64,000 nucleotides of DNA, from contig NZ_FTPR01000001.1 of the NCBI RefSeq assembly GCF_900156505.1, positions 744,001-808,000 of the forward strand. The letters run 5' to 3'. Each line of letters starts with the position of its first letter. Positions within the stretch are counted from its first letter, which is position 1. The DNA is from Yoonia rosea. Its GTDB lineage: Bacteria; Pseudomonadota; Alphaproteobacteria; Rhodobacterales; Rhodobacteraceae. Position numbers and translations under genes: made by a program. Of the stretch, positions 1-64,000 are shown piece after piece. The notes beneath the pieces are model-generated. The model did not search any database. It was given only the letters and a program-made list of their open reading frames with translations, and was not told the origin of the DNA.

Positions 1-69
1 AGCAACCATTGGCAGGTCTTTCCGGGCAGTGAGATTCATAAGTTGCGCGGTATGGAGCGCGTTTGACAT
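1..69 (-). CDS. Start of a leftward gene, truncated by the window edge
   Basis: The reverse strand is open from an ATG at 69 to the window edge and gives MSNALHTAQLMN followed by about 11 more residues. An AGGAG ribosome binding site lies at 77-81, seven bases before the ATG, which supports a real start. Only 23 codons are visible, so the family cannot be named. Its position head-to-head with a MocR-type regulator suggests it is that regulator's target. In this arrangement the target is often an aminotransferase or other amine-metabolising enzyme, but that is inference from context only. Confidence 0.55.
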   Translation of the reverse strand, partial: MSNALHTAQLMNLTARKDLPMVA

Positions 70-86
70 GGGTCGACTCCTAAAAT

Positions 87-174
87 TGTATTGACACAAT
101 ACAGAGAATTTCTACAATGCATTGGTACAAATGAAGAAACTAAAGGTCTATAAAATGATTGTATCCGATACAAT
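87..174. promoter_or_regulatory. Candidate MocR operator boxes
   Basis: Two perfect inverted repeats flank the divergent starts: TGTATTG-ACA-CAATACA at 87-103 and ATTGTAT-CCG-ATACAAT at 158-174. A 10-base palindrome CAATGCATTG lies between them at 115-124. The heptamer ATTGTAT occurs at 85, 158 and again at 245 inside the regulator gene, where it begins an imperfect inverted repeat with ACAAT at 256-260. The second box starts three bases after the regulator's ATG, so binding there could block its own expression. Operator function is inferred from symmetry and position. Confidence 0.5.
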
Positions 175-1576
175 TTGGCAGCCGAAAGTTTCAACCGCTG
201 GCAAGTCCAAATACAAAGCGCTCGCACAGGCGATCCGCGAGGGAATTGTATCAGGACAATTAGCAGCAGGAGAGAAGCTACCGCCGGTGCGTGACCTTGC
301 CTATCGGGTGGGTGTGACACCCGGGACCGTGGCGCGGGCCTATTCGCTTTTGATTGATGAGGGGCGTTTGATCGCCGGTGTGGGCCGGGGGACCTTTGTG
401 TCGGGTCAGAAAACCGGTTCAGAGGCCGCCATCAAGGCACCTGTCATACTGGACAGACCCAGCAATGCGCCGGACCGCGCGCACCTGTTAAGCCCCAAGG
501 TGCCCGATATGGGGCAATCACAGTTGCTGCGTGACGGGATGCAGGCGCTTTCGCGTAACTTTCACCCCGAGCATCTGTTGCGTTATCCCACGCGTGAGAC
601 CGACCTTGCCGCGCGGCTTGCGTTTCAGGCCGAGATTGTCCCCGAGAGTGTGGCGCATTTCACCGTTGATGACATCGTCACGGCCCATGGCGGGCAGAGT
701 GCAATCGTGATGGTTTTACAAACGGTGCTGCATGGCACGCATCCCGTGATCGCGGTTGACGAGCTGAGTTATGGCGGTTTTCGCTCGGCGGCGCTTTTGT
801 GTCGGGCGGATGTTGTGCCTTTGCCGTGGGATGAAGAGGGGCCGCTGGTTGCCGCCTTTGAGGAAGCGATCAAATCCAAAAGTGTGCAGGTCTATTTTAC
901 CGCATCCGAGGTCTGCAATCCCACGGTCAAGGCCACATCGCCCGCGCGCCGCGTTGAGATTGCGGCGATTGCGCAGCGGTATGGCGTGCACATCATTGAT
1001 GATGATTGCTATCGTTTGATGAAAACAAAGCGGATCGGGCCGAGCTATCGTGCTTTGCTGCCCGGGCTGGGCTGGTATGTGTCCTCGCCGGCCAAGACGC
1101 TGACAGCGGCATTGCGTATCGGTTTTGCGATTGCGCCCGAAGGGTGGGGGCCGGCGCTGGTCAGGACCGCCACATATCATTCCTTTGGTGTCTCGCGGAT
1201 GATCACGGACCTTTACGCGCATGTGCTGGCCACGCCCGAGCTGCCGCAGATCATTGCGCAAGTAAAGCAGAGGGTGGCCGCAGACATTCACGCGGCCGTC
1301 AACATCTTGGGGGGATACCAGTTGAACTGGTCAGAGGACGTGCCGTTCCTGTGGCTTGAACTGCCCAGAGGGTGGCGGGCCACCGCATTCTGTACCGCGG
1401 CCGAGGCGTCTGGGGTCCTGATCAAACCTGCCGAAGACTTTGCCTTGCGCGATGGGCGTTCCGTTCATGCGGTGCGTATTGCGATCAATGGTCTTATGCC
1501 GCACGACGCCTTCGTCGAGGCGATGGGGGCACTTCGTGCATTGCTTGATCAACCGGCAGAGCAACTTGCGACATAA
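155..1576 (+). CDS. MocR-type regulator (GntR HTH + aminotransferase-like domain)
   Basis: A 473-residue protein with an N-terminal winged helix of GntR type (about residues 18-85, with LPPVRDLAYRVGVTPGTVAR). It is followed by a fold-type I aminotransferase-like domain to the C-terminus. Pyridoxal phosphate contacts are visible: Asn in EVCNPT, Asp and Tyr in IDDDCYR, and the Schiff-base lysine K314 in SSPAKTL. Proteins of this family use the bound cofactor as a sensor and regulate a neighbouring gene. ATG 155 is preferred because AAAGG lies eight bases upstream. An in-frame ATG at 131 and a TTG at 122 have no comparable site. It is divergent from the truncated gene at 1-69 and is probably its activator. 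Confidence 0.88.
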   Translation: MIVSDTIWQPKVSTAGKSKYKALAQAIREGIVSGQLAAGEKLPPVRDLAYRVGVTPGTVARAYSLLIDEGRLIAGVGRGTFVSGQKTGSEAAIKAPVILDRPSNAPDRAHLLSPKVPDMGQSQLLRDGMQALSRNFHPEHLLRYPTRETDLAARLAFQAEIVPESVAHFTVDDIVTAHGGQSAIVMVLQTVLHGTHPVIAVDELSYGGFRSAALLCRADVVPLPWDEEGPLVAAFEEAIKSKSVQVYFTASEVCNPTVKATSPARRVEIAAIAQRYGVHIIDDDCYRLMKTKRIGPSYRALLPGLGWYVSSPAKTLTAALRIGFAIAPEGWGPALVRTATYHSFGVSRMITDLYAHVLATPELPQIIAQVKQRVAADIHAAVNILGGYQLNWSEDVPFLWLELPRGWRATAFCTAAEASGVLIKPAEDFALRDGRSVHAVRIAINGLMPHDAFVEAMGALRALLDQPAEQLAT

Positions 1577-1645
1577 TTGATGGGGTAAAATAATACCTAA
1601 ATTTTAACCCATTGAAAACGCATGAGTTTACCGCGTCAAAGGCGC

Positions 1646-1673
1646 TTGACTGCGCACCGGCTCTGTTTATAAC
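1646..1673 (+). promoter_or_regulatory. Sigma-70-type promoter of rplM-rpsI
   Basis: TTGACT (1646-1651) and TATAAC (1668-1673) are separated by 16 bases and lie about 50 bases before the rplM ATG. Both hexamers match the housekeeping consensus at five of six positions. Transcription would start near 1680. Confidence 0.6.
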
Positions 1674-1724
1674 GCCCCAATCGAATGACACGTGGCGCGA
1701 GCCACCCCAAACTTTTGGTGGAAT

Positions 1725-2186
1725 ATGAAAACCTTTACCGCAACTCCTGCGGATATCGACAAGAAATGGATCCTGATCGACGCTGAGGGCGTTGTTCTTG
1801 GTCGTCTTGCCTCGATCATCGCAATGCGCTTGCGCGGCAAGCACAAGCCTTCTTTCACACCGCACATGGATATGGGCGACAATGTGATTGTCATCAACGC
1901 CGAGAAAATCCAGATGACTGGTAACAAGCGTGATGAGAAATACTATTGGCACACCGGTCACCCCGGCGGCATCAAGTCCAAGACCAAGGCAGAGATCCTT
2001 GAAGGTGCGCACCCCGAGCGCGTCATCATGAAAGCCGTACAGCGCATGCTGCCCGGTGGCAAACTGTCCCGTCAGCAGATGACACACCTGCGCGTTTTCG
2101 CAGGCGCTGAGCACGGCATGGAAGCCCAGAAGCCCGAAGTTCTGGACGTGAAGTCCATGAACAAAAAGAACACGAGGACTGCATAA
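1725..2186 (+). CDS. rplM: 50S ribosomal protein L13
   Basis: A 153-residue protein beginning [15 protein letters not shown] and carrying the L13 signature around [18 protein letters not shown]13 binds 23S rRNA early in large-subunit assembly. The ATG at 1725 gives the normal L13 N-terminus, whereas an in-frame GTG at 1692 would add 11 residues not typical of the family. The stop codon overlaps the rpsI start by one base (TAATG), so the two ribosomal genes are one transcription unit with coupled translation, the conserved bacterial arrangement. The alphaproteobacterial C-terminal tail (about 10 residues longer than in E. coli) is present. Confidence 0.97.
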
Positions 2187-2683
2187 TGGCCGATCAAGTA
2201 AACTCGCTCGAAGAGCTGGGCCAAGTTGCAACAGGTGCCGAGGCACCAGCTGCAGCGGTCGAAGCAACGATCACACGTGAGCCCGTGCGCGACGCGCTTG
2301 GCCGGTCCTATGCGACAGGCAAGCGCAAAGACGCTGTTGCCCGCGTCTGGATCAAGCCGGGTTCCGGCAAGGTCACAGTCAACGGCAAAGCCATGGACGC
2401 CTATTTCGCGCGTCCCGTTCTGCAGATGATCCTGCGCCAGCCATTTCAGGTTGCCGGTGTTGTTGACCAGTTCGACGTGATGGCAACTGTTGCCGGTGGC
2501 GGTCTGTCCGGTCAGGCCGGTGCGGTCAAGCACGGTGTGTCCAAAGCCCTGCAGCTTTACGATCCAACACTGCGTGCCGCGCTGAAGGCCGCCGGCTTCC
2601 TGACACGCGACAGCCGTGTGGTTGAGCGTAAGAAGTACGGTAAAGCAAAAGCCCGTAAGAGCTTCCAGTTCTCCAAGCGTTAA
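2186..2683 (+). CDS. rpsI: 30S ribosomal protein S9
   Basis: A 165-residue protein with the S9 core [20 protein letters not shown] and the invariant C-terminal tail ending KSFQFSKR, which reaches the decoding centre of the small subunit. The N-terminal 35 residues are an Ala/Glu-rich extension of the sort seen in alphaproteobacteria. The start ATG overlaps the rplM stop. A strong intrinsic terminator follows 22 bases after the stop. Confidence 0.97.
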
Positions 2684-2704
2684 TCGCTGGATGGCAGAGA
2701 TTGG

Positions 2705-2735
2705 AAAGGGCGGTCCTTGGGGCCGCCCTTTTTTG
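2705..2735 (+). terminator. Intrinsic terminator of rplM-rpsI
   Basis: AAGGGCGG (2706-2713) pairs perfectly with CCGCCCTT (2723-2730), and the hairpin runs into a T tract to 2734. It sits directly after rpsI. Confidence 0.9.
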
Positions 2736-2739
2736 TTTG

Positions 2740-3085
2740 AAGGCCGTGATTTGGACCAAGGTCCGCTGTGCGGTTCAAGTTTGCCGTTCGTTTCTTATGG
2801 TGAAATGACTGCTTGTAACCCAAGATGGACGTTATCCGTCGACGGTTGCACTTGCAGTATTTGACAGTGAGGGGCGGAAAGCGGCCTTTCGCTGCGCTTG
2901 GCATAGAGGTCCGCTTTGCGAGACCAAAGCCGACCTTGGTCTCATTATCGTCAATGGCTGCTTCGGGCGGTCGTTCAACAAACGAACCCTTTTGGTAACA
3001 TCTTATTGGGTTCAGCGGGCTATGAAACTTGATCTGCAGGCCATAAAACGTAATACAATATTGAGCCTTTATTGGGGATTCAAAG
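2740..3085. other. Non-coding gap, possible degenerate intergenic sequence
   Basis: No open frame here has a credible start, ribosome site or recognisable protein. The stretch near 2866-2980 (GTGAGGGGCGGAAAGCGG and following) resembles the decayed, repetitive intergenic DNA common in Rhodobacteraceae, but no clear repeat unit could be defined. The last 40 bases hold the GTAATACAATATT element in front of the GntR gene. Confidence 0.35.
3047..3060. promoter_or_regulatory. Candidate operator of the GntR/FCD regulator
   Basis: GTAATACAATATTG just upstream of the regulator contains AATA-CAA-TATT. GTAATAC recurs at about 3742 and about 3772 in front of the downstream hydrolase, the latter within TAAT-ACT-ATTA. 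Shared GTAATAC elements before the regulator and its neighbour suggest one regulator controls both. This is inferred from repetition only. Confidence 0.35.
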
Positions 3086-3745
3086 ATGGCTGATGCCTTG
3101 CCTGTGCGACAATATGTTGTCGAGGCCCTACGCTCAGAAATTTTGGCGCTGCGCTTCGCGCCCGGAGAAAAACTTGTCGAACGTCGTCTATGTGAAATGA
3201 CAGGTGCATCGCGGACTGCTTTGCGAGAAGGTTTACGCCAGCTAGAGGCAGAGGGCCTGATCGAGATCATCCCTAATCGCGGTCCGATTGTCCCCAAGCT
3301 GACGCCCAAGAATGCGCAGGACATCTACCAACTGCGTGGGGTTTTAGAGGCTGATCTAAGCCGACAGGCGGCACAGTCCGCCACGGGGCGCGATGTGATC
3401 GCGTTGCGAGCTATCGCCGAAAAGGTGACTTCTGCTATGAGATCGGGCGATCGCAAAGCCTTGCTCGCCGCAAAATCAGATTTTTACGACTGGCTTTTGC
3501 GCCTTTCGGACAATGACGAAACAACTGTTGTGATGCGCAAGCTTCTTGGCAGAACAGCGATCATTTGGCCGTCGACTGTGCTCGACGATATGCCCGCAAA
3601 TGTACATGGCATCCAGACTTTCACCGATTTGGTGGACGCAATCGCCGCGCATGATCCTGACCGCGCGGCGCACGCGGCCCGTGTCCAAGTCCTGTCGGCT
3701 GGCGAATTTGCCTTGGCCCACATGCAACGCTCTGCAGAAATGTAA
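3086..3745 (+). CDS. GntR family regulator with FCD ligand-binding domain
   Basis: A 219-residue protein with an N-terminal winged helix (residues 5-70, with RFAPGEKLVERRLCEMTGAS and LREGLRQLEAEGL) and an all-helical C-terminal FCD domain. FCD-type regulators usually bind small organic acids and repress adjacent catabolic genes. The FCD metal-binding set is only partly evident (Asp in GVLEADLSR, and His in the C-terminal helices). It is followed after 66 bases by a hydrolase and an exported Rid protein in the same direction, which are probably its targets. Copies of GTAATAC lie before both units. The base composition is somewhat more AT-rich than in the ribosomal genes, and the ligand is unknown. 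Confidence 0.85.
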   Translation: MADALPVRQYVVEALRSEILALRFAPGEKLVERRLCEMTGASRTALREGLRQLEAEGLIEIIPNRGPIVPKLTPKNAQDIYQLRGVLEADLSRQAAQSATGRDVIALRAIAEKVTSAMRSGDRKALLAAKSDFYDWLLRLSDNDETTVVMRKLLGRTAIIWPSTVLDDMPANVHGIQTFTDLVDAIAAHDPDRAAHAARVQVLSAGEFALAHMQRSAEM

Positions 3746-3811
3746 TACAAAAGACTTGATTAAGTATAAAATGTAATACTATTAAATACCATCTCATCGA
3801 AAGGAGATGGT

Positions 3812-4459
3812 ATGACTTTACATCAATTCGACCACGACATTGATCCCGGACGCACGGCTCTTGTGCTGATCGAATGCCAAAACGAATGGCTTGCGCCAGA
3901 TGGCAAGCTACAGCTCGTCATTGAGGACCGTCCGCAATTTGAACGTGCCGCCAAAGGCGCTTTGACCCTTTTGCAACTTGCGCGGGACGCACAGATGTCT
4001 GTTGCGCATGTTGGACTGCGGTTTGCCGAGGGCCACCCGGAAATGGGCGCAGGCGGCTTTGGATTGCGTGGTGCCATAAAGCAATTTGGGACTTTCCCGA
4101 GCGCGTCACCTGCGAGCGAATTTGCGCCCGGGTTTACACCTCGCACCGGTGAGTTCGTTGTCCGTGGCCGGGTCGGTGGTTCAGCCTTTGCAGGATCAAA
4201 TCTGGACATCTGGTTGCGTAACAACGCGATTGATACCGTGATCCTTGCCGGTTTCGCCCTACATGTCTGCGTCGAAAGCTCCCTACGGGCTGCCCATGAC
4301 CTTGGATACTTCAGCTATGTGGCGCAAGACGCCACCGCCGCATTCAATTCCGCACAGCGCAAGCACGTGCTTGACGATGTCGTGCCGCACTTTGGCAAGG
4401 CCTTGTCAAATGCGAACCTTCAATCCCTTCTCTCAACATTTCAGGAACTAAGTGCATGA
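3812..4459 (+). CDS. Isochorismatase-like cysteine hydrolase
   Basis: A 215-residue protein of the isochorismatase/nicotinamidase fold. The nucleophile cysteine is in the motif ALHVCVES. The usual N-terminal Asp is replaced by Glu in LVLIECQNEW, a substitution known in one subgroup. The usual lysine before SAF appears as arginine (VVRGRVGGSAFAG), so the triad would be Glu-Arg-Cys if the alignment holds. Members hydrolyse amides or ureido compounds. A strong AGGAG precedes the ATG. The stop overlaps the next ATG by four bases, coupling it to a Rid-family protein, a pairing that recalls RutB with RutC in pyrimidine breakdown. The actual substrate is unknown. Confidence 0.82.
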   Translation: MTLHQFDHDIDPGRTALVLIECQNEWLAPDGKLQLVIEDRPQFERAAKGALTLLQLARDAQMSVAHVGLRFAEGHPEMGAGGFGLRGAIKQFGTFPSASPASEFAPGFTPRTGEFVVRGRVGGSAFAGSNLDIWLRNNAIDTVILAGFALHVCVESSLRAAHDLGYFSYVAQDATAAFNSAQRKHVLDDVVPHFGKALSNANLQSLLSTFQELSA

Positions 4460-4911
4460 AATCAATCGTTTGGGCCTTCAGCCTTTCCCTCTTCCCCATC
4501 ATCACAACAGCAGAGACTTCCATGACCCCGATCAATCCCCCCTTCGTCGACATCCCTGGCGTATCACAGGCCGTTTTGGTCGAAAGTGGCCGGACGCTCT
4601 ACATTTCAGGTCAGGTGCCTATGGGCCCAGAAGGGCTTGTTGACGGCGGCCTTCTGGCGCAAGCCGACCAAGCCTTTGCCAATTTCACAGCGACGCTCGA
4701 AGCGGCCGGTGCCGATTGGAGCAACGTTGCGCGGGTCACATTCTACATCAAGGATTATGACCCAACCCAGTTGGACGTCATGCGTGAGTTGCGCAACAAA
4801 TGGATCAAAACTGATGTCCCACCAGCATCCGCCCTAATCGGCGTTGCGTCCCTTTTCCATCCCGGTGCATTGATCGAGATCGATGGAATAGCGGTGCTAC
4901 CATCAGAGTAG
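4456..4911 (+). CDS. Rid/YjgF family protein with a signal peptide
   Basis: A 151-residue protein. Residues 1-20 look like a secretion signal (MKSIVWAFSLSLFPIITTA, probable cleavage before ET). The rest is a Rid domain, with LYISGQVPMGPEG and a C-terminal IEIDGIAVLP strand. In RidA enamine deaminases an essential arginine sits in the PARS motif. Here the aligned stretch is PASALIGVASL, which has no arginine, so classic RidA deaminase activity is not expected. This resembles the non-deaminase Rid subgroups. ATGA overlap with the preceding hydrolase indicates translational coupling. A start at ATG 4522 would give a cytoplasmic form without the signal. Confidence 0.82.
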   Translation: MKSIVWAFSLSLFPIITTAETSMTPINPPFVDIPGVSQAVLVESGRTLYISGQVPMGPEGLVDGGLLAQADQAFANFTATLEAAGADWSNVARVTFYIKDYDPTQLDVMRELRNKWIKTDVPPASALIGVASLFHPGALIEIDGIAVLPSE

Positions 4912-5296
4912 ATTTTTGCAGAAACTATCGGTGCTGTTCATTTTGAATGGGACCAAAACCGTCATTCTTGAAACCTAAACAAATCAACTTTTTGCTCTTC
5001 CCACTAACGCCGTTCAAAACGCAAATGGCTGTCGAACGCTTTTGGATCACTTGTGAAAGAGGCCTTCCGTGCAAAACGCAGCATCGGTGACTATGGGCTC
5101 ACAGCTGCCGTTCGCTGCAAGATGCATCAACGGTAGCGTTAGGCCGAAATTGACCGAATGGTCGCTCAAAGTTCGCTACTCTGCAAAGCTCTATCCCTGC
5201 GCATTTCCGCCGTTCAGGCTGAAAGCAATGTCGGTCAAAGTGGATCCTACGTCGTCGTCGCAATAACCGATCCGCATGCTTGTGCTCTCATCACAG
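4912..5296. other. Non-coding gap
   Basis: No supported gene lies in this 385-base stretch. One 65-codon frame (5069-5266) has no ribosome site and no recognisable product. The segment around 5098-5240 again has the look of degenerate Rhodobacteraceae intergenic DNA. No hairpin with a T tract was seen. Confidence 0.35.
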
Positions 5297-5815
5297 CTAG
5301 TCGAACTGATAGGACAGCCTGACCCCAACAGTCTCTAACCCCGGGTTCACTTCGGACAGATCGGCGTTCGAGCGGTGATCAAGAAACACCGAAAGGCTGC
5401 CCATGTCACCGAATTTGACACCAGCGCCGACTGATCCGCGCCATTGGAGCGGAAAACCCAGATCGGGGCCCTCGTCTTGTATATAGAGACCGGGCATGAG
5501 TGAGGCTTCGATAAAGATCGGGCTGTCGCTGATGCGTTCGCTGGACCATTTGGCACCGGCACCCAGCCAAAGATCGTTGTTGCTCGTCAGGCTTGCACCC
5601 ACAGTCGGTTGCACCGCGCCAATGCGCTTGGGGAGGTCGTAGCTGATGAACACCTCATCGCCGATTACCTCTTCCTGAAAGTACGTATCGCCATATTGCA
5701 CATGGATGCGCGCCGGTGCCTCGCTTTGCTGAAAGCAATCGCTCTGGCAGTCGTTCAGGTAGGTGTCTGTGGCGCTTACGATGATAAAAATCCAGGCGAA
5801 CGTACTATCAGCCAT
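5297..5815 (-). CDS. PagL-like lipid A 3-O-deacylase (acyloxyacyl hydrolase family)
   Basis: A 172-residue predicted outer-membrane protein. An N-terminal hydrophobic segment ([15 protein letters not shown]) is followed by alternating beta-strand-like sequence. It ends with SVFLDHRSNADL and VNPGLETVGVRLSYQF, the PagL active-site pattern, in which His and Ser of H-x-S-N and a downstream Glu form the catalytic triad. PagL removes the 3-O acyl chain of lipid A and blunts its immune activity. The ATG at 5815 overlaps the TetR stop by eight bases. It is the third gene of a ppk2-tetR-pagL unit, so it is probably under that regulator. A few residues are less conserved than in Pseudomonas PagL. Confidence 0.72.
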   Translation of the reverse strand: MADSTFAWIFIIVSATDTYLNDCQSDCFQQSEAPARIHVQYGDTYFQEEVIGDEVFISYDLPKRIGAVQPTVGASLTSNNDLWLGAGAKWSSERISDSPIFIEASLMPGLYIQDEGPDLGFPLQWRGSVGAGVKFGDMGSLSVFLDHRSNADLSEVNPGLETVGVRLSYQFD

Positions 5816-6440
5816 TGGGGTCCTCACTGTCAGGTGCGATCAGGCCAAGCCCGCGCAGATAAATCCCGATCCCTGTCTCAAGCAGGTCTTCAGGCGGAAA
5901 CGGGCTTTTGGTGCCGGGGTTGGAGCGGGCGAAAAGCTCGACCACGCCATGCGATAGCGCCCAGATATGGGCACTGAACATCTGGGGTGGGGGGCGCTTT
6001 TCGGCCGGAATATGTTGCGAGAGCTGTTCAGCCGCTTTTTCCAGAACGCCCATCGCGCGGGTGGCGACGGCGTGCAGCTCTGATGAGCGGTTGATCGAAA
6101 TGCCGCTCTCGAACATCGCGATATAGTGGCCGGGATATTTGCGCGCAAAGGCCAGATAGGCGCGTCCCGTGGCCTCGAATGCCTTGAGCGCCGATGGCTG
6201 GCCGTCGCCATAAGCGTATTCCATCAGGTCACCGAACATCTCGTAGCCTTGCAGCGCTGCCGCCGCGATCAGATCCTCGCGGCCCTCAAAATGGCGGTAG
6301 ACGGCGGCTGGGGTCACACCGGCCTCGCGCGCCGCCTCGGACAGGGTAAACCCCGTCGGGCCACGCTTTTCGATCAGCGTCAGACAGCCGTCGATCAGCG
6401 CCTCGCGCAGATTGCCGTGATGATACCCGCGTTTAGCCAT
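5808..6440 (-). CDS. TetR family transcriptional regulator
   Basis: A 210-residue protein beginning [18 protein letters not shown] with a TetR helix-turn-helix ([21 protein letters not shown], about residues 30-50). Its C-terminal ligand domain belongs to the WHG-type group. The ATG at 6440 fits the family start; longer in-frame starts would run into ppk2 coding sequence. Both junctions are overlapped by eight bases (ATGGCTAA with ppk2, ATGGCTGA with the PagL-like gene), so the three genes are coupled. The ligand is unknown. A role in envelope or phosphate stress is inferred from the neighbours only. Confidence 0.88.
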
Positions 6441-7302
6441 GCCAGAGGTCAGGCCCCCCAAGGATCTTGTCATCTGTGGGGGTGACGGCAGTTTCATCCT
6501 TCATCGGGTAATCAAGCTGGCCCAACAGATGCCGGATCACCTGCACGCGCGCGCGGCGCTTGTCGTCTGAGCGCACAATCGTCCATGGTGCATGCGCGGT
6601 ATGGGTGCGCTCAAGCGTCTCCGCGATTGCGGCGGTATAGGCGTCCCATTTGCTCAGGCCTTCGACGTCTATCCAGCTGAGCTTCCATTGCTTCAGCGGG
6701 TCTTTCTCGCGGTCCAGAAAGCGTTTGAGCTGTGTGGCACGTCCGACATTGAGCCAGATTTTGACCAGTGTGATCCCTTCATGGACCAGCATGTCTTCAA
6801 ACTCGGGAACCTGCGCAAACCAGCGTTCACGCTGTTCCGGCGTGCAAAAGCCGAAAACATGTTCAACGACGCCGCGATTGTACCAGCTGCGGTCAAAGAT
6901 CGTGATTTCACCTTTCGCGGGCAGATGGGCGATGTAGCGTTGGAAATACCACTGCGCGGCCTCCACATCGGTGGGCTTGGACAGAGCGACCAGTTTTGCG
7001 CCACGCGGATTAAGGTTCTCGCGCAAGCGTTTGATTGTGCCACCTTTTCCGGCTGCGTCACGCCCTTCGAAAACCACTGCGATGCGGCGTCCGGTTTCGC
7101 GCGCCCATGCCTGCATCCGGACCAGTTCGATTTGCAGGGCGGCCAGCTCGGCCTCGTATTCACTGCGCTTCCAGCGGTCCTGATAGGGGTATGCCGGGTT
7201 GATAATGTCACCCTTGCCCGCTGCTTTTACTGCGTCACGCACGTCGGCAGGGGCATCTTCAGTGAAATAGCGGCTGATCCCGCCATCAAAAGGTAAATCC
7301 AT
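6433..7302 (-). CDS. ppk2: Polyphosphate kinase 2
   Basis: A 289-residue single-domain PPK2. The Walker A motif GRDAAGKGG is at residues 80-88 and the Walker B/lid region FDRSWYNR at about 136-143, followed by the lid residues of the family (VEHVFGFC). PPK2 enzymes transfer phosphate between polyphosphate and nucleoside diphosphates, mainly in the direction of nucleotide synthesis. The size and single domain place it in class I. It is the first gene of the leftward unit with the TetR regulator and the PagL-like deacylase. The intergenic stretch upstream (7303-7382) separates it from the alpha/beta hydrolase. Confidence 0.95.
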
Positions 7303-7382
7303 GAAAATTCTCCCAAACCTCGCACACCATATATGGGGGTTTGTATCTGGAAGCGCAATTCGGCTTTCAACGCCAAGAGAGA

Positions 7383-8384
7383 CTAAGGTTGCAGGCCCGC
7401 GCGCTGTGCTGCGCGGTCAATTGCGCTGATCGCGGCAAGCGGGTCCGCATGGTGTGGCATATGACCCACGCCGGGCAGGCGGGTTGTGTTCACTTGCGGG
7501 ACGATTTTCGCGATCTCTTCGGCATGAATGTGGATCGGGACGGTCGTGTCTTCCTCGCCATGCAGAATCTCGATCGGCAGCGTCAGCTCCGGATACCGCT
7601 GGGAGAGTTGCACGACATGCGGGCGCGATGTGTTTACCTGCCGCGTATTGGCGCGCATGCTGGATGGCCGCAGCGTCAGCCCGGCGCCGATGTAGTCTGC
7701 ATAGCCTGCAGGCGCGCTTTGCGGGGCAAAGGTCGCTTCGATGCTGCTATCCACCACCGAAGGCGGCACAAAGGCGGAAATTGCAGGGATCGTCACGACA
7801 CCGCCAAAGGCGCTGCCATTGACGGTATAGTATCTGTCCAGCCCGCCCGGCCACGGCATGGTGACGCCGGCAAATGACACGATTGCCGATGCATTCGCGG
7901 GGCTGTCTTGATCCAGACCAGCCACCGCCCATGCATAAGAAACGATGCCACCAAAGCTGTGTCCTGCCACAATCGGATCTGTGATGCCGATCTTTTCTGC
8001 GGCTTCGCGCAGCATGGCCGCTTGCGCCTGCGGGCTGTCACCTTCGGTCGCGGTCAGCCCAGTGGCGATGCCGGGCACCCTGTCGGTATACCCCAGACCG
8101 GGGCGATCAAAGGCCGTGACAGTATAGCGATCTGTCAGACGGTTCATCAGATCAAAGGTCCATTCGCGCAGGTTGCCACCCGCGCCATGCAACAGGACCA
8201 GATGCGGCCCGCTGCCGTCTTGCACATAATGCACCTGACCGCCCGTCACATCGACGAACTGACCCAGTGGCGGGTATTGCGTGGTTGCCTGCGCGGCGCG
8301 GTACTGTGAAATCACGGTGGTTGCCAGCGCTGTGACACCGAGAATGACGGAAAGGGTTTTAACTGCCAATTTTATCCAACTCAA
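7383..8384 (-). CDS. Membrane-anchored alpha/beta hydrolase
   Basis: A 333-residue protein. It has one N-terminal hydrophobic segment (residues 6-24), then an alpha/beta hydrolase domain with oxyanion loop LLHGAGGN, nucleophile S143 in GHSFGG, acid in GEEDTTVP and catalytic His in GVGHMPHH. The likely location is periplasmic, tethered to the inner membrane. The substrate cannot be predicted. The start is a TTG inside the end of metA (26-base overlap). No ATG exists before the membrane segment, so this start is plausible but unproven. Confidence 0.82.
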
Positions 8385-9276
8385 AATGGGTGGTCTGGTA
8401 AATTTCGTTTATCCAGTTTCCATATAGGAGATGTGCGTGACTTCTCCACCTGTTCTGAGGTTGTTTCGTCGGGTCATCACCCGGATAGTAATTCATCGGC
8501 ACGTTAATCGGCGTACCATTGCTGATATCGCGGTCATATTCCTGCTTGAGCGTGCCGCTGTCGTACTCGAAGTGATTGAAAATATAAAGCGCACGGTGTG
8601 CCGGGTCCTCGACAAGGGCAGGGCCCGCGTCATCGCTGGTAATCAGCGTCTTCAGCCCACCCGCTGCATCAATTTCATCCTGACGCATCTCTGTCCAGCG
8701 GCTGACTGGGATCACGCAATCATCCGAAAACCCGCGCAAATAGGGTGAGGCGGGGTCGGTGACATGGTGCCGGAAACAGCCGAAGGCTTTGTGATCCAAA
8801 AGGTGTTTCTGCACACCGTGGAAATAATTGATCATCGCCATGCCACCCCAGCACACGCCAAAGGTGGAATGCACATTGGTTTGGGTCCAGTCGAAGACCT
8901 CGGTCAGCTCGTCCCAATAGGTCACGTCCGCGAAAGGCAGGTGTTCAATCGGCGCGCCTGTGATGATCAGACCGTCGTATTTTTCGTCTTTCACCTCTGA
9001 AAACGGGCGATAGAACTCTTCCATATGCTCGGCGGCGGTGTTCTTGGTCTGGTGTTCCGTCATCCGCACCAGTGACAGCTCAATCTGCAAAGGGGTGGCC
9101 CCGATCAGGCGTGCGAACTGGTTCTCGGTCTGGATCTTTTTGGGCATCAGGTTCAGCAAGGCAATCCGCAGCGGGCGGATGTCCTGACGGGACGCTGTAT
9201 CTTCATCAAGCACCATAACGCCTTCGTTCGACAGAACGTTATAGGCGGGCAGGGCACTGGGCAGTTTAATAGGCAT
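8359..9276 (-). CDS. metA: Homoserine O-acyltransferase MetA, acetyl-CoA type
   Basis: A 305-residue enzyme for the first step of methionine synthesis from homoserine. The catalytic residues fall at the canonical numbers: C142 in GVCWGG, H235 and E237 in FNHFEYD. Residue 111 is Glu (GAPIEHLPF). Published work on MetA shows that Glu at 111 favours acetyl-CoA and Gly favours succinyl-CoA, so this should be an O-acetyltransferase despite the usual succinyltransferase label. It follows the unknown P-loop gene by 37 bases on the same strand, which leaves no room for a SAM riboswitch. It overlaps the hydrolase start. Confidence 0.95.
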
Positions 9277-9313
9277 TGTTCACATCCAAGATAAGACGGC
9301 AGAGATAGGCGGC

Positions 9314-10177
9314 TTAGCCGCGCATCTCAAGGGCGTCAGCGATCATGCCAACAAAGCCCTCCGTATCTTTGACCTTCTCAACGGCATGTTGCGGTACGGT
9401 GATGCCCCATTTGTCCGCCATCGCCTGATAGCGCGGCTGGCGGTGCGCCAGTGCCTTGGCAAAGGCCCAGCGGATGAAATCATCGGGGTTTACCTTGTCA
9501 GGGGCCACGTTGAACTCATCCAGATAGGCGTTCCATGTCGCTAACAGAAAGGCGGGATCATAGGACATCGGCTTGGGTTCGCGATCAAAGCGCCGGATCA
9601 GTTCGGCGGTATGCTCGTCGGTGCCTTTGATCCAGACCATCAGTGTCTTGGCGGCCAGATCGGTCATGATCGGATCATCCGGATCATTCACATCGACCCA
9701 TTCACAGATGGACCCGCCCGTGTCGCAAACAAAATGCGGGTACTGGTAAAGCCTGCTGGAACGTTCGATGAAATGCCCCGTATCATGCAGTGCCGCGATT
9801 TCAGCCTGCTGAAACTGGTCCTGACGGCGGGTGTATTCATCCCAGGGCAGGCCGCCGAAGGCAGGATCACCCGGTTTGCCCAGATAGGACGACATCGGCC
9901 GCAGATCGTTGAACGAGATGTTCGAGCCGATATAGATGCTGTCCGAGCGCAGAAGATCACGCAGGAACGGCACCTTCATGGCTTCGCGCTTGGCGTTATC
10001 CGCGATCAGCTCGCCCATGTACCGCGTCCCGATACGGTAATCGATCGAGTAGTGAAACCAGTCGCCTGTGCTGCGCAGCATGTTGGACAGATACGTCTTG
10101 CCGAGGCCGGACATGGCAAACAGCAGAACGCGTTTTTGCGGGGCGTTGCGCCACTCGGATGCGGATGTGTAAATCAT
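9314..10177 (-). CDS. P-loop ATPase of unknown function
   Basis: A 287-residue soluble protein with a P-loop AMSGLGKT at residues 21-28 directly after the strand RVLLF. A nucleotide-kinase-like fold is suggested by ICEWVD, LAAKTLMVWIKG and a helical C-terminal half. I recognise it only as a protein conserved in Rhodobacteraceae and cannot assign a reaction. It lies between a YHS protein and metA, all leftward. The 37-base gap to metA suggests co-transcription, but no functional link is evident. The ATG at 10177 gives the natural start. Confidence 0.75.
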   Translation of the reverse strand: MIYTSASEWRNAPQKRVLLFAMSGLGKTYLSNMLRSTGDWFHYSIDYRIGTRYMGELIADNAKREAMKVPFLRDLLRSDSIYIGSNISFNDLRPMSSYLGKPGDPAFGGLPWDEYTRRQDQFQQAEIAALHDTGHFIERSSRLYQYPHFVCDTGGSICEWVDVNDPDDPIMTDLAAKTLMVWIKGTDEHTAELIRRFDREPKPMSYDPAFLLATWNAYLDEFNVAPDKVNPDDFIRWAFAKALAHRQPRYQAMADKWGITVPQHAVEKVKDTEGFVGMIADALEMRG

Positions 10178-10229
10178 GCCGCAAGGGGTAGCGGCAGGTT
10201 AGCGCATTTTCCAGCGGTTTTTACGGCTC

Positions 10230-10688
10230 TCACCCCAAGACGCTGGGCCAATTTGCGTTTGCGGAGGCAATATGACCCGGAATATCGCGTTCCCAACGGC
10301 GGCGCACGCTGGTTGAGAAATTTAGGTAAAGCTTGTCGTCCACGATCGACCACGCCTCGGGCACAGTTGGCGCTGTGTAGCCTTGGCTGACCGCATAGGC
10401 GCAATAACCGCCGTATTGCGGCGCATAGCGGGCAGGGTCGGCGGCAAAGGCATCGCGGTTCTCGGTCGATGCGAACAGCCATGTCGCACCCATATAGTCA
10501 AACGTGATCTCGGGATTGCCCGCAACGGGGGCGCCTTGGGTGAAGTAGCCGACAACATCGGACCCATCCACGGCGATCCCGTTCTCGGCGTAAACCTCAG
10601 GCGTGGCGGCCATGGCGCGGGGGGCAAAGGCGGCGAAAGCGGGTGCAGCGATGGCTGCCGTCAAAAGGTGGCGTCGTGTGATCGTCAT
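10230..10688 (-). CDS. Tat-exported YHS domain protein
   Basis: A 152-residue protein. A twin-arginine signal (MTITRRHLLTAA, cleavage after AMA) leads to a YHS domain with VDGSDVVGYF and YCAYAV. YHS domains are small, Cys-containing modules found in metal-handling and transport proteins. A GAGGAG site lies eight bases before the ATG at 10688, which fixes the start over longer in-frame ones. The Tat signal implies folding, perhaps with a cofactor, before export to the periplasm. Confidence 0.85.
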   Translation of the reverse strand: MTITRRHLLTAAIAAPAFAAFAPRAMAATPEVYAENGIAVDGSDVVGYFTQGAPVAGNPEITFDYMGATWLFASTENRDAFAADPARYAPQYGGYCAYAVSQGYTAPTVPEAWSIVDDKLYLNFSTSVRRRWERDIPGHIASANANWPSVLG

Positions 10689-10814
10689 TGCGGGTCTCCT
10701 CGTGCTGGACTGGCATTTCTGATCCCAATAGGGGCATGTTGCCGCGCAAAAGCTAGAGGGCACACAGACATGTGACCTTTCGTTGCAAAACGCGCTATGT
10801 GTGATGTGGGCGCC

Positions 10815-11954
10815 TTATGCGCCGCGCCAGATCCAGCCGCCACCCAGCACCCGTGTGCTATCAGGGTCATAGAACACGCAGGCCTGCCCGGGCGAGACCC
10901 CTTGCTCGGCGACCAGCAATTCAACCTCGGCTTCCGTCTCGGAGATCGGGCGCAATACAGCATCCGTTGGCGGACGGGTGGAGCGCACGCGCACCGCGAT
11001 CGGGCGCTCGCCCATATCCGTCAGGTTACCGCCGCCGATCCAGTTGATTTCGCGGATCGGCACGCGGCGGGTGGCCAGAAGGTCTTTGGGTCCCACAACG
11101 ACCTGCTTTTTGTCGACATCAAGTTTGACGACATAGAGCGGATCAGCCAGCCCGCCGATCCCCAGACCACGCCGCTGGCCGATGGTGTAGTGTATGACAC
11201 CCTTATGGGTGCCCAGCACGCGGCCTTCGGTGTCCACAATGTCACCCGGCGCCGCAGCACCGGGGCGCAGTTTCTCGATCACCGCCGCGTAATCACCATT
11301 GGGCACAAAGCAGATATCCTGACTGTCGGGTTTATCCGCCACGCTCAGCCCGTATTTGCCCGCCAGCGCGCGGGTTTCTTCTTTGGATGCATGATGGCCC
11401 AGCGGGAAGCGCAGGTAATCCAGCTGCTCTTGCGTGGTGGAAAAAAGGAAATAGCTCTGGTCCTTGGTCGGATCCGCGGCGGAATGAAGCTCGGCCCCTT
11501 CAGCGCCCATTTTGCGCTGGATATAATGACCGGTCGCCATGCAATCGGCGTCAAGGTCCTTTGCGGTTTCCAACAGGTCCTTGAATTTCACCCGTTCGTT
11601 GCAGCGAATGCAGGGCACGGGGGTGGCACCGCCCAGATAGCTATCGGCGAATTCGTCCATCACCGCTTCGCGGAAGGTATTCTCGTAATCCAGCACGTAA
11701 TGCGGGAAACCCATTTCTTCGGCCACACGGCGTGCGTCATGGATATCGCGGCCCGCACAGCACGCACCCTTTTTGGCCAAGGCCGCGCCATGGTCATAAA
11801 GTTGCAGGGTCACACCCACCACATCATAGCCCTCTTCGGCCAGTTTGGCGGCCACGACAGAGCTGTCGACGCCGCCGGACATGGCAACAACCACGCGCGT
11901 CTGTGCGGGCGGCTTGGCAAAGCCGAGCGAATTAAGCGGCGAATCAAGTGACAT
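10815..11954 (-). CDS. mnmA: tRNA-specific 2-thiouridylase MnmA
   Basis: A 379-residue tRNA-modifying enzyme that places sulfur on U34 of Lys, Glu and Gln tRNAs. The PP-loop SGGVDSS (26-32) activates the base with ATP. The catalytic cysteines are C118 ([11 protein letters not shown]) and C215 ([10 protein letters not shown]), which form the transient persulfide/disulfide. The extended N-terminus of about 20 residues before the PP-loop is usual in alphaproteobacteria. It is transcribed away from sciP, with 131 bases between the two starts. Confidence 0.97.
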
Positions 11955-12085
11955 AGGGTGTTCCGGAAGCTTCGTTTACAGAGATAAATATAGGAAAATG
12001 CGATACACTCTCAAGGCCCCCCTATACCACTCATTAAACCCTTCACCGGATATTTACCCCCGGAGTGACACAAAGGGGTGCAAAT

Positions 12086-12364
12086 ATGTACTTACGTAAG
12101 ATTGAAGGACCAAGATCAGTGACCTTGTCTGATGGAACAATCATGACGCGGGCGGACCTGCCCAGTCAGAAAACAAGACGCTGGGTTGCGTCACGCAAGG
12201 CCGCGGTTGTGCGGGCCGTCGGCGGGGGGCTGATCACACGGAAAGAAGCGTTGGAAACTTACGCGCTTTCAGAAGACGAGTTTTCAGAGTGGGAGAAGGC
12301 GGTGGATCAGCACGGCGAAGCGGCGTTGAAGGCCACAGCATTACAACGCTATAGACAACTATAG
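12086..12364 (+). CDS. sciP: SciP-type inhibitor of CtrA (DUF1153)
   Basis: A 92-residue protein: MYLRKIEGPRSVTLSDGT, then a helix-turn-helix core with TRRWVASRKAAVVRAV and ALSEDEFSEWEKAV, ending AALKATALQRYRQL. SciP binds CtrA and/or DNA and blocks CtrA-dependent transcription in the cell cycle or flagellar programme. The start at ATG 12086 has AAGGGGTG upstream and matches the family start. It lies 91 bases before ctrA in the same direction, so a CtrA regulator and CtrA itself are adjacent, as I recall from other Rhodobacterales. Confidence 0.9.
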   Translation: MYLRKIEGPRSVTLSDGTIMTRADLPSQKTRRWVASRKAAVVRAVGGGLITRKEALETYALSEDEFSEWEKAVDQHGEAALKATALQRYRQL

Positions 12365-12402
12365 GTTGTTTTTGGTAAAGGTACGTTGGGGGTAACGGCT
12401 AA

Positions 12403-12421
12403 TTAACCTTTATTGGTTTAA
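12403..12421. promoter_or_regulatory. TTAACC/GGTTTAA inverted element before ctrA
   Basis: TTAACC (12403-12408) and GGTTTAA (12415-12421) form an imperfect inverted repeat 35 bases before the ctrA start. TTAACC matches the CtrA half-site core. The canonical full site TTAA-N7-TTAA is not present because the spacing here is 11. CtrA autoregulation is therefore only a possibility. Confidence 0.4.
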
Positions 12422-12455
12422 TTGAAGGCTACCGAACTCATAGCGGAGAACTGCC

Positions 12456-13169
12456 ATGCGAGTATTGCTGGTTGAAGACGACCCCACAACGTCCAAAAGC
12501 ATCGAGCTGATGCTGACCCACGCCAATCTGAATGTGTACGCAACAGATATGGGGGAGGAAGGGATCGATCTTGCAAAGCTTTATGATTATGACCTGATTC
12601 TTCTGGACATCAATCTGCCCGACATGAACGGGCACGAGGTTTTGCGCCAGCTTCGGTTGAGCCGTATTGATACGCCTATATTGATCCTTTCAGGGGACGA
12701 TGGGACAGAAAGCAAGCTAAAAGGCTTTGGTTTTGGGGCAGATGACTATCTGACCAAACCCTTCCACCGCGAAGAACTCGTGGCGCGTATTCATGCAATT
12801 ATCCGGCGGTCCAAAGGACACGCGCAATCCATCATCAAAACAGGGCAGATTGCCGTAAACCTTGATGCCAAAACGGTTGAGGTCGAAGGCAGCACCGTGC
12901 ATCTGACGGGCAAGGAATACCAGATGCTTGAACTCTTGAGCCTGCGGAAGGGCACAACCCTGACGAAAGAGATGTTTCTCAATCACCTCTATGGCGGCAT
13001 GGATGAGCCCGAACTCAAGATTATTGATGTGTTCATCTGCAAACTGCGCAAAAAGCTGAGCGAGGCCACCAACGGTGACAATTATATCGAAACGGTTTGG
13101 GGGCGGGGCTATGTCCTGCGTGATCCGGACCCTGTGACATCCCATGCACCGATAGCAATCGGGGCCTAA
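12456..13169 (+). CDS. ctrA: Cell cycle response regulator CtrA
   Basis: A 237-residue OmpR-type response regulator. The receiver domain has the acidic pair EDD (7-9), phospho-acceptor D51 (LLDINLP) and the conserved lysine in YLTKPF. The C-terminal winged helix (about 130-225) carries [18 protein letters not shown] and VWGRGYVL, characteristic of CtrA. In Rhodobacterales CtrA is usually non-essential and controls motility, gene transfer agents and related processes. GGAGA lies six bases before the ATG. The phosphorelay partners are not in the window. Confidence 0.96.
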
Positions 13170-13196
13170 GACGCGCACCTTTCATGCTTTCTGACT

Positions 13197-17516
<4,320 letters not shown>

Positions 17517-17524
17517 CCACAGTA

Positions 17525-17559
17525 GTCACAAAATGTTCTCAAATGTTCTATAAAAGTTC
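17525..17559 (+). promoter_or_regulatory. LexA (SOS) box overlapping a promoter
   Basis: GTTC-TATAAAA-GTTC at 17545-17559 is a perfect GTTC-N7-GTTC, the LexA box of alphaproteobacteria. The spacer contains the -10 hexamer TATAAA (17549-17554). A -35 candidate GTCACA (17525-17530) lies 18 bases upstream of it. LexA binding would cover the -10 directly. A third GTTC lies at 17535. The start of transcription would be near 17561, about 60 bases before the small gene. Confidence 0.72.
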
Positions 17560-17619
17560 TTTACAGGTGGTTAATGATATGAGAACAAAGTAGCAACAGA
17601 GCATGAGGAGAACACACCA

Positions 17620-17742
17620 ATGGCTGAAGAGATTAAATCCGTTATCGCACGTTCACGCGACACGATTGTCGCCGATGCGTTGGGCGTTGCCGCCCTCATG
17701 GTCATGTTGATTGTTGGATTGGCCTTGCCCGGGCTGATCTGA
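17620..17742 (+). CDS. 40-residue single-pass membrane protein, probable SOS gene
   Basis: A short gene encoding MAEEIKSVIARSRDT, a few polar residues, then one membrane segment (about residues 20-40, LGVAALMVMLIVGLALPGLI at the very C-terminus). GAGGAG lies nine bases before the ATG. It sits behind the perfect SOS box and is followed by an intrinsic terminator, so it looks like a complete one-gene unit. Small inner-membrane SOS proteins such as Caulobacter SidA stop division by binding divisome proteins. The size, topology and control here are similar, but no sequence relationship to SidA is claimed. Confidence 0.75.
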   Translation: MAEEIKSVIARSRDTIVADALGVAALMVMLIVGLALPGLI

Positions 17743-17888
17743 CCTGCCGAAGCGATCACGGCCCGGTCTGTCACATTGCCCTGTCCCAAGAATGCAATGC
17801 TTGATGACCTGCCTGTCTGATATCCAAAGCGGGGGTTTTGCCTCTCCCCATGGAATACTGGATCGGGTCGTGATCGTTTTCAAACCTG

Positions 17889-17924
17889 CCGCCGCCATCT
17901 GCCCGGATGTGCGGCGGTTTTTTT
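17889..17924 (+). terminator. Intrinsic terminator downstream of the small membrane protein
   Basis: CCGCCGC (17889-17895) pairs with GCGGCGG (17911-17917), followed by seven T residues (17918-17924). It faces rightward and ends at the stop of the leftward IscU-like gene. Confidence 0.85.
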
Positions 17925-18369
17925 ATGCGCTGGCCTGTTGGCTGTGCAGGGCGTCCAATGTGGCATCAAAGGCAAGCATGATCGACGCGTGGCGGTTCTT
18001 ATAGTCTTTGGCAGGCTGCAACACCTCAAGATCGCCAAAGGGGGCAGCGGGTACGGGGCCATCTGATTTGAGCATCGCATAAAGCGCATCACGGCCGGCT
18101 TGGACCTGATCGAGGGTCAGCCCGACGATATTTGCCCCAACAACAGCGGCCGCGGCCTGACCCAAAGCGCAGGCTTTCACATCCTGCCCGTAGCCCGTAA
18201 TCACACCATCGGCCAGTTCCAGATCAACGGTCACGGTCGAGCCGCACAAAGGGGCCCGCTTTTTCGCGGTCGCTGTGGGATGGTCCAGCCGTGCCGTGCG
18301 CGGCATATCCGCAGCCAGCGCCAGAATACGCCCCGAGTAGAGTTTGATCAGATCGTTTTCCGCCGACAT
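17923..18369 (-). CDS. IscU/SufU-like scaffold family protein
   Basis: A 148-residue protein starting MSAENDLIKLYSGRI. It shows the IscU-like fold, with Cys in APLCGS and Cys in VKACALGQAA. The third cluster-binding Cys expected after the Arg near the C-terminus is missing: the site reads NRHASIMLAF. Two of three ligands remain, so classical [2Fe-2S] scaffolding is doubtful, and a variant or accessory role is possible. It is divergent from hisI with 66 bases between starts. Longer in-frame starts up to 18498 would overlap hisI and are rejected. Confidence 0.75.
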   Translation of the reverse strand: MSAENDLIKLYSGRILALAADMPRTARLDHPTATAKKRAPLCGSTVTVDLELADGVITGYGQDVKACALGQAAAAVVGANIVGLTLDQVQAGRDALYAMLKSDGPVPAAPFGDLEVLQPAKDYKNRHASIMLAFDATLDALHSQQASA

Positions 18370-18435
18370 CGCGTTGCCCTTTTTCTTACACCCCATTAGA
18401 TAGTGCGGGCCGCCCCGCTTGCAAAGGTTTTTGAT

Positions 18436-18780
18436 ATGCCCTTCGATCCCGCGACCCTGCTTTATAACGACGCAGGCCTGATCCCCGCGATTGCACAAGA
18501 TGCTGCAACCGGTGAGGTGCTGATGATGGCGTGGATGAACGCCGATGCGGTGGCGCAGACACTTGAAACGGGGCGCGTCACCTATTGGTCGCGTTCACGG
18601 CAGGCATTCTGGATCAAAGGTGAAACCAGCGGCCATACGCAGGAACTGGTGGATTTTCGCGTGGATTGTGACCGCGACTGCCTCTTGGTGCGGGTCAACC
18701 AGACCGGGCCGGCCTGTCACACAGGGGCGCGTAGCTGCTTTTTCACCGCCGTGCACGACGGCGAAGAGGTCAGCGACTAA
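18436..18780 (+). CDS. hisI: Phosphoribosyl-AMP cyclohydrolase
   Basis: A 114-residue enzyme of histidine synthesis that opens the adenine ring of phosphoribosyl-AMP. The zinc and magnesium site is intact: VDCDRDC, then GPACHTG and ARSCF. The ATG at 18436 has AAAGG eight bases upstream and gives the normal start [10 protein letters not shown]. It stands apart from other his genes and lacks the HisE domain, as is common in alphaproteobacteria. Its last bases overlap the convergent gluQ stop. Confidence 0.96.
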
Positions 18781-19601
18781 TCGCGCCAGCCGATCATGTG
18801 CTTGATGTCCTGCACGCTCAGACCTTCGGCGCGGTATTTAGCCAGCGCCTTGGCGTGATCAATCTTCGCCAGCCGCTTGCCATCCGCGTCTGTAATCAGT
18901 GGGTGGTGATGATAGACAGGCGTCGGATAGTCCAAGAGCGCCTGGATCAGCACATGCAGCGGCGTCAGATCACGCAGATCCATGCCGCGCACCACATGTG
19001 TAATGCCCTGCAGCGCATCATCCACGACGCAGGCCAGATGATAGGCCGGATCGCCCGTATCCTTGCGCCGCAAGATCGGATCGCCAATGGTCCCCAGCAG
19101 CAGGTCATCGGTGATGTTTTGGGACGTGGTTGCGCCTGTCTCATCATATCCTAACGGCCCGTCGATCCGGGCCAAGGCCTTGGCGATATCCAGACGCAGC
19201 CCGTCACCGGGTTGTGCATCCGCCATACTGCGGTGACGACACGTGCCGGGATAAACCAATCCGTCCGCACCCGGTTTGGCGCCTGCATCTGCAATCTGGC
19301 GGCGCGTACAGCTACAGGGATAAATCAGGCCCGCGTCGCCAAGGTGTTCCAGAACTGCGTCATATTCCGCGTAATGGTCGGACTGGCGGCGCACCGGTGT
19401 TGGCCATGTCAGGCTAAGCCATGCCAGATCTTCATATATACCCGCCTCATGTGCGGGGCGTACCCGCGTGCTGTCGGTATCCTCGATCCGTAAGAGGGCG
19501 GTGCCACCCAGATCGCGGGCAACTTGCCAGACGGTCAAAGCCGAATAGGCGTGTCCAAGATGCAGAGGGCCGGTGGGCGATGGGGCAAACCGCGTCAGCA
19601 C
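18777..19601 (-). CDS. gluQ: Glutamyl-Q tRNA(Asp) synthetase
   Basis: A 274-residue paralogue of the catalytic half of glutamyl-tRNA synthetase that attaches glutamate to queuosine in tRNA-Asp. It has [14 protein letters not shown] (HIGH motif), a zinc site (PCSCTRR, Y, C further on) and the loop GKRLAKID in place of KMSKS. It lacks the anticodon-binding domain, as expected. The GTG at 19601 begins directly after the trmFO stop (one base apart) and gives the standard [11 protein letters not shown]-terminus. Longer frames into trmFO are rejected. Confidence 0.93.
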
Positions 19602-19602
19602 G

Positions 19603-20961
19603 CTATTCGGCGGCGTCCAGCATCGTCTGGCCCAGCCACGCCTGCCAATCGGCCTTGGCGCGGTCGGTATAGGCTTTGTAGCGCTCTTTGCGGCCACGGC
19701 GCCCGCTTTTCACACCGTCAAGTGGCGGGAACAGCCCGAAATTCACGTTCATCGGCTGAAACGTCTTGGCCTCTGCGCCGCCGGTGATGTGGGTCACTAG
19801 GGCGCCCATGGCCGTCGTGTTCGGGACCGGTGCAAGGCTGCGCCCCGTCATTTCCGCCACCGCCATACGCCCCGCCAAAAGGCCCATGGCAGCACTTTCG
19901 ACATAGCCTTCAACACCCGTGATTTGCCCTGCAAAGCGGATATTGGGGCGGCTGCGCAGGCGCATTTGATCGTCAAGCAAGGTGGGCGAGTTAATGAATG
20001 TGTTGCGGTGGATCCCACCCAGCCGCGCGAATTCCGCATCCTCAAGGCCGGGAATCATTTTGAAAACAGCCTTTTGCGCGCCGTATTTCATCTTGGTCTG
20101 AAAGCCGACGATATTGTAGAGCGTGCCCAATGCGTTATCGCGGCGCAACTGCACCACAGCATAGGGCTTGTTTTGCGGATCATGGGCGTTGGTCAGTCCG
20201 ACGGGTTTCATCGGCCCAAAGCGCAGGGTTTCGCGCCCGCGTTCAGCCATCACCTCGATCGGCAGACAGCCGTCAAAGTAGCCTGCGGTCTCGCCTTCTT
20301 TGAATTCGGTCTTTTCGGCGTCCAAGAGCGCATCAATAAACGCTTCATACTGGGCCTTGGTCATCGGGCAATTCAGGTATGCGGTGCGTTCCGCCTCGGT
20401 TTCGCCCTTGTCATAGCGCGACTGCATCCACGCCACATCCATGTTGATGCTCTCGTGATAAACAATTGGCGCAATCGCATCGAAGAAGGCCAGTGCCTCG
20501 GCACTGGTCTCGGCCTGAATGGCCTCGGCCAAGGCGCCCGAGGTCAGCGGACCCGTGGCAATGATCCAGTTCCCGCTTTCAGGAAGTGCCGTAATCTCTT
20601 CATAAGACACAGAAATATTGCTATGGGCCTTGAGTGCCGCTGTCACGCTTTCCGCGAACGGATCACGGTCCACCGCCAGTGCACCACCGGCAGGCAGGCG
20701 GTGTTTGTGGGCGGTGTGCATGATCAGCCCGTCGGCCTGCATCATTTCCCAGTGCAGCAATCCGACAGCGTTTTGTTCATGATCATCCGAGCGGAACGAA
20801 TTGGAACAGACCATTTCGCCAAGGTTGCCTGTGCGATGTGCAAAGGTTTCCACCTTGGGGCGCATTTCGTGAATGACAACTTTCAGGCCCGCGTTTGCCG
20901 CCTGCCATGCTGCCTCTGATCCGGCCATGCCGCCGCCGATGATATTGAGTGTTTTATCCAT
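19603..20961 (-). CDS. trmFO: Folate/FAD-dependent tRNA U54 methyltransferase TrmFO
   Basis: A 452-residue enzyme that makes ribothymidine at position 54 of tRNA using methylenetetrahydrofolate and FAD. The dinucleotide motif [14 protein letters not shown] is at the N-terminus. Cys in [11 protein letters not shown] (about residue 52) and FGPMKPVGL are family signatures. It precedes gluQ, another tRNA-modifying enzyme, with essentially no gap. The start is ATG 20961. A gyrA terminator lies just upstream. Confidence 0.96.
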
Positions 20962-20992
20962 AGGCGTGATCTAATCCGCAGCCCCGCAAAAG

Positions 20993-21022
20993 AAAAGGCC
21001 CGCGACAATCTGCGGGCCTTTT
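20993..21022 (-). terminator. Intrinsic terminator of gyrA
   Basis: AAAAGGCCCGC (20993-21003) pairs perfectly with GCGGGCCTTTT (21012-21022). On the reverse strand the hairpin runs into TTTTCTTTT, directly after the gyrA stop. Confidence 0.88.
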
Positions 21023-21025
21023 GCG

Positions 21026-23770
21026 TTATTCTGTGACGGGGTTTTCCTCATCCTCGCCCTGGTCGGCAATCCAGGCCACGCTGACCACGGTTTCGCCCTT
21101 GCCGGTGTCGAACACTTTGACGCCACCAGCCCCGCGTGAGCGGAAGGAAATCCCTTCAACAGGCACGCGGATGGACTGACCGGTCGAGGTGACCAGCATG
21201 ATCTGGTCGGACATCTCCACAGGGAAGGATGTGACCAAAGGACCGCCGCGCATCGCCTTGTCCATCGCGGCCACACCCATGCCGCCACGTCCGCGCACTG
21301 GGTAGTCATGGCTGGAAGACAGCTTGCCGGACCCTTTTGCCGTGATCGTCAGGATCAGGTTTTCGGCCGCAGACATCTCTGCATAGCGTTCTTGGGTGAT
21401 CGCACCTGCGACAGCCTCCTCCTCGTCATCGACCTCGGCGTCATCGGCCAAACCGGCCATTGCGCGGCGCATTTTCAGATAGGCGGCACGCTCTTCGGCC
21501 TCGGCCTTGAAGTGGCGGATGATCGACATGGACACGACCTTGTCGTCGCCCTGCAGACGGATCCCGCGTACACCCACCGAACTGCGCGAGTTGAAAATGC
21601 GCACGTCGGTGGCGGGGAAACGGATGGCGCGCCCGCTGTCGGTGACCAGCATCACATCATCATCATTGGATGCAATACGCGCGTTAATCAGCGTGGTATC
21701 CGCATGTTCATCCTCGAATTTCATCGCAATCTTGCCATTGCGCATGACATTGGTGAAATCCGATAGCTTGTTGCGGCGCACAGTACCTGCCGAGGTCGCA
21801 AAGACGACCTGAAGGTCATCCCATTCTTCCTCGGGGCGGTCGACAGGCATGATCGCGGCAATGGAAACACCCGGCGGAATTGGCAGGATGTTCACGATTG
21901 CCTTGCCCTTGGCGGTGCGGCTGCCCAGCGGCAGACGCCATGTTTTCAGCTTGTAAACCATGCCGTCGGTCGTGAAGAACAACAGCTGCGTATGGGTATT
22001 TGCGACGAAGAGGGTGGTTACCACGTCTTCTTCTTTGGTGGCCATGGACGACAGGCCCTTACCACCACGCCGTTGCGCGCGGAAATCAGCGAGGGCCGTG
22101 CGTTTGATGTACCCGCCCGAGGTCACGGTCACGACCATATCCTCTTTCTCGATCAGGTCCTCGTCTTCCATGTCGCCCGACCAGTCGACGATTTCGGTGC
22201 GGCGCGGCACGGCGAAAAGATCGCGCACCTCGGTCAACTCGTCACGGATGATCTGCATGATGCGTTCGCGTGAGCCCAGAATTTCAAGGTATTCGCGGAT
22301 TTTTCCAGCGAGTTCCTGCAGCTCGTCTGTGACTTCTTTCACGCCGATCTGTGTCAGGCGTTGCAAACGCAACTCAAGGATCGCGCGCGCTTGCGCTTCG
22401 GACAGGTTATAGGTGCCGTCTTCATTCGCAGGATGGGTCGGATCGTCGATCAGCTTGATGTATTCAAGGATCGCTTCTGCAGGCCAGCGGCGCGTCATCA
22501 GCTTTTCGCGCGCTGTCGCGGCGTCGGCGGACGAGCGAATGGTCGCTACAACCTCATCAATATTGGTGACAGCAACGGCCAGACCGCACAGCAGGTGCGA
22601 GCGTTCGCGCGCCTTGCGCAATTCATATGCGGTGCGGCGTGCCACCACATCTTCGCGGAAATCGACGAACGCGGTCAGGAAGGCACGCAGGGTCAACTGC
22701 TCGGGCTTGCCGCCGTTCAGCGCCAGCATGTTGCAGCCGAAATAGGTTTGCATCGGGGTAAAGCGGAAGAGCTGGTTCAGTACCACTTCGGCTGTGGCAT
22801 CACGCTTGAGTTCGACCACCACGCGCACACCGTTGCGATCGGATTCGTCCTGCACGTGGGCGATGCCTTCGATCTTCTTGTCGCGCGCAGCCTCTGCGAT
22901 CCGGTCAATCATTGAGGCTTTGTTCACCTGATATGGAATCTCATTGATCACAATGGCATAGCGGTCTTTGCGAATTTCCTCGACCACTGTCTTGGCACGG
23001 ACAATGACGGACCCACGGCCTTCAAGATAGGCTTTGCGCGCACCCGCGCGGCCCAGAATAATCCCGCCAGTCGGGAAATCGGGGGCAGGGATATACTCGA
23101 TCAATTCCTCTGACGTCATGTCGGGATTGTCGATCAGCGCGAGCGTGGCGTCGATCACTTCGCCCAGGTTATGGGGCGGGATATTCGTGGCCATGCCCAC
23201 GGCAATACCACCGGCGCCATTGACCAGCATATTGGGATAACGCGCAGGCAGAACCGTCGGTTCACGGTCCTTGCCATCATAGTTGTCCTGAAAATCAACG
23301 GTGTCCTTGTCGATATCCGCCAGCAGATAGACCGCAGGTTGGTCCATCCGCACCTCGGTATAGCGATAGGCCGCCGCACGGTCGCCATCCATCGAACCAA
23401 AGTTGCCTTGCCCATCCAAAAGCACCAGCGACATTGAGAAATCCTGCGCCATCCGCACCAGCGCATCATAGATCGCGCTATCACCGTGGGGGTGGTATTT
23501 ACCCATTGTCTCGGCCACCGGACGTGATGATTTCCGGTAAGGTTTGTCCGGTGTGTTGCCCGTACCATGCATCGCGTACAAAATCCGGCGGTGCACCGGT
23601 TTCAGACCATCGCGCAAATCCGGAATCGCGCGCGACACGATGACGCTCATGGCGTAATCCAGATAGCTGGTCTTCAGCTCATGCTCGATCGTGACAGAAG
23701 GCCCCTCATACGCAGGGCGCATGGGCGGGTTTTCTTCATCGTTTTCAGGTGTTTCTGGGGTATCGTTCAC
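21026..23770 (-). CDS. gyrA: DNA gyrase subunit A
   Basis: A 914-residue topoisomerase subunit that breaks and rejoins DNA for negative supercoiling. The catalytic tyrosine is Y137 in YRYTEVRM. The quinolone-determining region [17 protein letters not shown] has Ser and Asp at the two classical resistance positions, the sensitive-type residues. The GyrA box RAQRRGGKG is present. The annotated start is GTG 23770 with GGCGGA upstream, which gives an acidic 16-residue tail. ATG 23722 is an alternative. About 120 residues between the C-terminal blades are rich in acidic residues ([12 protein letters not shown]), an insertion common in the family. Confidence 0.97.
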
Positions 23771-23966
23771 GTGATCCGCCTGTTGGTTTTTGGACTGCTA
23801 CATCTGGTTGGAGCCACTCTATCAGACACTTGATATGGGGTGCAATGATGGATGCAGTCAGGCGTTAGCAGCCACACGGACATGCTGCTAATATATTGTT
23901 TTTGTTGACATAATTTTATCCGGTGGAATCATGAAGCAGGGGCAAATGTGAGCAAGGAAAAATAAC

Positions 23967-24233
23967 ATGCCATCAGAAACCGAATTGATGTTGAAGGGTT
24001 ACGGGCTGACGACAGCCGAGATGTTCTATCACATGCCGGACTACCCACATGTGCTAAACACCTTTGTCTGGCAGGACTATGATTTGGCACCCGACCACGA
24101 CAAGCTTTTGAATTTCATCAGCTTTTGGCGCAAAGAGTTGGAAGGGCCGCTACATTCCGTGCGATTTGTCCATCGCAAGATGATCAGCCCGGGTGAATGG
24201 CGGCATGTGACAGGCGAATTTACCTATCACTAA
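23967..24233 (+). CDS. Usg family protein
   Basis: An 88-residue protein with the Usg signature: LMLKGYGLTTAEMFYHMPDY, FVWQDYDLAPD and a C-terminal IRFVH/HVTGEF-like segment (VRFVHRKM). Usg proteins are small alphaproteobacterial proteins of unknown function, named after a gene once found near trp genes in other bacteria. AAGGA precedes the ATG. It stands alone between gyrA and a small lipoprotein. Confidence 0.88.
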   Translation: MPSETELMLKGYGLTTAEMFYHMPDYPHVLNTFVWQDYDLAPDHDKLLNFISFWRKELEGPLHSVRFVHRKMISPGEWRHVTGEFTYH

Positions 24234-24236
24234 GCC

Positions 24237-24353
24237 CTAAAACTGTCCGGGCGTCGGTTGTGGGACAAGCGGGATATCACGGGCAGGCGCAGTGCAAGCG
24301 GCCAGCGTGAGAAGGCCAATCAGTGCGGTTAGAAGAAGGGTCCTTTTGTACAT
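24237..24353 (-). CDS. 38-residue lipoprotein
   Basis: A short leftward gene encoding MYKRTLLLTALIGLL, then a lipobox (LAAC) and a short proline-rich mature part (ARDIPLVPQPTPGQF). After lipid attachment only about 19 residues remain. AAGG lies nine bases before the ATG, with an A-rich stretch upstream. The size and lipobox are similar to entericidin-like peptides, although the mature sequence is not of that type. It ends four bases after the usg stop, tail to tail. The function is unknown. Confidence 0.68.
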   Translation of the reverse strand: MYKRTLLLTALIGLLTLAACTAPARDIPLVPQPTPGQF

Positions 24354-24442
24354 GAAGACATACCTTTTTTTGTTCTTTGCCTACCAATAGACGCGGCAGA
24401 TTCTTTCGAAAAGGTAGATAATGCGTCTTTACGAAAAACCGC

Positions 24443-25489
24443 CTATCCCGCGCGCTTGATCATCCCGAACAGATCGCGCGGATCATCAGGATCGGCAATC
24501 AGGTCCAGATCAAGATAATAGGGCGTATCTTGGATTTTGCGGTGCACGTAGCGCAACGCACTGAAATCCTCGATGGCGAAACCGACACCATCAAAAAGCG
24601 TGACTTCACCGGCCGATTTACGCCCTGCCTGCGCACCTGTGATCACTTGCCAAAGCTCGGTCACCGGGTGATCGGCGGGCATCTGCTGAATTTCGCCTTC
24701 AATCCGCGTTTGAGGCGGGTATTCGACGAAAATCGAAGACCGCGCCACAATATCGCGGTGCAATTCTGTCTTGCCGGGGCAATCGCCGCCGATAGCATTA
24801 ATATGCACGCCCGCACCGACCATATTGTCGGTCAGAATCGTTTGCATATCCTTATCCGCAGTCGCCACCGTGATCACGTCTGCGCCTTCAATCGCCTCTT
24901 CCGGCGTTGTGCAGGGGGTGATGTGAAAGCCAAGTCCCGCAAGGTTTTTCATGCATTTCTCGGTCGCGGCACTGTCGATGTCGTACAGGCGGATATTGTC
25001 GATCCCGCAGACCGCCTTGATCGCGAGGCACTGGAACTCCGACTGCGCGCCATTGCCGATCATTGCCATTGTTTTGGCATCAGGGGACGCCAGATGTTTT
25101 GTTGCGACGGCCGACATCGCACCGGTACGCAACGCCGTCAGGATCGTCATTTCCGAAAACAGCAGCGGATAGCCGCTATAGACGTCTGAAAGCACACCAA
25201 AGGCCGTGACCGTTTGCAGGCCTTCTTTCATGTTCTTGGGGTGGCCGTTGACATATTTGAAGCCGTAGAATTTGCCATCAGAGGTTGGCATCAATTCAAT
25301 GACACCTACGTCCGAGTGGCTGCCCACACGTGGTGTTTTGTCAAACAACTCCCAACGGGCGAAATCCGCTTCGATCTCATTTGCGAGATCGGCCAGAAAT
25401 GCCTCAATGCCGATGTGATGCACCAGACGCATCATGTTATCGACGCTGACAAAGGGCACCATGGCGCGCTGCGATGCTTTCAGGCTCAT
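24443..25489 (-). CDS. Ornithine cyclodeaminase
   Basis: A 348-residue enzyme of the ornithine cyclodeaminase/mu-crystallin family that converts ornithine to proline and ammonia. The Rossmann motif IGNGAQSEFQ and the substrate region LTALRTGAMSAVA are clear, and the length is typical of the true OCD branch. The start overlaps the arginase stop by four bases (ATGA). Arginase makes ornithine from arginine, so the pair forms an arginine-to-proline route. A divergent Lrp-type regulator lies next to arginase. Confidence 0.93.
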   Translation of the reverse strand: MSLKASQRAMVPFVSVDNMMRLVHHIGIEAFLADLANEIEADFARWELFDKTPRVGSHSDVGVIELMPTSDGKFYGFKYVNGHPKNMKEGLQTVTAFGVLSDVYSGYPLLFSEMTILTALRTGAMSAVATKHLASPDAKTMAMIGNGAQSEFQCLAIKAVCGIDNIRLYDIDSAATEKCMKNLAGLGFHITPCTTPEEAIEGADVITVATADKDMQTILTDNMVGAGVHINAIGGDCPGKTELHRDIVARSSIFVEYPPQTRIEGEIQQMPADHPVTELWQVITGAQAGRKSAGEVTLFDGVGFAIEDFSALRYVHRKIQDTPYYLDLDLIADPDDPRDLFGMIKRAG

Positions 25490-26415
25490 TTCTTATCTCG
25501 TGTTGGGCGGTCAAAGACGCGACGGCCAAGAAGGGATGCGGTCAAATCGACCATCAGGTTCGCGGTGGTGCCGCGGTCATCCAGAAAGGGGTTCAACTCG
25601 ACAAGGTCGAGCGAGGTGACAAGTTCACTGTCCGACAAGATCTCCATCACCAGATGCCCTTCGCGTACGGTCGCACCGCCCGGCACCGTGGTGCCGACAG
25701 CAGGGGCGACAGAGGGATCAAGGAAATCGACGTCCAGCGATACGTGCAGCATGCCATCCACAGCCGCGACGCGTTCCAAAAACGCTTTCAGCGGGGTGCT
25801 GATCCCTTCCTCATCGATCCGGCGCATATCGACCAGTTCAACATCACCGCCCGCAAGGACCGCATGTTCAGCCTCATCGACAGAACGCAGACCGATCATG
25901 CAGATATTCTGCGTCTCGACCTTGGCGGGCAGGGGTGGAAAGGCGTCAAACCCGTCGCGTCCTGTCACGTAACCCACGGGTGTTCCATGCAGATTGCCAC
26001 TGTCAGAAGTATCGGGCGTGTGAATGTCGCTATGCGCATCCAGCCATAGCGCAAAGAAAGGGCGGCCCAGCTTTTGCGCATGGGCGGCCATGCCCGCCAC
26101 GGTGCCCGCGGCCAAAGCATGATCGCCACCAAGGAAAATGGGCATGCCGCGCGGGGCGGCCTCCTGCGCGGCGGCCATTAAGGTCTGGGTCCAGCCGATA
26201 TTCTCCGCCAGCTTGTGCACCAGCGGGTTTTTCGGGGCGGCCACCGTGACATCGGCAGGTGCCAGATTGCCGATATCTTCAACCGTATGGCCAAGTTTCG
26301 TGATCGCCTCGGCAATGCCGGCGGTGCGGTAGGCGTCGGGGCCCATCAGGCAGCCCTGGCGGCGTTTGCCACAGTCCACAGGGGCGCCAATCAATATGCA
26401 GTGTTTTTGTGTCAT
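25486..26415 (-). CDS. Arginase
   Basis: A 309-residue manganese enzyme that splits arginine into ornithine and urea. The metal ligands are in GGDHA (96-100), WLDAHSD (125-130) and SLDVDFLDP. The specificity loop NLHGTPVG (141-148) fits arginase rather than agmatinase. The start MTQKHCILIGAP at ATG 26415 is the family start; a longer frame to 26487 would run into the regulator. It is coupled to ornithine cyclodeaminase by a four-base overlap. Confidence 0.94.
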   Translation of the reverse strand: MTQKHCILIGAPVDCGKRRQGCLMGPDAYRTAGIAEAITKLGHTVEDIGNLAPADVTVAAPKNPLVHKLAENIGWTQTLMAAAQEAAPRGMPIFLGGDHALAAGTVAGMAAHAQKLGRPFFALWLDAHSDIHTPDTSDSGNLHGTPVGYVTGRDGFDAFPPLPAKVETQNICMIGLRSVDEAEHAVLAGGDVELVDMRRIDEEGISTPLKAFLERVAAVDGMLHVSLDVDFLDPSVAPAVGTTVPGGATVREGHLVMEILSDSELVTSLDLVELNPFLDDRGTTANLMVDLTASLLGRRVFDRPTRDKK

Positions 26416-26445
26416 GGTCAGAGTGTTGCCCAAAACAGGGGGTGG

Positions 26446-26496
26446 GTTAAGCGTGCAAATTGTGCAAAATGTAAATGGATTACACAAAATGGATAA
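26446..26496. promoter_or_regulatory. Candidate Lrp operator between arginase and its regulator
   Basis: The AT-rich divergent intergenic region holds a series of related words: TGCAAATTGTGCAAAATG, then TTACACAAAATGG. CAAAATG appears twice, about 25 bases apart. Lrp-type regulators typically bind such degenerate repeats. Binding has not been shown. Confidence 0.35.
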
Positions 26497-26501
26497 TACG
26501 A

Positions 26502-26921
26502 ATGGACGAATTGGATGCTCACCTGATCGCTGCCTTGAAACGCAACGGGCGCGCGTCGCTGTCCGAGCTTGCCGCCCAGCTTGGCGTCACCCGCAGCACG
26601 GTGCGCGTGCGCCTAGACCGGTTGGTCCAAGGGGGCGAGATCGCGGGATTTACGGTGCTGACAAGGTCAGACGTGCGGCCTGATCCTGTGCGCGGTCTGA
26701 TGATGCTGGAAATCGCGGGGCGCGGGGCCGAGAAGGTGATGAAGCAACTGCAAAGGATGACTGAAGTACAGGCGGTCCATTCCACCAATGGCACATGGGA
26801 TCTGATCGCCGAGATCGGAACCGACACGCTGGAAACATTCGATCAGGTGCTGTTTGCGATCCGGCGTCTGGAAGGTGTCACGCGCTCCGAGACGAACCTG
26901 CTGCTGTCGACGCGCCGCTAA
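26502..26921 (+). CDS. Lrp/AsnC family regulator
   Basis: A 139-residue protein: MDELDAHLIAALKRNGR, then a helix-turn-helix (ASLSELAAQLGVTRSTVRVR) and a RAM ligand-binding domain (about 65-139). It is divergent from arginase, so control of arginine catabolism is likely, with arginine or ornithine as possible effectors. ATG 26502 gives the usual family N-terminus. An in-frame ATG at about 26475 would add nine residues and overlap the putative operator. Its last 44 bases overlap the convergent dsbB gene. Confidence 0.86.
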   Translation: MDELDAHLIAALKRNGRASLSELAAQLGVTRSTVRVRLDRLVQGGEIAGFTVLTRSDVRPDPVRGLMMLEIAGRGAEKVMKQLQRMTEVQAVHSTNGTWDLIAEIGTDTLETFDQVLFAIRRLEGVTRSETNLLLSTRR

Positions 26922-27369
26922 GCCGGACTGCGATGATCCAGCCGATCACCAGACCAATCGAGAAAATCGCGTTCCAACTGGCCATAGAGAGCGAAAACAG
27001 CTCCCAGCTGACCTGATCACACATCACAACGCGCGGGCCTGTAACGGTCAGCAGGTCCGCACCGGTTAGCCCTTCGAGGCTACTTCCGCCTGTACAGCTG
27101 CTCGGGCCTTCCCACCAATCGCGTTCGACGCCGGTATGAAACACGCCAATCGCTGCGGTTGTTGCGGCGGCAATGGCGCCAAGCAAAGGCAGAACACGGC
27201 CCGGAAACCGCAAGGCCAAGAGACCGATCAGGATTGCGGCCGCATGGGGCCAGCGTTGCCACAGGCACATCGCGCAGGGAGGATAACCCAGCGCCTGAAA
27301 CAAAAAGGCGCCGGCCAGCAATGCGGCAGATCCACCCGCAGACAACAAGATCATCAGGTTTCTGGTCAT
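26878..27369 (-). CDS. dsbB: Disulfide bond formation protein B
   Basis: A 163-residue inner-membrane protein with four predicted membrane segments. The quinone-linked pair C32-C35 (GYPPCAMCLWQR) and the second periplasmic pair C92 and C117 are present. DsbB reoxidises DsbA and passes electrons to quinone. The start ATG 27369 overlaps the stop of the upstream DedA-like gene by four bases. The 3' end runs 44 bases into the convergent Lrp gene, and both reading frames are intact there. Confidence 0.9.
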   Translation of the reverse strand: MTRNLMILLSAGGSAALLAGAFLFQALGYPPCAMCLWQRWPHAAAILIGLLALRFPGRVLPLLGAIAAATTAAIGVFHTGVERDWWEGPSSCTGGSSLEGLTGADLLTVTGPRVVMCDQVSWELFSLSMASWNAIFSIGLVIGWIIAVRLSGASTAAGSSRSA

Positions 27370-27944
27370 AACAATCCAATCATAGCGAATCCCGCGATCA
27401 GGAGCACGCAAAAGACGATGAACACCAATCCGAGCCGACGTTCGATAAAGTCGCGGATCGGTGCGCCGAATTTCCACAAAAGCGCGGCGACAAGGAAGAA
27501 CCTGAGCGCGCGCGCAAAAATGGACGACACGATAAAGACGGACAAGGGCAGACCGGTGACACCCGAGGCGATTGTAATCACCTTGAACGGCAGGAATGTG
27601 ACACCTGCCACCACCACGGCCCATGCGCCATATTCGTTGAAAACAGCCGACATCTCGGCAAAACTCGCGTCTTTGCCATAAAGCGCGAGGATCGGCTGGC
27701 CGATCGTCTCCATCAAGACAGCGCCAATGTAATAGCCGAACAGGCCCCCCGCCACGGAGGCGACGGTGGCGACGGCCGCAATCAAAAAGGCACGCGAAGG
27801 CCGTGCAATAATCATCGGGATCATCAGCACGTCGGGCGGGATAGGAAAAAACGAGGACTCAATAAATGACACAAACGCCAACACCCAAAGGGCGTAGGGC
27901 GACTGCGCGCTTGAAATCGTCCAGTTGTAAAGCCTGCGTAACAT
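27366..27944 (-). CDS. YqaA/DedA-like membrane protein
   Basis: A 192-residue membrane protein of the SNARE-associated (VTT/DedA) superfamily. The signature re-entrant region is FIESSFFPIPPDVLMIPM near residue 25, and FGYYIGAVL and FLPFKVITIASG follow. Family members are proposed to move lipids or protons across the inner membrane. ATG 27944 gives the family start MLRRLYNWTIS. It is coupled to dsbB by an ATGA overlap and is divergent from ypfJ. Confidence 0.87.
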   Translation of the reverse strand: MLRRLYNWTISSAQSPYALWVLAFVSFIESSFFPIPPDVLMIPMIIARPSRAFLIAAVATVASVAGGLFGYYIGAVLMETIGQPILALYGKDASFAEMSAVFNEYGAWAVVVAGVTFLPFKVITIASGVTGLPLSVFIVSSIFARALRFFLVAALLWKFGAPIRDFIERRLGLVFIVFCVLLIAGFAMIGLL

Positions 27945-28054
27945 CTTCTGCCCGATGGTTTTGTGCCTTAGGCCACGAAGTGCCCCTATCGTCAAGCTTG
28001 CGTCGTTCAGGGGAGCATCTAAACTGCTGGCAAACGCCCGACAGGAGATAAGCG

Positions 28055-28906
28055 ATGAAGTGGCAGGGACGACGTGGAAGCGGCAATATCGAAGACCGCC
28101 GGCGGCGCAGCGGGACCCGGCGGGCAGGGGGGATCGGTGGGATCGCAGGGGTCCTGATTTTGCTTGCAGGTCTGTATTTCGGGGTGGATACAAGCCAGTT
28201 CGTCGATCTCGGCGGCGTTGGTGTGCAGAGCAGCGCAGAAACCGAAATCACACCCGCGGATGAACGCGCCGCACAGTTTGTGTCGGTCACGCTTGCGGAT
28301 ACAGAAGAGGTCTGGACCGATATTTTTGCGCGCCAGCTCGGCCAGACTTATGATCCGCCGACGCTCGTGCTGTTCAAGGGCCAGACACGTTCAGCCTGCG
28401 GCGGGGCATCTGCAGCAACCGGGCCATTCTATTGTCCGCCGGAACGCAAAGCCTTTCTCGACACAGCGTTTTTTACGACGATGGAGGACCGTCTGGGCGC
28501 CGGTGGAGATTTTGCCGCCGCTTATGTGGTCGCCCATGAGGTCGCGCATCACGTACAGAATGAATTGGGCATACTGGGGCAGGTCAACCAGATGCGCGCA
28601 CAAATGAGCGCGGCTGATTCCAATGCCATGTCCGTCAGGGTCGAACTTCAGGCGGATTGCCTTTCGGGGATATGGGCCCGTACCGCGCAGGAAAAATTCG
28701 GCAGCCTCGAGCGCGGCGATATTGCCGAGGCGATGAACGCCGCCGCACAAATCGGCGATGATACCCTGCAACGCAACGCAGGGCAGCGCGTGCAACCCCA
28801 TACTTTTACCCATGGGACCAGCGAACAAAGGCAGCGCTGGTTCCAGCGCGGATTGGACAGCGGCAACCTTGCGGATTGTGACACGTTCTCGACCAACCGT
28901 TTGTGA
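28055..28906 (+). CDS. ypfJ: YpfJ-type neutral zinc metallopeptidase
   Basis: A 283-residue protein. A basic N-terminus and one membrane segment (about residues 27-43) precede a periplasmic domain with the zinc motif HEVAHH (161-166) and the downstream acidic ligand in VELQADC. Cys residues in SACGG and FYCPP are conserved in the family. AGGAG lies seven bases before the ATG. The substrate is unknown. It is followed by tRNA-Leu. Confidence 0.92.
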   Translation: MKWQGRRGSGNIEDRRRRSGTRRAGGIGGIAGVLILLAGLYFGVDTSQFVDLGGVGVQSSAETEITPADERAAQFVSVTLADTEEVWTDIFARQLGQTYDPPTLVLFKGQTRSACGGASAATGPFYCPPERKAFLDTAFFTTMEDRLGAGGDFAAAYVVAHEVAHHVQNELGILGQVNQMRAQMSAADSNAMSVRVELQADCLSGIWARTAQEKFGSLERGDIAEAMNAAAQIGDDTLQRNAGQRVQPHTFTHGTSEQRQRWFQRGLDSGNLADCDTFSTNRL

Positions 28907-28955
28907 TAAATCACGATTGACGCGCCCGAATAGGGGCATTAGGAGAAGCGCTGTT

Positions 28956-29041
28956 GCCGATGTGGCGGAATGGTAGACGCAGGGGATTCAAAATCCCCCG
29001 ATAGCAATATCGTGAGAGTTCGAGTCTCTCCATCGGCACCA
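28956..29041 (+). tRNA. tRNA-Leu (anticodon CAA)
   Basis: The acceptor arm GCCGATG pairs with CATCGGC, followed by discriminator A and an encoded CCA. The anticodon stem GGGGA/TCCCC holds the loop TTCAAAA, giving anticodon CAA, which reads UUG. A long variable arm (CGATAGCAATATCG) is typical of Leu tRNA, and the T arm has GTTCGAGTC. A weak -35 (TTGACG, 28917-28922) lies upstream. A perfect 7-base hairpin, ACTGGTC (29041-29047) with GACCAGT (29058-29064), follows immediately. Confidence 0.97.
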
Positions 29042-29420
29042 CTGGTCCTGCTTGTATGACCAGTCCGCGTTTCTCCACCAAGGGTTGTGACTTTCTGCAG
29101 GAAAGACACAACATGAGCATATTTTAGCCAAATTTGTATGATTCAAGCTGAGGGGGTCTTTCCTTTAACGGACTATCTATGTCTTTGTGTGTACATAGTA
29201 TTTTAGCCGTCAGGACGCCCGGAACATTAAGAGTGTGGCGCGCCTCAAATAGACAAGAGGCAGAGGTCGAGATCCATTTGCTGGGTGACAGATCTATGCG
29301 TTCAAAGCAGCCTGTGAATGGGCTTGGTTCAAGAGTTGGAATTGCAAGGACCCTTTGTTGGGGCCGCCGCAACGATGAGATGAGTGGTCGGATGCCCGTG
29401 GATTTTAAGGCTGGTTTGAC
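29042..29420. other. Gap between tRNA-Leu and the Hint gene
   Basis: After the hairpin at 29041-29064 the sequence is AT-richer than its surroundings up to about 29220. The only rightward frame of note is the 81-codon one described separately. No integrase, repeat of the tRNA end or other island marker was seen. Confidence 0.4.
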
Positions 29421-29424
29421 ATGA
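29179..29424 (+). CDS. Possible 81-residue protein of unknown identity
   Basis: An open frame starting MSLCVHSILAV whose stop overlaps the Hint gene ATG by four bases (ATGA), an arrangement often seen for real coupled genes here. However, there is no clear ribosome site and the sequence matches no family I know. Its middle part (residues 26-60) is rich in Arg and Gly. It may be a decayed gene or chance. Confidence 0.3.
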   Translation: MSLCVHSILAVRTPGTLRVWRASNRQEAEVEIHLLGDRSMRSKQPVNGLGSRVGIARTLCWGRRNDEMSGRMPVDFKAGLT

Positions 29425-30119
29425 CGCGTGACACGCAGAACAAGCTGTCAACCGACATTGATAGCGACAACACGGATACAGCGGCAGGGGCCGATTTCGT
29501 TCACAGCTTTCATGAACTTGAGCGCGTGGTGCCTTGCTTTACCCCAGGGACGATGATTGCAACCCCGCGCGGTGAGGTGGCGGTTGAAACGCTGAAGGCA
29601 GGCGGCCGTATTCTGACCCGCGACAATGGTATTCAAGCCATAAACTGGGTCGGTCAAAAGCGGCTTGATTTCATGGAACTGAAAAAGGCGCCACAACTGC
29701 GGCCGATCGTCATTGCCGCCGGCGCACTTGGCGACGGAATGCCGGAACGGGACATGATGGTGTCGCCGACCCACCGTGTCCTGATCACGTCGCACAAGGC
29801 AGAACTCTATTTTGGCCAGTCTGAAATTCTCGTGCCCGCCAAGTATATGCTGGCATTAGAGGGAGTATCAGTCTCGGATCAGCCCTATGTCACCTATATC
29901 CACATGATGTGCGAAAATCACGAGATCGTACTCGCTGACGGCGCTTGGAGCGAGAGCTTCCAGCCCGGCGACCACACACTCAAGGGCTTTGACGAGGATC
30001 AGCGCGAAGAACTCTTTGCACTGTTCCCCGAGTTGGCAACCGAAGAGGGGCTTGCCGCCTATCGCGCAGCGCGACGGACTTTGGGCAAGCGTGAAGCGGC
30101 CCTTTTGTTCACGTCCTAG
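29421..30119 (+). CDS. Hint (hedgehog/intein-type) domain protein
   Basis: A 232-residue protein. After a 35-residue polar N-terminus comes a Hint fold beginning at C39 (VPCFTPGTMIATPRGEVAVE), with the TH motif (MVSPTHRVLI) and a closing strand near ENHEIVLADGAWSESF. These are the landmarks of Hint domains common in Roseobacter genomes. The Cys-Phe start and TxxH block needed for N-S shift chemistry are present. No obvious partner (secreted toxin or extein) is attached, so its role is unknown. It converges with the MobA-like gene with an 11-base overlap. Confidence 0.84.
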   Translation: MTRDTQNKLSTDIDSDNTDTAAGADFVHSFHELERVVPCFTPGTMIATPRGEVAVETLKAGGRILTRDNGIQAINWVGQKRLDFMELKKAPQLRPIVIAAGALGDGMPERDMMVSPTHRVLITSHKAELYFGQSEILVPAKYMLALEGVSVSDQPYVTYIHMMCENHEIVLADGAWSESFQPGDHTLKGFDEDQREELFALFPELATEEGLAAYRAARRTLGKREAALLFTS

Positions 30120-30714
30120 TCAATCGCCAGGCGTCCCAGTCTTCCGGCGTATCAAGATCGAACCGCGCGCGTGCATCCGGCAGCGCGACAAAATGCGTGG
30201 CACCTGTGTGCTTTTTCACGAGCGCATCCGCGCCTTTATCGCCCGCAAGACCTGCAAAATCGGGCCGCAATGATGCATCAAACAGGATAGGATGCCCCGG
30301 TTTTCTGTCAGCGGTCGTGCCCCGCCAGATCAAGGCATCAGGGGCCGCGTTGCGGGCATCCAGAACTGCCACAAGATCTGCGGTCTCAAGTGCCACCAGA
30401 TCGCCCAGCATGACCAGAAAGGCCGGTGCATCTGGCAATTGCGCCACGCCACTGCGCAGACTTGCGGACAAGCCTTCATCTGCATCCGCGACGATCAAAG
30501 CTGTTGCCTTGCTTTCGTCAATGATCGCCCGGCGGGCGATAGCATCGGGGGGGACGGCCACAAAAACCGGCTGCCCTGTGCCCTGTGCCATTTCGATCTG
30601 GCGGCGCAATAGTGGCAGGCCATCGACATCTTCCAACAGCTTGTCTTGCCCGCGCATCCGGCGGGACCGGCCAGCCGCAAGGATCAGGATCGGGACGCTG
30701 GTAATCTCGGGCAC
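30109..30714 (-). CDS. MobA-like nucleotidyltransferase
   Basis: A 201-residue protein with the NTP-binding loop ILAAGRSRRMRGQDKLL and the acidic LGD motif (VMLGDLV) of MobA/MocA-type enzymes. These activate molybdopterin with CTP or GTP, or act on other sugar-like substrates. No other molybdenum genes are nearby. Start choice is odd. The frame's GTG at 30714 lies only one or two bases from the AGAGGAG site, while an in-frame ATT at 30705 has ideal spacing of eight and would begin ITSVPILILAAG. Confidence 0.82.
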   Translation of the reverse strand: MPEITSVPILILAAGRSRRMRGQDKLLEDVDGLPLLRRQIEMAQGTGQPVFVAVPPDAIARRAIIDESKATALIVADADEGLSASLRSGVAQLPDAPAFLVMLGDLVALETADLVAVLDARNAAPDALIWRGTTADRKPGHPILFDASLRPDFAGLAGDKGADALVKKHTGATHFVALPDARARFDLDTPEDWDAWRLTRT

Positions 30715-30852
30715 TCCTCTTTGCGGCGTCGTATGTATCGCGCTGAAAAACCGCTGACGGTTCGGAAAACGACAAAAGGTGTCGGTGGGCGGCTATCGCT
30801 TGCCCTTACCATTGCAGACGGTGGGCCTGTCATCAAACGAAAGGTTCCGCCG

Positions 30853-33264
30853 ATGCGCACCCATGCCCAAGCCGTTGTCATCGGAGGCGGTGTGATCGGT
30901 TGCTCCATTCTGTACCACCTTGCCAAACTGGGCTGGACCGATGTTGTGCTGCTGGAACGCGATGAGCTGACATCCGGTTCCACATGGCATGCGGCGGCGA
31001 ATATCCACGGGTTGCATGACAGCACCAATATCAGCCGGATCCAGCATTACACGATGAACCTTTATAATGCGCTGGAAGAGGAAACGGGCCAGTCTTGCGG
31101 CGTGTTCCAGCCCGGATCGCTCTATCTGGCGCAAACCGAGGCGCGCGAACACCAGCTCCGCTTGCAGGCCGCGAAGGCCAAATTCTACGGGATGAATTTT
31201 CACGAAGTTGACCGCGCCGAGGCCGAACGCCTGCACCCGCTGGTCGATTTTGATGGCATTCGCTGCATCATGTTCGAACCCGATGGCGGCAATGTCGATC
31301 CATCAGGTGTGACCAATGCCTATGCCATCGGCGCGCGCCAGCGCGGTGCCGAGATTCACCGCTTTACGCCGGTGACGGCGACTGTCCCGCAGCCGGATGG
31401 CACGTGGATTGTCGAGACGTCCAAAGGCAATATCCACACCGAATGGGTCATTAACGCCGCAGGGCTTTGGGGGCGGGAGGTGGCGCAACTGGCAGGCATC
31501 ACCTTGCCGCTTTTGCCGACCGAGCATCAGTATTTTGTTACCGAAACGATCCCCCAGATCGCCGCACTGGACCGGCGTCTGCCTTCGGTCGCGGACCGTG
31601 ACGGGGAGTATTATCTGCGTCAGGAAGGGCAGGGCCTCTTGGTCGGGGCCTATGAAAAAGACGTGCGCTTCTGGGCCGAAGATGGCACCCCGCAGGGCTT
31701 TGGCCATGAATTGTTTGCCGATGATCTTGAACGGATCGAAGACAATATGATGCGCGCCATCGCCCGCGTACCGGCTGTGGGCGAGGCGGGGATCAAGCGC
31801 GTCATTAATGGGCCGATGATCTGGTCACCTGACAGCAACGTCCTTTACGGTCCGCATCCTGATTTGCGCAACTACTTCTGCTGCAACGGCATTATCCCGG
31901 GATTCAGCCAATCGGGTGGCATGGGCCTGATGGCGGCACAGTGGATCATCAAAGGCGAAAGCGAATATGACATGTTTGCGTGGGATGTGGCGCGTTTCGG
32001 GCCCTGGGCGGACGCGAAGTTCACCAAAGCCCGCGTCGGCGACCAATACGCCAAACGTTTTGCGATCCATTTTCCCAATGAGGAACGCAGCGCAGGCCGG
32101 CCTGTTCGCACACGCCCTGTCTATGAGATGCAAAAGGCTGTGGGCGCGGTCTTTGGCCTGAACTACGGCTGGGAACATCCGCTCTGGTTCGCCGATGCGC
32201 CTGATGTCGCCGAAACCAATGGGTTCACCCGCCAGAACTGGTTCGAACCCGTGGGCCGTGAGGCGCGGATGCTGCGCCAAACCGCCGGGATCATTGATAT
32301 ATCGAACTTCGCCAAATACTTCGTCAAAGGCCCCGGCGCCGCGGATTGGCTGAACGCCGTCTTTGCCAATCATATGCCCAAAGCGGTCGGCCGGTCGTGC
32401 CTGACGCCGCTTATTGGCGTGAACGGCGGTATTGCGGGGGATTTCACGGTCACGCGGCTGGCCGGTGATGCCTTCATGGTCATTGGCAGCGGAGCGGCAG
32501 AGCATTATCACCAGCGGTTCTGGAACGCGGTTCCATTGCCGGCAGGGACGACATTCAAGAGCCGTACCGATACGATGTGCGGCTTCAACGTTGCGGGGCC
32601 GCAATCCCGTGCTTTGCTGGCGACACTGACCGACGCAGACCTGAGCAACGAGGCGTTCCCTTTTATGCATTCACAACAGATCACGGTCGCTGGTGTCGAT
32701 GTGGTTGCGTTGCGTGTGTCCTTTACCGGTGATCTGGGCTGGGAACTGCATTGTGCACAAGCCGATCAGTTGCAGCTCTATGAGGCGCTCATCGCGGCAG
32801 GGCGTGATCTGGGCGCAAGGCCTGTGGGATCGCGGGCACTGATGTCGCTCCGTATCGAAAAGGGCTATGGCAGTTGGGGCCGCGAATATTCGCCGGAATA
32901 CTGGCCGCAAGAGGTGGGACTGGATCGTCTGATTAAGCTTGAGAAAGATTTCTTGAACAAAAGCAGCTACCTGAAGATCAAAGACAATGTGCCGCGCGAA
33001 CTTTTGCAGGTCATTGAGGTGACTGAGGTCACCGATGCAGATGCATCGGGCGGTGAGCCGATCTTTTTGCCGGACGGCAGACCCGTCGGCCGCGTTACAT
33101 CGGGAACATACGGCTATAGCGTCGCGAAATCACTCGCCTTGGGCTATCTCAAAAACGTGCCCGCAGGCACCGCTGTTGACGTCATGATCCTTGGAAAGCC
33201 ACACCGCGGTGTTGTGCTGGCGGAGCCACCGTTTGACCCCGCCGGAAAGCGGTTGCGCGCTTAA
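30853..33264 (+). CDS. Dimethylglycine/sarcosine dehydrogenase-like flavoprotein with GcvT-like domain
   Basis: An 803-residue protein in two parts. The N-terminal FAD oxidoreductase domain (1 to about 420) has GGGVIG (11-16). In STWHAAAN, H46 aligns with the histidine that covalently carries FAD in DMGDH and SarDH. The C-terminal half is a GcvT-like, folate-binding domain (NVAGPQSRALL, FTGDLGWELHC). Such enzymes demethylate N-methylated glycines and pass the methyl carbon to tetrahydrofolate, part of glycine betaine use in marine bacteria. The real start is ATG 30853 (AAAGG upstream). An open frame upstream to 30646 overlaps the MobA gene and is rejected. The exact substrate is unproven. Confidence 0.9.
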   Translation: MRTHAQAVVIGGGVIGCSILYHLAKLGWTDVVLLERDELTSGSTWHAAANIHGLHDSTNISRIQHYTMNLYNALEEETGQSCGVFQPGSLYLAQTEAREHQLRLQAAKAKFYGMNFHEVDRAEAERLHPLVDFDGIRCIMFEPDGGNVDPSGVTNAYAIGARQRGAEIHRFTPVTATVPQPDGTWIVETSKGNIHTEWVINAAGLWGREVAQLAGITLPLLPTEHQYFVTETIPQIAALDRRLPSVADRDGEYYLRQEGQGLLVGAYEKDVRFWAEDGTPQGFGHELFADDLERIEDNMMRAIARVPAVGEAGIKRVINGPMIWSPDSNVLYGPHPDLRNYFCCNGIIPGFSQSGGMGLMAAQWIIKGESEYDMFAWDVARFGPWADAKFTKARVGDQYAKRFAIHFPNEERSAGRPVRTRPVYEMQKAVGAVFGLNYGWEHPLWFADAPDVAETNGFTRQNWFEPVGREARMLRQTAGIIDISNFAKYFVKGPGAADWLNAVFANHMPKAVGRSCLTPLIGVNGGIAGDFTVTRLAGDAFMVIGSGAAEHYHQRFWNAVPLPAGTTFKSRTDTMCGFNVAGPQSRALLATLTDADLSNEAFPFMHSQQITVAGVDVVALRVSFTGDLGWELHCAQADQLQLYEALIAAGRDLGARPVGSRALMSLRIEKGYGSWGREYSPEYWPQEVGLDRLIKLEKDFLNKSSYLKIKDNVPRELLQVIEVTEVTDADASGGEPIFLPDGRPVGRVTSGTYGYSVAKSLALGYLKNVPAGTAVDVMILGKPHRGVVLAEPPFDPAGKRLRA

Positions 33265-33818
33265 GGAATGATGCGCGTGTATTTGGTGCCCTCAAGCGTG
33301 GCACCAAGGCGCAAACCTGTCTGCGCAAACACTACGGCAATCACTGGGGCCAAGGAGGTTGTTGTCTCGGCGCGGATCATCTCGCTTTGATCGCGGAACG
33401 CGTATTCCATATCCGCACCTGCGGCCCAACCAGGGCCTTGGCGGAATTCCATCAACGCTTCTGGTGTCATGAAGAAAAGCACATGGCTGAACTGTTGTGC
33501 GCCAATCTGGAAACCCGCACTGCCGGACGTGGCCGAGTAATAATCGACGGTCGATCCACCGACGCGCAATGCGCCACGTCCAAATGATCCGCCCAGACCG
33601 AGGCCCACTTCCGTCACCAATGGCATCACCAAGAGCCCCGAAGACCGCTCTGCAAGATCGCGCGTGCCCGGATACTGCTGGAACATCCCGTTCAGCGTAC
33701 TGTCGACGCGTGCGTCGATTGTCGCACCACCGGGGCTGCCGATGCCGTTGCTGCATGCTGCCAGCGTTGACGCTGCCAATGTCCCCAACGCAAAACTGCG
33801 CCTTGTCAAATTGCTCAT
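33261..33818 (-). CDS. SYLF/Ysc84-domain lipoprotein
   Basis: A 185-residue protein. The N-terminus MSNLTRRSFALGTLAA combines a twin-arginine-like motif with a lipobox (LAAC), so it is probably a Tat-exported lipoprotein. The rest is a SYLF domain (SSGLLVMPLVTEVGLGLGG, then GFQIGAQQFSHVLFF), a lipid-binding module. The ATG at 33818 excludes 30 unlikely residues present in a longer frame. Its stop shares bases with the convergent flavoprotein stop (TTAA). Confidence 0.87.
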   Translation of the reverse strand: MSNLTRRSFALGTLAASTLAACSNGIGSPGGATIDARVDSTLNGMFQQYPGTRDLAERSSGLLVMPLVTEVGLGLGGSFGRGALRVGGSTVDYYSATSGSAGFQIGAQQFSHVLFFMTPEALMEFRQGPGWAAGADMEYAFRDQSEMIRAETTTSLAPVIAVVFAQTGLRLGATLEGTKYTRIIP

Positions 33819-33976
33819 GATATATCCGCCTATTGCCTGTGATGGGGCCGTTTTTCGACCCTTATACTGATTTTTATAGGGCAGGATCACAGCGGTGTCA
33901 CCCTTCAAGGTGCCTTGCGTGCCAAAGTTCGCCCTTCAAATGGTCCGGGAAAGAACGGGTGGGGGAACAAGCAAGG

Positions 33977-34975
33977 TTAGCCGTTCAGAATTCTTGCCGC
34001 TTCAGGCGCGAAATAGGTCAGGATACCGTCACATCCGGCGCGTTTAAAAGCCAGCAGGCTTTCCATCATGACCTTTTCACCGTCAAGCCATCCGTTCTGG
34101 GCCGCCGCCTGCAACATCGCGTATTCGCCGCTGACTTGATAGGCATAGGTGGGCACACCGAAAGTATCTTTCACACGGCGGCAAATATCCAGATATGGCA
34201 TCCCCGGTTTCACCATCACCATATCGGCCCCTTCGGCCAGATCACGCGCCACAAGGCGCAGGGCCTCATCACTGTTGCCGGGGTCCATCTGATAGGTTTT
34301 CTTGTCGCCTGTCAGCGCAGAAGAGGCACCCACCGCATCACGGAAAGGGCCATAGAACGCCGAGGCATATTTGGCCGTATAGCTGAGGATCGTTACATTG
34401 TGGTGTCCTTCGGCCTCCAATGCCGTGCGGATCGCCCCGATCCGTCCATCCATCATGTCAGACGGGCCCAGAATATCAGCACCCGCATCGGCCTGCGCGA
34501 GCGCCATTTTGACCAAAGCCTCGACGGTGCGGTCATTCACGATCTCGCCGTTCTCGACAAAACCGTCGTGTCCGTTGATGTTGTAGGGATCAAGCGCGAT
34601 ATCGGTCATAACCGCGATATCCGGGGCAGCTTGCTTGATCGCGCGAATGGCCTGATTGGTCAGGTTGTCGGGGTCCCATGCCATCGCGCAATCCTCGGTC
34701 CGGGCTTCCATGCCCGTATAGGGAAAGATACAAATCGCAGGGATACCAAGGGCTTGCGCCTCTTTTGCGGCCAGCGCGACGCGATCCACCGTGCGCCGGA
34801 CGACGCCAGGCATCGAGGCGATCGGTGTTTCCGCATCCTTGCCATCCATCACAAAGACCGGCCAGATCAAATCATCCACCGTCAGCGTGTTCTGGCGGGA
34901 CAAAGCGCGCAATGCAGGGCTCTGACGCATCCGGCGCAGGCGTGTGGCGGGAAAAGGTGCAACGGTCGGGTTCAT
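33977..34975 (-). CDS. hemB: Delta-aminolevulinic acid dehydratase (porphobilinogen synthase)
   Basis: A 332-residue enzyme that condenses two aminolevulinate molecules in haem and bacteriochlorophyll synthesis. The Schiff-base lysines are in SYTAKYASAFYGPF and VKPGMPYLD. The metal-site region reads ALDPYNINGHDG, without the cysteines of zinc enzymes, so it is the magnesium/potassium-dependent type seen in alphaproteobacteria. The start MNPTVAPFPATRLRRMR at 34975 is the family start. A longer frame to 35074 is rejected. Confidence 0.96.
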   Translation of the reverse strand: MNPTVAPFPATRLRRMRQSPALRALSRQNTLTVDDLIWPVFVMDGKDAETPIASMPGVVRRTVDRVALAAKEAQALGIPAICIFPYTGMEARTEDCAMAWDPDNLTNQAIRAIKQAAPDIAVMTDIALDPYNINGHDGFVENGEIVNDRTVEALVKMALAQADAGADILGPSDMMDGRIGAIRTALEAEGHHNVTILSYTAKYASAFYGPFRDAVGASSALTGDKKTYQMDPGNSDEALRLVARDLAEGADMVMVKPGMPYLDICRRVKDTFGVPTYAYQVSGEYAMLQAAAQNGWLDGEKVMMESLLAFKRAGCDGILTYFAPEAARILNG

Positions 34976-35100
34976 GGTCTGTGGCCTCAAATAAACTGAA
35001 TTTCTTGGTGCCACGGATTTTGCGCCATCACAAGGCTGGGCAAGGGCGGTCTCGGGCGCTAGGTTCCGGCTCAAGACGCAAAGACAGATGGATAAGACGC

Positions 35101-35625
35101 TTGGAATCGACGATTGAGCTGCTCCGGCTACTTGAATTTCAAACCTTCGACAGCTTCTGGTACTGGATGGCGGTGATGGTCACTTATGCGGTGGCCAGCA
35201 ACTGGTTGCTTGGCGTCCCGTTTGATGTGCTTTTTCGGGCGCGCAAATTGGACAGCCCGCATCTGGCCGATCTTGAAAAACTGGTGGATGTGAATGTCCG
35301 GCGGATCGTGGCGATCAACGCATATCTTGGCGTCGCCATTGCGATCATGGTTGCCTTCAGCCTGAGTGTTCTTGTGGTCCTGGGCGTCTTTTACCGCGTC
35401 GAGCTTGCACAGGGGCTTTTGGCGCTGACCGCCCCGCTGACGTTGATCATGGTCATGAACATGCGTCTGGCGCATCAGTTGGAAGCGGCACCTTTACAGG
35501 GGCGGGAACTGGTGGACAGGCTGTTTCGCGTACGTTTGTGGACGCAGGTAGTAAGCATGATCGCGCTGTTCTTGACGTCGATGTACGGCATGTATGTGGT
35601 GATTTCCGCGCAGCGTTTCTTTTAG
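35101..35625 (+). CDS. Four-helix membrane protein (family often called 'component of SufBCD complex')
   Basis: A 174-residue protein: a short amphipathic N-terminus (ESTIELLRLLEFQTFDSFWYW), then about four membrane segments, with the conserved stretch WLLGVPFDVLFRARK and DVNVRRIVAIN. I recognise a Rhodobacteraceae family often labelled as part of the SufBCD complex. That name is not supported by anything seen here. The best start is TTG 35101, with GGA eight bases upstream. An ATG at 35086 is out of frame. It is divergent from hemB. Confidence 0.62.
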   Translation: MESTIELLRLLEFQTFDSFWYWMAVMVTYAVASNWLLGVPFDVLFRARKLDSPHLADLEKLVDVNVRRIVAINAYLGVAIAIMVAFSLSVLVVLGVFYRVELAQGLLALTAPLTLIMVMNMRLAHQLEAAPLQGRELVDRLFRVRLWTQVVSMIALFLTSMYGMYVVISAQRFF

Positions 35626-35677
35626 AATCAGGGCCCTTAACAGTTGACACGGCGGGCGCGCGGGGTAGGTCAGCGGA

Positions 35678-38600
35678 ATGTCTGATCCCAATCATATTAC
35701 TGTCAGTGGCGCGCCCGAAGGGTATGACGCTCAATTGATCCTTGCCGAACTTGGCAAAGGTGCACCGGTTCTGCATGTCGCGCGCGATGATAAACGGCTT
35801 GCGGCTATGCAGGCGGCTTTGGCGTTCTTCGCGCCCGATATGCCCGTTTTCGTCTTTCCTGCATGGGATTGTCTGCCTTACGACCGCGTCTCGCCCAATA
35901 CCGATATTTCGGCGGCGCGCATGGCGACGCTGGCGGCGCTGGTGCACGGGATGCCGCAGCAGTTCATCATCCTGACAACCCTTTCGGCGGCCATGCAGCG
36001 TGTGCCAGCGCGCAGCCTGCTGCGCGAGGCGGCGTTCAAGGCCACTGTCGGCAACCGTATGGACGAAGAGGCGCTGCGCCATTTCCTTGTCCGGATGGGG
36101 TTCACCCAAAGCCCGACCGTGATGGAACCGGGGGATTATGCCATTCGCGGCGGGATCATCGACATCTATCCACCCGGTCAATCGGGCCCTGTGCGCCTTG
36201 ATCTGTTTGGCGATGTGCTTGATGGCGCGCGTCGCTTTGATCCGGCGACGCAACGCACCACCGAAAAGCTGACCGAGGTCGAACTGGCACCCGTATCCGA
36301 AGTGATCCTAGACGAGGCCGCGATCACCCGTTTTCGCCAGAACTACCGCCTTGAATTCGGGGCCGCCGGGACGGACGATCCGCTTTACGAGGCGGTTTCG
36401 GCAGGGCGCAAACACGCCGGTGTCGAACATTGGCTGGGGTTCTTTCAGGACGATCTGGAAACGCTGTTCGATTACCTGCCTCAGGCAACTATCACACTTG
36501 ATGACCAGATGACCCCGATGCGTCTGGCGCGCTGGGACAGTATCGCCGACCAATACGGCACGCGCATGCATGCGCTAAGCCAAAAGGGGCGCATGGACAG
36601 CGTCTATAAACCGGCGCCGCCGCAACTGCTCTACCTCGATGAGGCCGGGTGGGACAAGGCAGTGACCAACCGCCGCGTGATGCAGTTTTCACCGCTCAAG
36701 CAGGCCACAGGTCTTGGGGTGATTGATGCAGGCGGGCGGATCGGACGGAATTTCCTACCAGAGCGTCAACAAGAACAGATCAGCCTTTTCAGCGTCTTGG
36801 CAGATCATATTAAAGCAAAACTGAGCGACGGTCCTGTCGTGATCGCGTCATATTCCGAGGGCGCGCGCGAGCGTCTGGAAGGGCTGATCGAGGATGAAGG
36901 GATCGGTGAGACGATCACGGTCTCTGATTTCAGCCGTGTCGGGAAACGGGGTGTGCATCTGGCGGTGTGGCCGCTGGATCACGGGTTCGAGGCCCCCGGC
37001 CTGACCGTGATCTCCGAGCAGGATGTGTTGGGCGACCGGCTGATCCGGCAGACCAAACGCAAACGCCGCGCCGAGAATTTCCTGTCCGAGGCCAATAGCC
37101 TGTCCCCCGGTGATCTGGTAGTGCACGTCGACCACGGTGTCGGGCGCTATATGGGCATGGAAGTGGTCACCGCTTTGGGTGCGGCCCATGAATGTCTTCT
37201 GTTGGAATACGCAGAAGACTCAAAGCTTTATCTGCCTGTCGAAAACATCGAACTGCTGTCGAAATACGGCCATGAGACAGGGCTCTTGGACAAACTCGGC
37301 GGTGGGGCATGGCAGGCCAAGAAGGCCAAGCTGAAGGAACGCATCCGCCAGATTGCCGAACGTTTGATCCGTGTGGCGGCAGAGCGCGAATTGCGCACCG
37401 CACCTGCGTTGGACCCGCCTGATGGACTATGGGACCAGTTCCTTGCGCGCTTTCCCTATGTCGAAACCGACGATCAACTGGCAGCGATTGCCGATGTGCT
37501 CGAAGACCTTGGGTCGGGCAAGCCGATGGACCGCCTGATCTGTGGCGATGTGGGCTTTGGCAAGACCGAGGTTGCGATCCGCGCGGCCTTTGTCGCCGCA
37601 CTGTCAGGCGTGCAGGTGGCGATCATTGCGCCCACGACCCTGCTGGCGCGCCAGCACTACCAGAGTTTCGCCGAACGTTTCCGCGGGTTCCCTGTGAACG
37701 TGCGGCCTTTGTCGCGTTTTGTGTCGGCGAAGGACGCGAACCTGACCCGCGAAGGTCTTGCGGACGGGACCGTTGATGTTGTGGTCGGGACCCATGCGCT
37801 GTTGGCCAAAGGGGTGAAGTTCAAGAACCTTGCCTTGCTTGTCATTGATGAGGAACAGAAATTCGGGGTGCAGCATAAAGAGCGCCTGAAACAGTTGCGC
37901 ACCGATGTGCATGTGCTGACCCTAACTGCGACACCCATTCCGCGGACCCTGCAGCTGTCGCTCTCGGGCGTCCGCGATCTGTCGATCATTGGGACACCGC
38001 CTATCGACCGGTTGGCGATCCGGACTTATGTCAGTGAATTCGACACCATCACCGTGCGTGAAGCGCTGTTGCGCGAACACTATCGCGGCGGGCAGTCCTT
38101 TCTCGTGGTGCCGCGCATCACCGATATGGCAGAAATGGAAGAGTTCCTCAAACGTGAGGTGCCGGAAGTCACCTTTATCTCCGCCACGGGGCAGATGGCG
38201 GCAGGTGAGCTCGATGACCGCATGAATGCGTTCTATGATGGCAAATATGACGTGCTGCTGGCCACGACGATTGTGGAAAGCGGTCTGGATATTCCGACTG
38301 CGAACACGATGATCGTCTGGCGCGCGGATATGTTCGGTCTCAGCCAGCTTTACCAGATCCGGGGTCGTGTCGGGCGTTCGAAAACCCGCGCTTATGCGTA
38401 CCTGACAACCAAACCCCGCCAGAAACTGACCGATACCGCACAGAAACGCCTGCGCGTGTTGGGATCGATTGATACGCTGGGGGCAGGCTTTACGCTGGCA
38501 TCACAGGATCTGGATATTCGCGGTGCGGGCAACCTTTTGGGTGAAGAACAATCAGGCCAGATGCGGGAAGTGGGTTACGAGCTTTATCAGCAAATGCTTG

Positions 38601-39130
38601 AAGACCAGATCGCCGCAATCCGGTCGGGTGAGGCCGAAGGCATTATCGACGATGGCCAATGGGCACCACAGATCAATCTGGGCGTGCCCGTGCTGATCCC
38701 TGAAGACTATGTGCCCGATCTGGACGTGCGTCTGGGGCTGTACCGGCGCCTGTCAGAGCTTGCCACCAAGGTTGAACTGGAAGGGTTTGCTGCGGAACTG
38801 ATCGACCGTTTCGGCAAGCTGCCGCGTGAGGTGAACACGCTGATGCTGGTCGTGCGGATCAAGGCGATGTGCAAACGCGCAGGCATTGCCAAGCTGGATG
38901 CAGGGCCCAAGGGGGCCACGATCCAGTTCCACAATGACAAGTTTGCCTCGCCCAAAGGGCTGGTTGATTTCGTCCATGCACAAAACGGCACGGCAAAGAT
39001 CAAGGACAACAAGATCGTTGTGCGCCGCGATTGGGAAAAAGAACGCGATAAAATTCAGGGTGCGTTCAATATTGCCCGTGATCTGGCGCAAAAGCTGGCG
39101 GATGAGAAGAAAGCCAAGGCCAGCGCCTAA
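35678..39130 (+). CDS. mfd: Transcription-repair coupling factor Mfd
   Basis: An 1150-residue motor that removes RNA polymerase stalled at lesions and recruits UvrA. Domains in order: UvrB-homology region (1 to about 350), the RNA-polymerase-interacting domain (VHVDHGVGRYMGME, about 480), the RecG-like helicase core (GDVGFGKTE, DEEQKFG, TATPIPRTL, QIRGRVGRS) and a C-terminal UvrA-autoinhibitory domain. The protein is of normal length. The C-terminal end is rich in Lys and Ala. A GCCTCCGGCGGG repeat follows the stop. Confidence 0.97.
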   Translation: MSDPNHITVSGAPEGYDAQLILAELGKGAPVLHVARDDKRLAAMQAALAFFAPDMPVFVFPAWDCLPYDRVSPNTDISAARMATLAALVHGMPQQFIILTTLSAAMQRVPARSLLREAAFKATVGNRMDEEALRHFLVRMGFTQSPTVMEPGDYAIRGGIIDIYPPGQSGPVRLDLFGDVLDGARRFDPATQRTTEKLTEVELAPVSEVILDEAAITRFRQNYRLEFGAAGTDDPLYEAVSAGRKHAGVEHWLGFFQDDLETLFDYLPQATITLDDQMTPMRLARWDSIADQYGTRMHALSQKGRMDSVYKPAPPQLLYLDEAGWDKAVTNRRVMQFSPLKQATGLGVIDAGGRIGRNFLPERQQEQISLFSVLADHIKAKLSDGPVVIASYSEGARERLEGLIEDEGIGETITVSDFSRVGKRGVHLAVWPLDHGFEAPGLTVISEQDVLGDRLIRQTKRKRRAENFLSEANSLSPGDLVVHVDHGVGRYMGMEVVTALGAAHECLLLEYAEDSKLYLPVENIELLSKYGHETGLLDKLGGGAWQAKKAKLKERIRQIAERLIRVAAERELRTAPALDPPDGLWDQFLARFPYVETDDQLAAIADVLEDLGSGKPMDRLICGDVGFGKTEVAIRAAFVAALSGVQVAIIAPTTLLARQHYQSFAERFRGFPVNVRPLSRFVSAKDANLTREGLADGTVDVVVGTHALLAKGVKFKNLALLVIDEEQKFGVQHKERLKQLRTDVHVLTLTATPIPRTLQLSLSGVRDLSIIGTPPIDRLAIRTYVSEFDTITVREALLREHYRGGQSFLVVPRITDMAEMEEFLKREVPEVTFISATGQMAAGELDDRMNAFYDGKYDVLLATTIVESGLDIPTANTMIVWRADMFGLSQLYQIRGRVGRSKTRAYAYLTTKPRQKLTDTAQKRLRVLGSIDTLGAGFTLASQDLDIRGAGNLLGEEQSGQMREVGYELYQQMLEDQIAAIRSGEAEGIIDDGQWAPQINLGVPVLIPEDYVPDLDVRLGLYRRLSELATKVELEGFAAELIDRFGKLPREVNTLMLVVRIKAMCKRAGIAKLDAGPKGATIQFHNDKFASPKGLVDFVHAQNGTAKIKDNKIVVRRDWEKERDKIQGAFNIARDLAQKLADEKKAKASA

Positions 39131-39134
39131 GAGA

Positions 39135-39157
39135 TTTTATGCCTCCGGCGGGGATAT
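39135..39157 (+). repeat. GCCTCCGGCGGG intergenic element, copy 1
   Basis: ATGCCTCCGGCGGGGATATTTA directly after mfd. A reverse-oriented copy, ATGCCTCCGGCGGGAGTTTTTA, lies at about 53061-53082 after the HupE gene. I associate this word with high-copy intergenic repeats of Roseobacter genomes. Here both copies lie at gene ends. Confidence 0.55.
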
Positions 39158-39177
39158 TTACGGGCCAGTAAGAACCC

Positions 39178-40392
39178 CTAGGTTTCGCCGGGGCGTTTGA
39201 TTTGCGTCGTGAGCCAAAGGGCGATTGAGGCCAGTACCAGCGATCCGATCGCGGCGGGCAGGGGTGTGCCGTCGAAAAGCAACGCGATGGGTACAGCAAT
39301 CAGCACACCGCCCACTGTGGCGACCGAGGTCAGGACAGAGGCGGCAAGCCCGGCCATATGTCCCATCTCCTCCATGCCGAGTGCGTTGAGGTTGCCGATA
39401 CTCAGGCCTGCCTGAAAGAAGTTGGACAGGACCCAAAGGACGTAGACCGGAAAGGCGATGTGGTCCGGCGTGCCTGTCACCAGCACAGCAATCAGCAGAA
39501 GCGTCATGAAAATTTGCGCGGTGTACATTGCCTTGATAATTGCGCGCATCCCCAGCCTGACAACAAGGCGCGCGTTCAAAAAGCCTGATGAGGATGCCAC
39601 GACCGCGATGCCGCCGAACCAGAGGTGAAAGTTGTCACCTTGCCCGTATGTCAGATCAAAGATCGGCTGGGTTGAGGACAGGATGCTGTAAAGCATCGCA
39701 AATGTGAGCGTCTGGATCAGGATCGAGAGGCGCGCGGTTGGGTGGGTGAACATCTCGATCAAGGCGCGCCAGAGCGCGCCGCCGCTGAGCGGTCGGCGGT
39801 TCTCAGGGCGCAGGGTTTCCGGTTGGCGGATCAGCAGCCAGGTGGTTGTGATGAAGGAAAACAGGATGCAGGCCACAAAGATCGCGTGCCAGTCGAAGGC
39901 TGTCACGATGTAATGTCCCATGGTGGGTGCGATGGCAGGAACCAGCGTGAAGATGATCATCACGAATGACAGGATACGTGCCATCTGCGGCCCTGCGTAT
40001 AGATCACGGATCAGTGCCATCGCCACCACGCGTGGACCTGCGGCCCCAAGCCCTTGCAGCACACGGGCCGCCAGCATGACCTCAAGCGTTTGGGCCTGCC
40101 ATGCGGCGGCACTTCCAAGCATGTAAATGATCGTACCGCCGACCATGACAGGCTTGCGCCCAAAGGCATCAGACAGCGGTCCGGTAAAGAAAGTGCCCAC
40201 GCCCAGGCCCAGAATAAAGCTGGTGATGATCAGCTGCACGCGGTTGAAGTCGTCCGGCGAAAGTGCGGCCGCCATTTCCGGAAGCGCAGGCAGCATCGCA
40301 TCAATCGAAAACGCCACAGTCGCCGAGACCATCGCCATCAATGCGATAAACTCGGTCTGTGGCAATGCGCGGGCTTTCGGTGACACGTTCAT
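39178..40392 (-). CDS. Bcr/CflA family drug efflux MFS transporter
   Basis: A 404-residue membrane protein with 12 predicted membrane segments. The MFS A-motif is GPLSDAFGRKP, and VLQGLGAAGPRVVAMALIRD is the Bcr/CflA signature. Members export drugs such as bicyclomycin or chloramphenicol, or small metabolites, by proton antiport. The start ATG 40392 overlaps the stop of the upstream FrnE-like gene by four bases, making the leftward chain acyl-CoA ligase, DsbA-like, MFS. Confidence 0.88.
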   Translation of the reverse strand: MNVSPKARALPQTEFIALMAMVSATVAFSIDAMLPALPEMAAALSPDDFNRVQLIITSFILGLGVGTFFTGPLSDAFGRKPVMVGGTIIYMLGSAAAWQAQTLEVMLAARVLQGLGAAGPRVVAMALIRDLYAGPQMARILSFVMIIFTLVPAIAPTMGHYIVTAFDWHAIFVACILFSFITTTWLLIRQPETLRPENRRPLSGGALWRALIEMFTHPTARLSILIQTLTFAMLYSILSSTQPIFDLTYGQGDNFHLWFGGIAVVASSSGFLNARLVVRLGMRAIIKAMYTAQIFMTLLLIAVLVTGTPDHIAFPVYVLWVLSNFFQAGLSIGNLNALGMEEMGHMAGLAASVLTSVATVGGVLIAVPIALLFDGTPLPAAIGSLVLASIALWLTTQIKRPGET

Positions 40393-41033
40393 TCGTCGGC
40401 AGCCATCTGCGCCATGATGTCTTTAATCACGTCCACCCACATTTCGGGCGGCTGCGCGCCGGGAACCGCATGTTTGTGGGCGACAATAAATGTAGGGACC
40501 GAGTTTACGCCCATTTCGCGGCTGTGCTTGTCACGGGCGCGGATGTCGTCCGTATCCGCATCCGAGCCAAGCAGTTTCGTGACCATTGCCGCGTCCATTT
40601 CGGCAGTGTCGGCAACATCGGCCAGCACTTCGTGGTCGCTGATATCGCGCCCATCGACGAAATAGGCTTTGAACAAAAGGTCCACGACAAAGGACTGGCG
40701 CTGTTCGATGCCCGCCCAGTGGATCAGGCGGTGGGCGTCGATCGTGTTGGGGGTGCGGTGGATGGCTTCAAAGTTGATATGCGCGCCGGATTTTTCGGCA
40801 TGTGCGACGACAGGGGCGTAGGCTTTGACAGCGCCTTCCTTGCCGCCGAATTTGCCCTCCAGATAGGCGCGGCGGTCCATGCCTTCTGCGGGCATGTCGG
40901 GGTTGAGCTGGAACGGGTGCCATTCGATTGTGAACGGGTGGTCGGGGAATTGCACCAGTGCCTTATCCAAGTTCGTTTTCCCGATATAGCACCAAGGGCA
41001 GATCGGATCGGATATGATATCAAGCTTGACCAT
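40389..41033 (-). CDS. FrnE-like DsbA family oxidoreductase
   Basis: A 214-residue cytoplasmic thioredoxin-fold protein: KLDIISDPICPWCYIG carries the CPWC redox motif, and MGVNSVPTFIV is the cis-proline loop. It has no signal peptide. FrnE-type proteins act as disulfide isomerases or in polyketide and glutathione-related chemistry. It is flanked by four-base (MFS) and 14-base (acyl-CoA ligase) overlaps, so it is part of a tight operon. The substrate is unknown. Confidence 0.9.
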   Translation of the reverse strand: MVKLDIISDPICPWCYIGKTNLDKALVQFPDHPFTIEWHPFQLNPDMPAEGMDRRAYLEGKFGGKEGAVKAYAPVVAHAEKSGAHINFEAIHRTPNTIDAHRLIHWAGIEQRQSFVVDLLFKAYFVDGRDISDHEVLADVADTAEMDAAMVTKLLGSDADTDDIRARDKHSREMGVNSVPTFIVAHKHAVPGAQPPEMWVDVIKDIMAQMAADE

Positions 41034-42534
41034 AGGTGGTCTCCCATTCGTCGCGCAGCACGCGGCGCAAAAGTTTGTTGTTGGCCCCGCGGGGAAGTCT
41101 GTCTCGGGCGATCAACAGGCGGGGCCGTTTGTAAGTGGCCAGACGCGCAGCTACGAAATCGCGGAGTTCCTCTTCATCTATCACGTCTGTCGCGACGTAA
41201 AACCCCGCAATCACATGAACCCCTGTGCGCACCTGCACAGCGCAAGCAGCGGCCTCCGCGATCAGCGGATGCGCGGTCAACGCGTCTTCCACCTCAATCG
41301 GACTGACGCGGTGGCCGCCTGCGTTCATCATATCATCGGCGCGGCCGGCGTAGGTGATCGCACCGCTTTCGTCCATCGTGGCCAGATCACCGGTGACAAA
41401 CCAGTCGCCCTGATAGCGCGCGGCTGTTTCCTCGGGGCGGTCAAGGTAGCCCAGCATCAGGCCCGGATCGTCCTTGTGGACCGCGATTGTACCAACTGTG
41501 CCACGCGGGACCGGCCCGTCAGGGCCAATTAGCGCCACGCTGCGGCCTGGCTGGACAAACCCCGCAGCCCCTGCGGGGACGGGCCTGTCCGGAGCGGATG
41601 AGATGAAGGTGGAACACTCGGACATCCCGAAGGCCTCATGCACCTGTGTGCCGGTTTTATCCTGCCAATCGGCACGGTCCCGCGCCGAGAGTTTTTCACC
41701 CGCAGAGAGCCCGTGGCGAAGCGCGGGAAGCGGCGGTATGTCCGCCCGCAAGAGCCTGCGGTAAATGCCTGGCGCTGCGGCAAAGAGCGTTGCATCGAAG
41801 CGTTTCATCAGCATTGGCAATTGATCGGGGGTGACGTCGCTTTCGGGGATCAGTGCCGTCGCCCCGATTGACCAAGGGTCGAGCAGTCCGGTGCCCAAAG
41901 TGTAGGTCCAGTTGAAAGCACCCGCGTGCAGCATCCGGTCATCTTCGCGCAGCCCGTACCAGCCATCCCACATCATCCGGCGCGCCCAGATTGCGCGGTG
42001 CGCGTGCACCACAGGGGTAGGGCGGCCGCTCGTGCCCGACGTATAGATGATATAGGCAGGGCGGTTCGGGTCACCAAAGGCAAAACCCGCTTGCGGCAAC
42101 GTCCAAAAACGGCGCAGCGCTGCGAATGGGAGCGCGCTGCGCGATGTCTGTGGTGCGCTGGCCGCGCGGATTTCCAACGCGGGCCGGATCGTCTTGACCA
42201 CATTGCTGTATTCATGCTCGGACAGGGCGCGCGACAAAGACACCGGAACAATGCCGGCCGCAATCGCACCCAAAAAAGCAATCGGGAATTCCGGCGTATT
42301 GCCAAGCTGGAGGATTATCCTTTGCCTCGGTTGCACCAACGCGCGCAGTCCGGTGGCGGTCCCGAGAACCGCGCGTTTCAGGAAACGGTAGTCAAAGCTG
42401 TCGCTGCCCTGCATGCCGATAATGCGCAGCGCAGTTTTGTCGCCCAGACGGTCCGCATGGGCCAGCACATAGGCGGCGAGATTGAACTGGCGCGGAGCGG
42501 GCGGATACCTATCTGATTGTACGAGCGACAGCAT
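41020..42534 (-). CDS. AMP-dependent acyl-CoA synthetase (benzoate-CoA-ligase-like)
   Basis: A 504-residue adenylate-forming enzyme. The P-loop is YIIYTSGTSGRPTPVVHAHR, the A5 motif HEAFGMSECSTF, and A7-A8 are GDWFVTGDLA and YAGRADDMMNAGG. The catalytic lysine lies near the end in PRGANNKLLRR. Its size and motif pattern resemble aromatic or short-chain acyl-CoA ligases. It is the first gene of the leftward chain. The XRE-cupin regulator is divergent, with 65 bases between starts that contain the palindrome CACCCGGGTG (42551-42560). Confidence 0.88.
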   Translation of the reverse strand: MLSLVQSDRYPPAPRQFNLAAYVLAHADRLGDKTALRIIGMQGSDSFDYRFLKRAVLGTATGLRALVQPRQRIILQLGNTPEFPIAFLGAIAAGIVPVSLSRALSEHEYSNVVKTIRPALEIRAASAPQTSRSALPFAALRRFWTLPQAGFAFGDPNRPAYIIYTSGTSGRPTPVVHAHRAIWARRMMWDGWYGLREDDRMLHAGAFNWTYTLGTGLLDPWSIGATALIPESDVTPDQLPMLMKRFDATLFAAAPGIYRRLLRADIPPLPALRHGLSAGEKLSARDRADWQDKTGTQVHEAFGMSECSTFISSAPDRPVPAGAAGFVQPGRSVALIGPDGPVPRGTVGTIAVHKDDPGLMLGYLDRPEETAARYQGDWFVTGDLATMDESGAITYAGRADDMMNAGGHRVSPIEVEDALTAHPLIAEAAACAVQVRTGVHVIAGFYVATDVIDEEELRDFVAARLATYKRPRLLIARDRLPRGANNKLLRRVLRDEWETTYGQA

Positions 42535-42550
42535 GTCTCACCGCTACCCA

Positions 42551-42560
42551 CACCCGGGTG
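42551..42560. promoter_or_regulatory. Palindrome between the acyl-CoA ligase and XRE-cupin genes
   Basis: CACCCGGGTG, a perfect 10-base palindrome in the 65-base divergent intergenic region, is a candidate operator for the XRE-cupin regulator. The support is positional only. Confidence 0.35.
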
Positions 42561-42599
42561 CTGTTGCAAGATCCAAGCGGGCTGCTTAATAGGAAGTGC

Positions 42600-43223
42600 A
42601 TGACAGAAAACGGCCCCAAAGATATCATCCGCGTCGCGCGCGAGAACGGCGAAGCAAGTGTTGCACAACCGCTTGATCTGGGCGCGCGTGTGCGTGAATT
42701 ACGCAAAGCCCGCGACTGGACGCTGGAACAAGCGGCGCAGCAGGCGGGGCTTGCGCGCTCGACCCTGTCCAAGATCGAAAACGGCCAGATGTCACCGACC
42801 TATGACGCGCTAAAAAAACTGGCGGTCGGGCTAGAGATTTCGGTACCTCAGCTGTTCACGCCGCCCTCAAAGGGGCAGGTCAACGGGCGTATGGCGGTCA
42901 CACGCAACGGCGAGGAAACTGCCAAGGTCACGACCACATATGAACACGCGATGCTGGCCGAGGCGCTGACCACCAAAAAGATGCTGCCCTATCGTGCCCG
43001 TATCCGCGCGCGCAAGATCGAGGATTTTGACGGCTGGGTGCGCCATGACGGCGAAGAGTTTCTCTATGTGCTCACCGGTCACATCCGGCTCTACACCGAG
43101 TTTTATGAGCCTATTGAGCTCAAGCGCGGCGACAGCGCCTATTATGACGCTGCCATGGGGCACAATGTTGTTTCGGTCAGCGCCGAGGATGCGACGATCC
43201 TTTGGGTCACGTCACTGGTCTAA
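42600..43223 (+). CDS. XRE family regulator with C-terminal cupin domain
   Basis: A 207-residue protein with a Cro/C1-type helix-turn-helix (about residues 30-80, TLEQAAQQAGLARSTLSKIENGQ) and a C-terminal cupin (about 130-205, HDGEEFLYVLTGHIRLYTEF). Such regulators usually sense small molecules through the cupin and control adjacent catabolic genes, here perhaps the divergent acyl-CoA ligase unit. AGGAAG precedes ATG 42600. An in-frame start at 42558 would cover the putative operator. It converges with the CsbD-like gene with a four-base overlap. Confidence 0.88.
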   Translation: MTENGPKDIIRVARENGEASVAQPLDLGARVRELRKARDWTLEQAAQQAGLARSTLSKIENGQMSPTYDALKKLAVGLEISVPQLFTPPSKGQVNGRMAVTRNGEETAKVTTTYEHAMLAEALTTKKMLPYRARIRARKIEDFDGWVRHDGEEFLYVLTGHIRLYTEFYEPIELKRGDSAYYDAAMGHNVVSVSAEDATILWVTSLV

Positions 43224-43567
43224 CCGGCACGGTCGATTGGCGGCTGCGGCGTGAGATCGTCGCCAAAACGCCGATCATCATCTGACGGATCTTCGCCCGC
43301 CGGAACGTTTTCAGTTGTGGCGCTAATCTGTGCGTTATCGCGCGTGGGGTCCATGACCGCATCCGCAGGCTGTTCGCCCATCAACCATTCATCCAGTTCG
43401 CTTTTCGCAGTGACTGTGTCCTGATCATTGAACGAGGCAAGATAGGCCACAAAAGCATCCTGATCGCCATCAATGGCAATGACTTCGTTTTCATCAAGGT
43501 CGGGCCAACGTGTCGTGATCCGGGGGAGAAAAGCAGTCCAGTGTGATGCGACATCGTTCCATTTCAT
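43220..43567 (-). CDS. CsbD-like protein with acidic C-terminal tail
   Basis: A 115-residue protein. The first 50 residues (MKWNDVASHWTAFLPRITTRWPDLDENEVIAIDGDQDAF, here cited by position 1-39) follow the CsbD/YjbJ pattern of a stress-response four-helix protein. The remaining 65 residues are an acidic, proline-containing tail ending DDRRFGDDLTPQPPIDRAG. AAGGA lies about 10 bases before ATG 43567. Members are induced by general stress; their molecular role is unknown. The match is moderate. Confidence 0.62.
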   Translation of the reverse strand: MKWNDVASHWTAFLPRITTRWPDLDENEVIAIDGDQDAFVAYLASFNDQDTVTAKSELDEWLMGEQPADAVMDPTRDNAQISATTENVPAGEDPSDDDRRFGDDLTPQPPIDRAG

Positions 43568-43655
43568 AATTCGGTTTCCTTCTTTGGTTGAAAAGGAAAC
43601 GATCGAGATATCGGTTTGGTTCCGAAATGCCCGCAAAGATCACGGTGATGGATGG

Positions 43656-43687
43656 AAAAAGGGCGCGGTGATGACCGCGCCCTTTTA
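43656..43687. terminator. Bidirectional terminator after the YejA-type gene
   Basis: AAAAGGGCGCGGT (43657-43669) and ACCGCGCCCTTTT (43674-43686) form a perfect 13-base stem with the loop GATG. Read leftward it ends in TTTTT after the binding-protein gene. Read rightward it has TTTT. Confidence 0.92.
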
Positions 43688-43697
43688 TCAAGACCTG

Positions 43698-45512
43698 TTA
43701 TTCCGCGTACCACCAGACATCAGGTTGCCAGCCGGGCCAGTCGCCAAAAATCGGGATTTCTTCGGGAAAACGGAGTTCTTTGGCATGGGCAAGCCGGCTG
43801 ATGTTCCACTGATAGATCGGGATGACATAGCGGCCAGCGGTCAAGGTCCGGTCAAGCGCTTTGACAGCCGCCACAAAGTCATCCTGACTTTCCGACGTCA
43901 GCAGACGGCCGATCATCGCATCTACTGCCGGCGATTTGACACCCATCAGGTTGCTGCCACCGGGCGTGTCCGCGGCCTCGGACCCGTAGTATACGTACTG
44001 CTCGTTGCCGGGCGACAGCGACACACCGCGCCGGTAATAGGTCATGTCAAAATCAAAGGCATCGGTGCGTTCGGCAAATTGCGCGCTATCCACCACGGCA
44101 ACGGTCGGCGTCACCCCGATCCGCGCGAGCGATTCCGTATACATGTCGATGATCGCCTGATTTTCCGAACTGCCCTGCGGGAGCAGGATTTCAAAGGTGA
44201 AAGGCGTGCCCGCGGCATTAGCCATCACGCCATTCTGCACCGTCCAGCCTGCGGCTTCCATCTGGGCAAGGGCCGCTGCGGTGCCTGCACGGTTACGCTC
44301 GGATCCATCGCTGACGGGCAGGGCATACCCCTCAAGCGCGTCGGGCGTCAGATCGGCGGCGAATGGTGCAAGGAATTCTGCAACGCGCCCTTCGGCGGGG
44401 CCATGCGACATGCCCAAGGGCGAGTTCGACCAATAAGAGGTGATGCGCGGTTGGGCCGATCCTGTCATCGCCTCGTTGATGAACTCAAAGTTGAAGGCAT
44501 GGATCATCGCATCGCGCACACGCCAATCGGCAAACTGGTCGCGGCGGGTGTTCATGACAAACCCTGTCATCCCCGAGGGGCGTTCATGCGGCAGGATCGA
44601 CAACACCACATCGCCGTCCTGCACGGCGGGGAAATTGTACTGGCTTTCCCAGCGGGCCACGTTGAATTCGCGGTTGGAATTCACCTCGCCCACCTTGAAG
44701 GCCTCGAACGCGGCGGTTTCATCGCCGAAAAATTCCAGCCGGACCTCATCAAGGTTGTTGGTGCCCACACGGAACGGCACATCCGCACCCCAGTAATCGG
44801 GATTGCGGCGCAGTGAAACAAACCGCCCCGGGTCGTAATCGGCGATCACATAGGGGGCCGATGTGATCGGCACGACCTCGGTTGTGCTTTCAGCAAAGTC
44901 CACGCCGTCCCACTGCGCCTTTTTCAGGATCGGGCGCAGGCCCGCCAGCAAGGCCAGTTCGCGGTCTTCTTCGGTGAAGGTAAACCGCACGGACCGTTCG
45001 CCGGTTTGTTCCATACTGGCGACCTTGGCCCAGAAACCCAGATAGCGGGGGTGGCCCACGGTGCCCAAGGTTTCATAAGACCACATGACGTCTTCGATGG
45101 TCACGGGGCTCCCGTCCGAGAATTCCGCCCCTTGGCGCAGGGTGAATTCCACCCACTCGCGGTTCGGTCCGGTCTCAACCGATTCGGCCAGAACACCATA
45201 AAGCGAGAAGGGTTCGTCCAAAGACCGGCCCATAAAGCTCTCGCCCAAGAAGAACCGCAACTGCCATGGTGTCGACCCTTTGCGGATAAACGGATTGAGG
45301 CTGTCAAAGCTGCCAACCTCAGCCGTGACGATCTGCCCGCCCTTGGGCGCGTCGGGGTTGGCGTAGGGGAGGGACACAAAATCAGGTGGTAGGGCAGGAT
45401 CGCCATACATAGCTATGCCATGCCGGGGTTCGGCAAAGCCTGTTTGCCCTGCCAGTCCCAGCGCCACTGCGAAGGCTGTGCTGCGGATTGCTCTGCGCGA
45501 AAGTCGTCTCAT
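43698..45512 (-). CDS. YejA-type peptide ABC transporter substrate-binding protein
   Basis: A 604-residue periplasmic protein of the family 5 solute-binding group. It has a signal peptide (about 1-27, MRRLSRRAIRSTAFAVALGL, cut after FA) and then DAPKGGQIVTAEVGSFDSLNPF. Its overall pattern (ADYDPGRFVSLRRNPDYWG) is typical of YejA. YejA delivers peptides to the YejBEF permease. No permease genes flank it here: a strong terminator follows, and the region upstream holds a small RNA candidate. It is therefore an orphan binding protein in this window. Confidence 0.9.
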   Translation of the reverse strand: MRRLSRRAIRSTAFAVALGLAGQTGFAEPRHGIAMYGDPALPPDFVSLPYANPDAPKGGQIVTAEVGSFDSLNPFIRKGSTPWQLRFFLGESFMGRSLDEPFSLYGVLAESVETGPNREWVEFTLRQGAEFSDGSPVTIEDVMWSYETLGTVGHPRYLGFWAKVASMEQTGERSVRFTFTEEDRELALLAGLRPILKKAQWDGVDFAESTTEVVPITSAPYVIADYDPGRFVSLRRNPDYWGADVPFRVGTNNLDEVRLEFFGDETAAFEAFKVGEVNSNREFNVARWESQYNFPAVQDGDVVLSILPHERPSGMTGFVMNTRRDQFADWRVRDAMIHAFNFEFINEAMTGSAQPRITSYWSNSPLGMSHGPAEGRVAEFLAPFAADLTPDALEGYALPVSDGSERNRAGTAAALAQMEAAGWTVQNGVMANAAGTPFTFEILLPQGSSENQAIIDMYTESLARIGVTPTVAVVDSAQFAERTDAFDFDMTYYRRGVSLSPGNEQYVYYGSEAADTPGGSNLMGVKSPAVDAMIGRLLTSESQDDFVAAVKALDRTLTAGRYVIPIYQWNISRLAHAKELRFPEEIPIFGDWPGWQPDVWWYAE

Positions 45513-45591
45513 TTCGGTGTGCCCTTTGCGGTTCTCTCTGCTCTTAGCATCGGATCGTAAAGAGGGTTACCAACCTTTTCAAACTTTTAGC

Positions 45592-45620
45592 TTGGAGGCG
45601 GGCAAGGGATTGCTTATAAA
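45592..45620 (+). promoter_or_regulatory. Promoter of the candidate small RNA
   Basis: TTGGAG (45592-45597) and TATAAA (45615-45620) with an optimal 17-base spacer, pointing rightward. The -10 matches consensus at five of six positions. The start of transcription would be near 45627. Confidence 0.55.
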
Positions 45621-45626
45621 GAGATC

Positions 45627-45702
45627 ACTGCTCGATAGGTTTCTTGCCTGTATGAAACCTGCCTCAATAACTTTACGCCCGCCTTGTGCGGGCGTTTTTT
45701 TT
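45627..45702 (+). ncRNA. Candidate small RNA or attenuated leader of about 76 nt
   Basis: Between the promoter and a strong terminator lies a short unit with no convincing open frame. It has one hairpin, AGGTTTC (45637-45643) with GAAACCT (45654-45660), around a 10-base loop, then the terminator stem ACGCCCGC/GCGGGCGT with eight T residues. It ends 81 bases before the 3-hydroxybutyrate dehydrogenase start. It could therefore be a free small RNA, or a leader whose terminator sometimes allows read-through into that gene. No alternative antiterminator pairing was found. Confidence 0.5.
45675..45702 (+). terminator. Intrinsic terminator before the 3-hydroxybutyrate dehydrogenase gene
   Basis: ACGCCCGC (45675-45682) pairs with GCGGGCGT (45688-45695), loop CTTGT, followed by a T tract to 45702. 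It faces rightward, although no protein gene lies before it on that strand. Confidence 0.9.
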
Positions 45703-45783
45703 ATGGCTCACGCAACCGTTTCGTGGCTTTCGCAGTTGCAGCATATACACTGAGTCGCAAAGAAATAGAATCGGAGCCAAACT

Positions 45784-46557
45784 ATGTCCCTGTCAGGAAA
45801 AACTGCCGTTATTACCGGATCGAATTCGGGCATCGGTCTTGGAATCGCCCGCGAATTGGCCAAGGCGGGGGCCAATGTTGTCTTGAACTCGTTCACCGAC
45901 ACGGAAGAGGATCACGCGCTGGCCGCGGAAATCGCGGATGTCACAGGGGTTGAGGCCAAATATGTGCAGGCCGACATGTCCAAAGGCGAGGATTGCCGCC
46001 GCCTGATCGTGGCCGCAGGTGGCTGCGATATTCTGGTCAACAACGCCGGTATCCAGCACGTCGCACCGGTGCAGGATTTTCCCGCCGCCAAATGGGACGC
46101 AATCATCGCGATCAACCTGACATCGGCCTTTCACACCACCGCCGCCGCTGTGACGGGGATGCGTGAACGCGGCTATGGCCGGATCATCAACATCGCCTCG
46201 GCGCATGGCTTGACGGCATCGCCCTATAAATCTGCCTATGTCGCTGCCAAACACGGCATCGTCGGGTTCACCAAGACCATCGGTCTGGAAACGGCGCGCG
46301 ATCCGATCACCTGCAACGCGATCTGTCCGGGCTATGTGCTGACACCATTGGTCGAGGCACAAATCCCCGACACGATGAAGGAATACAACATGTCCCGCGA
46401 GGACGTGATCAAGAACGTCATGCTGGAACGCCAACCATCCAAGGAATTCGCGACCACCGAACAGTTGGGCGGCACAGCGGTTTTCTTGTGCTCGGATGCG
46501 GCAGCCCAGATCACCGGCACCACCATCAGCGTGGATGGCGGCTGGACGGCCCTGTGA
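45784..46557 (+). CDS. D-3-hydroxybutyrate dehydrogenase
   Basis: A 257-residue short-chain dehydrogenase interconverting 3-hydroxybutyrate and acetoacetate with NAD. The cofactor motif TGSNSGIG, the NNAG motif and the catalytic YVAAK (in KSAYVAAKHG) are intact. The segments AGIQHVAPVQDFP and LEAQIPD-like sequence (VEAQIPDTMK) match the hydroxybutyrate-specific group. GGAG lies before the ATG. Its stop overlaps the GTG of the patatin gene by four bases, so both are co-translated; both may serve polyhydroxybutyrate or lipid turnover. Confidence 0.92.
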   Translation: MSLSGKTAVITGSNSGIGLGIARELAKAGANVVLNSFTDTEEDHALAAEIADVTGVEAKYVQADMSKGEDCRRLIVAAGGCDILVNNAGIQHVAPVQDFPAAKWDAIIAINLTSAFHTTAAAVTGMRERGYGRIINIASAHGLTASPYKSAYVAAKHGIVGFTKTIGLETARDPITCNAICPGYVLTPLVEAQIPDTMKEYNMSREDVIKNVMLERQPSKEFATTEQLGGTAVFLCSDAAAQITGTTISVDGGWTAL

Positions 46558-47585
46558 AGCGGATCAATCTCGCACTGCAAGGCGGGGGCGCGCATGGCGC
46601 CTTCACCTGGGGTGTTCTCAACCGGTTGTTGCAAGACGACGATATTGAGATTGCGGCTATTTCCGGCACATCTGCGGGTGCGCTGAATGCGGCAGCGCTC
46701 AAATCCGGCTGGGTTGCAAATGGCCGTGCTGGCGCGCTGGCGAACCTTGATTGGCTTTGGAACCAGATCGGCGCGGTCACTGACCCGCAGTTTACCCCGT
46801 GGATCGGGGCTGCATCGCCCACTGCCGAACTCTGGGCCAAAGCACTCAAGTATTCGCCTGCCTACACGGCCTTTGACATGACCACGCGGATGTTTTCGCC
46901 TTATGTCTACGGCCCCGCGATGCAGAACCCGCTAGCCAAGATCGTGAAGAAATTTCACTACGATGCGGTCTGTGCCGGCACCGGCCCCGCATTGCACATC
47001 TGTGCCACGAACGTGCGCTCGGGCAAGATCCGCGTGTTCACCGGTGACGAAATCATGCCCGAGGTGATTATGGCCTCTGCCTGTTTGCCGAGCCTGTTTC
47101 AGGCCGTGGAATTCGAAGACCCGCAGACCGGCACGGTCGAGGCATTCTGGGATGGGGGCTATACAGGAAATCCTGCACTTTTCCCATTGTTTGCCAATGA
47201 CTTGCCGGACGATCTTCTGATCGTGAATATCAATCCTCTGTATCGCGAAGAGCTGCCGATGGACAGCCAATCCATCGAAAACCGTGTGAACGAGATCAGC
47301 TTCAACAGCTCATTGTTGCGTGAGTTACGCGCCATCGAATTCGTGAAACGCCTGCTGGCCGATGGGTCGATCAAACGCGGGACGATGAAGGATGTGCTGG
47401 TGCACATGATCGCGGATGACGCGCTGATGAACGCGCTGAATGTCGCCACCAAAACCATCCCGACACCTGTGATCCTTGCGCGACTGAAAGAGGCGGGCGA
47501 GGCGGCGGCGGATGCATTCCTTGCGCAGCACAAAAAAGACATCGGCAAACGCAGTTCGGTCAATCTGACCGAGATGTTCAACTAA
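46554..47585 (+). CDS. Patatin-like phospholipase
   Basis: A 343-residue serine hydrolase of the patatin family. The oxyanion loop is LALQGGGAHGAF, the nucleophile S40 lies in SGTSAGALNA, and the Asp of the dyad is in FWDGGYTGNP. The enzyme releases fatty acids from lipids or acts on storage polymer surfaces. The GTG start at 46554 overlaps the dehydrogenase stop (GTGA) and gives KRINLALQGG directly. A longer frame into the dehydrogenase is rejected. The last eight bases overlap the convergent LysE-type gene. Confidence 0.9.
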   Translation: MKRINLALQGGGAHGAFTWGVLNRLLQDDDIEIAAISGTSAGALNAAALKSGWVANGRAGALANLDWLWNQIGAVTDPQFTPWIGAASPTAELWAKALKYSPAYTAFDMTTRMFSPYVYGPAMQNPLAKIVKKFHYDAVCAGTGPALHICATNVRSGKIRVFTGDEIMPEVIMASACLPSLFQAVEFEDPQTGTVEAFWDGGYTGNPALFPLFANDLPDDLLIVNINPLYREELPMDSQSIENRVNEISFNSSLLRELRAIEFVKRLLADGSIKRGTMKDVLVHMIADDALMNALNVATKTIPTPVILARLKEAGEAAADAFLAQHKKDIGKRSSVNLTEMFN

Positions 47586-48180
47586 GCAATTTGAACGCCA
47601 GCGCCCACATCACGACCCCGATCACAATATCAAGTATCCGCCATGCGCGTGCCGATTGCATCACAGGGGCCAACAGACGCGCGCCATAGCCAAGGCTGAA
47701 GAAGAAAACGAACGACGATGTGACCGCACCGATCCCGAAAGCTGTTTTCTCGATCGGGTCGACAAACTGCGTTGATATCGCCCCCACAAGACCAAGCGTA
47801 TCAAGATAGACATGCGGGTTCAGCCACGTAAAGGCCGCACCAGTTGCCAGTGTGGCCCAGAGACCTGCGCTTTTTCCGGCGAGTTGCAGCGTATATGCGC
47901 CTTGCCACGCCGCCCACAGGCGCAACGCTCCATAAACGGCAAGAAACGCGGCACCGCCCCAGGCCATGATCTGTGGCAGCATCGGATAAAGCGTCACGAT
48001 ATACCCGAAACCAAGCACACCTGCAGTGATCAGGATCGCATCAGAGGCCGCGCAAAGCAGGCAAAGCCAAAAGACATGCGCCCGTAACAGGCCTTGCCGC
48101 AGGACAAAGGCGTTCTGCGCACCGATCGCAAGGATCAAGGCAAAAGCCGTCGCGAAACCGGTCAGGGCTGCAGGGATCAT
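47578..48180 (-). CDS. LysE/ArgO family amino acid exporter
   Basis: A 200-residue membrane protein with about six membrane segments. LAIGAQNAFVLRQGL near residue 20 and AFTWLNPHVYLDTL near 115 are the LysE/ArgO signatures. ArgO-type proteins export arginine or lysine. Its regulator (usually LysG/ArgP) is not next to it. It lies three bases from the DUF502 gene stop and is probably transcribed with neither neighbour's promoter visible. Confidence 0.9.
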   Translation of the reverse strand: MIPAALTGFATAFALILAIGAQNAFVLRQGLLRAHVFWLCLLCAASDAILITAGVLGFGYIVTLYPMLPQIMAWGGAAFLAVYGALRLWAAWQGAYTLQLAGKSAGLWATLATGAAFTWLNPHVYLDTLGLVGAISTQFVDPIEKTAFGIGAVTSSFVFFFSLGYGARLLAPVMQSARAWRILDIVIGVVMWALAFKLLS

Positions 48181-48183
48181 CCG

Positions 48184-48909
48184 TTAGTCTGCGGGGTTCG
48201 TAACGGGCAGGGCGGATTTGTCGTTTGGATAGACAAGACCTGCCGAAATCACGAGCTTGGCTGCATCCTCGACCGTCATATCCAGCTCCTTGATGTCGCG
48301 CTTGGGCAGGAACAGCAGGAACCCCGAAGTCGGGTTCGGCGTGGTCGGCAAGAACACAGTCACGAAAGGCTCACCGTCGTTCAGTTTGCTATCAATCTCG
48401 CCTTTGGCATTGATCGAAATAAAGGCAATGGCCCAGATGCCCTTGCGCGGGTATTCGACCAGACAGGCCCTATCGAATGAGGTTTCACGCTGCGAAAAGA
48501 CCGTTTCCGCAATCTGTTTGACCGCGTTATAGATCGAACGGACAACCGGCATCCGGTCGACGAACCGTTCACCTATGCCAAGAAAAGAACGCCCGATCAG
48601 CCCCTTGCCGACCCAACCGACGATGATGGTGAAGATCAGGAAAATCACCACGCCAACACCGCGCACGTTCACCGCGATCTGGTCTTCGCCTTCCAGCCCC
48701 AAGAGGCCATTCAAGAGGGCGGTGGGCTGATAGGCATCCGGGATAAAGGGCCAGACCCAGCTATCGACCCAGCCAACGGCCGTCCAGATCAGCCAGATGG
48801 TCAACCCGATGGGGGCCACAATAATCAGACCCGCCAGAAAATTACTGCGCAATCTGGCAATGATGCCCGGCTGATGGCGGCGCTTGTCGTCTGAATGTGG
48901 GTCGATCAT
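48184..48909 (-). CDS. DUF502 membrane protein
   Basis: A 241-residue protein with two membrane segments (FLAGLIIVAPIGLTIWLIWT and VGVVIFLIFTIIVGWVGKG). It has the DUF502 signature DRMPVVRSIYNAVKQIAETVF followed by a soluble beta domain (VTVFLPTTPNPTSG). The family function is unknown. ATG 48909 gives the usual N-terminus; a longer frame to 48966 has an atypical extra 19 residues. It runs leftward next to psuG. Confidence 0.87.
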   Translation of the reverse strand: MIDPHSDDKRRHQPGIIARLRSNFLAGLIIVAPIGLTIWLIWTAVGWVDSWVWPFIPDAYQPTALLNGLLGLEGEDQIAVNVRGVGVVIFLIFTIIVGWVGKGLIGRSFLGIGERFVDRMPVVRSIYNAVKQIAETVFSQRETSFDRACLVEYPRKGIWAIAFISINAKGEIDSKLNDGEPFVTVFLPTTPNPTSGFLLFLPKRDIKELDMTVEDAAKLVISAGLVYPNDKSALPVTNPAD

Positions 48910-48989
48910 TTTGATGGTCTCGAACTCTCTTGCCGAACACTTAGGTGTTGCGCGCCCTTGCAGCAAGCAGTCATCGGACCGTCACAGCG

Positions 48990-49895
48990 CTATTTCGTCA
49001 TTGCGATGGCAATTTGTGCAGCTAACCGCGCATTGTTCCGCACAAGGGCAATATTTGCAGTCAACGAACGCCCTTCGGTCAGTTCAAAGATACGTCCCAG
49101 CAGGAAGGGTGTGACGGCTTTGGCGGTGATCCCTTGTGCCTCGGCCTCTTGCAGGGCCTGTGTGATGATCGGGTGCAGTACCTCGGCGGGAATTTCATCA
49201 GCTTGCGGGATCGGATTGGCCACCAGCTGTCCACCCTGCAGGCCCATCGCCGAGCGGGTCTGTTGGGCCCTTGCGATGTCTTCGGGCGTGTCCATGCGCA
49301 ATGGGGCAGGCAGATCAGAGCTGGCAGACCAGAAAGCGGGCAGGCGGTCTTGCCCGTAGGCAATCACTGGCACACCCAGCGTTTCCAGCACTTCGAATGT
49401 TTTCGGCAGATCAAGAATGGCCTTCGCCCCCGCGCCGACAACCGTGACAGGCGTTTGTGCCAATTCGTGCAGATCAGCCGAGATATCAAAGCTATGCTCC
49501 GCTCCGCGATGCACACCGCCAATCCCGCCTGTCGCAAAGACATGGATACCTGCCAGATGCGCCGCAATCATGGTCGCGGCAACCGTCGTGGCACCTGTCC
49601 CACCCGTTGCAATGCAGGCCGCCATGTCGGCACGCGACAGTTTGGCGACATTCTGCGCCTGACCCAATGCCTCAAGCGTCTCGAGTTCCAGCCCCACGTG
49701 CAGCTTGCCGTCCAGCACAGCGATCGTTGCAGGCACGGCACCGGCCGCGCGCACATCGTCTTCGACCAGCCGCGCGGTTTCAACGTTCTGCGGGAAGGGC
49801 ATACCGTGGGTAATGATGGTACTTTCCAGCGCCACGATGGCTGCGCCGGATGTGCGAGCGGCGGCGACTTCGGTGCTATAGTGGATCGGGATCAT
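48990..49895 (-). CDS. psuG: Pseudouridine-5'-phosphate glycosidase
   Basis: A 301-residue enzyme that cleaves pseudouridine 5'-phosphate to uracil and ribose 5-phosphate. Motifs include VALESTIITHGMPFPQN, GGTGATTVAATM and the lysine of GAGAKAILDL that forms the sugar adduct. The start overlaps the psuK stop by four bases. Together the pair recycles pseudouridine from RNA decay. The product is complete and of normal length. Confidence 0.94.
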   Translation of the reverse strand: MIPIHYSTEVAAARTSGAAIVALESTIITHGMPFPQNVETARLVEDDVRAAGAVPATIAVLDGKLHVGLELETLEALGQAQNVAKLSRADMAACIATGGTGATTVAATMIAAHLAGIHVFATGGIGGVHRGAEHSFDISADLHELAQTPVTVVGAGAKAILDLPKTFEVLETLGVPVIAYGQDRLPAFWSASSDLPAPLRMDTPEDIARAQQTRSAMGLQGGQLVANPIPQADEIPAEVLHPIITQALQEAEAQGITAKAVTPFLLGRIFELTEGRSLTANIALVRNNARLAAQIAIAMTK

Positions 49896-50785
49896 AGGGG
49901 TGTTTCTCCGGAAACATAGGTGGCGGCGGCGTTCAAAGCGCGGGTCAGCGAGGCGGCACGGTCCATGCCTTGTGCCTCGGACGCGATATGCGCGGCCATA
50001 AAGGTATCGCCCGCGCCGGTCACGCGCGTGACCATGACGGCGGGCGGAGTTTGCGTGATGATATCCCCTGCGGTCCCTTCGGAGGCGGATTTGCCGCCAT
50101 CGGTCACCAGAACACGGTGCGCGCCCCGTTTGATCAGGGCTACGGCGGCATCGGCCGATGTCTCGAATGCGCTCTGGCAGAGCAACCCGGCCTCTTCAAG
50201 GTTCACATAAAGCGTAGCTGAGGGGTGCCCGACAAGCGCCAAAAGCCGCTCAGCCTTGCCGGGGGATGCCGGCGCGACACGCAAATCAGTGGCAGCAAAA
50301 AGTGGTGATGTGGCAATAACTTGCAACAATTCCTCGGTCAGGTTGCCATCAAGCGCAACAAGCCCTGCGAATGGGGTCTCGGCAGATCCCAAGCGGCCGT
50401 CTGCCAGAGGGCGCAGGATTTTTTCCCCCGCGGCTTCAAGCGAATGCGCATCGGCAATGGCCGCGACCAGCCCATTGGCCCCCTCAATCGCCATATACAC
50501 ATCTGTCGGCAGGTCATCCGAGCGGTACATATAATCGCAAATCATGCCCATGCGGATCGCTTCGCCCATCAGTTCTTCGCCCTCGGCATCGCGGCCGACG
50601 GTGGTCAGCAGGGCAGGCGTCATGGAAAAGCGGCGCAGGGTCATCGCGATATTCATGGCCACGCCGCCGGGCAGACGGGTGATCCGCCCCGGCACATCAG
50701 AGCCCACGCGCATGTGGCTGGCCGCGCGCCCGATCACGTCCCACAGGACGGACCCGATGCACAAAATGTCAGGTGTCTTGGTCAT
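49892..50785 (-). CDS. psuK: Pseudouridine kinase (PfkB family)
   Basis: A 297-residue ribokinase-type kinase. LPGGVAMNIAMTLRRF is the N-terminal substrate motif, and VTGAGDTFMAAH holds the anion hole and catalytic Asp. Its tight coupling to psuG (four-base overlap) identifies the substrate as pseudouridine, since this pair is a known gene unit. It starts the two-gene unit. No transporter for the nucleoside is linked to it here. Confidence 0.92.
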   Translation of the reverse strand: MTKTPDILCIGSVLWDVIGRAASHMRVGSDVPGRITRLPGGVAMNIAMTLRRFSMTPALLTTVGRDAEGEELMGEAIRMGMICDYMYRSDDLPTDVYMAIEGANGLVAAIADAHSLEAAGEKILRPLADGRLGSAETPFAGLVALDGNLTEELLQVIATSPLFAATDLRVAPASPGKAERLLALVGHPSATLYVNLEEAGLLCQSAFETSADAAVALIKRGAHRVLVTDGGKSASEGTAGDIITQTPPAVMVTRVTGAGDTFMAAHIASEAQGMDRAASLTRALNAAATYVSGETPL

Positions 50786-50823
50786 GCGCGTCTTCTGACC
50801 GAGAGCCGCGCCAAGGGCAAGTC

Positions 50824-51624
50824 CTAGTCGGGAACAGCAAACGTCAGATTGGCCCAGAGCGTTTCCCAGACAGCACCGGATAGCTCGGCCAGCCGTTCAT
50901 TAGGTTCGCGCAGGACAACCGCATCTACCATGTAGCTATAGCCAGGCCGCACGGGGAACGTCGCGATCCCGTTTTCATCGGTTTGGTAAAGCGAGATTGA
51001 AACCTGTGAATCAGCCGCTTTCTCAAAGACTTCAACCTGTGTGTTGGCGCGCAGGTCATTGCGGTAATAGACCTGCACCTGAAAGCCGTCGCTCAGATCA
51101 TCCGTATAGGGATTGGTCAGGGCGACGATCTCGGTCTCCAACCCCACACGGCGATCCGCACCAGCGCTGTTGCCGACGCCGATCAGGGATTTGGAATAAC
51201 GGGAATAAACCTCGGTAAAATTCTCGAGCGGCAGGCCGCGTGCCTCATGCTGGGACAGCACATCGCCAAAGTCCTTATGATCAACGAAACGTTGGAACCT
51301 TTCCCAATTCTCGTAATCCACCGTCGCACTGTTGGCCTGATAGGCCGCGATGTTCAGCCCCTCTGCCACTGGCTCCTGCTGCAACGCGGGGGTATCGCCC
51401 GTCCGTCCGGTCACACGGGCCGAGGCATCGCCGGCAAAAAGCACAAAGTTCACAAAGCGCTGCGGCAGATAGGCCAGCTTGACGCCCGCAAACTCTTCCC
51501 CATTGACAATATCTGCCTCAAGGCTACCGTCGGCCTCCACCTGATAATCGGTTGGTTCGATCCAAAACTCGTGGGCCTCTGCAGGTGCTGCAAATACAAT
51601 GAAAGCGAAGGCAAGAATGCGCAT
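50824..51624 (-). CDS. Periplasmic DUF4198 protein
   Basis: A 266-residue protein with a signal peptide (MRILAFAFIVFAAPAEA, cut before HEFW). It has the DUF4198 pattern HEFWIEPTDYQVEADG at the mature start, a typical N-terminal His, and a C-terminal beta-sandwich (GIATFPVRPGYSYMVDAVV). DUF4198 proteins are linked to nickel or cobalt uptake in several bacteria. GGGGA lies seven bases before the ATG at 51624. It is head-to-head with a HupE-type transporter, with start codons overlapping by two bases. Confidence 0.82.
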   Translation of the reverse strand: MRILAFAFIVFAAPAEAHEFWIEPTDYQVEADGSLEADIVNGEEFAGVKLAYLPQRFVNFVLFAGDASARVTGRTGDTPALQQEPVAEGLNIAAYQANSATVDYENWERFQRFVDHKDFGDVLSQHEARGLPLENFTEVYSRYSKSLIGVGNSAGADRRVGLETEIVALTNPYTDDLSDGFQVQVYYRNDLRANTQVEVFEKAADSQVSISLYQTDENGIATFPVRPGYSYMVDAVVLREPNERLAELSGAVWETLWANLTFAVPD

Positions 51625-53035
51625 GGATATTTCCCCTATTACGCGGGTGAGGGTGGCCTTTCTGCGGTTGTTGTCAAGCGCTCTCCTCATTTGGTTCACG
51701 ACACTGTCAACTGCGCAGGCCCATGAGGTGATTCCCGCGATCGCCGACATGCGCGCGGTTGAAGGTGAATTGCGATTTGAGGTTCGCGCAAATATCGAAA
51801 GCTTCATAGCCGGTGTGAACCTGGCCGAAACAGAGGATATCAATGACAGCGACCGGGCCGAGATCTATGATCGCTTGCGTGCGCTTCCGCCAGCTGAGCT
51901 TGCCGCGCAATTCGAGGCCTTCTGGCCGCAGATGGCCCAAGGGATCACGCTGACAGCAGATGGCATGCCTTTGGTGCCGACCTTCGGGTCTGTCGCGGTC
52001 GACCCCGTGGGAAATGTTGAGGTTGTCCGCTTTTCCGTCTTTGAATTCAGCGCCGAGCTGCCCGCAGGGGTCGCGACCGTCCAGGTGGGGTGGGCCCCCG
52101 AATTTGGCGTGCTTGTCTTACGCCAGATGGATGTCCCTTTGCCCTACGATGGCTATCTTGCCGGTGGCGCGTTGTCGGATCAGATTTCGCTTGCGGGTGG
52201 CGGACAGACAACATGGTGGGTGACATTTGCCAACTACACTCCCGTGGGGTTTGACCACATCGTGCCCAAGGGGCTGGATCATATCCTTTTTGTATTGGGG
52301 CTGTTCTTTCTGGCCGCAAGGTTCCGCCCGCTATTGTTGCAGGTATCGCTCTTTACACTGGCCCACACGATCACACTGGCGGCGGCGGCCCTCGGCTATA
52401 CCGATTTTGCTGATGAATTCACGCAAAATGCCTTTGGCATTGCCTTTATTGATATCGTCGAGCCGCTGATTGCGCTGTCGATCGCCTATGTCGCCATTGA
52501 GAATATCTTTACGCGAGGGATCAGCCCATGGCGGCCTTTCGTGATCTTCATTTTCGGTCTGTTGCACGGGCTTGGCTTTGCATCGGTACTGGCGGAATTC
52601 GGTCTGCCCGAGGAAACCTTTGTTGCCGCCTTGATCGGCTTTAACGTCGGCGTCGAGGTGGGACAGCTTGCCGTGATCGCGGTGATGTTCTTTTTCGTCT
52701 GGCAGGCGTTGCGCATTGATCGCGGTGCGAATGACATCACAAAGGGACTCGTGCTTTACGGCGTTCTTGCCGTGGTCGGCGTGGCGCTGATCGCGTTCGA
52801 CAGTGCGCAGATCCCGGCTGTGCTGGCGTCTCCGCTTTTGCTCCTCGATACACCCGCGTTGCTTTTTGCTGTCACCTTCGTTGCGATGGCGGTGCTTTGC
52901 AGTATCTCGATTGTGCTGCGTGACCGCATTGACGCCTACCGCCTTTTCGTGGCTGTTCCGGCCTCGGTCGTGATCGCCGCGATTGGCCTTTACTGGTTCA
53001 TCGAACGGTCATATGGCACGCTCACGGGTATCTAA
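51623..53035 (+). CDS. HupE/UreJ-type membrane protein
   Basis: A 470-residue protein in two parts: a signal peptide plus about 200-residue periplasmic domain, then a HupE/UreJ-type membrane domain with GFDHIVPKGLDHILFVLGLFFL and HTITLAAAALG, and six to seven membrane segments. HupE/UreJ proteins carry nickel or cobalt ions. The start is uncertain. ATG 51623 overlaps the divergent DUF4198 start, while in-frame GTGs at 51647 and 51653 would also retain a good signal peptide (LLSSALLIWFTTLSTAQA). The substrate is inferred from the family. Confidence 0.85.
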   Translation: MDISPITRVRVAFLRLLSSALLIWFTTLSTAQAHEVIPAIADMRAVEGELRFEVRANIESFIAGVNLAETEDINDSDRAEIYDRLRALPPAELAAQFEAFWPQMAQGITLTADGMPLVPTFGSVAVDPVGNVEVVRFSVFEFSAELPAGVATVQVGWAPEFGVLVLRQMDVPLPYDGYLAGGALSDQISLAGGGQTTWWVTFANYTPVGFDHIVPKGLDHILFVLGLFFLAARFRPLLLQVSLFTLAHTITLAAAALGYTDFADEFTQNAFGIAFIDIVEPLIALSIAYVAIENIFTRGISPWRPFVIFIFGLLHGLGFASVLAEFGLPEETFVAALIGFNVGVEVGQLAVIAVMFFFVWQALRIDRGANDITKGLVLYGVLAVVGVALIAFDSAQIPAVLASPLLLLDTPALLFAVTFVAMAVLCSISIVLRDRIDAYRLFVAVPASVVIAAIGLYWFIERSYGTLTGI

Positions 53036-53060
53036 TGCGGGTCTGCATATCATCTTGCCC

Positions 53061-53082
53061 TTAAAAACTCCCGCCGGAGGCA
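53061..53082 (-). repeat. GCCTCCGGCGGG intergenic element, copy 2
   Basis: Reverse-strand copy of the element found after mfd, 25 bases after the HupE stop. The shared core is ATGCCTCCGGCGGG, with a TTTA-type end in both. Confidence 0.55.
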
Positions 53083-53089
53083 TCCTGAG

Positions 53090-53153
53090 GCTTGCGCAAG
53101 CGCGCGACCCCCGCTAAAGAGCGCTCACTTAATCCCGCAGGCGGGGGCGGGTC
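53090..53153 (+). promoter_or_regulatory. Structured leader upstream of rpsB
   Basis: The 200 bases before rpsB contain a 12-base palindrome GCTTGCGCAAGC (53090-53101). A long hairpin follows: CCCCCGC (53108-53114) pairs with GCGGGGG (53141-53147), flanked by GAC/GTC. Further stems include GGATC (about 53174) with GATCC (about 53202). Ribosomal protein S2 controls its own synthesis through a leader in several bacteria, so this may be such a site. Confidence 0.4.
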
Positions 53154-53237
53154 CAATGGGGAGACATCCCAAAGGATCCACCGGTTGGCATGATGCTGAT
53201 CCCCCGCTGAGGCTTGAAACCGGAAAAGGAAAACGAC

Positions 53238-54008
53238 ATGGCTCTTCCCGAGTTCTCCATGCGTCAGCTGCTTGAAGCAGGCGTACACTTTGGTCACCAG
53301 ACCGCCCGCTGGAACCCCAAGATGGATCAATACATCTACGGTTCGCGCAACGGCATCCACATTATGGACCTGACACAGACTGTTCCAATGCTGGACCAGG
53401 CGCTGCAAGTCATCCGCGACACTGTCGCCAAAGGCGGCCGCGTTCTGTTCGTCGGCACCAAGCGTCAGGCAGCAAAGCCGATCATGGAAGCCGCAGAGAA
53501 ATCCGCACAGTTCTATATGAACCACCGCTGGTTGGGTGGCACGCTGACAAACTGGCAGACAGTTTCGCAGTCCATCAACCGTCTGAAAGCTATCGACGAA
53601 GCCTCCGCAAACGGCTTTGCCGGCCTGACCAAGAAAGAGCGTCTTGGCATGGAGCGCGAGCAGGGCAAACTGCAGGCATCCTTGGGCGGTATCCGCGAAA
53701 TGGGCGGCGTGCCTGACCTTCTGTTCGTCATTGACGTGAACAAAGAAGACCTGGCCATCGCAGAAGCCAACAAGCTGGGCATCCCTGTTGTTGCTGTTGT
53801 TGACACCAACTGCTCGCCTGCTGGCATCGACTATGTCATCCCCGGCAATGACGACGCCGCACGCGCGATCGCACTTTATACCGATCTGGCTGCACGTGCT
53901 GCCCTTGACGGTATGACCGCACAGATGGGCGCCGCTGGCGTTGACATGGGCGAGCTCGAAGAGCTGGTGGAAGAGGTCGTTGCCGAAGAAGCAGCACCTG
54001 CCGAATAA
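53238..54008 (+). CDS. rpsB: 30S ribosomal protein S2
   Basis: A 256-residue protein starting [20 protein letters not shown], with the two S2 signatures ([11 protein letters not shown] and [13 protein letters not shown]). It has an acidic C-terminal tail ([18 protein letters not shown]), common in alphaproteobacteria. GAAAAGGAAAAC lies before ATG 53238. An in-frame GTG-type extension to 53214 is not needed. It is followed by tsf after 73 bases, the conserved pair. The leader is structured. Confidence 0.97.
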
Positions 54009-54081
54009 TCCATTCGACATCTTTTAGGGCAGGGGACGTTTGTCCCCGCCCATCCCTTTTTACCTCCAAAGGAGAAGAAAC

Positions 54082-54954
54082 ATGGCAATCACCGCTGCAA
54101 TGGTGAAAGAGCTGCGCGACAGCACAGGCGCAGGCATGATGGACGCCAAAAAGGCGCTGACCGAAACTGATGGCGACATGGAAGCGGCAGTCGACTGGCT
54201 GCGCACCAAGGGCCTCGCAAAAGCCGCCAAGAAATCCGGCCGTACCGCTGCAGAGGGCCTCGTGGCTGTTGCTGTATCCGGTGGCAAGGGTGTGGCTGTT
54301 GAAGTCAACTCCGAGACCGATTTTGTCGCGAAAAACGCAGACTTCCAGAAAATGGTTGCCAGCATCGCGAATGTGGCCCTGGGCACATCCGACATCGACG
54401 GCCTGAAGGCGGCTGACATGGGCGGCAAGACTGTCGAGCAGACCGTAACAGACGCTGTTGCCGTGATCGGTGAAAACATGTCCGTGCGTCGTATGGCGAC
54501 ACTGGAAGGTGGTTCTGTCGTGAACTACGTCCATAACGCCGCCGCACCCGGCATGGGCAGCATCGGCGTTCTGGTTGCAATGTCCGGCGACAACGAGGCT
54601 TTTGGCCGTCAGGTTGCAATGCACATCGCCGCTGCAAACCCTGCGTCCCTGTCCGAGGCCGATCTTGATCCGGCAGTGGTCGAGAAGGAAAAGCAGGTCC
54701 AGATGGACATCGCACGTGAAAGCGGCAAGCCAGAGGCCGTGATCGAAAAGATGATCATCGGCCGGATGCAAAAGTACATGGCCGAAGTCACATTGCTGAA
54801 CCAGCAGTTTGTTGTGAACCCCGACCTGACCGTTGGTCAGGCGGCTAAAGAGGCCGGTGTGGATATCACAGGTTACATCCGCCTTGCAGTAGGTGAAGGC
54901 ATCGAGAAAGCCGAAGAAGATTTCGCAGCCGAAGTTGCAAAACTGAACGGTTAA
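54082..54954 (+). CDS. tsf: Elongation factor Ts
   Basis: A 290-residue nucleotide exchange factor for EF-Tu. The N-terminal UBA-like helix ([20 protein letters not shown]) and the conserved TDFVAKN loop that inserts into EF-Tu are present, followed by two homologous core domains. AAAGGAG lies before ATG 54082; a longer frame to 54040 is rejected. It ends the rpsB-tsf unit, with a terminator after it. Confidence 0.97.
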
Positions 54955-54977
54955 CCAAAGTGCCTTGAAAAAAGAAT

Positions 54978-55006
54978 ACGGCCCGCGATGAACAATCGCG
55001 GGCCGT
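54978..55006 (+). terminator. Terminator-like hairpin after tsf
   Basis: ACGGCCCGCGAT (54978-54989) and ATCGCGGGCCGT (54995-55006) form a perfect 12-base stem with a 5-base loop. The T tail is interrupted (TTTCCCGTTTT), so it may act with reduced efficiency. Confidence 0.75.
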
Positions 55007-55009
55007 TTC

Positions 55010-55340
55010 CCGTTTTAAGGGAAATCCGCGACACCACACTCGGAAGAAAGCAGGTGCCGCAACGAGAATACTCAGTTCAGTTTCGGGACGAAAAACTGAG
55101 CGCTATCGTTAAAGCGCTGACGCGACCAGGCAAACCTGCCACGCCAGCATCCGGTTACCCGGAACAAGAAAGCAGGGCCCTGTAATTACAAGGGAATACT
55201 TCCTCATGTTCCCAGGCCTAAGGCCACCACTCACGGAACATCGTCAGACTGCCACCTTACGTCGGGTCACGAAAGTAAGGTAAACCTGACTTCACAAAAA
55301 GTTGTTCAAAAGCGGCGCAGAACCGCCGACGCACGGGCCC
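55010..55340. other. Intergenic region between tsf and the LuxR gene
   Basis: No credible gene. One hairpin, ACCTTAC (55254-55260) with GTAAGGT (55275-55281), and the small repeat GGCC-TAA-GGCC near 55218 were noted. A 65-codon frame (54988-55185) overlaps the terminator and is not believed. A small RNA cannot be excluded, but there is no clear promoter. Confidence 0.35.
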
Positions 55341-56105
55341 TCAGGCGGTCTCTGGGTCCATCAGAAACATCTGATTGTAGAAAGCGGCCTTCAACACAGC
55401 CTGTGCCGTGGTTTCGACACCCAGCGTATCGCGTGCCAGCCGCAAGTGTTTCTCAACCGTCGCCGGTGTCAGTTTCAAAAGTGCTGCAATATCTTGTGTG
55501 GTTTTGCCATCGCCCACCCATTGCAACACCTCACGCTGTCGCTTGGTCAGCGTCCGATCACCCGAATAGGGCAGGGTCAGCAGTTTGAGGTGCATGACGT
55601 TGTTCATGACAACAATTTCGTCGCCATGTTCGGCCCACACCTGTTCCACGGCATCTTGTGTCATGCCCGGTTTTGCAGTCAGAGCAATGGCACCTTTGGT
55701 GCGTTCAGAGACCGAACGAAAGCTGATCGTATAACCGGCTGTCACGTTCATGGATTTGTTGAATTCGACCACCCGCAATTCGCTCGGGGTGAGGTGATCA
55801 ACACGTTCCATATCCAGCATCCAGCGCCAGCTGCAGGCGCCGCTATTTTCCAACGCCCATCGCAACATCGGAGCGTAGGTATAAAGCCCCTCATTGATAA
55901 AGACATTCATGTATTCTTCGGTCTGGGTTGAAAGCAGGACCCAGTCCTGCGGATCACCAAGACCTGTTGATGTCCGGTACCGGGTGAATCCATACATCAA
56001 CCTGTCGAAACCATAGGTGGCCATCTGACGGGTGTGAAGATCCCACAGTTCCTCGACCGAGTGGGCATTGGTCAGCTTTGCAAGCTGCGCTACCAATGAT
56101 GTCAT
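55341..56105 (-). CDS. LuxR-type regulator (autoinducer-binding domain + HTH)
   Basis: A 254-residue protein. The N-terminal autoinducer-binding domain (about 1-165) has YGFDRLMYGFTRY, DPQDWVLL and YTYAPMLRWALENSGACSW. The LuxR helix-turn-helix is at about 190-245 (LTKRQREVLQWVGDGKTTQDIAALLKL, residues cited by position). No luxI synthase lies in the window, so it is a solo regulator here. It may bind an acyl-homoserine lactone or another signal. Its start overlaps the aroQ stop by four bases, an unusual pairing. Confidence 0.85.
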   Translation of the reverse strand: MTSLVAQLAKLTNAHSVEELWDLHTRQMATYGFDRLMYGFTRYRTSTGLGDPQDWVLLSTQTEEYMNVFINEGLYTYAPMLRWALENSGACSWRWMLDMERVDHLTPSELRVVEFNKSMNVTAGYTISFRSVSERTKGAIALTAKPGMTQDAVEQVWAEHGDEIVVMNNVMHLKLLTLPYSGDRTLTKRQREVLQWVGDGKTTQDIAALLKLTPATVEKHLRLARDTLGVETTAQAVLKAAFYNQMFLMDPETA

Positions 56106-56548
56106 TGGACCTTCCCGATATATGAGACAAGCGCATCAATCGCCAAAGGATAACCGGCCGCGCCAAATCCGCAAATCTGTCCTACTGCAACGGGTGCGAT
56201 ATAGGATTTCTGGCGAAATGCCTCGCGGGCGTGGATGTTTGACAGGTGCAGCTCAACCACAGGCAACATGATGCTTGAAATCGCATCCATCAAAGCGACC
56301 GAGGTATGTGTGTAGGCACCCGCATTCAGGATCACACCCGCATGCACACCGCGCGCGCCATGCAGCATGTCAATCATTTCACCTTCATGGTTGGATTGCG
56401 CAAAAGCAATCTGAACCCCCAGCGCCTTGGCCCTTTCGTGGCAAAGGGCTTCGATATCGGCAAGCGTCGTTGGCCCGTAGACTTCGGGCTGGCGCGTGCC
56501 AAGCAGGTTCAGGTTCGGTCCGTTTAGGATCAGGATAGAATGTGTCAT
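56102..56548 (-). CDS. aroQ: Type II 3-dehydroquinate dehydratase
   Basis: A 148-residue enzyme of the shikimate pathway. The family motif LNGPNLNLLGTRQPEVYG carries the catalytic tyrosine (Y24) and Arg. Further conserved sites are LNAGAYTHTSVAL and ELHLSNIHAREAFR. The length is typical. It is read from a start at 56548 and is coupled to the LuxR regulator behind it (ATGA). No other shikimate genes are nearby. Confidence 0.95.
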   Translation of the reverse strand: MTHSILILNGPNLNLLGTRQPEVYGPTTLADIEALCHERAKALGVQIAFAQSNHEGEMIDMLHGARGVHAGVILNAGAYTHTSVALMDAISSIMLPVVELHLSNIHAREAFRQKSYIAPVAVGQICGFGAAGYPLAIDALVSYIGKVQ

Positions 56549-56810
56549 GCGGTTTCATTAACAGCTTTAACTATTGGGCCCAACGGATTTTTCACCACAA
56601 ATTTTTGCAGTTTCCGACCACATCCGAATATGCCATTCACAGTGGCATGTTTTGCTCGCACACTCAGACCCAAGTGCGGTAGGTGCTCGCAAATGCCAGG
56701 CCTATGGCCCAGGGAATGCTGAAAGGGAAGTTGTTGTTACGTGAATTTCTGGAGCAGGTTTGCACCCGTTGTCCCTTTGTTTCGCAGGTCTCGCGGAAAG
56801 GAGACCTGTT

Positions 56811-57590
56811 GTGACTGAAAATAGGTTCGCGCGCACAGCTTTGCCTGAGGCAGCTGTAGTAGATGACTTTCTGCGGCCTTATGCAACGGACACGCCATTG
56901 ATCCGCGTCGGGGATTTTGGTGACGGCGGGTATTTGGTACCGGACGATTTTCGCGGCATTGCCGCCTGCTATTCGCCCGGGGTTTCACAACAGGCCAGCT
57001 TTGAGATGGACATGGCCAAGCGGCGTATACCGTCTTTCATGGCGGACGCCTCGGTCGCGAATCCGCCGCTGCAGGTGCCCGGTGCGCAGTTCATCCCCAA
57101 GTTTCTGGGCGATAAGGACGAGGGTGATTTTATCACGCTCGCATCATGGGTCGCAGCAACCGACCCCAATCCGGATGCCGATCTGCTTTTGCAGATGGAT
57201 ATCGAGGGCGCGGAATACGAGACCCTCGGCGCTGCCCCCCGAGATCTGCTGCGCCGCTTTCGGATCATCGTGATCGAGCTTCACCATTTGCCCTCAATAC
57301 TGACCAAACCGAAATTTCTGAACCGGGCGCTTTCAGCGATCAATAAGTTGCACGACGACTTTGTGACGGTTCATCTTCACCCCAACAACGTTTCGGGCAC
57401 CGTGGAGATTGAAGGCGAAATGATCCCGCGGGTGATCGAGGCTACGCTACTGCGGCGTGATCGTGCACAGGGGCTCCGGCCGGTGCAATCGTTGCCGCAT
57501 CCATTGGATGTCCGTCACAACCTGCGCAAACCGGCTTTGGCCTTGCCGGACAGGTGGATGGGTGCCGCAGAACGCGGAGCTGAGGTGTAG
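56811..57590 (+). CDS. FkbM-like methyltransferase
   Basis: A 259-residue protein that looks like a class I methyltransferase. The VGDFGDGGYLV region and, near residue 140, LLLQMDIEGAEYETL, the FkbM motif, are clear. FkbM-type enzymes methylate sugars or polyketides. The start is GTG 56811, with AAGGAG seven bases upstream. An open frame upstream to 56760 is less supported. The C-terminus (RPVQSLPHPLDVRHNLRKP) is short and basic. It opens the glycan cluster. Confidence 0.78.
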   Translation: MTENRFARTALPEAAVVDDFLRPYATDTPLIRVGDFGDGGYLVPDDFRGIAACYSPGVSQQASFEMDMAKRRIPSFMADASVANPPLQVPGAQFIPKFLGDKDEGDFITLASWVAATDPNPDADLLLQMDIEGAEYETLGAAPRDLLRRFRIIVIELHHLPSILTKPKFLNRALSAINKLHDDFVTVHLHPNNVSGTVEIEGEMIPRVIEATLLRRDRAQGLRPVQSLPHPLDVRHNLRKPALALPDRWMGAAERGAEV

Positions 57591-57700
57591 GTTGTGATGT
57601 GGAGCCAGGACTGGCGTGTCCGTCCACAAACCGAACTATCCGTCATAAGACAAAAGAAAATTGCGGGCTCAGGACAAAATTGAAAGCGGATGGACAAAGA

Positions 57701-59347
57701 ATGCAGTGGAGTTTGGAAAAGGGATATGTCTTGGCGGACGGGCTGCATTACCTCGGCTTTCTCGAATTATTGCATCAGGTCATTCATCCCGACTGGTACC
57801 TGGAAATCGGCACCCGAACAGGGGCCAGTCTAAAACTCAGCGCGGCCAAATCCATTGCCGTTGATCCGGACTATCAGCTCAGTCACGAGGTGATACAGAA
57901 CAAGCCTGCGCTCCATGCCTTTCAGGAAAGCAGTGACGCTTTTTTCGAAGCCGGGCGTATACAACACCTCGGGGCACGCATTGACCTTGCAAGCCTGAAT
58001 GGCAAGCATCTGTTTGAAGATCTGCTGCGTGACTTTATCGGTACTGAAAAGTGCTGCGCGCAAAACGGACTTATCGTGTTTCAGGGCGGCCTGCCGCAGG
58101 ATGAGGCGATGGCGTCGCGCGATCACGGGCCCGTTGCACCAGCGGACTGGGCTGGTGACATATGGAAGATCCTGCCTGTTTTGAAAAGATACCGTCCCGA
58201 TCTCAAGATTGACGTCTTGGATGCGGCACCAACCGGACTGGTGATTGTCAGCAATCTTGATCCGCACAACACAGTGCTGGAAGAGAACTACGCGGCCATC
58301 GTGCAGGACTACCAGAATACGACCCTGCAAGACTATGGCGTTGAACGCTACTTTTCAGCGCTCGATATTCAAAGTGCCGCTGACAGCAGATGGCTCTGTG
58401 CCTTTCCCTTCGAGCTTGGGAAGGGCTGGCGGGACAAACCCGATATATCCATCAAGATCGCGGCACCCACGCGCGACAAGATGGTCAAATGGGGCGATTA
58501 TCACTTTGCAAGAAGCCTTGCGCGCGCGTTTTGTCGATTGGGGTATAAGACAACGATCTGTCCGGCTGAGGATTGGTATCTGCATCGCCGCGCGGGTGGC
58601 ATTGATCTGGTGCTGCGCGGGCGTGCCAATTTTCACCGCCAACCCGGGCGGTTATGCCTGATGTGGGCCATCTCAAAAGCGATGCGTGCAGTGAATTACA
58701 CGAATGCAGATCATGTTTTCTGGGCATCAAAACAGCTGTTTGAAAAAGCAAAGCTAGACCAGCCCGACGGACAGTTTTCCCTTCTGCCACAGGCTTTCGA
58801 CCATGATCTGATGACATTGGGGCCAAAAAAGGCGCGTAAAGGGTTGGCCTTTGTCGGGCGCGCGCGTGCGGGATTTGAACGATCAAGCGTTGTTCACGCC
58901 GCGCAGGCAAATGAAGATTTGCGGATTTGGGGGCCCGGATGGCAGGCTGGCAAATACGCGCCATATGTCGTTGCCGAAGGTGTGCCCAATGACGATCTTG
59001 CAGAGATTTACCAGTCAGCCCAGGTCGTCCTGAATGATCACACGGCGACCATGAAAGAGAGCGGTTTTCTCTCGAACAGGGTGTTTGATACGCTCGCTTG
59101 CGGGGCGATCCCCCTGTCGGAAGATGTGGGGTGGTTGCCCGATGACATTGCGGATTTTGTCTATCTTTACCACGATCAAGAAAGCTTTGCGGCGGGCGTG
59201 GCCCGTGCACGTGCTGAATCAGCCGCCAAGCGCAAGAAACGCGACACCTTGGCGCGGCAATTGGTCGCTGTGCATTCGTTCAAGGCGCGTGCGGTTGAAA
59301 TTCTCAAGGTCGCAGAGGCTTTGCGCGCTGAAACCTTGTCGGCATGA
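57701..59347 (+). CDS. Fusion protein: methyltransferase-like domain + glycosyltransferase
   Basis: A 548-residue protein. The N-terminal 220 residues resemble a SAM methyltransferase of the type with WYLEIGTRTGASL, SIAVDPDY and DLASLNGKHLFEDLL. The C-terminal part (about 260-548) is a CgeB/GT-B-like glycosyltransferase with a nucleotide-sugar binding region (VVLNDHTATMKESGFLSNR and LACGAIPLSEDVGWLP). The best start is ATG 57701, though no strong ribosome site is seen and in-frame codons upstream exist. It lies 110 bases after the FkbM gene. The coupling of two activities suggests synthesis of a methylated sugar. Confidence 0.75.
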   Translation: MQWSLEKGYVLADGLHYLGFLELLHQVIHPDWYLEIGTRTGASLKLSAAKSIAVDPDYQLSHEVIQNKPALHAFQESSDAFFEAGRIQHLGARIDLASLNGKHLFEDLLRDFIGTEKCCAQNGLIVFQGGLPQDEAMASRDHGPVAPADWAGDIWKILPVLKRYRPDLKIDVLDAAPTGLVIVSNLDPHNTVLEENYAAIVQDYQNTTLQDYGVERYFSALDIQSAADSRWLCAFPFELGKGWRDKPDISIKIAAPTRDKMVKWGDYHFARSLARAFCRLGYKTTICPAEDWYLHRRAGGIDLVLRGRANFHRQPGRLCLMWAISKAMRAVNYTNADHVFWASKQLFEKAKLDQPDGQFSLLPQAFDHDLMTLGPKKARKGLAFVGRARAGFERSSVVHAAQANEDLRIWGPGWQAGKYAPYVVAEGVPNDDLAEIYQSAQVVLNDHTATMKESGFLSNRVFDTLACGAIPLSEDVGWLPDDIADFVYLYHDQESFAAGVARARAESAAKRKKRDTLARQLVAVHSFKARAVEILKVAEALRAETLSA

Positions 59348-59405
59348 CAGGTAAGGGCGGTTGCCGAGATATGGCGCAACACGCGCGCAAGTGTGTTGAT
59401 CAGCG

Positions 59406-60410
59406 TCAGGTGGTTGACTGATCGCTTCCGCGCGCCGCCGTTTCGGCATCCGGTACCAGCGCCGCCATCAGGTCATTGAAATCCGGTCGCGTCTGCAGCT
59501 CCCTGATCAAGGCACGGTGGTTTTCACAACAGGCGTCATGCAGGGTGCGCAGTTCGCTATCCGCAAGCAGCTCTTTATAGATCGCGGCTTTGCGCGGGCG
59601 GATCGCGTCGATGGAGCGATCCTCGATCCGGTTGTGGTTCATCTTCTGCCAGTATTCCAACCCAAGCGCCTCGCCCCCATGATGTGCACGCCCGCGTGCC
59701 TTTTTGACCAGATAGGATTCGCATGACTTCAAGGCGTAGTGGTTCAGCTGGACAAGATCGTAGCCAAGCGAATCCGGGCCCGACCGCCAGCTGCCCTGCA
59801 TGTACCTGTCCGGCATCGGCTGGCCAGAGCCGTTGTACCACTGTGTTTCCGAAAACTGTTCGACCGTGGGGCGTTTGGGACGATGCACACCGATATGCCC
59901 CCAAAGATCGCGCTGGAACATGGTCTTGAGACCCCAGGCCTGCGGCGGGCGTGGTGTGTGATCTGCGGCGGCGCTGCGGAATTGATCTGTCAGGAACTTG
60001 TCCTTGTAGCCGACCACACCCGCATTTCCGAAAAGGCGCCATGTCATCGACAGCGTCCGCGCATCAGGAACCGCACGGGTCAGCGCCTGAAGCGTGTGAT
60101 CGCCTGTCTTGATGTTGATATATTCGTCAGCATCAATCGGGATCACCCAGTCTTCGGGACCCGCGAGATCCATCTTCAGAAAGCGACGGTAGGCGCGGCG
60201 CTGGGGCGCGGGTTTACCGCCGAATGTATTGTCGAAGTGATGCACTTTGCCCATCGCATCAAGCCGGTCAAGCAGCGCATCGGAACCGTCAGAACAATCG
60301 TTGGAAAAGACAGCAATCGCATCCACGCCGATGGCCAGATTATGCGCAACCCATTCAACGATGAACGGGCCTTCATTTTTCATCGGGGTCGCGATGACAA
60401 AGCGTGTCAT
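59406..60410 (-). CDS. Glycosyltransferase family 2-like protein, paralogue A
   Basis: A 334-residue GT-A-fold enzyme. It begins TRFVIATPMKNEGPFIVEWV and has the metal motif IPIDADEYINI (D-A-D-E) with the following YMQGSWRSG and YALKSCESYLVKK regions. Proteins of this group (related to family 92-like domains) transfer sugars to glycans. AAGGA lies seven bases before ATG 60410. It is leftward, next to a close paralogue (60477-61511), and is divergent in sequence but not in layout. Acceptor and donor are unknown. Confidence 0.82.
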   Translation of the reverse strand: MTRFVIATPMKNEGPFIVEWVAHNLAIGVDAIAVFSNDCSDGSDALLDRLDAMGKVHHFDNTFGGKPAPQRRAYRRFLKMDLAGPEDWVIPIDADEYINIKTGDHTLQALTRAVPDARTLSMTWRLFGNAGVVGYKDKFLTDQFRSAAADHTPRPPQAWGLKTMFQRDLWGHIGVHRPKRPTVEQFSETQWYNGSGQPMPDRYMQGSWRSGPDSLGYDLVQLNHYALKSCESYLVKKARGRAHHGGEALGLEYWQKMNHNRIEDRSIDAIRPRKAAIYKELLADSELRTLHDACCENHRALIRELQTRPDFNDLMAALVPDAETAARGSDQSTT

Positions 60411-60476
60411 ATCCGTGTCCTTATCCAAAACTGCCTGATCGGCCTTGGGCAATGCGTCTTTCAGTCTGGCTTGCGA

Positions 60477-61511
60477 TCAATAATCTTTCTGGTCAACGGC
60501 AGCCGTGGTTTCAATCCGGTTCTCATAGAGCCAGTCATAGAAAGCATCCCATCCCTCACGTGCCTTCAGTTCGGCAATTTTCGCGCGATGCCATGCGCAG
60601 GCCTGATCATGCAACGGCCCCAAGACCGGATCGGCCTTCAGCGCGGCCAGCAAAGGCCGCGCGCGGTCGGCGTGCGGTGCCATTGTGTGATCCTCGGCGC
60701 GGTTGACGTTCATATCCGACCAGTAGTGTTCGGTCTGTTCGCGGGCGATGTGGTTCGTGCGGCCACGGTCACGCTTGACCAGAAAACTCTCGAGCGAGCG
60801 CACGGAATAATGGTTCAGCCGCGCGTATTTATGGCTGAAGCCCTCCCATGCGCGCCACCCGATCTGGTCCATCGGTCTGTGGTTCCCGCCACAATCGGAC
60901 CACCGCACCTCGGCCTCGCGCCCCTCGGGCACGTTCTTGGGCCGGTGGGGATTGAACCGCCGGAACAACCCGTTGTTGCGGAACAGTGTCTTAAAGCCGT
61001 TGGCGCGTCCGTTGGCAGGATCATCTTCGATATCCGCGAGCGTGAACTGGTCCATCACAGGGCGGTCTTCATAAGGACCGATGCCGCCACAGCCGAACAG
61101 TTTCCAGACAAATGAAACTGCGTCGCAATCACCGATCTTTGCCATCATCTGGTCAAGTGTTGTCAGTCCGCCGCGCAGATTGATGAATTCATCCACATCA
61201 AGGCACATCAGCCAATCTGCATCCATCACCCAAGGGTGCGCTGTGGCCCGCCGCAGTGCCTTATGCTGCGGGGGGGATCCGTCCGAGACGTCATTGGGCC
61301 GGTGACTGCAATAGCCAAGCTCTTCCAGCCGCTGCAGCATCAGATCGGTGCCATCCTCGCAATCATTGGTGAAGACCACAAAACCCGTGAAGCCAATGGC
61401 CAGATTATGGGCAATCCATTCAAGCAGGAATGGCCCCTCGTTTTTCATCGTGGACATGATGACATGGGTGCCGCCAAGGGCAGGGGCTGGCAGGGCAGCG
61501 GATTTTGTCAT
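60477..61511 (-). CDS. Glycosyltransferase family 2-like protein, paralogue B
   Basis: A 344-residue paralogue of the neighbouring gene. It shares THVIMSTMKNEGPFLLEWI at the start, the metal motif CLDVDEFINL, ARLNHYSVRSLESFLVKRD in place of the other's LNHYALKSCESYLVKK, and the same length. Its start overlaps the stop of the GT-hydrolase gene by four bases (ATGA), so it is the second gene of a leftward chain. Tandem duplication is the likely origin. Confidence 0.83.
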   Translation of the reverse strand: MTKSAALPAPALGGTHVIMSTMKNEGPFLLEWIAHNLAIGFTGFVVFTNDCEDGTDLMLQRLEELGYCSHRPNDVSDGSPPQHKALRRATAHPWVMDADWLMCLDVDEFINLRGGLTTLDQMMAKIGDCDAVSFVWKLFGCGGIGPYEDRPVMDQFTLADIEDDPANGRANGFKTLFRNNGLFRRFNPHRPKNVPEGREAEVRWSDCGGNHRPMDQIGWRAWEGFSHKYARLNHYSVRSLESFLVKRDRGRTNHIAREQTEHYWSDMNVNRAEDHTMAPHADRARPLLAALKADPVLGPLHDQACAWHRAKIAELKAREGWDAFYDWLYENRIETTAAVDQKDY

Positions 61512-63394
61512 TCTGCGCCTTCTCTTTTGAGCTTGCGAAATGCGGGCGTGACGCGCGCCGCAAGCGCATCATGCCCGCGCGCTTGCAGGTTTGCGATCAA
61601 CGCCTTGCGATACCACGGCAACGCACGCCGTGCGCGGATCATGTCGTAAAAGACCGCAGGGGTCAGCGTATCGTCAAAGGCGTGCTGCATCAGCGGCTTT
61701 AACAGGCCCGCGCGGCGCAGGAACACAGGCGAATAATGTCCCGAACACCATGTCTTGAGAAGGACCAGCTTGTCGCTCTCAAGCCGTTCAACATGCCGTC
61801 GGTCAGGGGTAAAGAACGGGTCATAGATGACAAATGCCTTTTGCACGTCGTCGATTTCAAAGGCGCAGTCGCTGTGGGGCAGGGACCAGTCACGCGCGCG
61901 CCCCATGGCAAAGCGTTCCTCCCAAGGCACCAAGGCCTCTTCCAGCGTGGTTTGCGGATTAAAGCTGATGACGGTTGCACCCGGCGACAGTGATGCGAAG
62001 GCCAGTGCAGCAAAGCCGCCCATGGAAGTGCCTGTCAGGATCACCTTGTCGAAAGCCGCAAAGAACCCGTCAGAGGACAGCTTTTGCAGATAGCCAATCA
62101 GCTGTGGATCGCGGAACCAGTCTTTGCGGCGCGCCATGACGGACAGATGCGAAAAACCATTGTCATGAACGAATTTATAGGCCCATGGCTCGCGCTCGGC
62201 TGACATGTCATTGACGCTGGACAGATTATCGAATGTCACGACAAGTCGGTCTGGGTTCCGTTCAACGTATGACACCGCATGGTTTTTCAGACGGGTGTAG
62301 AAGCCCTGATTGTCACCACTGGTATGGATTTCTGCAAACCAGCGGGGCAGCTTTGCACCGGCCTCGGGGCGTGGATCATCGTCCGCGATGCTGGTCTCAT
62401 CGGTTGCGATGACCGTCTTGGATGGCTCTGTCGTCTTTGCTGGGGCCTCGCCATTCATGGCTGCGATCACAGCCTGGAAATCAGGCGATGTGTCTCGCAG
62501 GTTTTCGCGGGTGGCGGTTTCCGCGTCGCACAATGCGGCCTGTGCCGCTGCAACATCAGGCAGGGCCATCAGTGCAGAGACTTCCGCGCCTGCTGCACCC
62601 AGACGCATGTCCACTGTCCAGCGTGCGCCGGTGGTCGTGGCCAAGGCTTGCAGCCGAGCCGTGTGAACCGCGACACTGGGGTGCTGCTTGGCGGGCAGGG
62701 CGTGCTGGTGGACCAGATAGGTCTCCACCGATGGCGCGGGAATTTTCAGAACCGATGCTTTGCCGCCGGCACGGGCCGTAACGGTCGCGCCGGCAAGGCT
62801 TTGGGGGGCAGGGATCACACCGCCATCACCATCGACCCAAACGAGGTCTGCCTTCCCTTGAACCGGTCCGACAGGCCGTTCCGGTGTGCGTGATGCAAAC
62901 AGGCCAAGCCGCGTCACACTGCGCTGTGTCCCTGCACCCGCAAGCGATATCGCGTGTTGCAAAAGCCCACCCGGAATATGGGGCCGTTTCGGCGCAATTC
63001 CTGCGATCTGGAGGGGCGCGCAGAGCACATCTGCATCACCGCAGGACTGCATGAGCGCAGGCAGACTCTGTGACGGATCACTGATGCAGAAATACTCGTC
63101 CGGCGCGAGGTAGAGCCCGTAACCGCCGGTTTCTGCCGCCTCCATGCGGGCCGCACGGATTGCCGAATTGTGGATTTCTTCCTTGATGTCGGAATCAACG
63201 GCAACGGGCACGATTTCAATCACGCCTGCCGCGGCCAGCGCATCAAGAAGCGGTTCCTTTCCGGCCTGTCTGCGATCAATGTAGATCATCGTCTGCGTCA
63301 CACCGAGCGTGCGGTGATAGGCCAGCCATTCCACAAAGGCGGACGTGGGCTTCCATACGAAGGCGCTGAGCAACAGTCGTGGACCTACCCTCAT
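61508..63394 (-). CDS. Fusion of a degenerate GT2-like domain and an esterase-like hydrolase
   Basis: A 628-residue two-domain protein. Residues 1 to about 300 resemble the two GT2 neighbours (SAFVWKPTSAFVEWLAYHRTL, with ETYLVHQHALPAKQHP as the C-terminal helix). The metal motif reads LYLAPDEYFCI: the first Asp of D-x-D-E is lost, so transferase activity is doubtful. Residues about 380-628 are an alpha/beta-hydrolase-like domain with nucleophile in LTGTSMGGFAALA and His in CSGHYSPVF. It may act on a glycan ester or acyl group. It is the first gene of the leftward unit; ATG 63394 is the start. Confidence 0.8.
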   Translation of the reverse strand: MRVGPRLLLSAFVWKPTSAFVEWLAYHRTLGVTQTMIYIDRRQAGKEPLLDALAAAGVIEIVPVAVDSDIKEEIHNSAIRAARMEAAETGGYGLYLAPDEYFCISDPSQSLPALMQSCGDADVLCAPLQIAGIAPKRPHIPGGLLQHAISLAGAGTQRSVTRLGLFASRTPERPVGPVQGKADLVWVDGDGGVIPAPQSLAGATVTARAGGKASVLKIPAPSVETYLVHQHALPAKQHPSVAVHTARLQALATTTGARWTVDMRLGAAGAEVSALMALPDVAAAQAALCDAETATRENLRDTSPDFQAVIAAMNGEAPAKTTEPSKTVIATDETSIADDDPRPEAGAKLPRWFAEIHTSGDNQGFYTRLKNHAVSYVERNPDRLVVTFDNLSSVNDMSAEREPWAYKFVHDNGFSHLSVMARRKDWFRDPQLIGYLQKLSSDGFFAAFDKVILTGTSMGGFAALAFASLSPGATVISFNPQTTLEEALVPWEERFAMGRARDWSLPHSDCAFEIDDVQKAFVIYDPFFTPDRRHVERLESDKLVLLKTWCSGHYSPVFLRRAGLLKPLMQHAFDDTLTPAVFYDMIRARRALPWYRKALIANLQARGHDALAARVTPAFRKLKREGAE

Positions 63395-63494
63395 GATATT
63401 GCGCCTCCTTCTTCCACTGCCCGGCGGTGGGAGTGCTTGTGAATATCGGCGTGAATGTATAGGCTTTGCTGTGGTTAGAAAAGGTTGATTTACG

Positions 63495-64000
63495 ATGCCG
63501 CGGACAGGCCAAAGTCGGGGTTTCTTTATTGGCCTGAGGCGGGATCAATTGGGCGCGCGCCTGTTGATGATGCTCAACAGTATGCGCCTTGCGGAAGACT
63601 ATGAAACGGATTTTCGCATTAACTGGTTTCCGCGCGGTGCTGCGGCCCCCAAGCTGGACACGCCGCTTGATCTGTTCGATCCCGCGTTCATCGACCGGCA
63701 TTTTATTGCGAACGAAGATTTTGAAGAACTATCCGCAATCACCAAGCCGATTGAGAGCTTCCGGCGCGATTCTGATCCAGGCAGATTGAACGCCCATCTC
63801 GCCGGCGGTGGTCACGTCCTGCTAGACGAAGGGTTCGAGATCGAGAGACTTCCCTTCGAGACAGGTGAAGACCATCAGGACCGTTTTCGCACCTTTCTGT
63901 CGCGCATTGGTTTCAACCACAGCGTCAAGGCGCATATGGCCGAGATCGAAGGCGCCATGGCCGCATTGCCGGGCCCGGTGATCGCCTATCACATCAGGCG
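63495..64000 (+). CDS. Fucosyltransferase-like protein, truncated by the window edge
   Basis: The first 168 residues of a rightward gene: MPRTGQSRGFFIGLRRDQLG, then ARLLMMLNSMRLAEDY. The sequence ends with PGPVIAYHIR at the edge. QLGARLLMMLN followed at distance by a HIR motif is the pattern of O-fucosyl- and NodZ-type transferases, in which HIRRGD binds GDP-fucose, so the next bases should encode RGD. AAGG lies 10 bases before ATG 63495. It has no stop in the window and the name is tentative. It is divergent from the GT-hydrolase gene. Confidence 0.55.
   Translation, partial: MPRTGQSRGFFIGLRRDQLGARLLMMLNSMRLAEDYETDFRINWFPRGAAAPKLDTPLDLFDPAFIDRHFIANEDFEELSAITKPIESFRRDSDPGRLNAHLAGGGHVLLDEGFEIERLPFETGEDHQDRFRTFLSRIGFNHSVKAHMAEIEGAMAALPGPVIAYHIR

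Follow-up and report, generated by a model that had tools for sequence, protein, structure and literature searches.

A small, putatively LexA-controlled membrane-protein gene behind recG in the Rhodobacteraceae, a candidate SOS division inhibitor of roseobacters

The small gene behind recG

The DNA analysed here (the window) is a stretch of 64,000 nucleotides from Yoonia rosea, a member of the family Rhodobacteraceae; positions are counted from its first letter. Within it ligA and recG, both recognized by NCBIfam models, are followed by a short open reading frame preceded by a ribosome-binding site (Table 1). The first-pass annotation had placed a 40-codon gene just after ligA-recG and had given it a GAGGAG site, and gene, site and neighbourhood were all found as it had described them. 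The convergent neighbours are, by NCBIfam, the genes for a SufU-like protein (45.9 bits, below the model cut-off of 92.5) and for phosphoribosyl-AMP cyclohydrolase.

Table 1. Features of the recG-proximal locus in the window
Feature	Coordinates	Strand	Basis and remarks
recG, conserved upstream neighbour	15426..17516	+	NCBIfam RecG equivalogs
LexA operator array GTTC-N6-GTTC-N7-GTTC	17535..17559	+	Half-sites 17535-17538, 17545-17548 and 17556-17559; LexA binding putative
TTTACA, probable -35 element abutting the operator	17560..17565	+	Commonest base per position in 70-99% of 90 loci; role putative
Second, reversed half-perfect operator GAAC-N7-CAAC	17583..17597	+	GAACN7CAAC in 83/90 loci; over the expected -10/start region; LexA binding putative
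GAGGAG ribosome-binding site	17605..17610	+	9 nt before the ATG; sequence reading
40-codon gene, short N-terminal helix and one C-terminal transmembrane helix (predicted)	17620..17742	+	ATG at 17620, TGA at 17740-17742 (sequence reading); homologues, ATG conservation, synonymous excess, AlphaFold2
Intrinsic terminator	17888..17924	+	Hairpin 17888-17918, U-run to 17924; fold -22.6 kcal/mol, z -3.95

On comparative evidence, the 40-residue frame is a real protein-coding gene under purifying selection. The comparison draws on 90 loci from the better-scoring among 243 family genomes with a profile match (see below), several on short contigs having been skipped. All of the loci read start with ATG (90/90), and the product is exactly 40 residues long in 75/90. 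Variation is concentrated at third codon positions, the mean entropies at the first, second and third positions being 1.10, 0.69 and 1.57 bits, and single-base codon differences among these loci number 29,369 synonymous against 14,068 non-synonymous. The gene lies directly downstream of recG, on the same strand, in 88/90 loci, with a separation of 80-170 nt in 79 of these 88. Some public gene calls (P0002, P0056, P0060 and P0075) use an upstream start and run to 66-69 residues; that start falls inside the operator and promoter region, and the conserved start is that of the 40-residue frame.

The product is predicted to be a bitopic protein with one membrane helix. A single C-terminal membrane segment had been proposed for it, and the hydropathy profile agrees, with a Kyte-Doolittle mean of 2.51 over residues 16-34; a 19-residue hydropathy maximum of at least 1.6 is found in 89/90 peptides. 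AlphaFold2 models helices at residues 2-11 and 13-39 (mean pLDDT 94.2, pTM 0.54). Charged residues (D/E/K/R) are absent from residues 20-36 in all of the 40-residue peptides (75/75), and K and R are absent from residue 36 onwards in 90/90. Under the positive-inside rule, on which our topology prediction is based, this lack of K/R from residue 36 together with the N-terminal K/R places the N-terminus inside.

Conservation along residues 13-38 is periodic, with a best angle of 100 degrees (p=0.0008 in 20,000 permutations, which ignore relatedness), and it outlines a face composed of T15, D19, G22, L26, L30, G33 and P37, with L34 at the edge; the well-conserved residues L16, V28, L34 and L36 sit off the centre of this face. 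For other stretches the helical-moment test gave p values of 0.0013 (residues 15-38), 0.011 (18-38), 0.13 (2-12) and 0.0001 (2-38). The conserved stripe is compatible with what would be expected of a helix that packs on a fixed membrane partner, and it does not name that partner; it could also be a face for self-association.

Operator, promoter and terminator

The perfect GTTC-N7-GTTC box at 17545-17559, which the first-pass annotation had taken for the alphaproteobacterial LexA site, was confirmed by reading the sequence, and a third GTTC that had escaped that annotation lies six bases ahead of it. The motif is the published LexA motif of Caulobacter (PMC12700426). The window contains one such box where 1.61 are expected, and the genome as a whole has 89 perfect boxes, so that the box alone means little and it is its conservation that counts. 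It is present within 200 nt upstream of the small gene in 90/90 loci, compared with 0/1016 200-nt windows from the remainder of the same 90 loci and 52/18,000 base-shuffled upstream regions, and chance occurrence was rejected on these figures, which cover the better-scoring members. Named loci gave the box in 80/80, these being the best 80 of 203 found and a set that overlaps the 90.

The other promoters of the same genomes bear on the identity of the regulator. For 30 of these genomes a perfect box was found at lexA in 30/30 and at recA in 29/30, the one recA miss (L164) being a truncated locus in which the fixed offset is probably off the gene start; the box shared with lexA and recA marks that of the small gene as the LexA operator of the clade, as had been supposed. 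Control of the small membrane-protein gene by a LexA-type repressor is strongly supported by this comparative evidence. The triple of half-sites with N6 and N7 spacings recurs in 82/90 loci, and four or five half-sites are present in 29/90, the array thus ranging across the 90 loci from two to five GTTC half-sites that abut the conserved TTTACA.

The promoter elements proposed earlier fared less well. A TATAAA is indeed present in the box spacer here, but in relatives the spacer mostly reads TCAAAAA, TTAAAAA or TCATAAA, and no conserved -35 precedes the array in them; with neither its -10 nor its -35 conserved, that promoter was rejected. A simple scanner listed no sigma-70 promoter and no terminator at the locus. 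Across loci the box is immediately followed by TTTACA or by a related element, TTGAC for example, and further on comes the block ATGAGAACAAAG, positioned to put GAAC 17 nt beyond the TTTACA position. This spacing and a GTTC six bases ahead of the box occur together in 73/90 loci. We infer that TTTACA is the -35 element and that a non-canonical -10 lies somewhere in 17579-17589. A repressor occupying both the flank of the -35 and the start region would imply tight repression. A sequence model of the whole promoter matched the window's genome once at E<=1, at the site of the small gene (150 of 483 first-look candidates were scored). The intrinsic terminator that had been proposed is real, as judged by its folding energy (Table 1), but it stands 145 nt past the stop codon and was missed by the simple scanner.

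Several other promoters carry related elements. Most recA promoters in the family (L151-L180) have, by eye, a GTTC element about 28 nt before a GAAC-N7-GAAC box, a paired layout like that of the small gene. Elsewhere in the window's genome perfect boxes occur near an MmcB-like DNA repair gene and near a radical SAM gene (L297, G000:C1:1522549-1522563; L012, G000:C1:621820-621834); the former falls just inside the longest frame called and the latter is 12 nt upstream, and both genes are probably further SOS genes. Two perfect boxes 138 nt apart (L030, G000:C1:1460950 and 1461088) lie close to where a C-5 cytosine DNA methylase gene begins; this gene may be damage-inducible.

Distribution and divergence within the family

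A search with the single peptide sequence gave 84 homologues (E<=0.01), and a profile of 60 loci gave 726; all of the descriptive names, among the 84 and among the best 120 of the 726, are hypothetical or uncharacterized protein. Named records that carry the gene come from Ruegeria, Phaeobacter, Leisingera, Sulfitobacter and other roseobacters. The first profile matches 243/295 family genomes (E<=0.01), these genomes representing essentially one per genus, and it does so once per genome save for two genomes with two matches; a broader profile matches 261/295 (E<=0.1), a few weak matches included. The first-pass annotation had suggested looking for both the peptide and its upstream box in relatives, and both proved to be conserved, in the 261 genomes and the 90 loci respectively. 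Profile matches are present in 14/14 genomes of the genus and in 183/196 of the order, every one of them from the same family. A draw of 385 genomes from the class gave five family members, two spurious partial matches and nothing convincing outside the family; the two weak extra-family matches (G443 and G671) were dropped, as they cover only positions 3-20 and 1-27 and fall within longer open frames, of 290 and 495 codons.

Searches of Pfam, NCBIfam, PHROGs and solved structures gave no match to the peptide, and no profile in these libraries ties it to a known inhibitor. A phage collection gave no match to the small protein, nor was there a PHROG; a plasmid collection gave one, at 50% identity, on a 1.58-Mb replicon of Pseudorhodobacter turbinis, and a plasmid DNA search gave none. 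A mobile or phage origin is thus unsupported.

The family genomes that lack a profile match (34/295) are informative as to how the gene diverges. A recG locus was found in 14 of the 20 that were examined (one partial), and two of these end at a contig edge, which leaves 12 readable loci. A box together with a tiny one-helix frame is present in 8/12: in seven, a one-helix frame of 38-43 residues accompanies GTTCN7GTTC (with a possible earlier start in one case, which would give 50 residues), and one (L328) has, by eye, GAACN7GAAC and a frame of 29 or 36 residues. In 6/8 of these diverged frames the beginning of the helix retains an acidic residue followed three positions later by a glycine, like D19 and G22. 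The other 4/12 loci have neither box nor small frame, indicating that the function can be lost or moved. In other alphaproteobacterial families, 21 recG loci (one of which, L356, has only 261 nt readable) gave no small membrane frame and one box, 379 nt away; no true recG locus was obtained from a 22nd genome (G311). For these families frames were required to reach a hydropathy of 1.6, and for the profile-negative genomes 1.5, the frames counted in the latter scoring at least 1.81. The difference between 8/12 and 0/21 indicates that position, operator and architecture are held while the sequence drifts.

Among the other profile-negative genomes, four (G014, G029, G059 and G155) gave only Mfd-like or weak RecG matches, and two (G095 and G122) a partial N-terminal RecG match and otherwise only Mfd-like or weak ones. 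No recG was detected in G014, and yet this genome has a diverged frame of 39 residues preceded by an operator-like promoter (L190).

Proposed role and its alternatives

A LexA-type operator in front of a gene for a small, predicted one-helix membrane protein is the combination that characterizes SidA, YneA, SosA and ChiZ as a functional kind, and it is the combination found here. The best reading is that the small protein joins this known kind, that of the SOS-induced single-helix division inhibitors, with no homology to its named members being claimed. We infer from its architecture, its multi-operator control, its conserved helical face and the precedents, which together provide the best available guide, that it would be an SOS-induced inhibitor of division with the septal synthesis complex as its target, and we think this rather likely. 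The peptide has no Pfam match, SulA (PF03846) included, and SulA is not matched anywhere in the window's genome either.

In undamaged cells, LexA bound to the half-site array beside the -35 and to the reversed box over the start region would keep expression low, and RecA-stimulated cleavage of LexA would then give a burst of the small protein. Inserted with its N-terminus in the cytoplasm, this protein would pack, through its conserved face, onto a transmembrane helix in the complex for septal wall synthesis, that of FtsW or of the partners FtsI/FtsN; the complex would be held inactive, and cells would lengthen without dividing until LexA is restored. There are precedents. In Caulobacter, SidA (29 aa) acts on FtsW and DidA on FtsN (PMC4211646), and the filamentation of a delta-lexA strain requires sidA (PMC12700426). 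YneA binds FtsW via its helix, and SidA, SosA and ChiZ have been modelled on FtsW TM7, with low confidence according to the authors themselves (PMC13396833).

A close counterpart by description is SidA of Caulobacter crescentus, which is likewise an alphaproteobacterial, LexA-controlled, tiny inner-membrane protein, from an organism with the same LexA box (PMC4211646, PMC12700426). The small protein differs in having 40 residues rather than 29, a conserved face of its own, a location after recG and a different family of host, and the likeness is one of description and not a claim of homology. YneA of Bacillus subtilis, SosA of Staphylococcus aureus and ChiZ of Mycobacterium tuberculosis are also damage-induced, with a transmembrane helix that has been shown (YneA) or modelled (SosA and ChiZ) on FtsW (PMC13396833). 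These proteins have a LysM domain or an extended region, whereas the small protein has only a few residues beyond its helix. DidA, the FtsN-binding protein of Caulobacter, would be similar in being a small, damage-induced membrane inhibitor of division, and is longer than the 40-residue protein. It differs further from the small protein in being SOS-independent (PMC4211646).

The strongest competitor, which we regard as unlikely though deserving of attention, is that the protein is SOS-induced and regulates a different complex of the membrane from the divisome, for instance a membrane kinase, a protease or a transporter. The conserved helical face points to a partner without saying which, and a link from DNA damage through LexA to the CckA-CtrA relay is reported for R. 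capsulatus (cited in PMC6473078 and PMC9638019), but the SOS-induced single-helix proteins that PMC13396833 describes from other bacteria act on division.

Somewhat more doubtful is a membrane-depolarising peptide of the kind of TisB and DinQ in E. coli, which would lower membrane potential and ATP upon SOS induction and lead to dormancy and not to a specific block of division. The small protein resembles these peptides in its size, its single helix and its LexA-type control. TisB, however, has charges along its helix, whereas that of the small protein is uncharged at residues 20-36 in each of the 75 peptides of standard length, and the face that is conserved does not form a polar stripe within the membrane. 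The gene is moreover nearly family-wide at about one copy per genome, and the expected leader is probably too short to accommodate much antisense control. DinQ is a toxic, SOS-induced single-helix peptide that depolarises the membrane, and both TisB and DinQ belong to type I toxin-antitoxin systems with antisense RNAs (PMC3567139); here no antitoxin was seen and no Rfam family matched at 17400-18000, in a search that an undescribed RNA would escape.

A more speculative thought, to which we attach little probability, is that the docking partner of the SOS effector may be something other than FtsW (the CckA/DivL membrane kinase complex is one example), through which DNA damage would be tied to the CtrA relay and to gene-transfer-agent output in this family; such an effector would be marked by its fixed locus, its multi-operator LexA promoter and about seven face residues, the remainder of its sequence drifting beyond homology detection within the family. 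It is very improbable that, the gene being real, the GTTC array serves another regulator with the same motif: the promoter block is conserved well past a single LexA site and combines N6 with N7 spacings, but in the same genomes lexA and recA are themselves preceded by GTTC/GAAC N7 boxes, and GTTCN7GTTC is the LexA box published for Caulobacter (PMC12700426). The promoter is in parts better conserved than the peptide, as it might be if it drove a small RNA and the frame were untranslated, but this is scarcely credible given the invariant ATG (90/90), the constant length (40 residues in 75/90), the third-position variability and the synonymous excess.

A study of LexA in D. shibae predicted sites at lexA, recA, dprA, pde2 and flagellar, pilus and gene-transfer-agent genes, and the word recG is absent from its main text (PMC6473078). 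For roseobacters, a search of the open-licence PMC literature gave no named SOS division inhibitor and nothing on the small gene. The gene is a single, precise candidate for the SOS division inhibitor of roseobacters. Effectors of this sort are too short and too fast-drifting for family databases and can be found by locus and operator, which suggests that other clades may hold ones as yet unseen.
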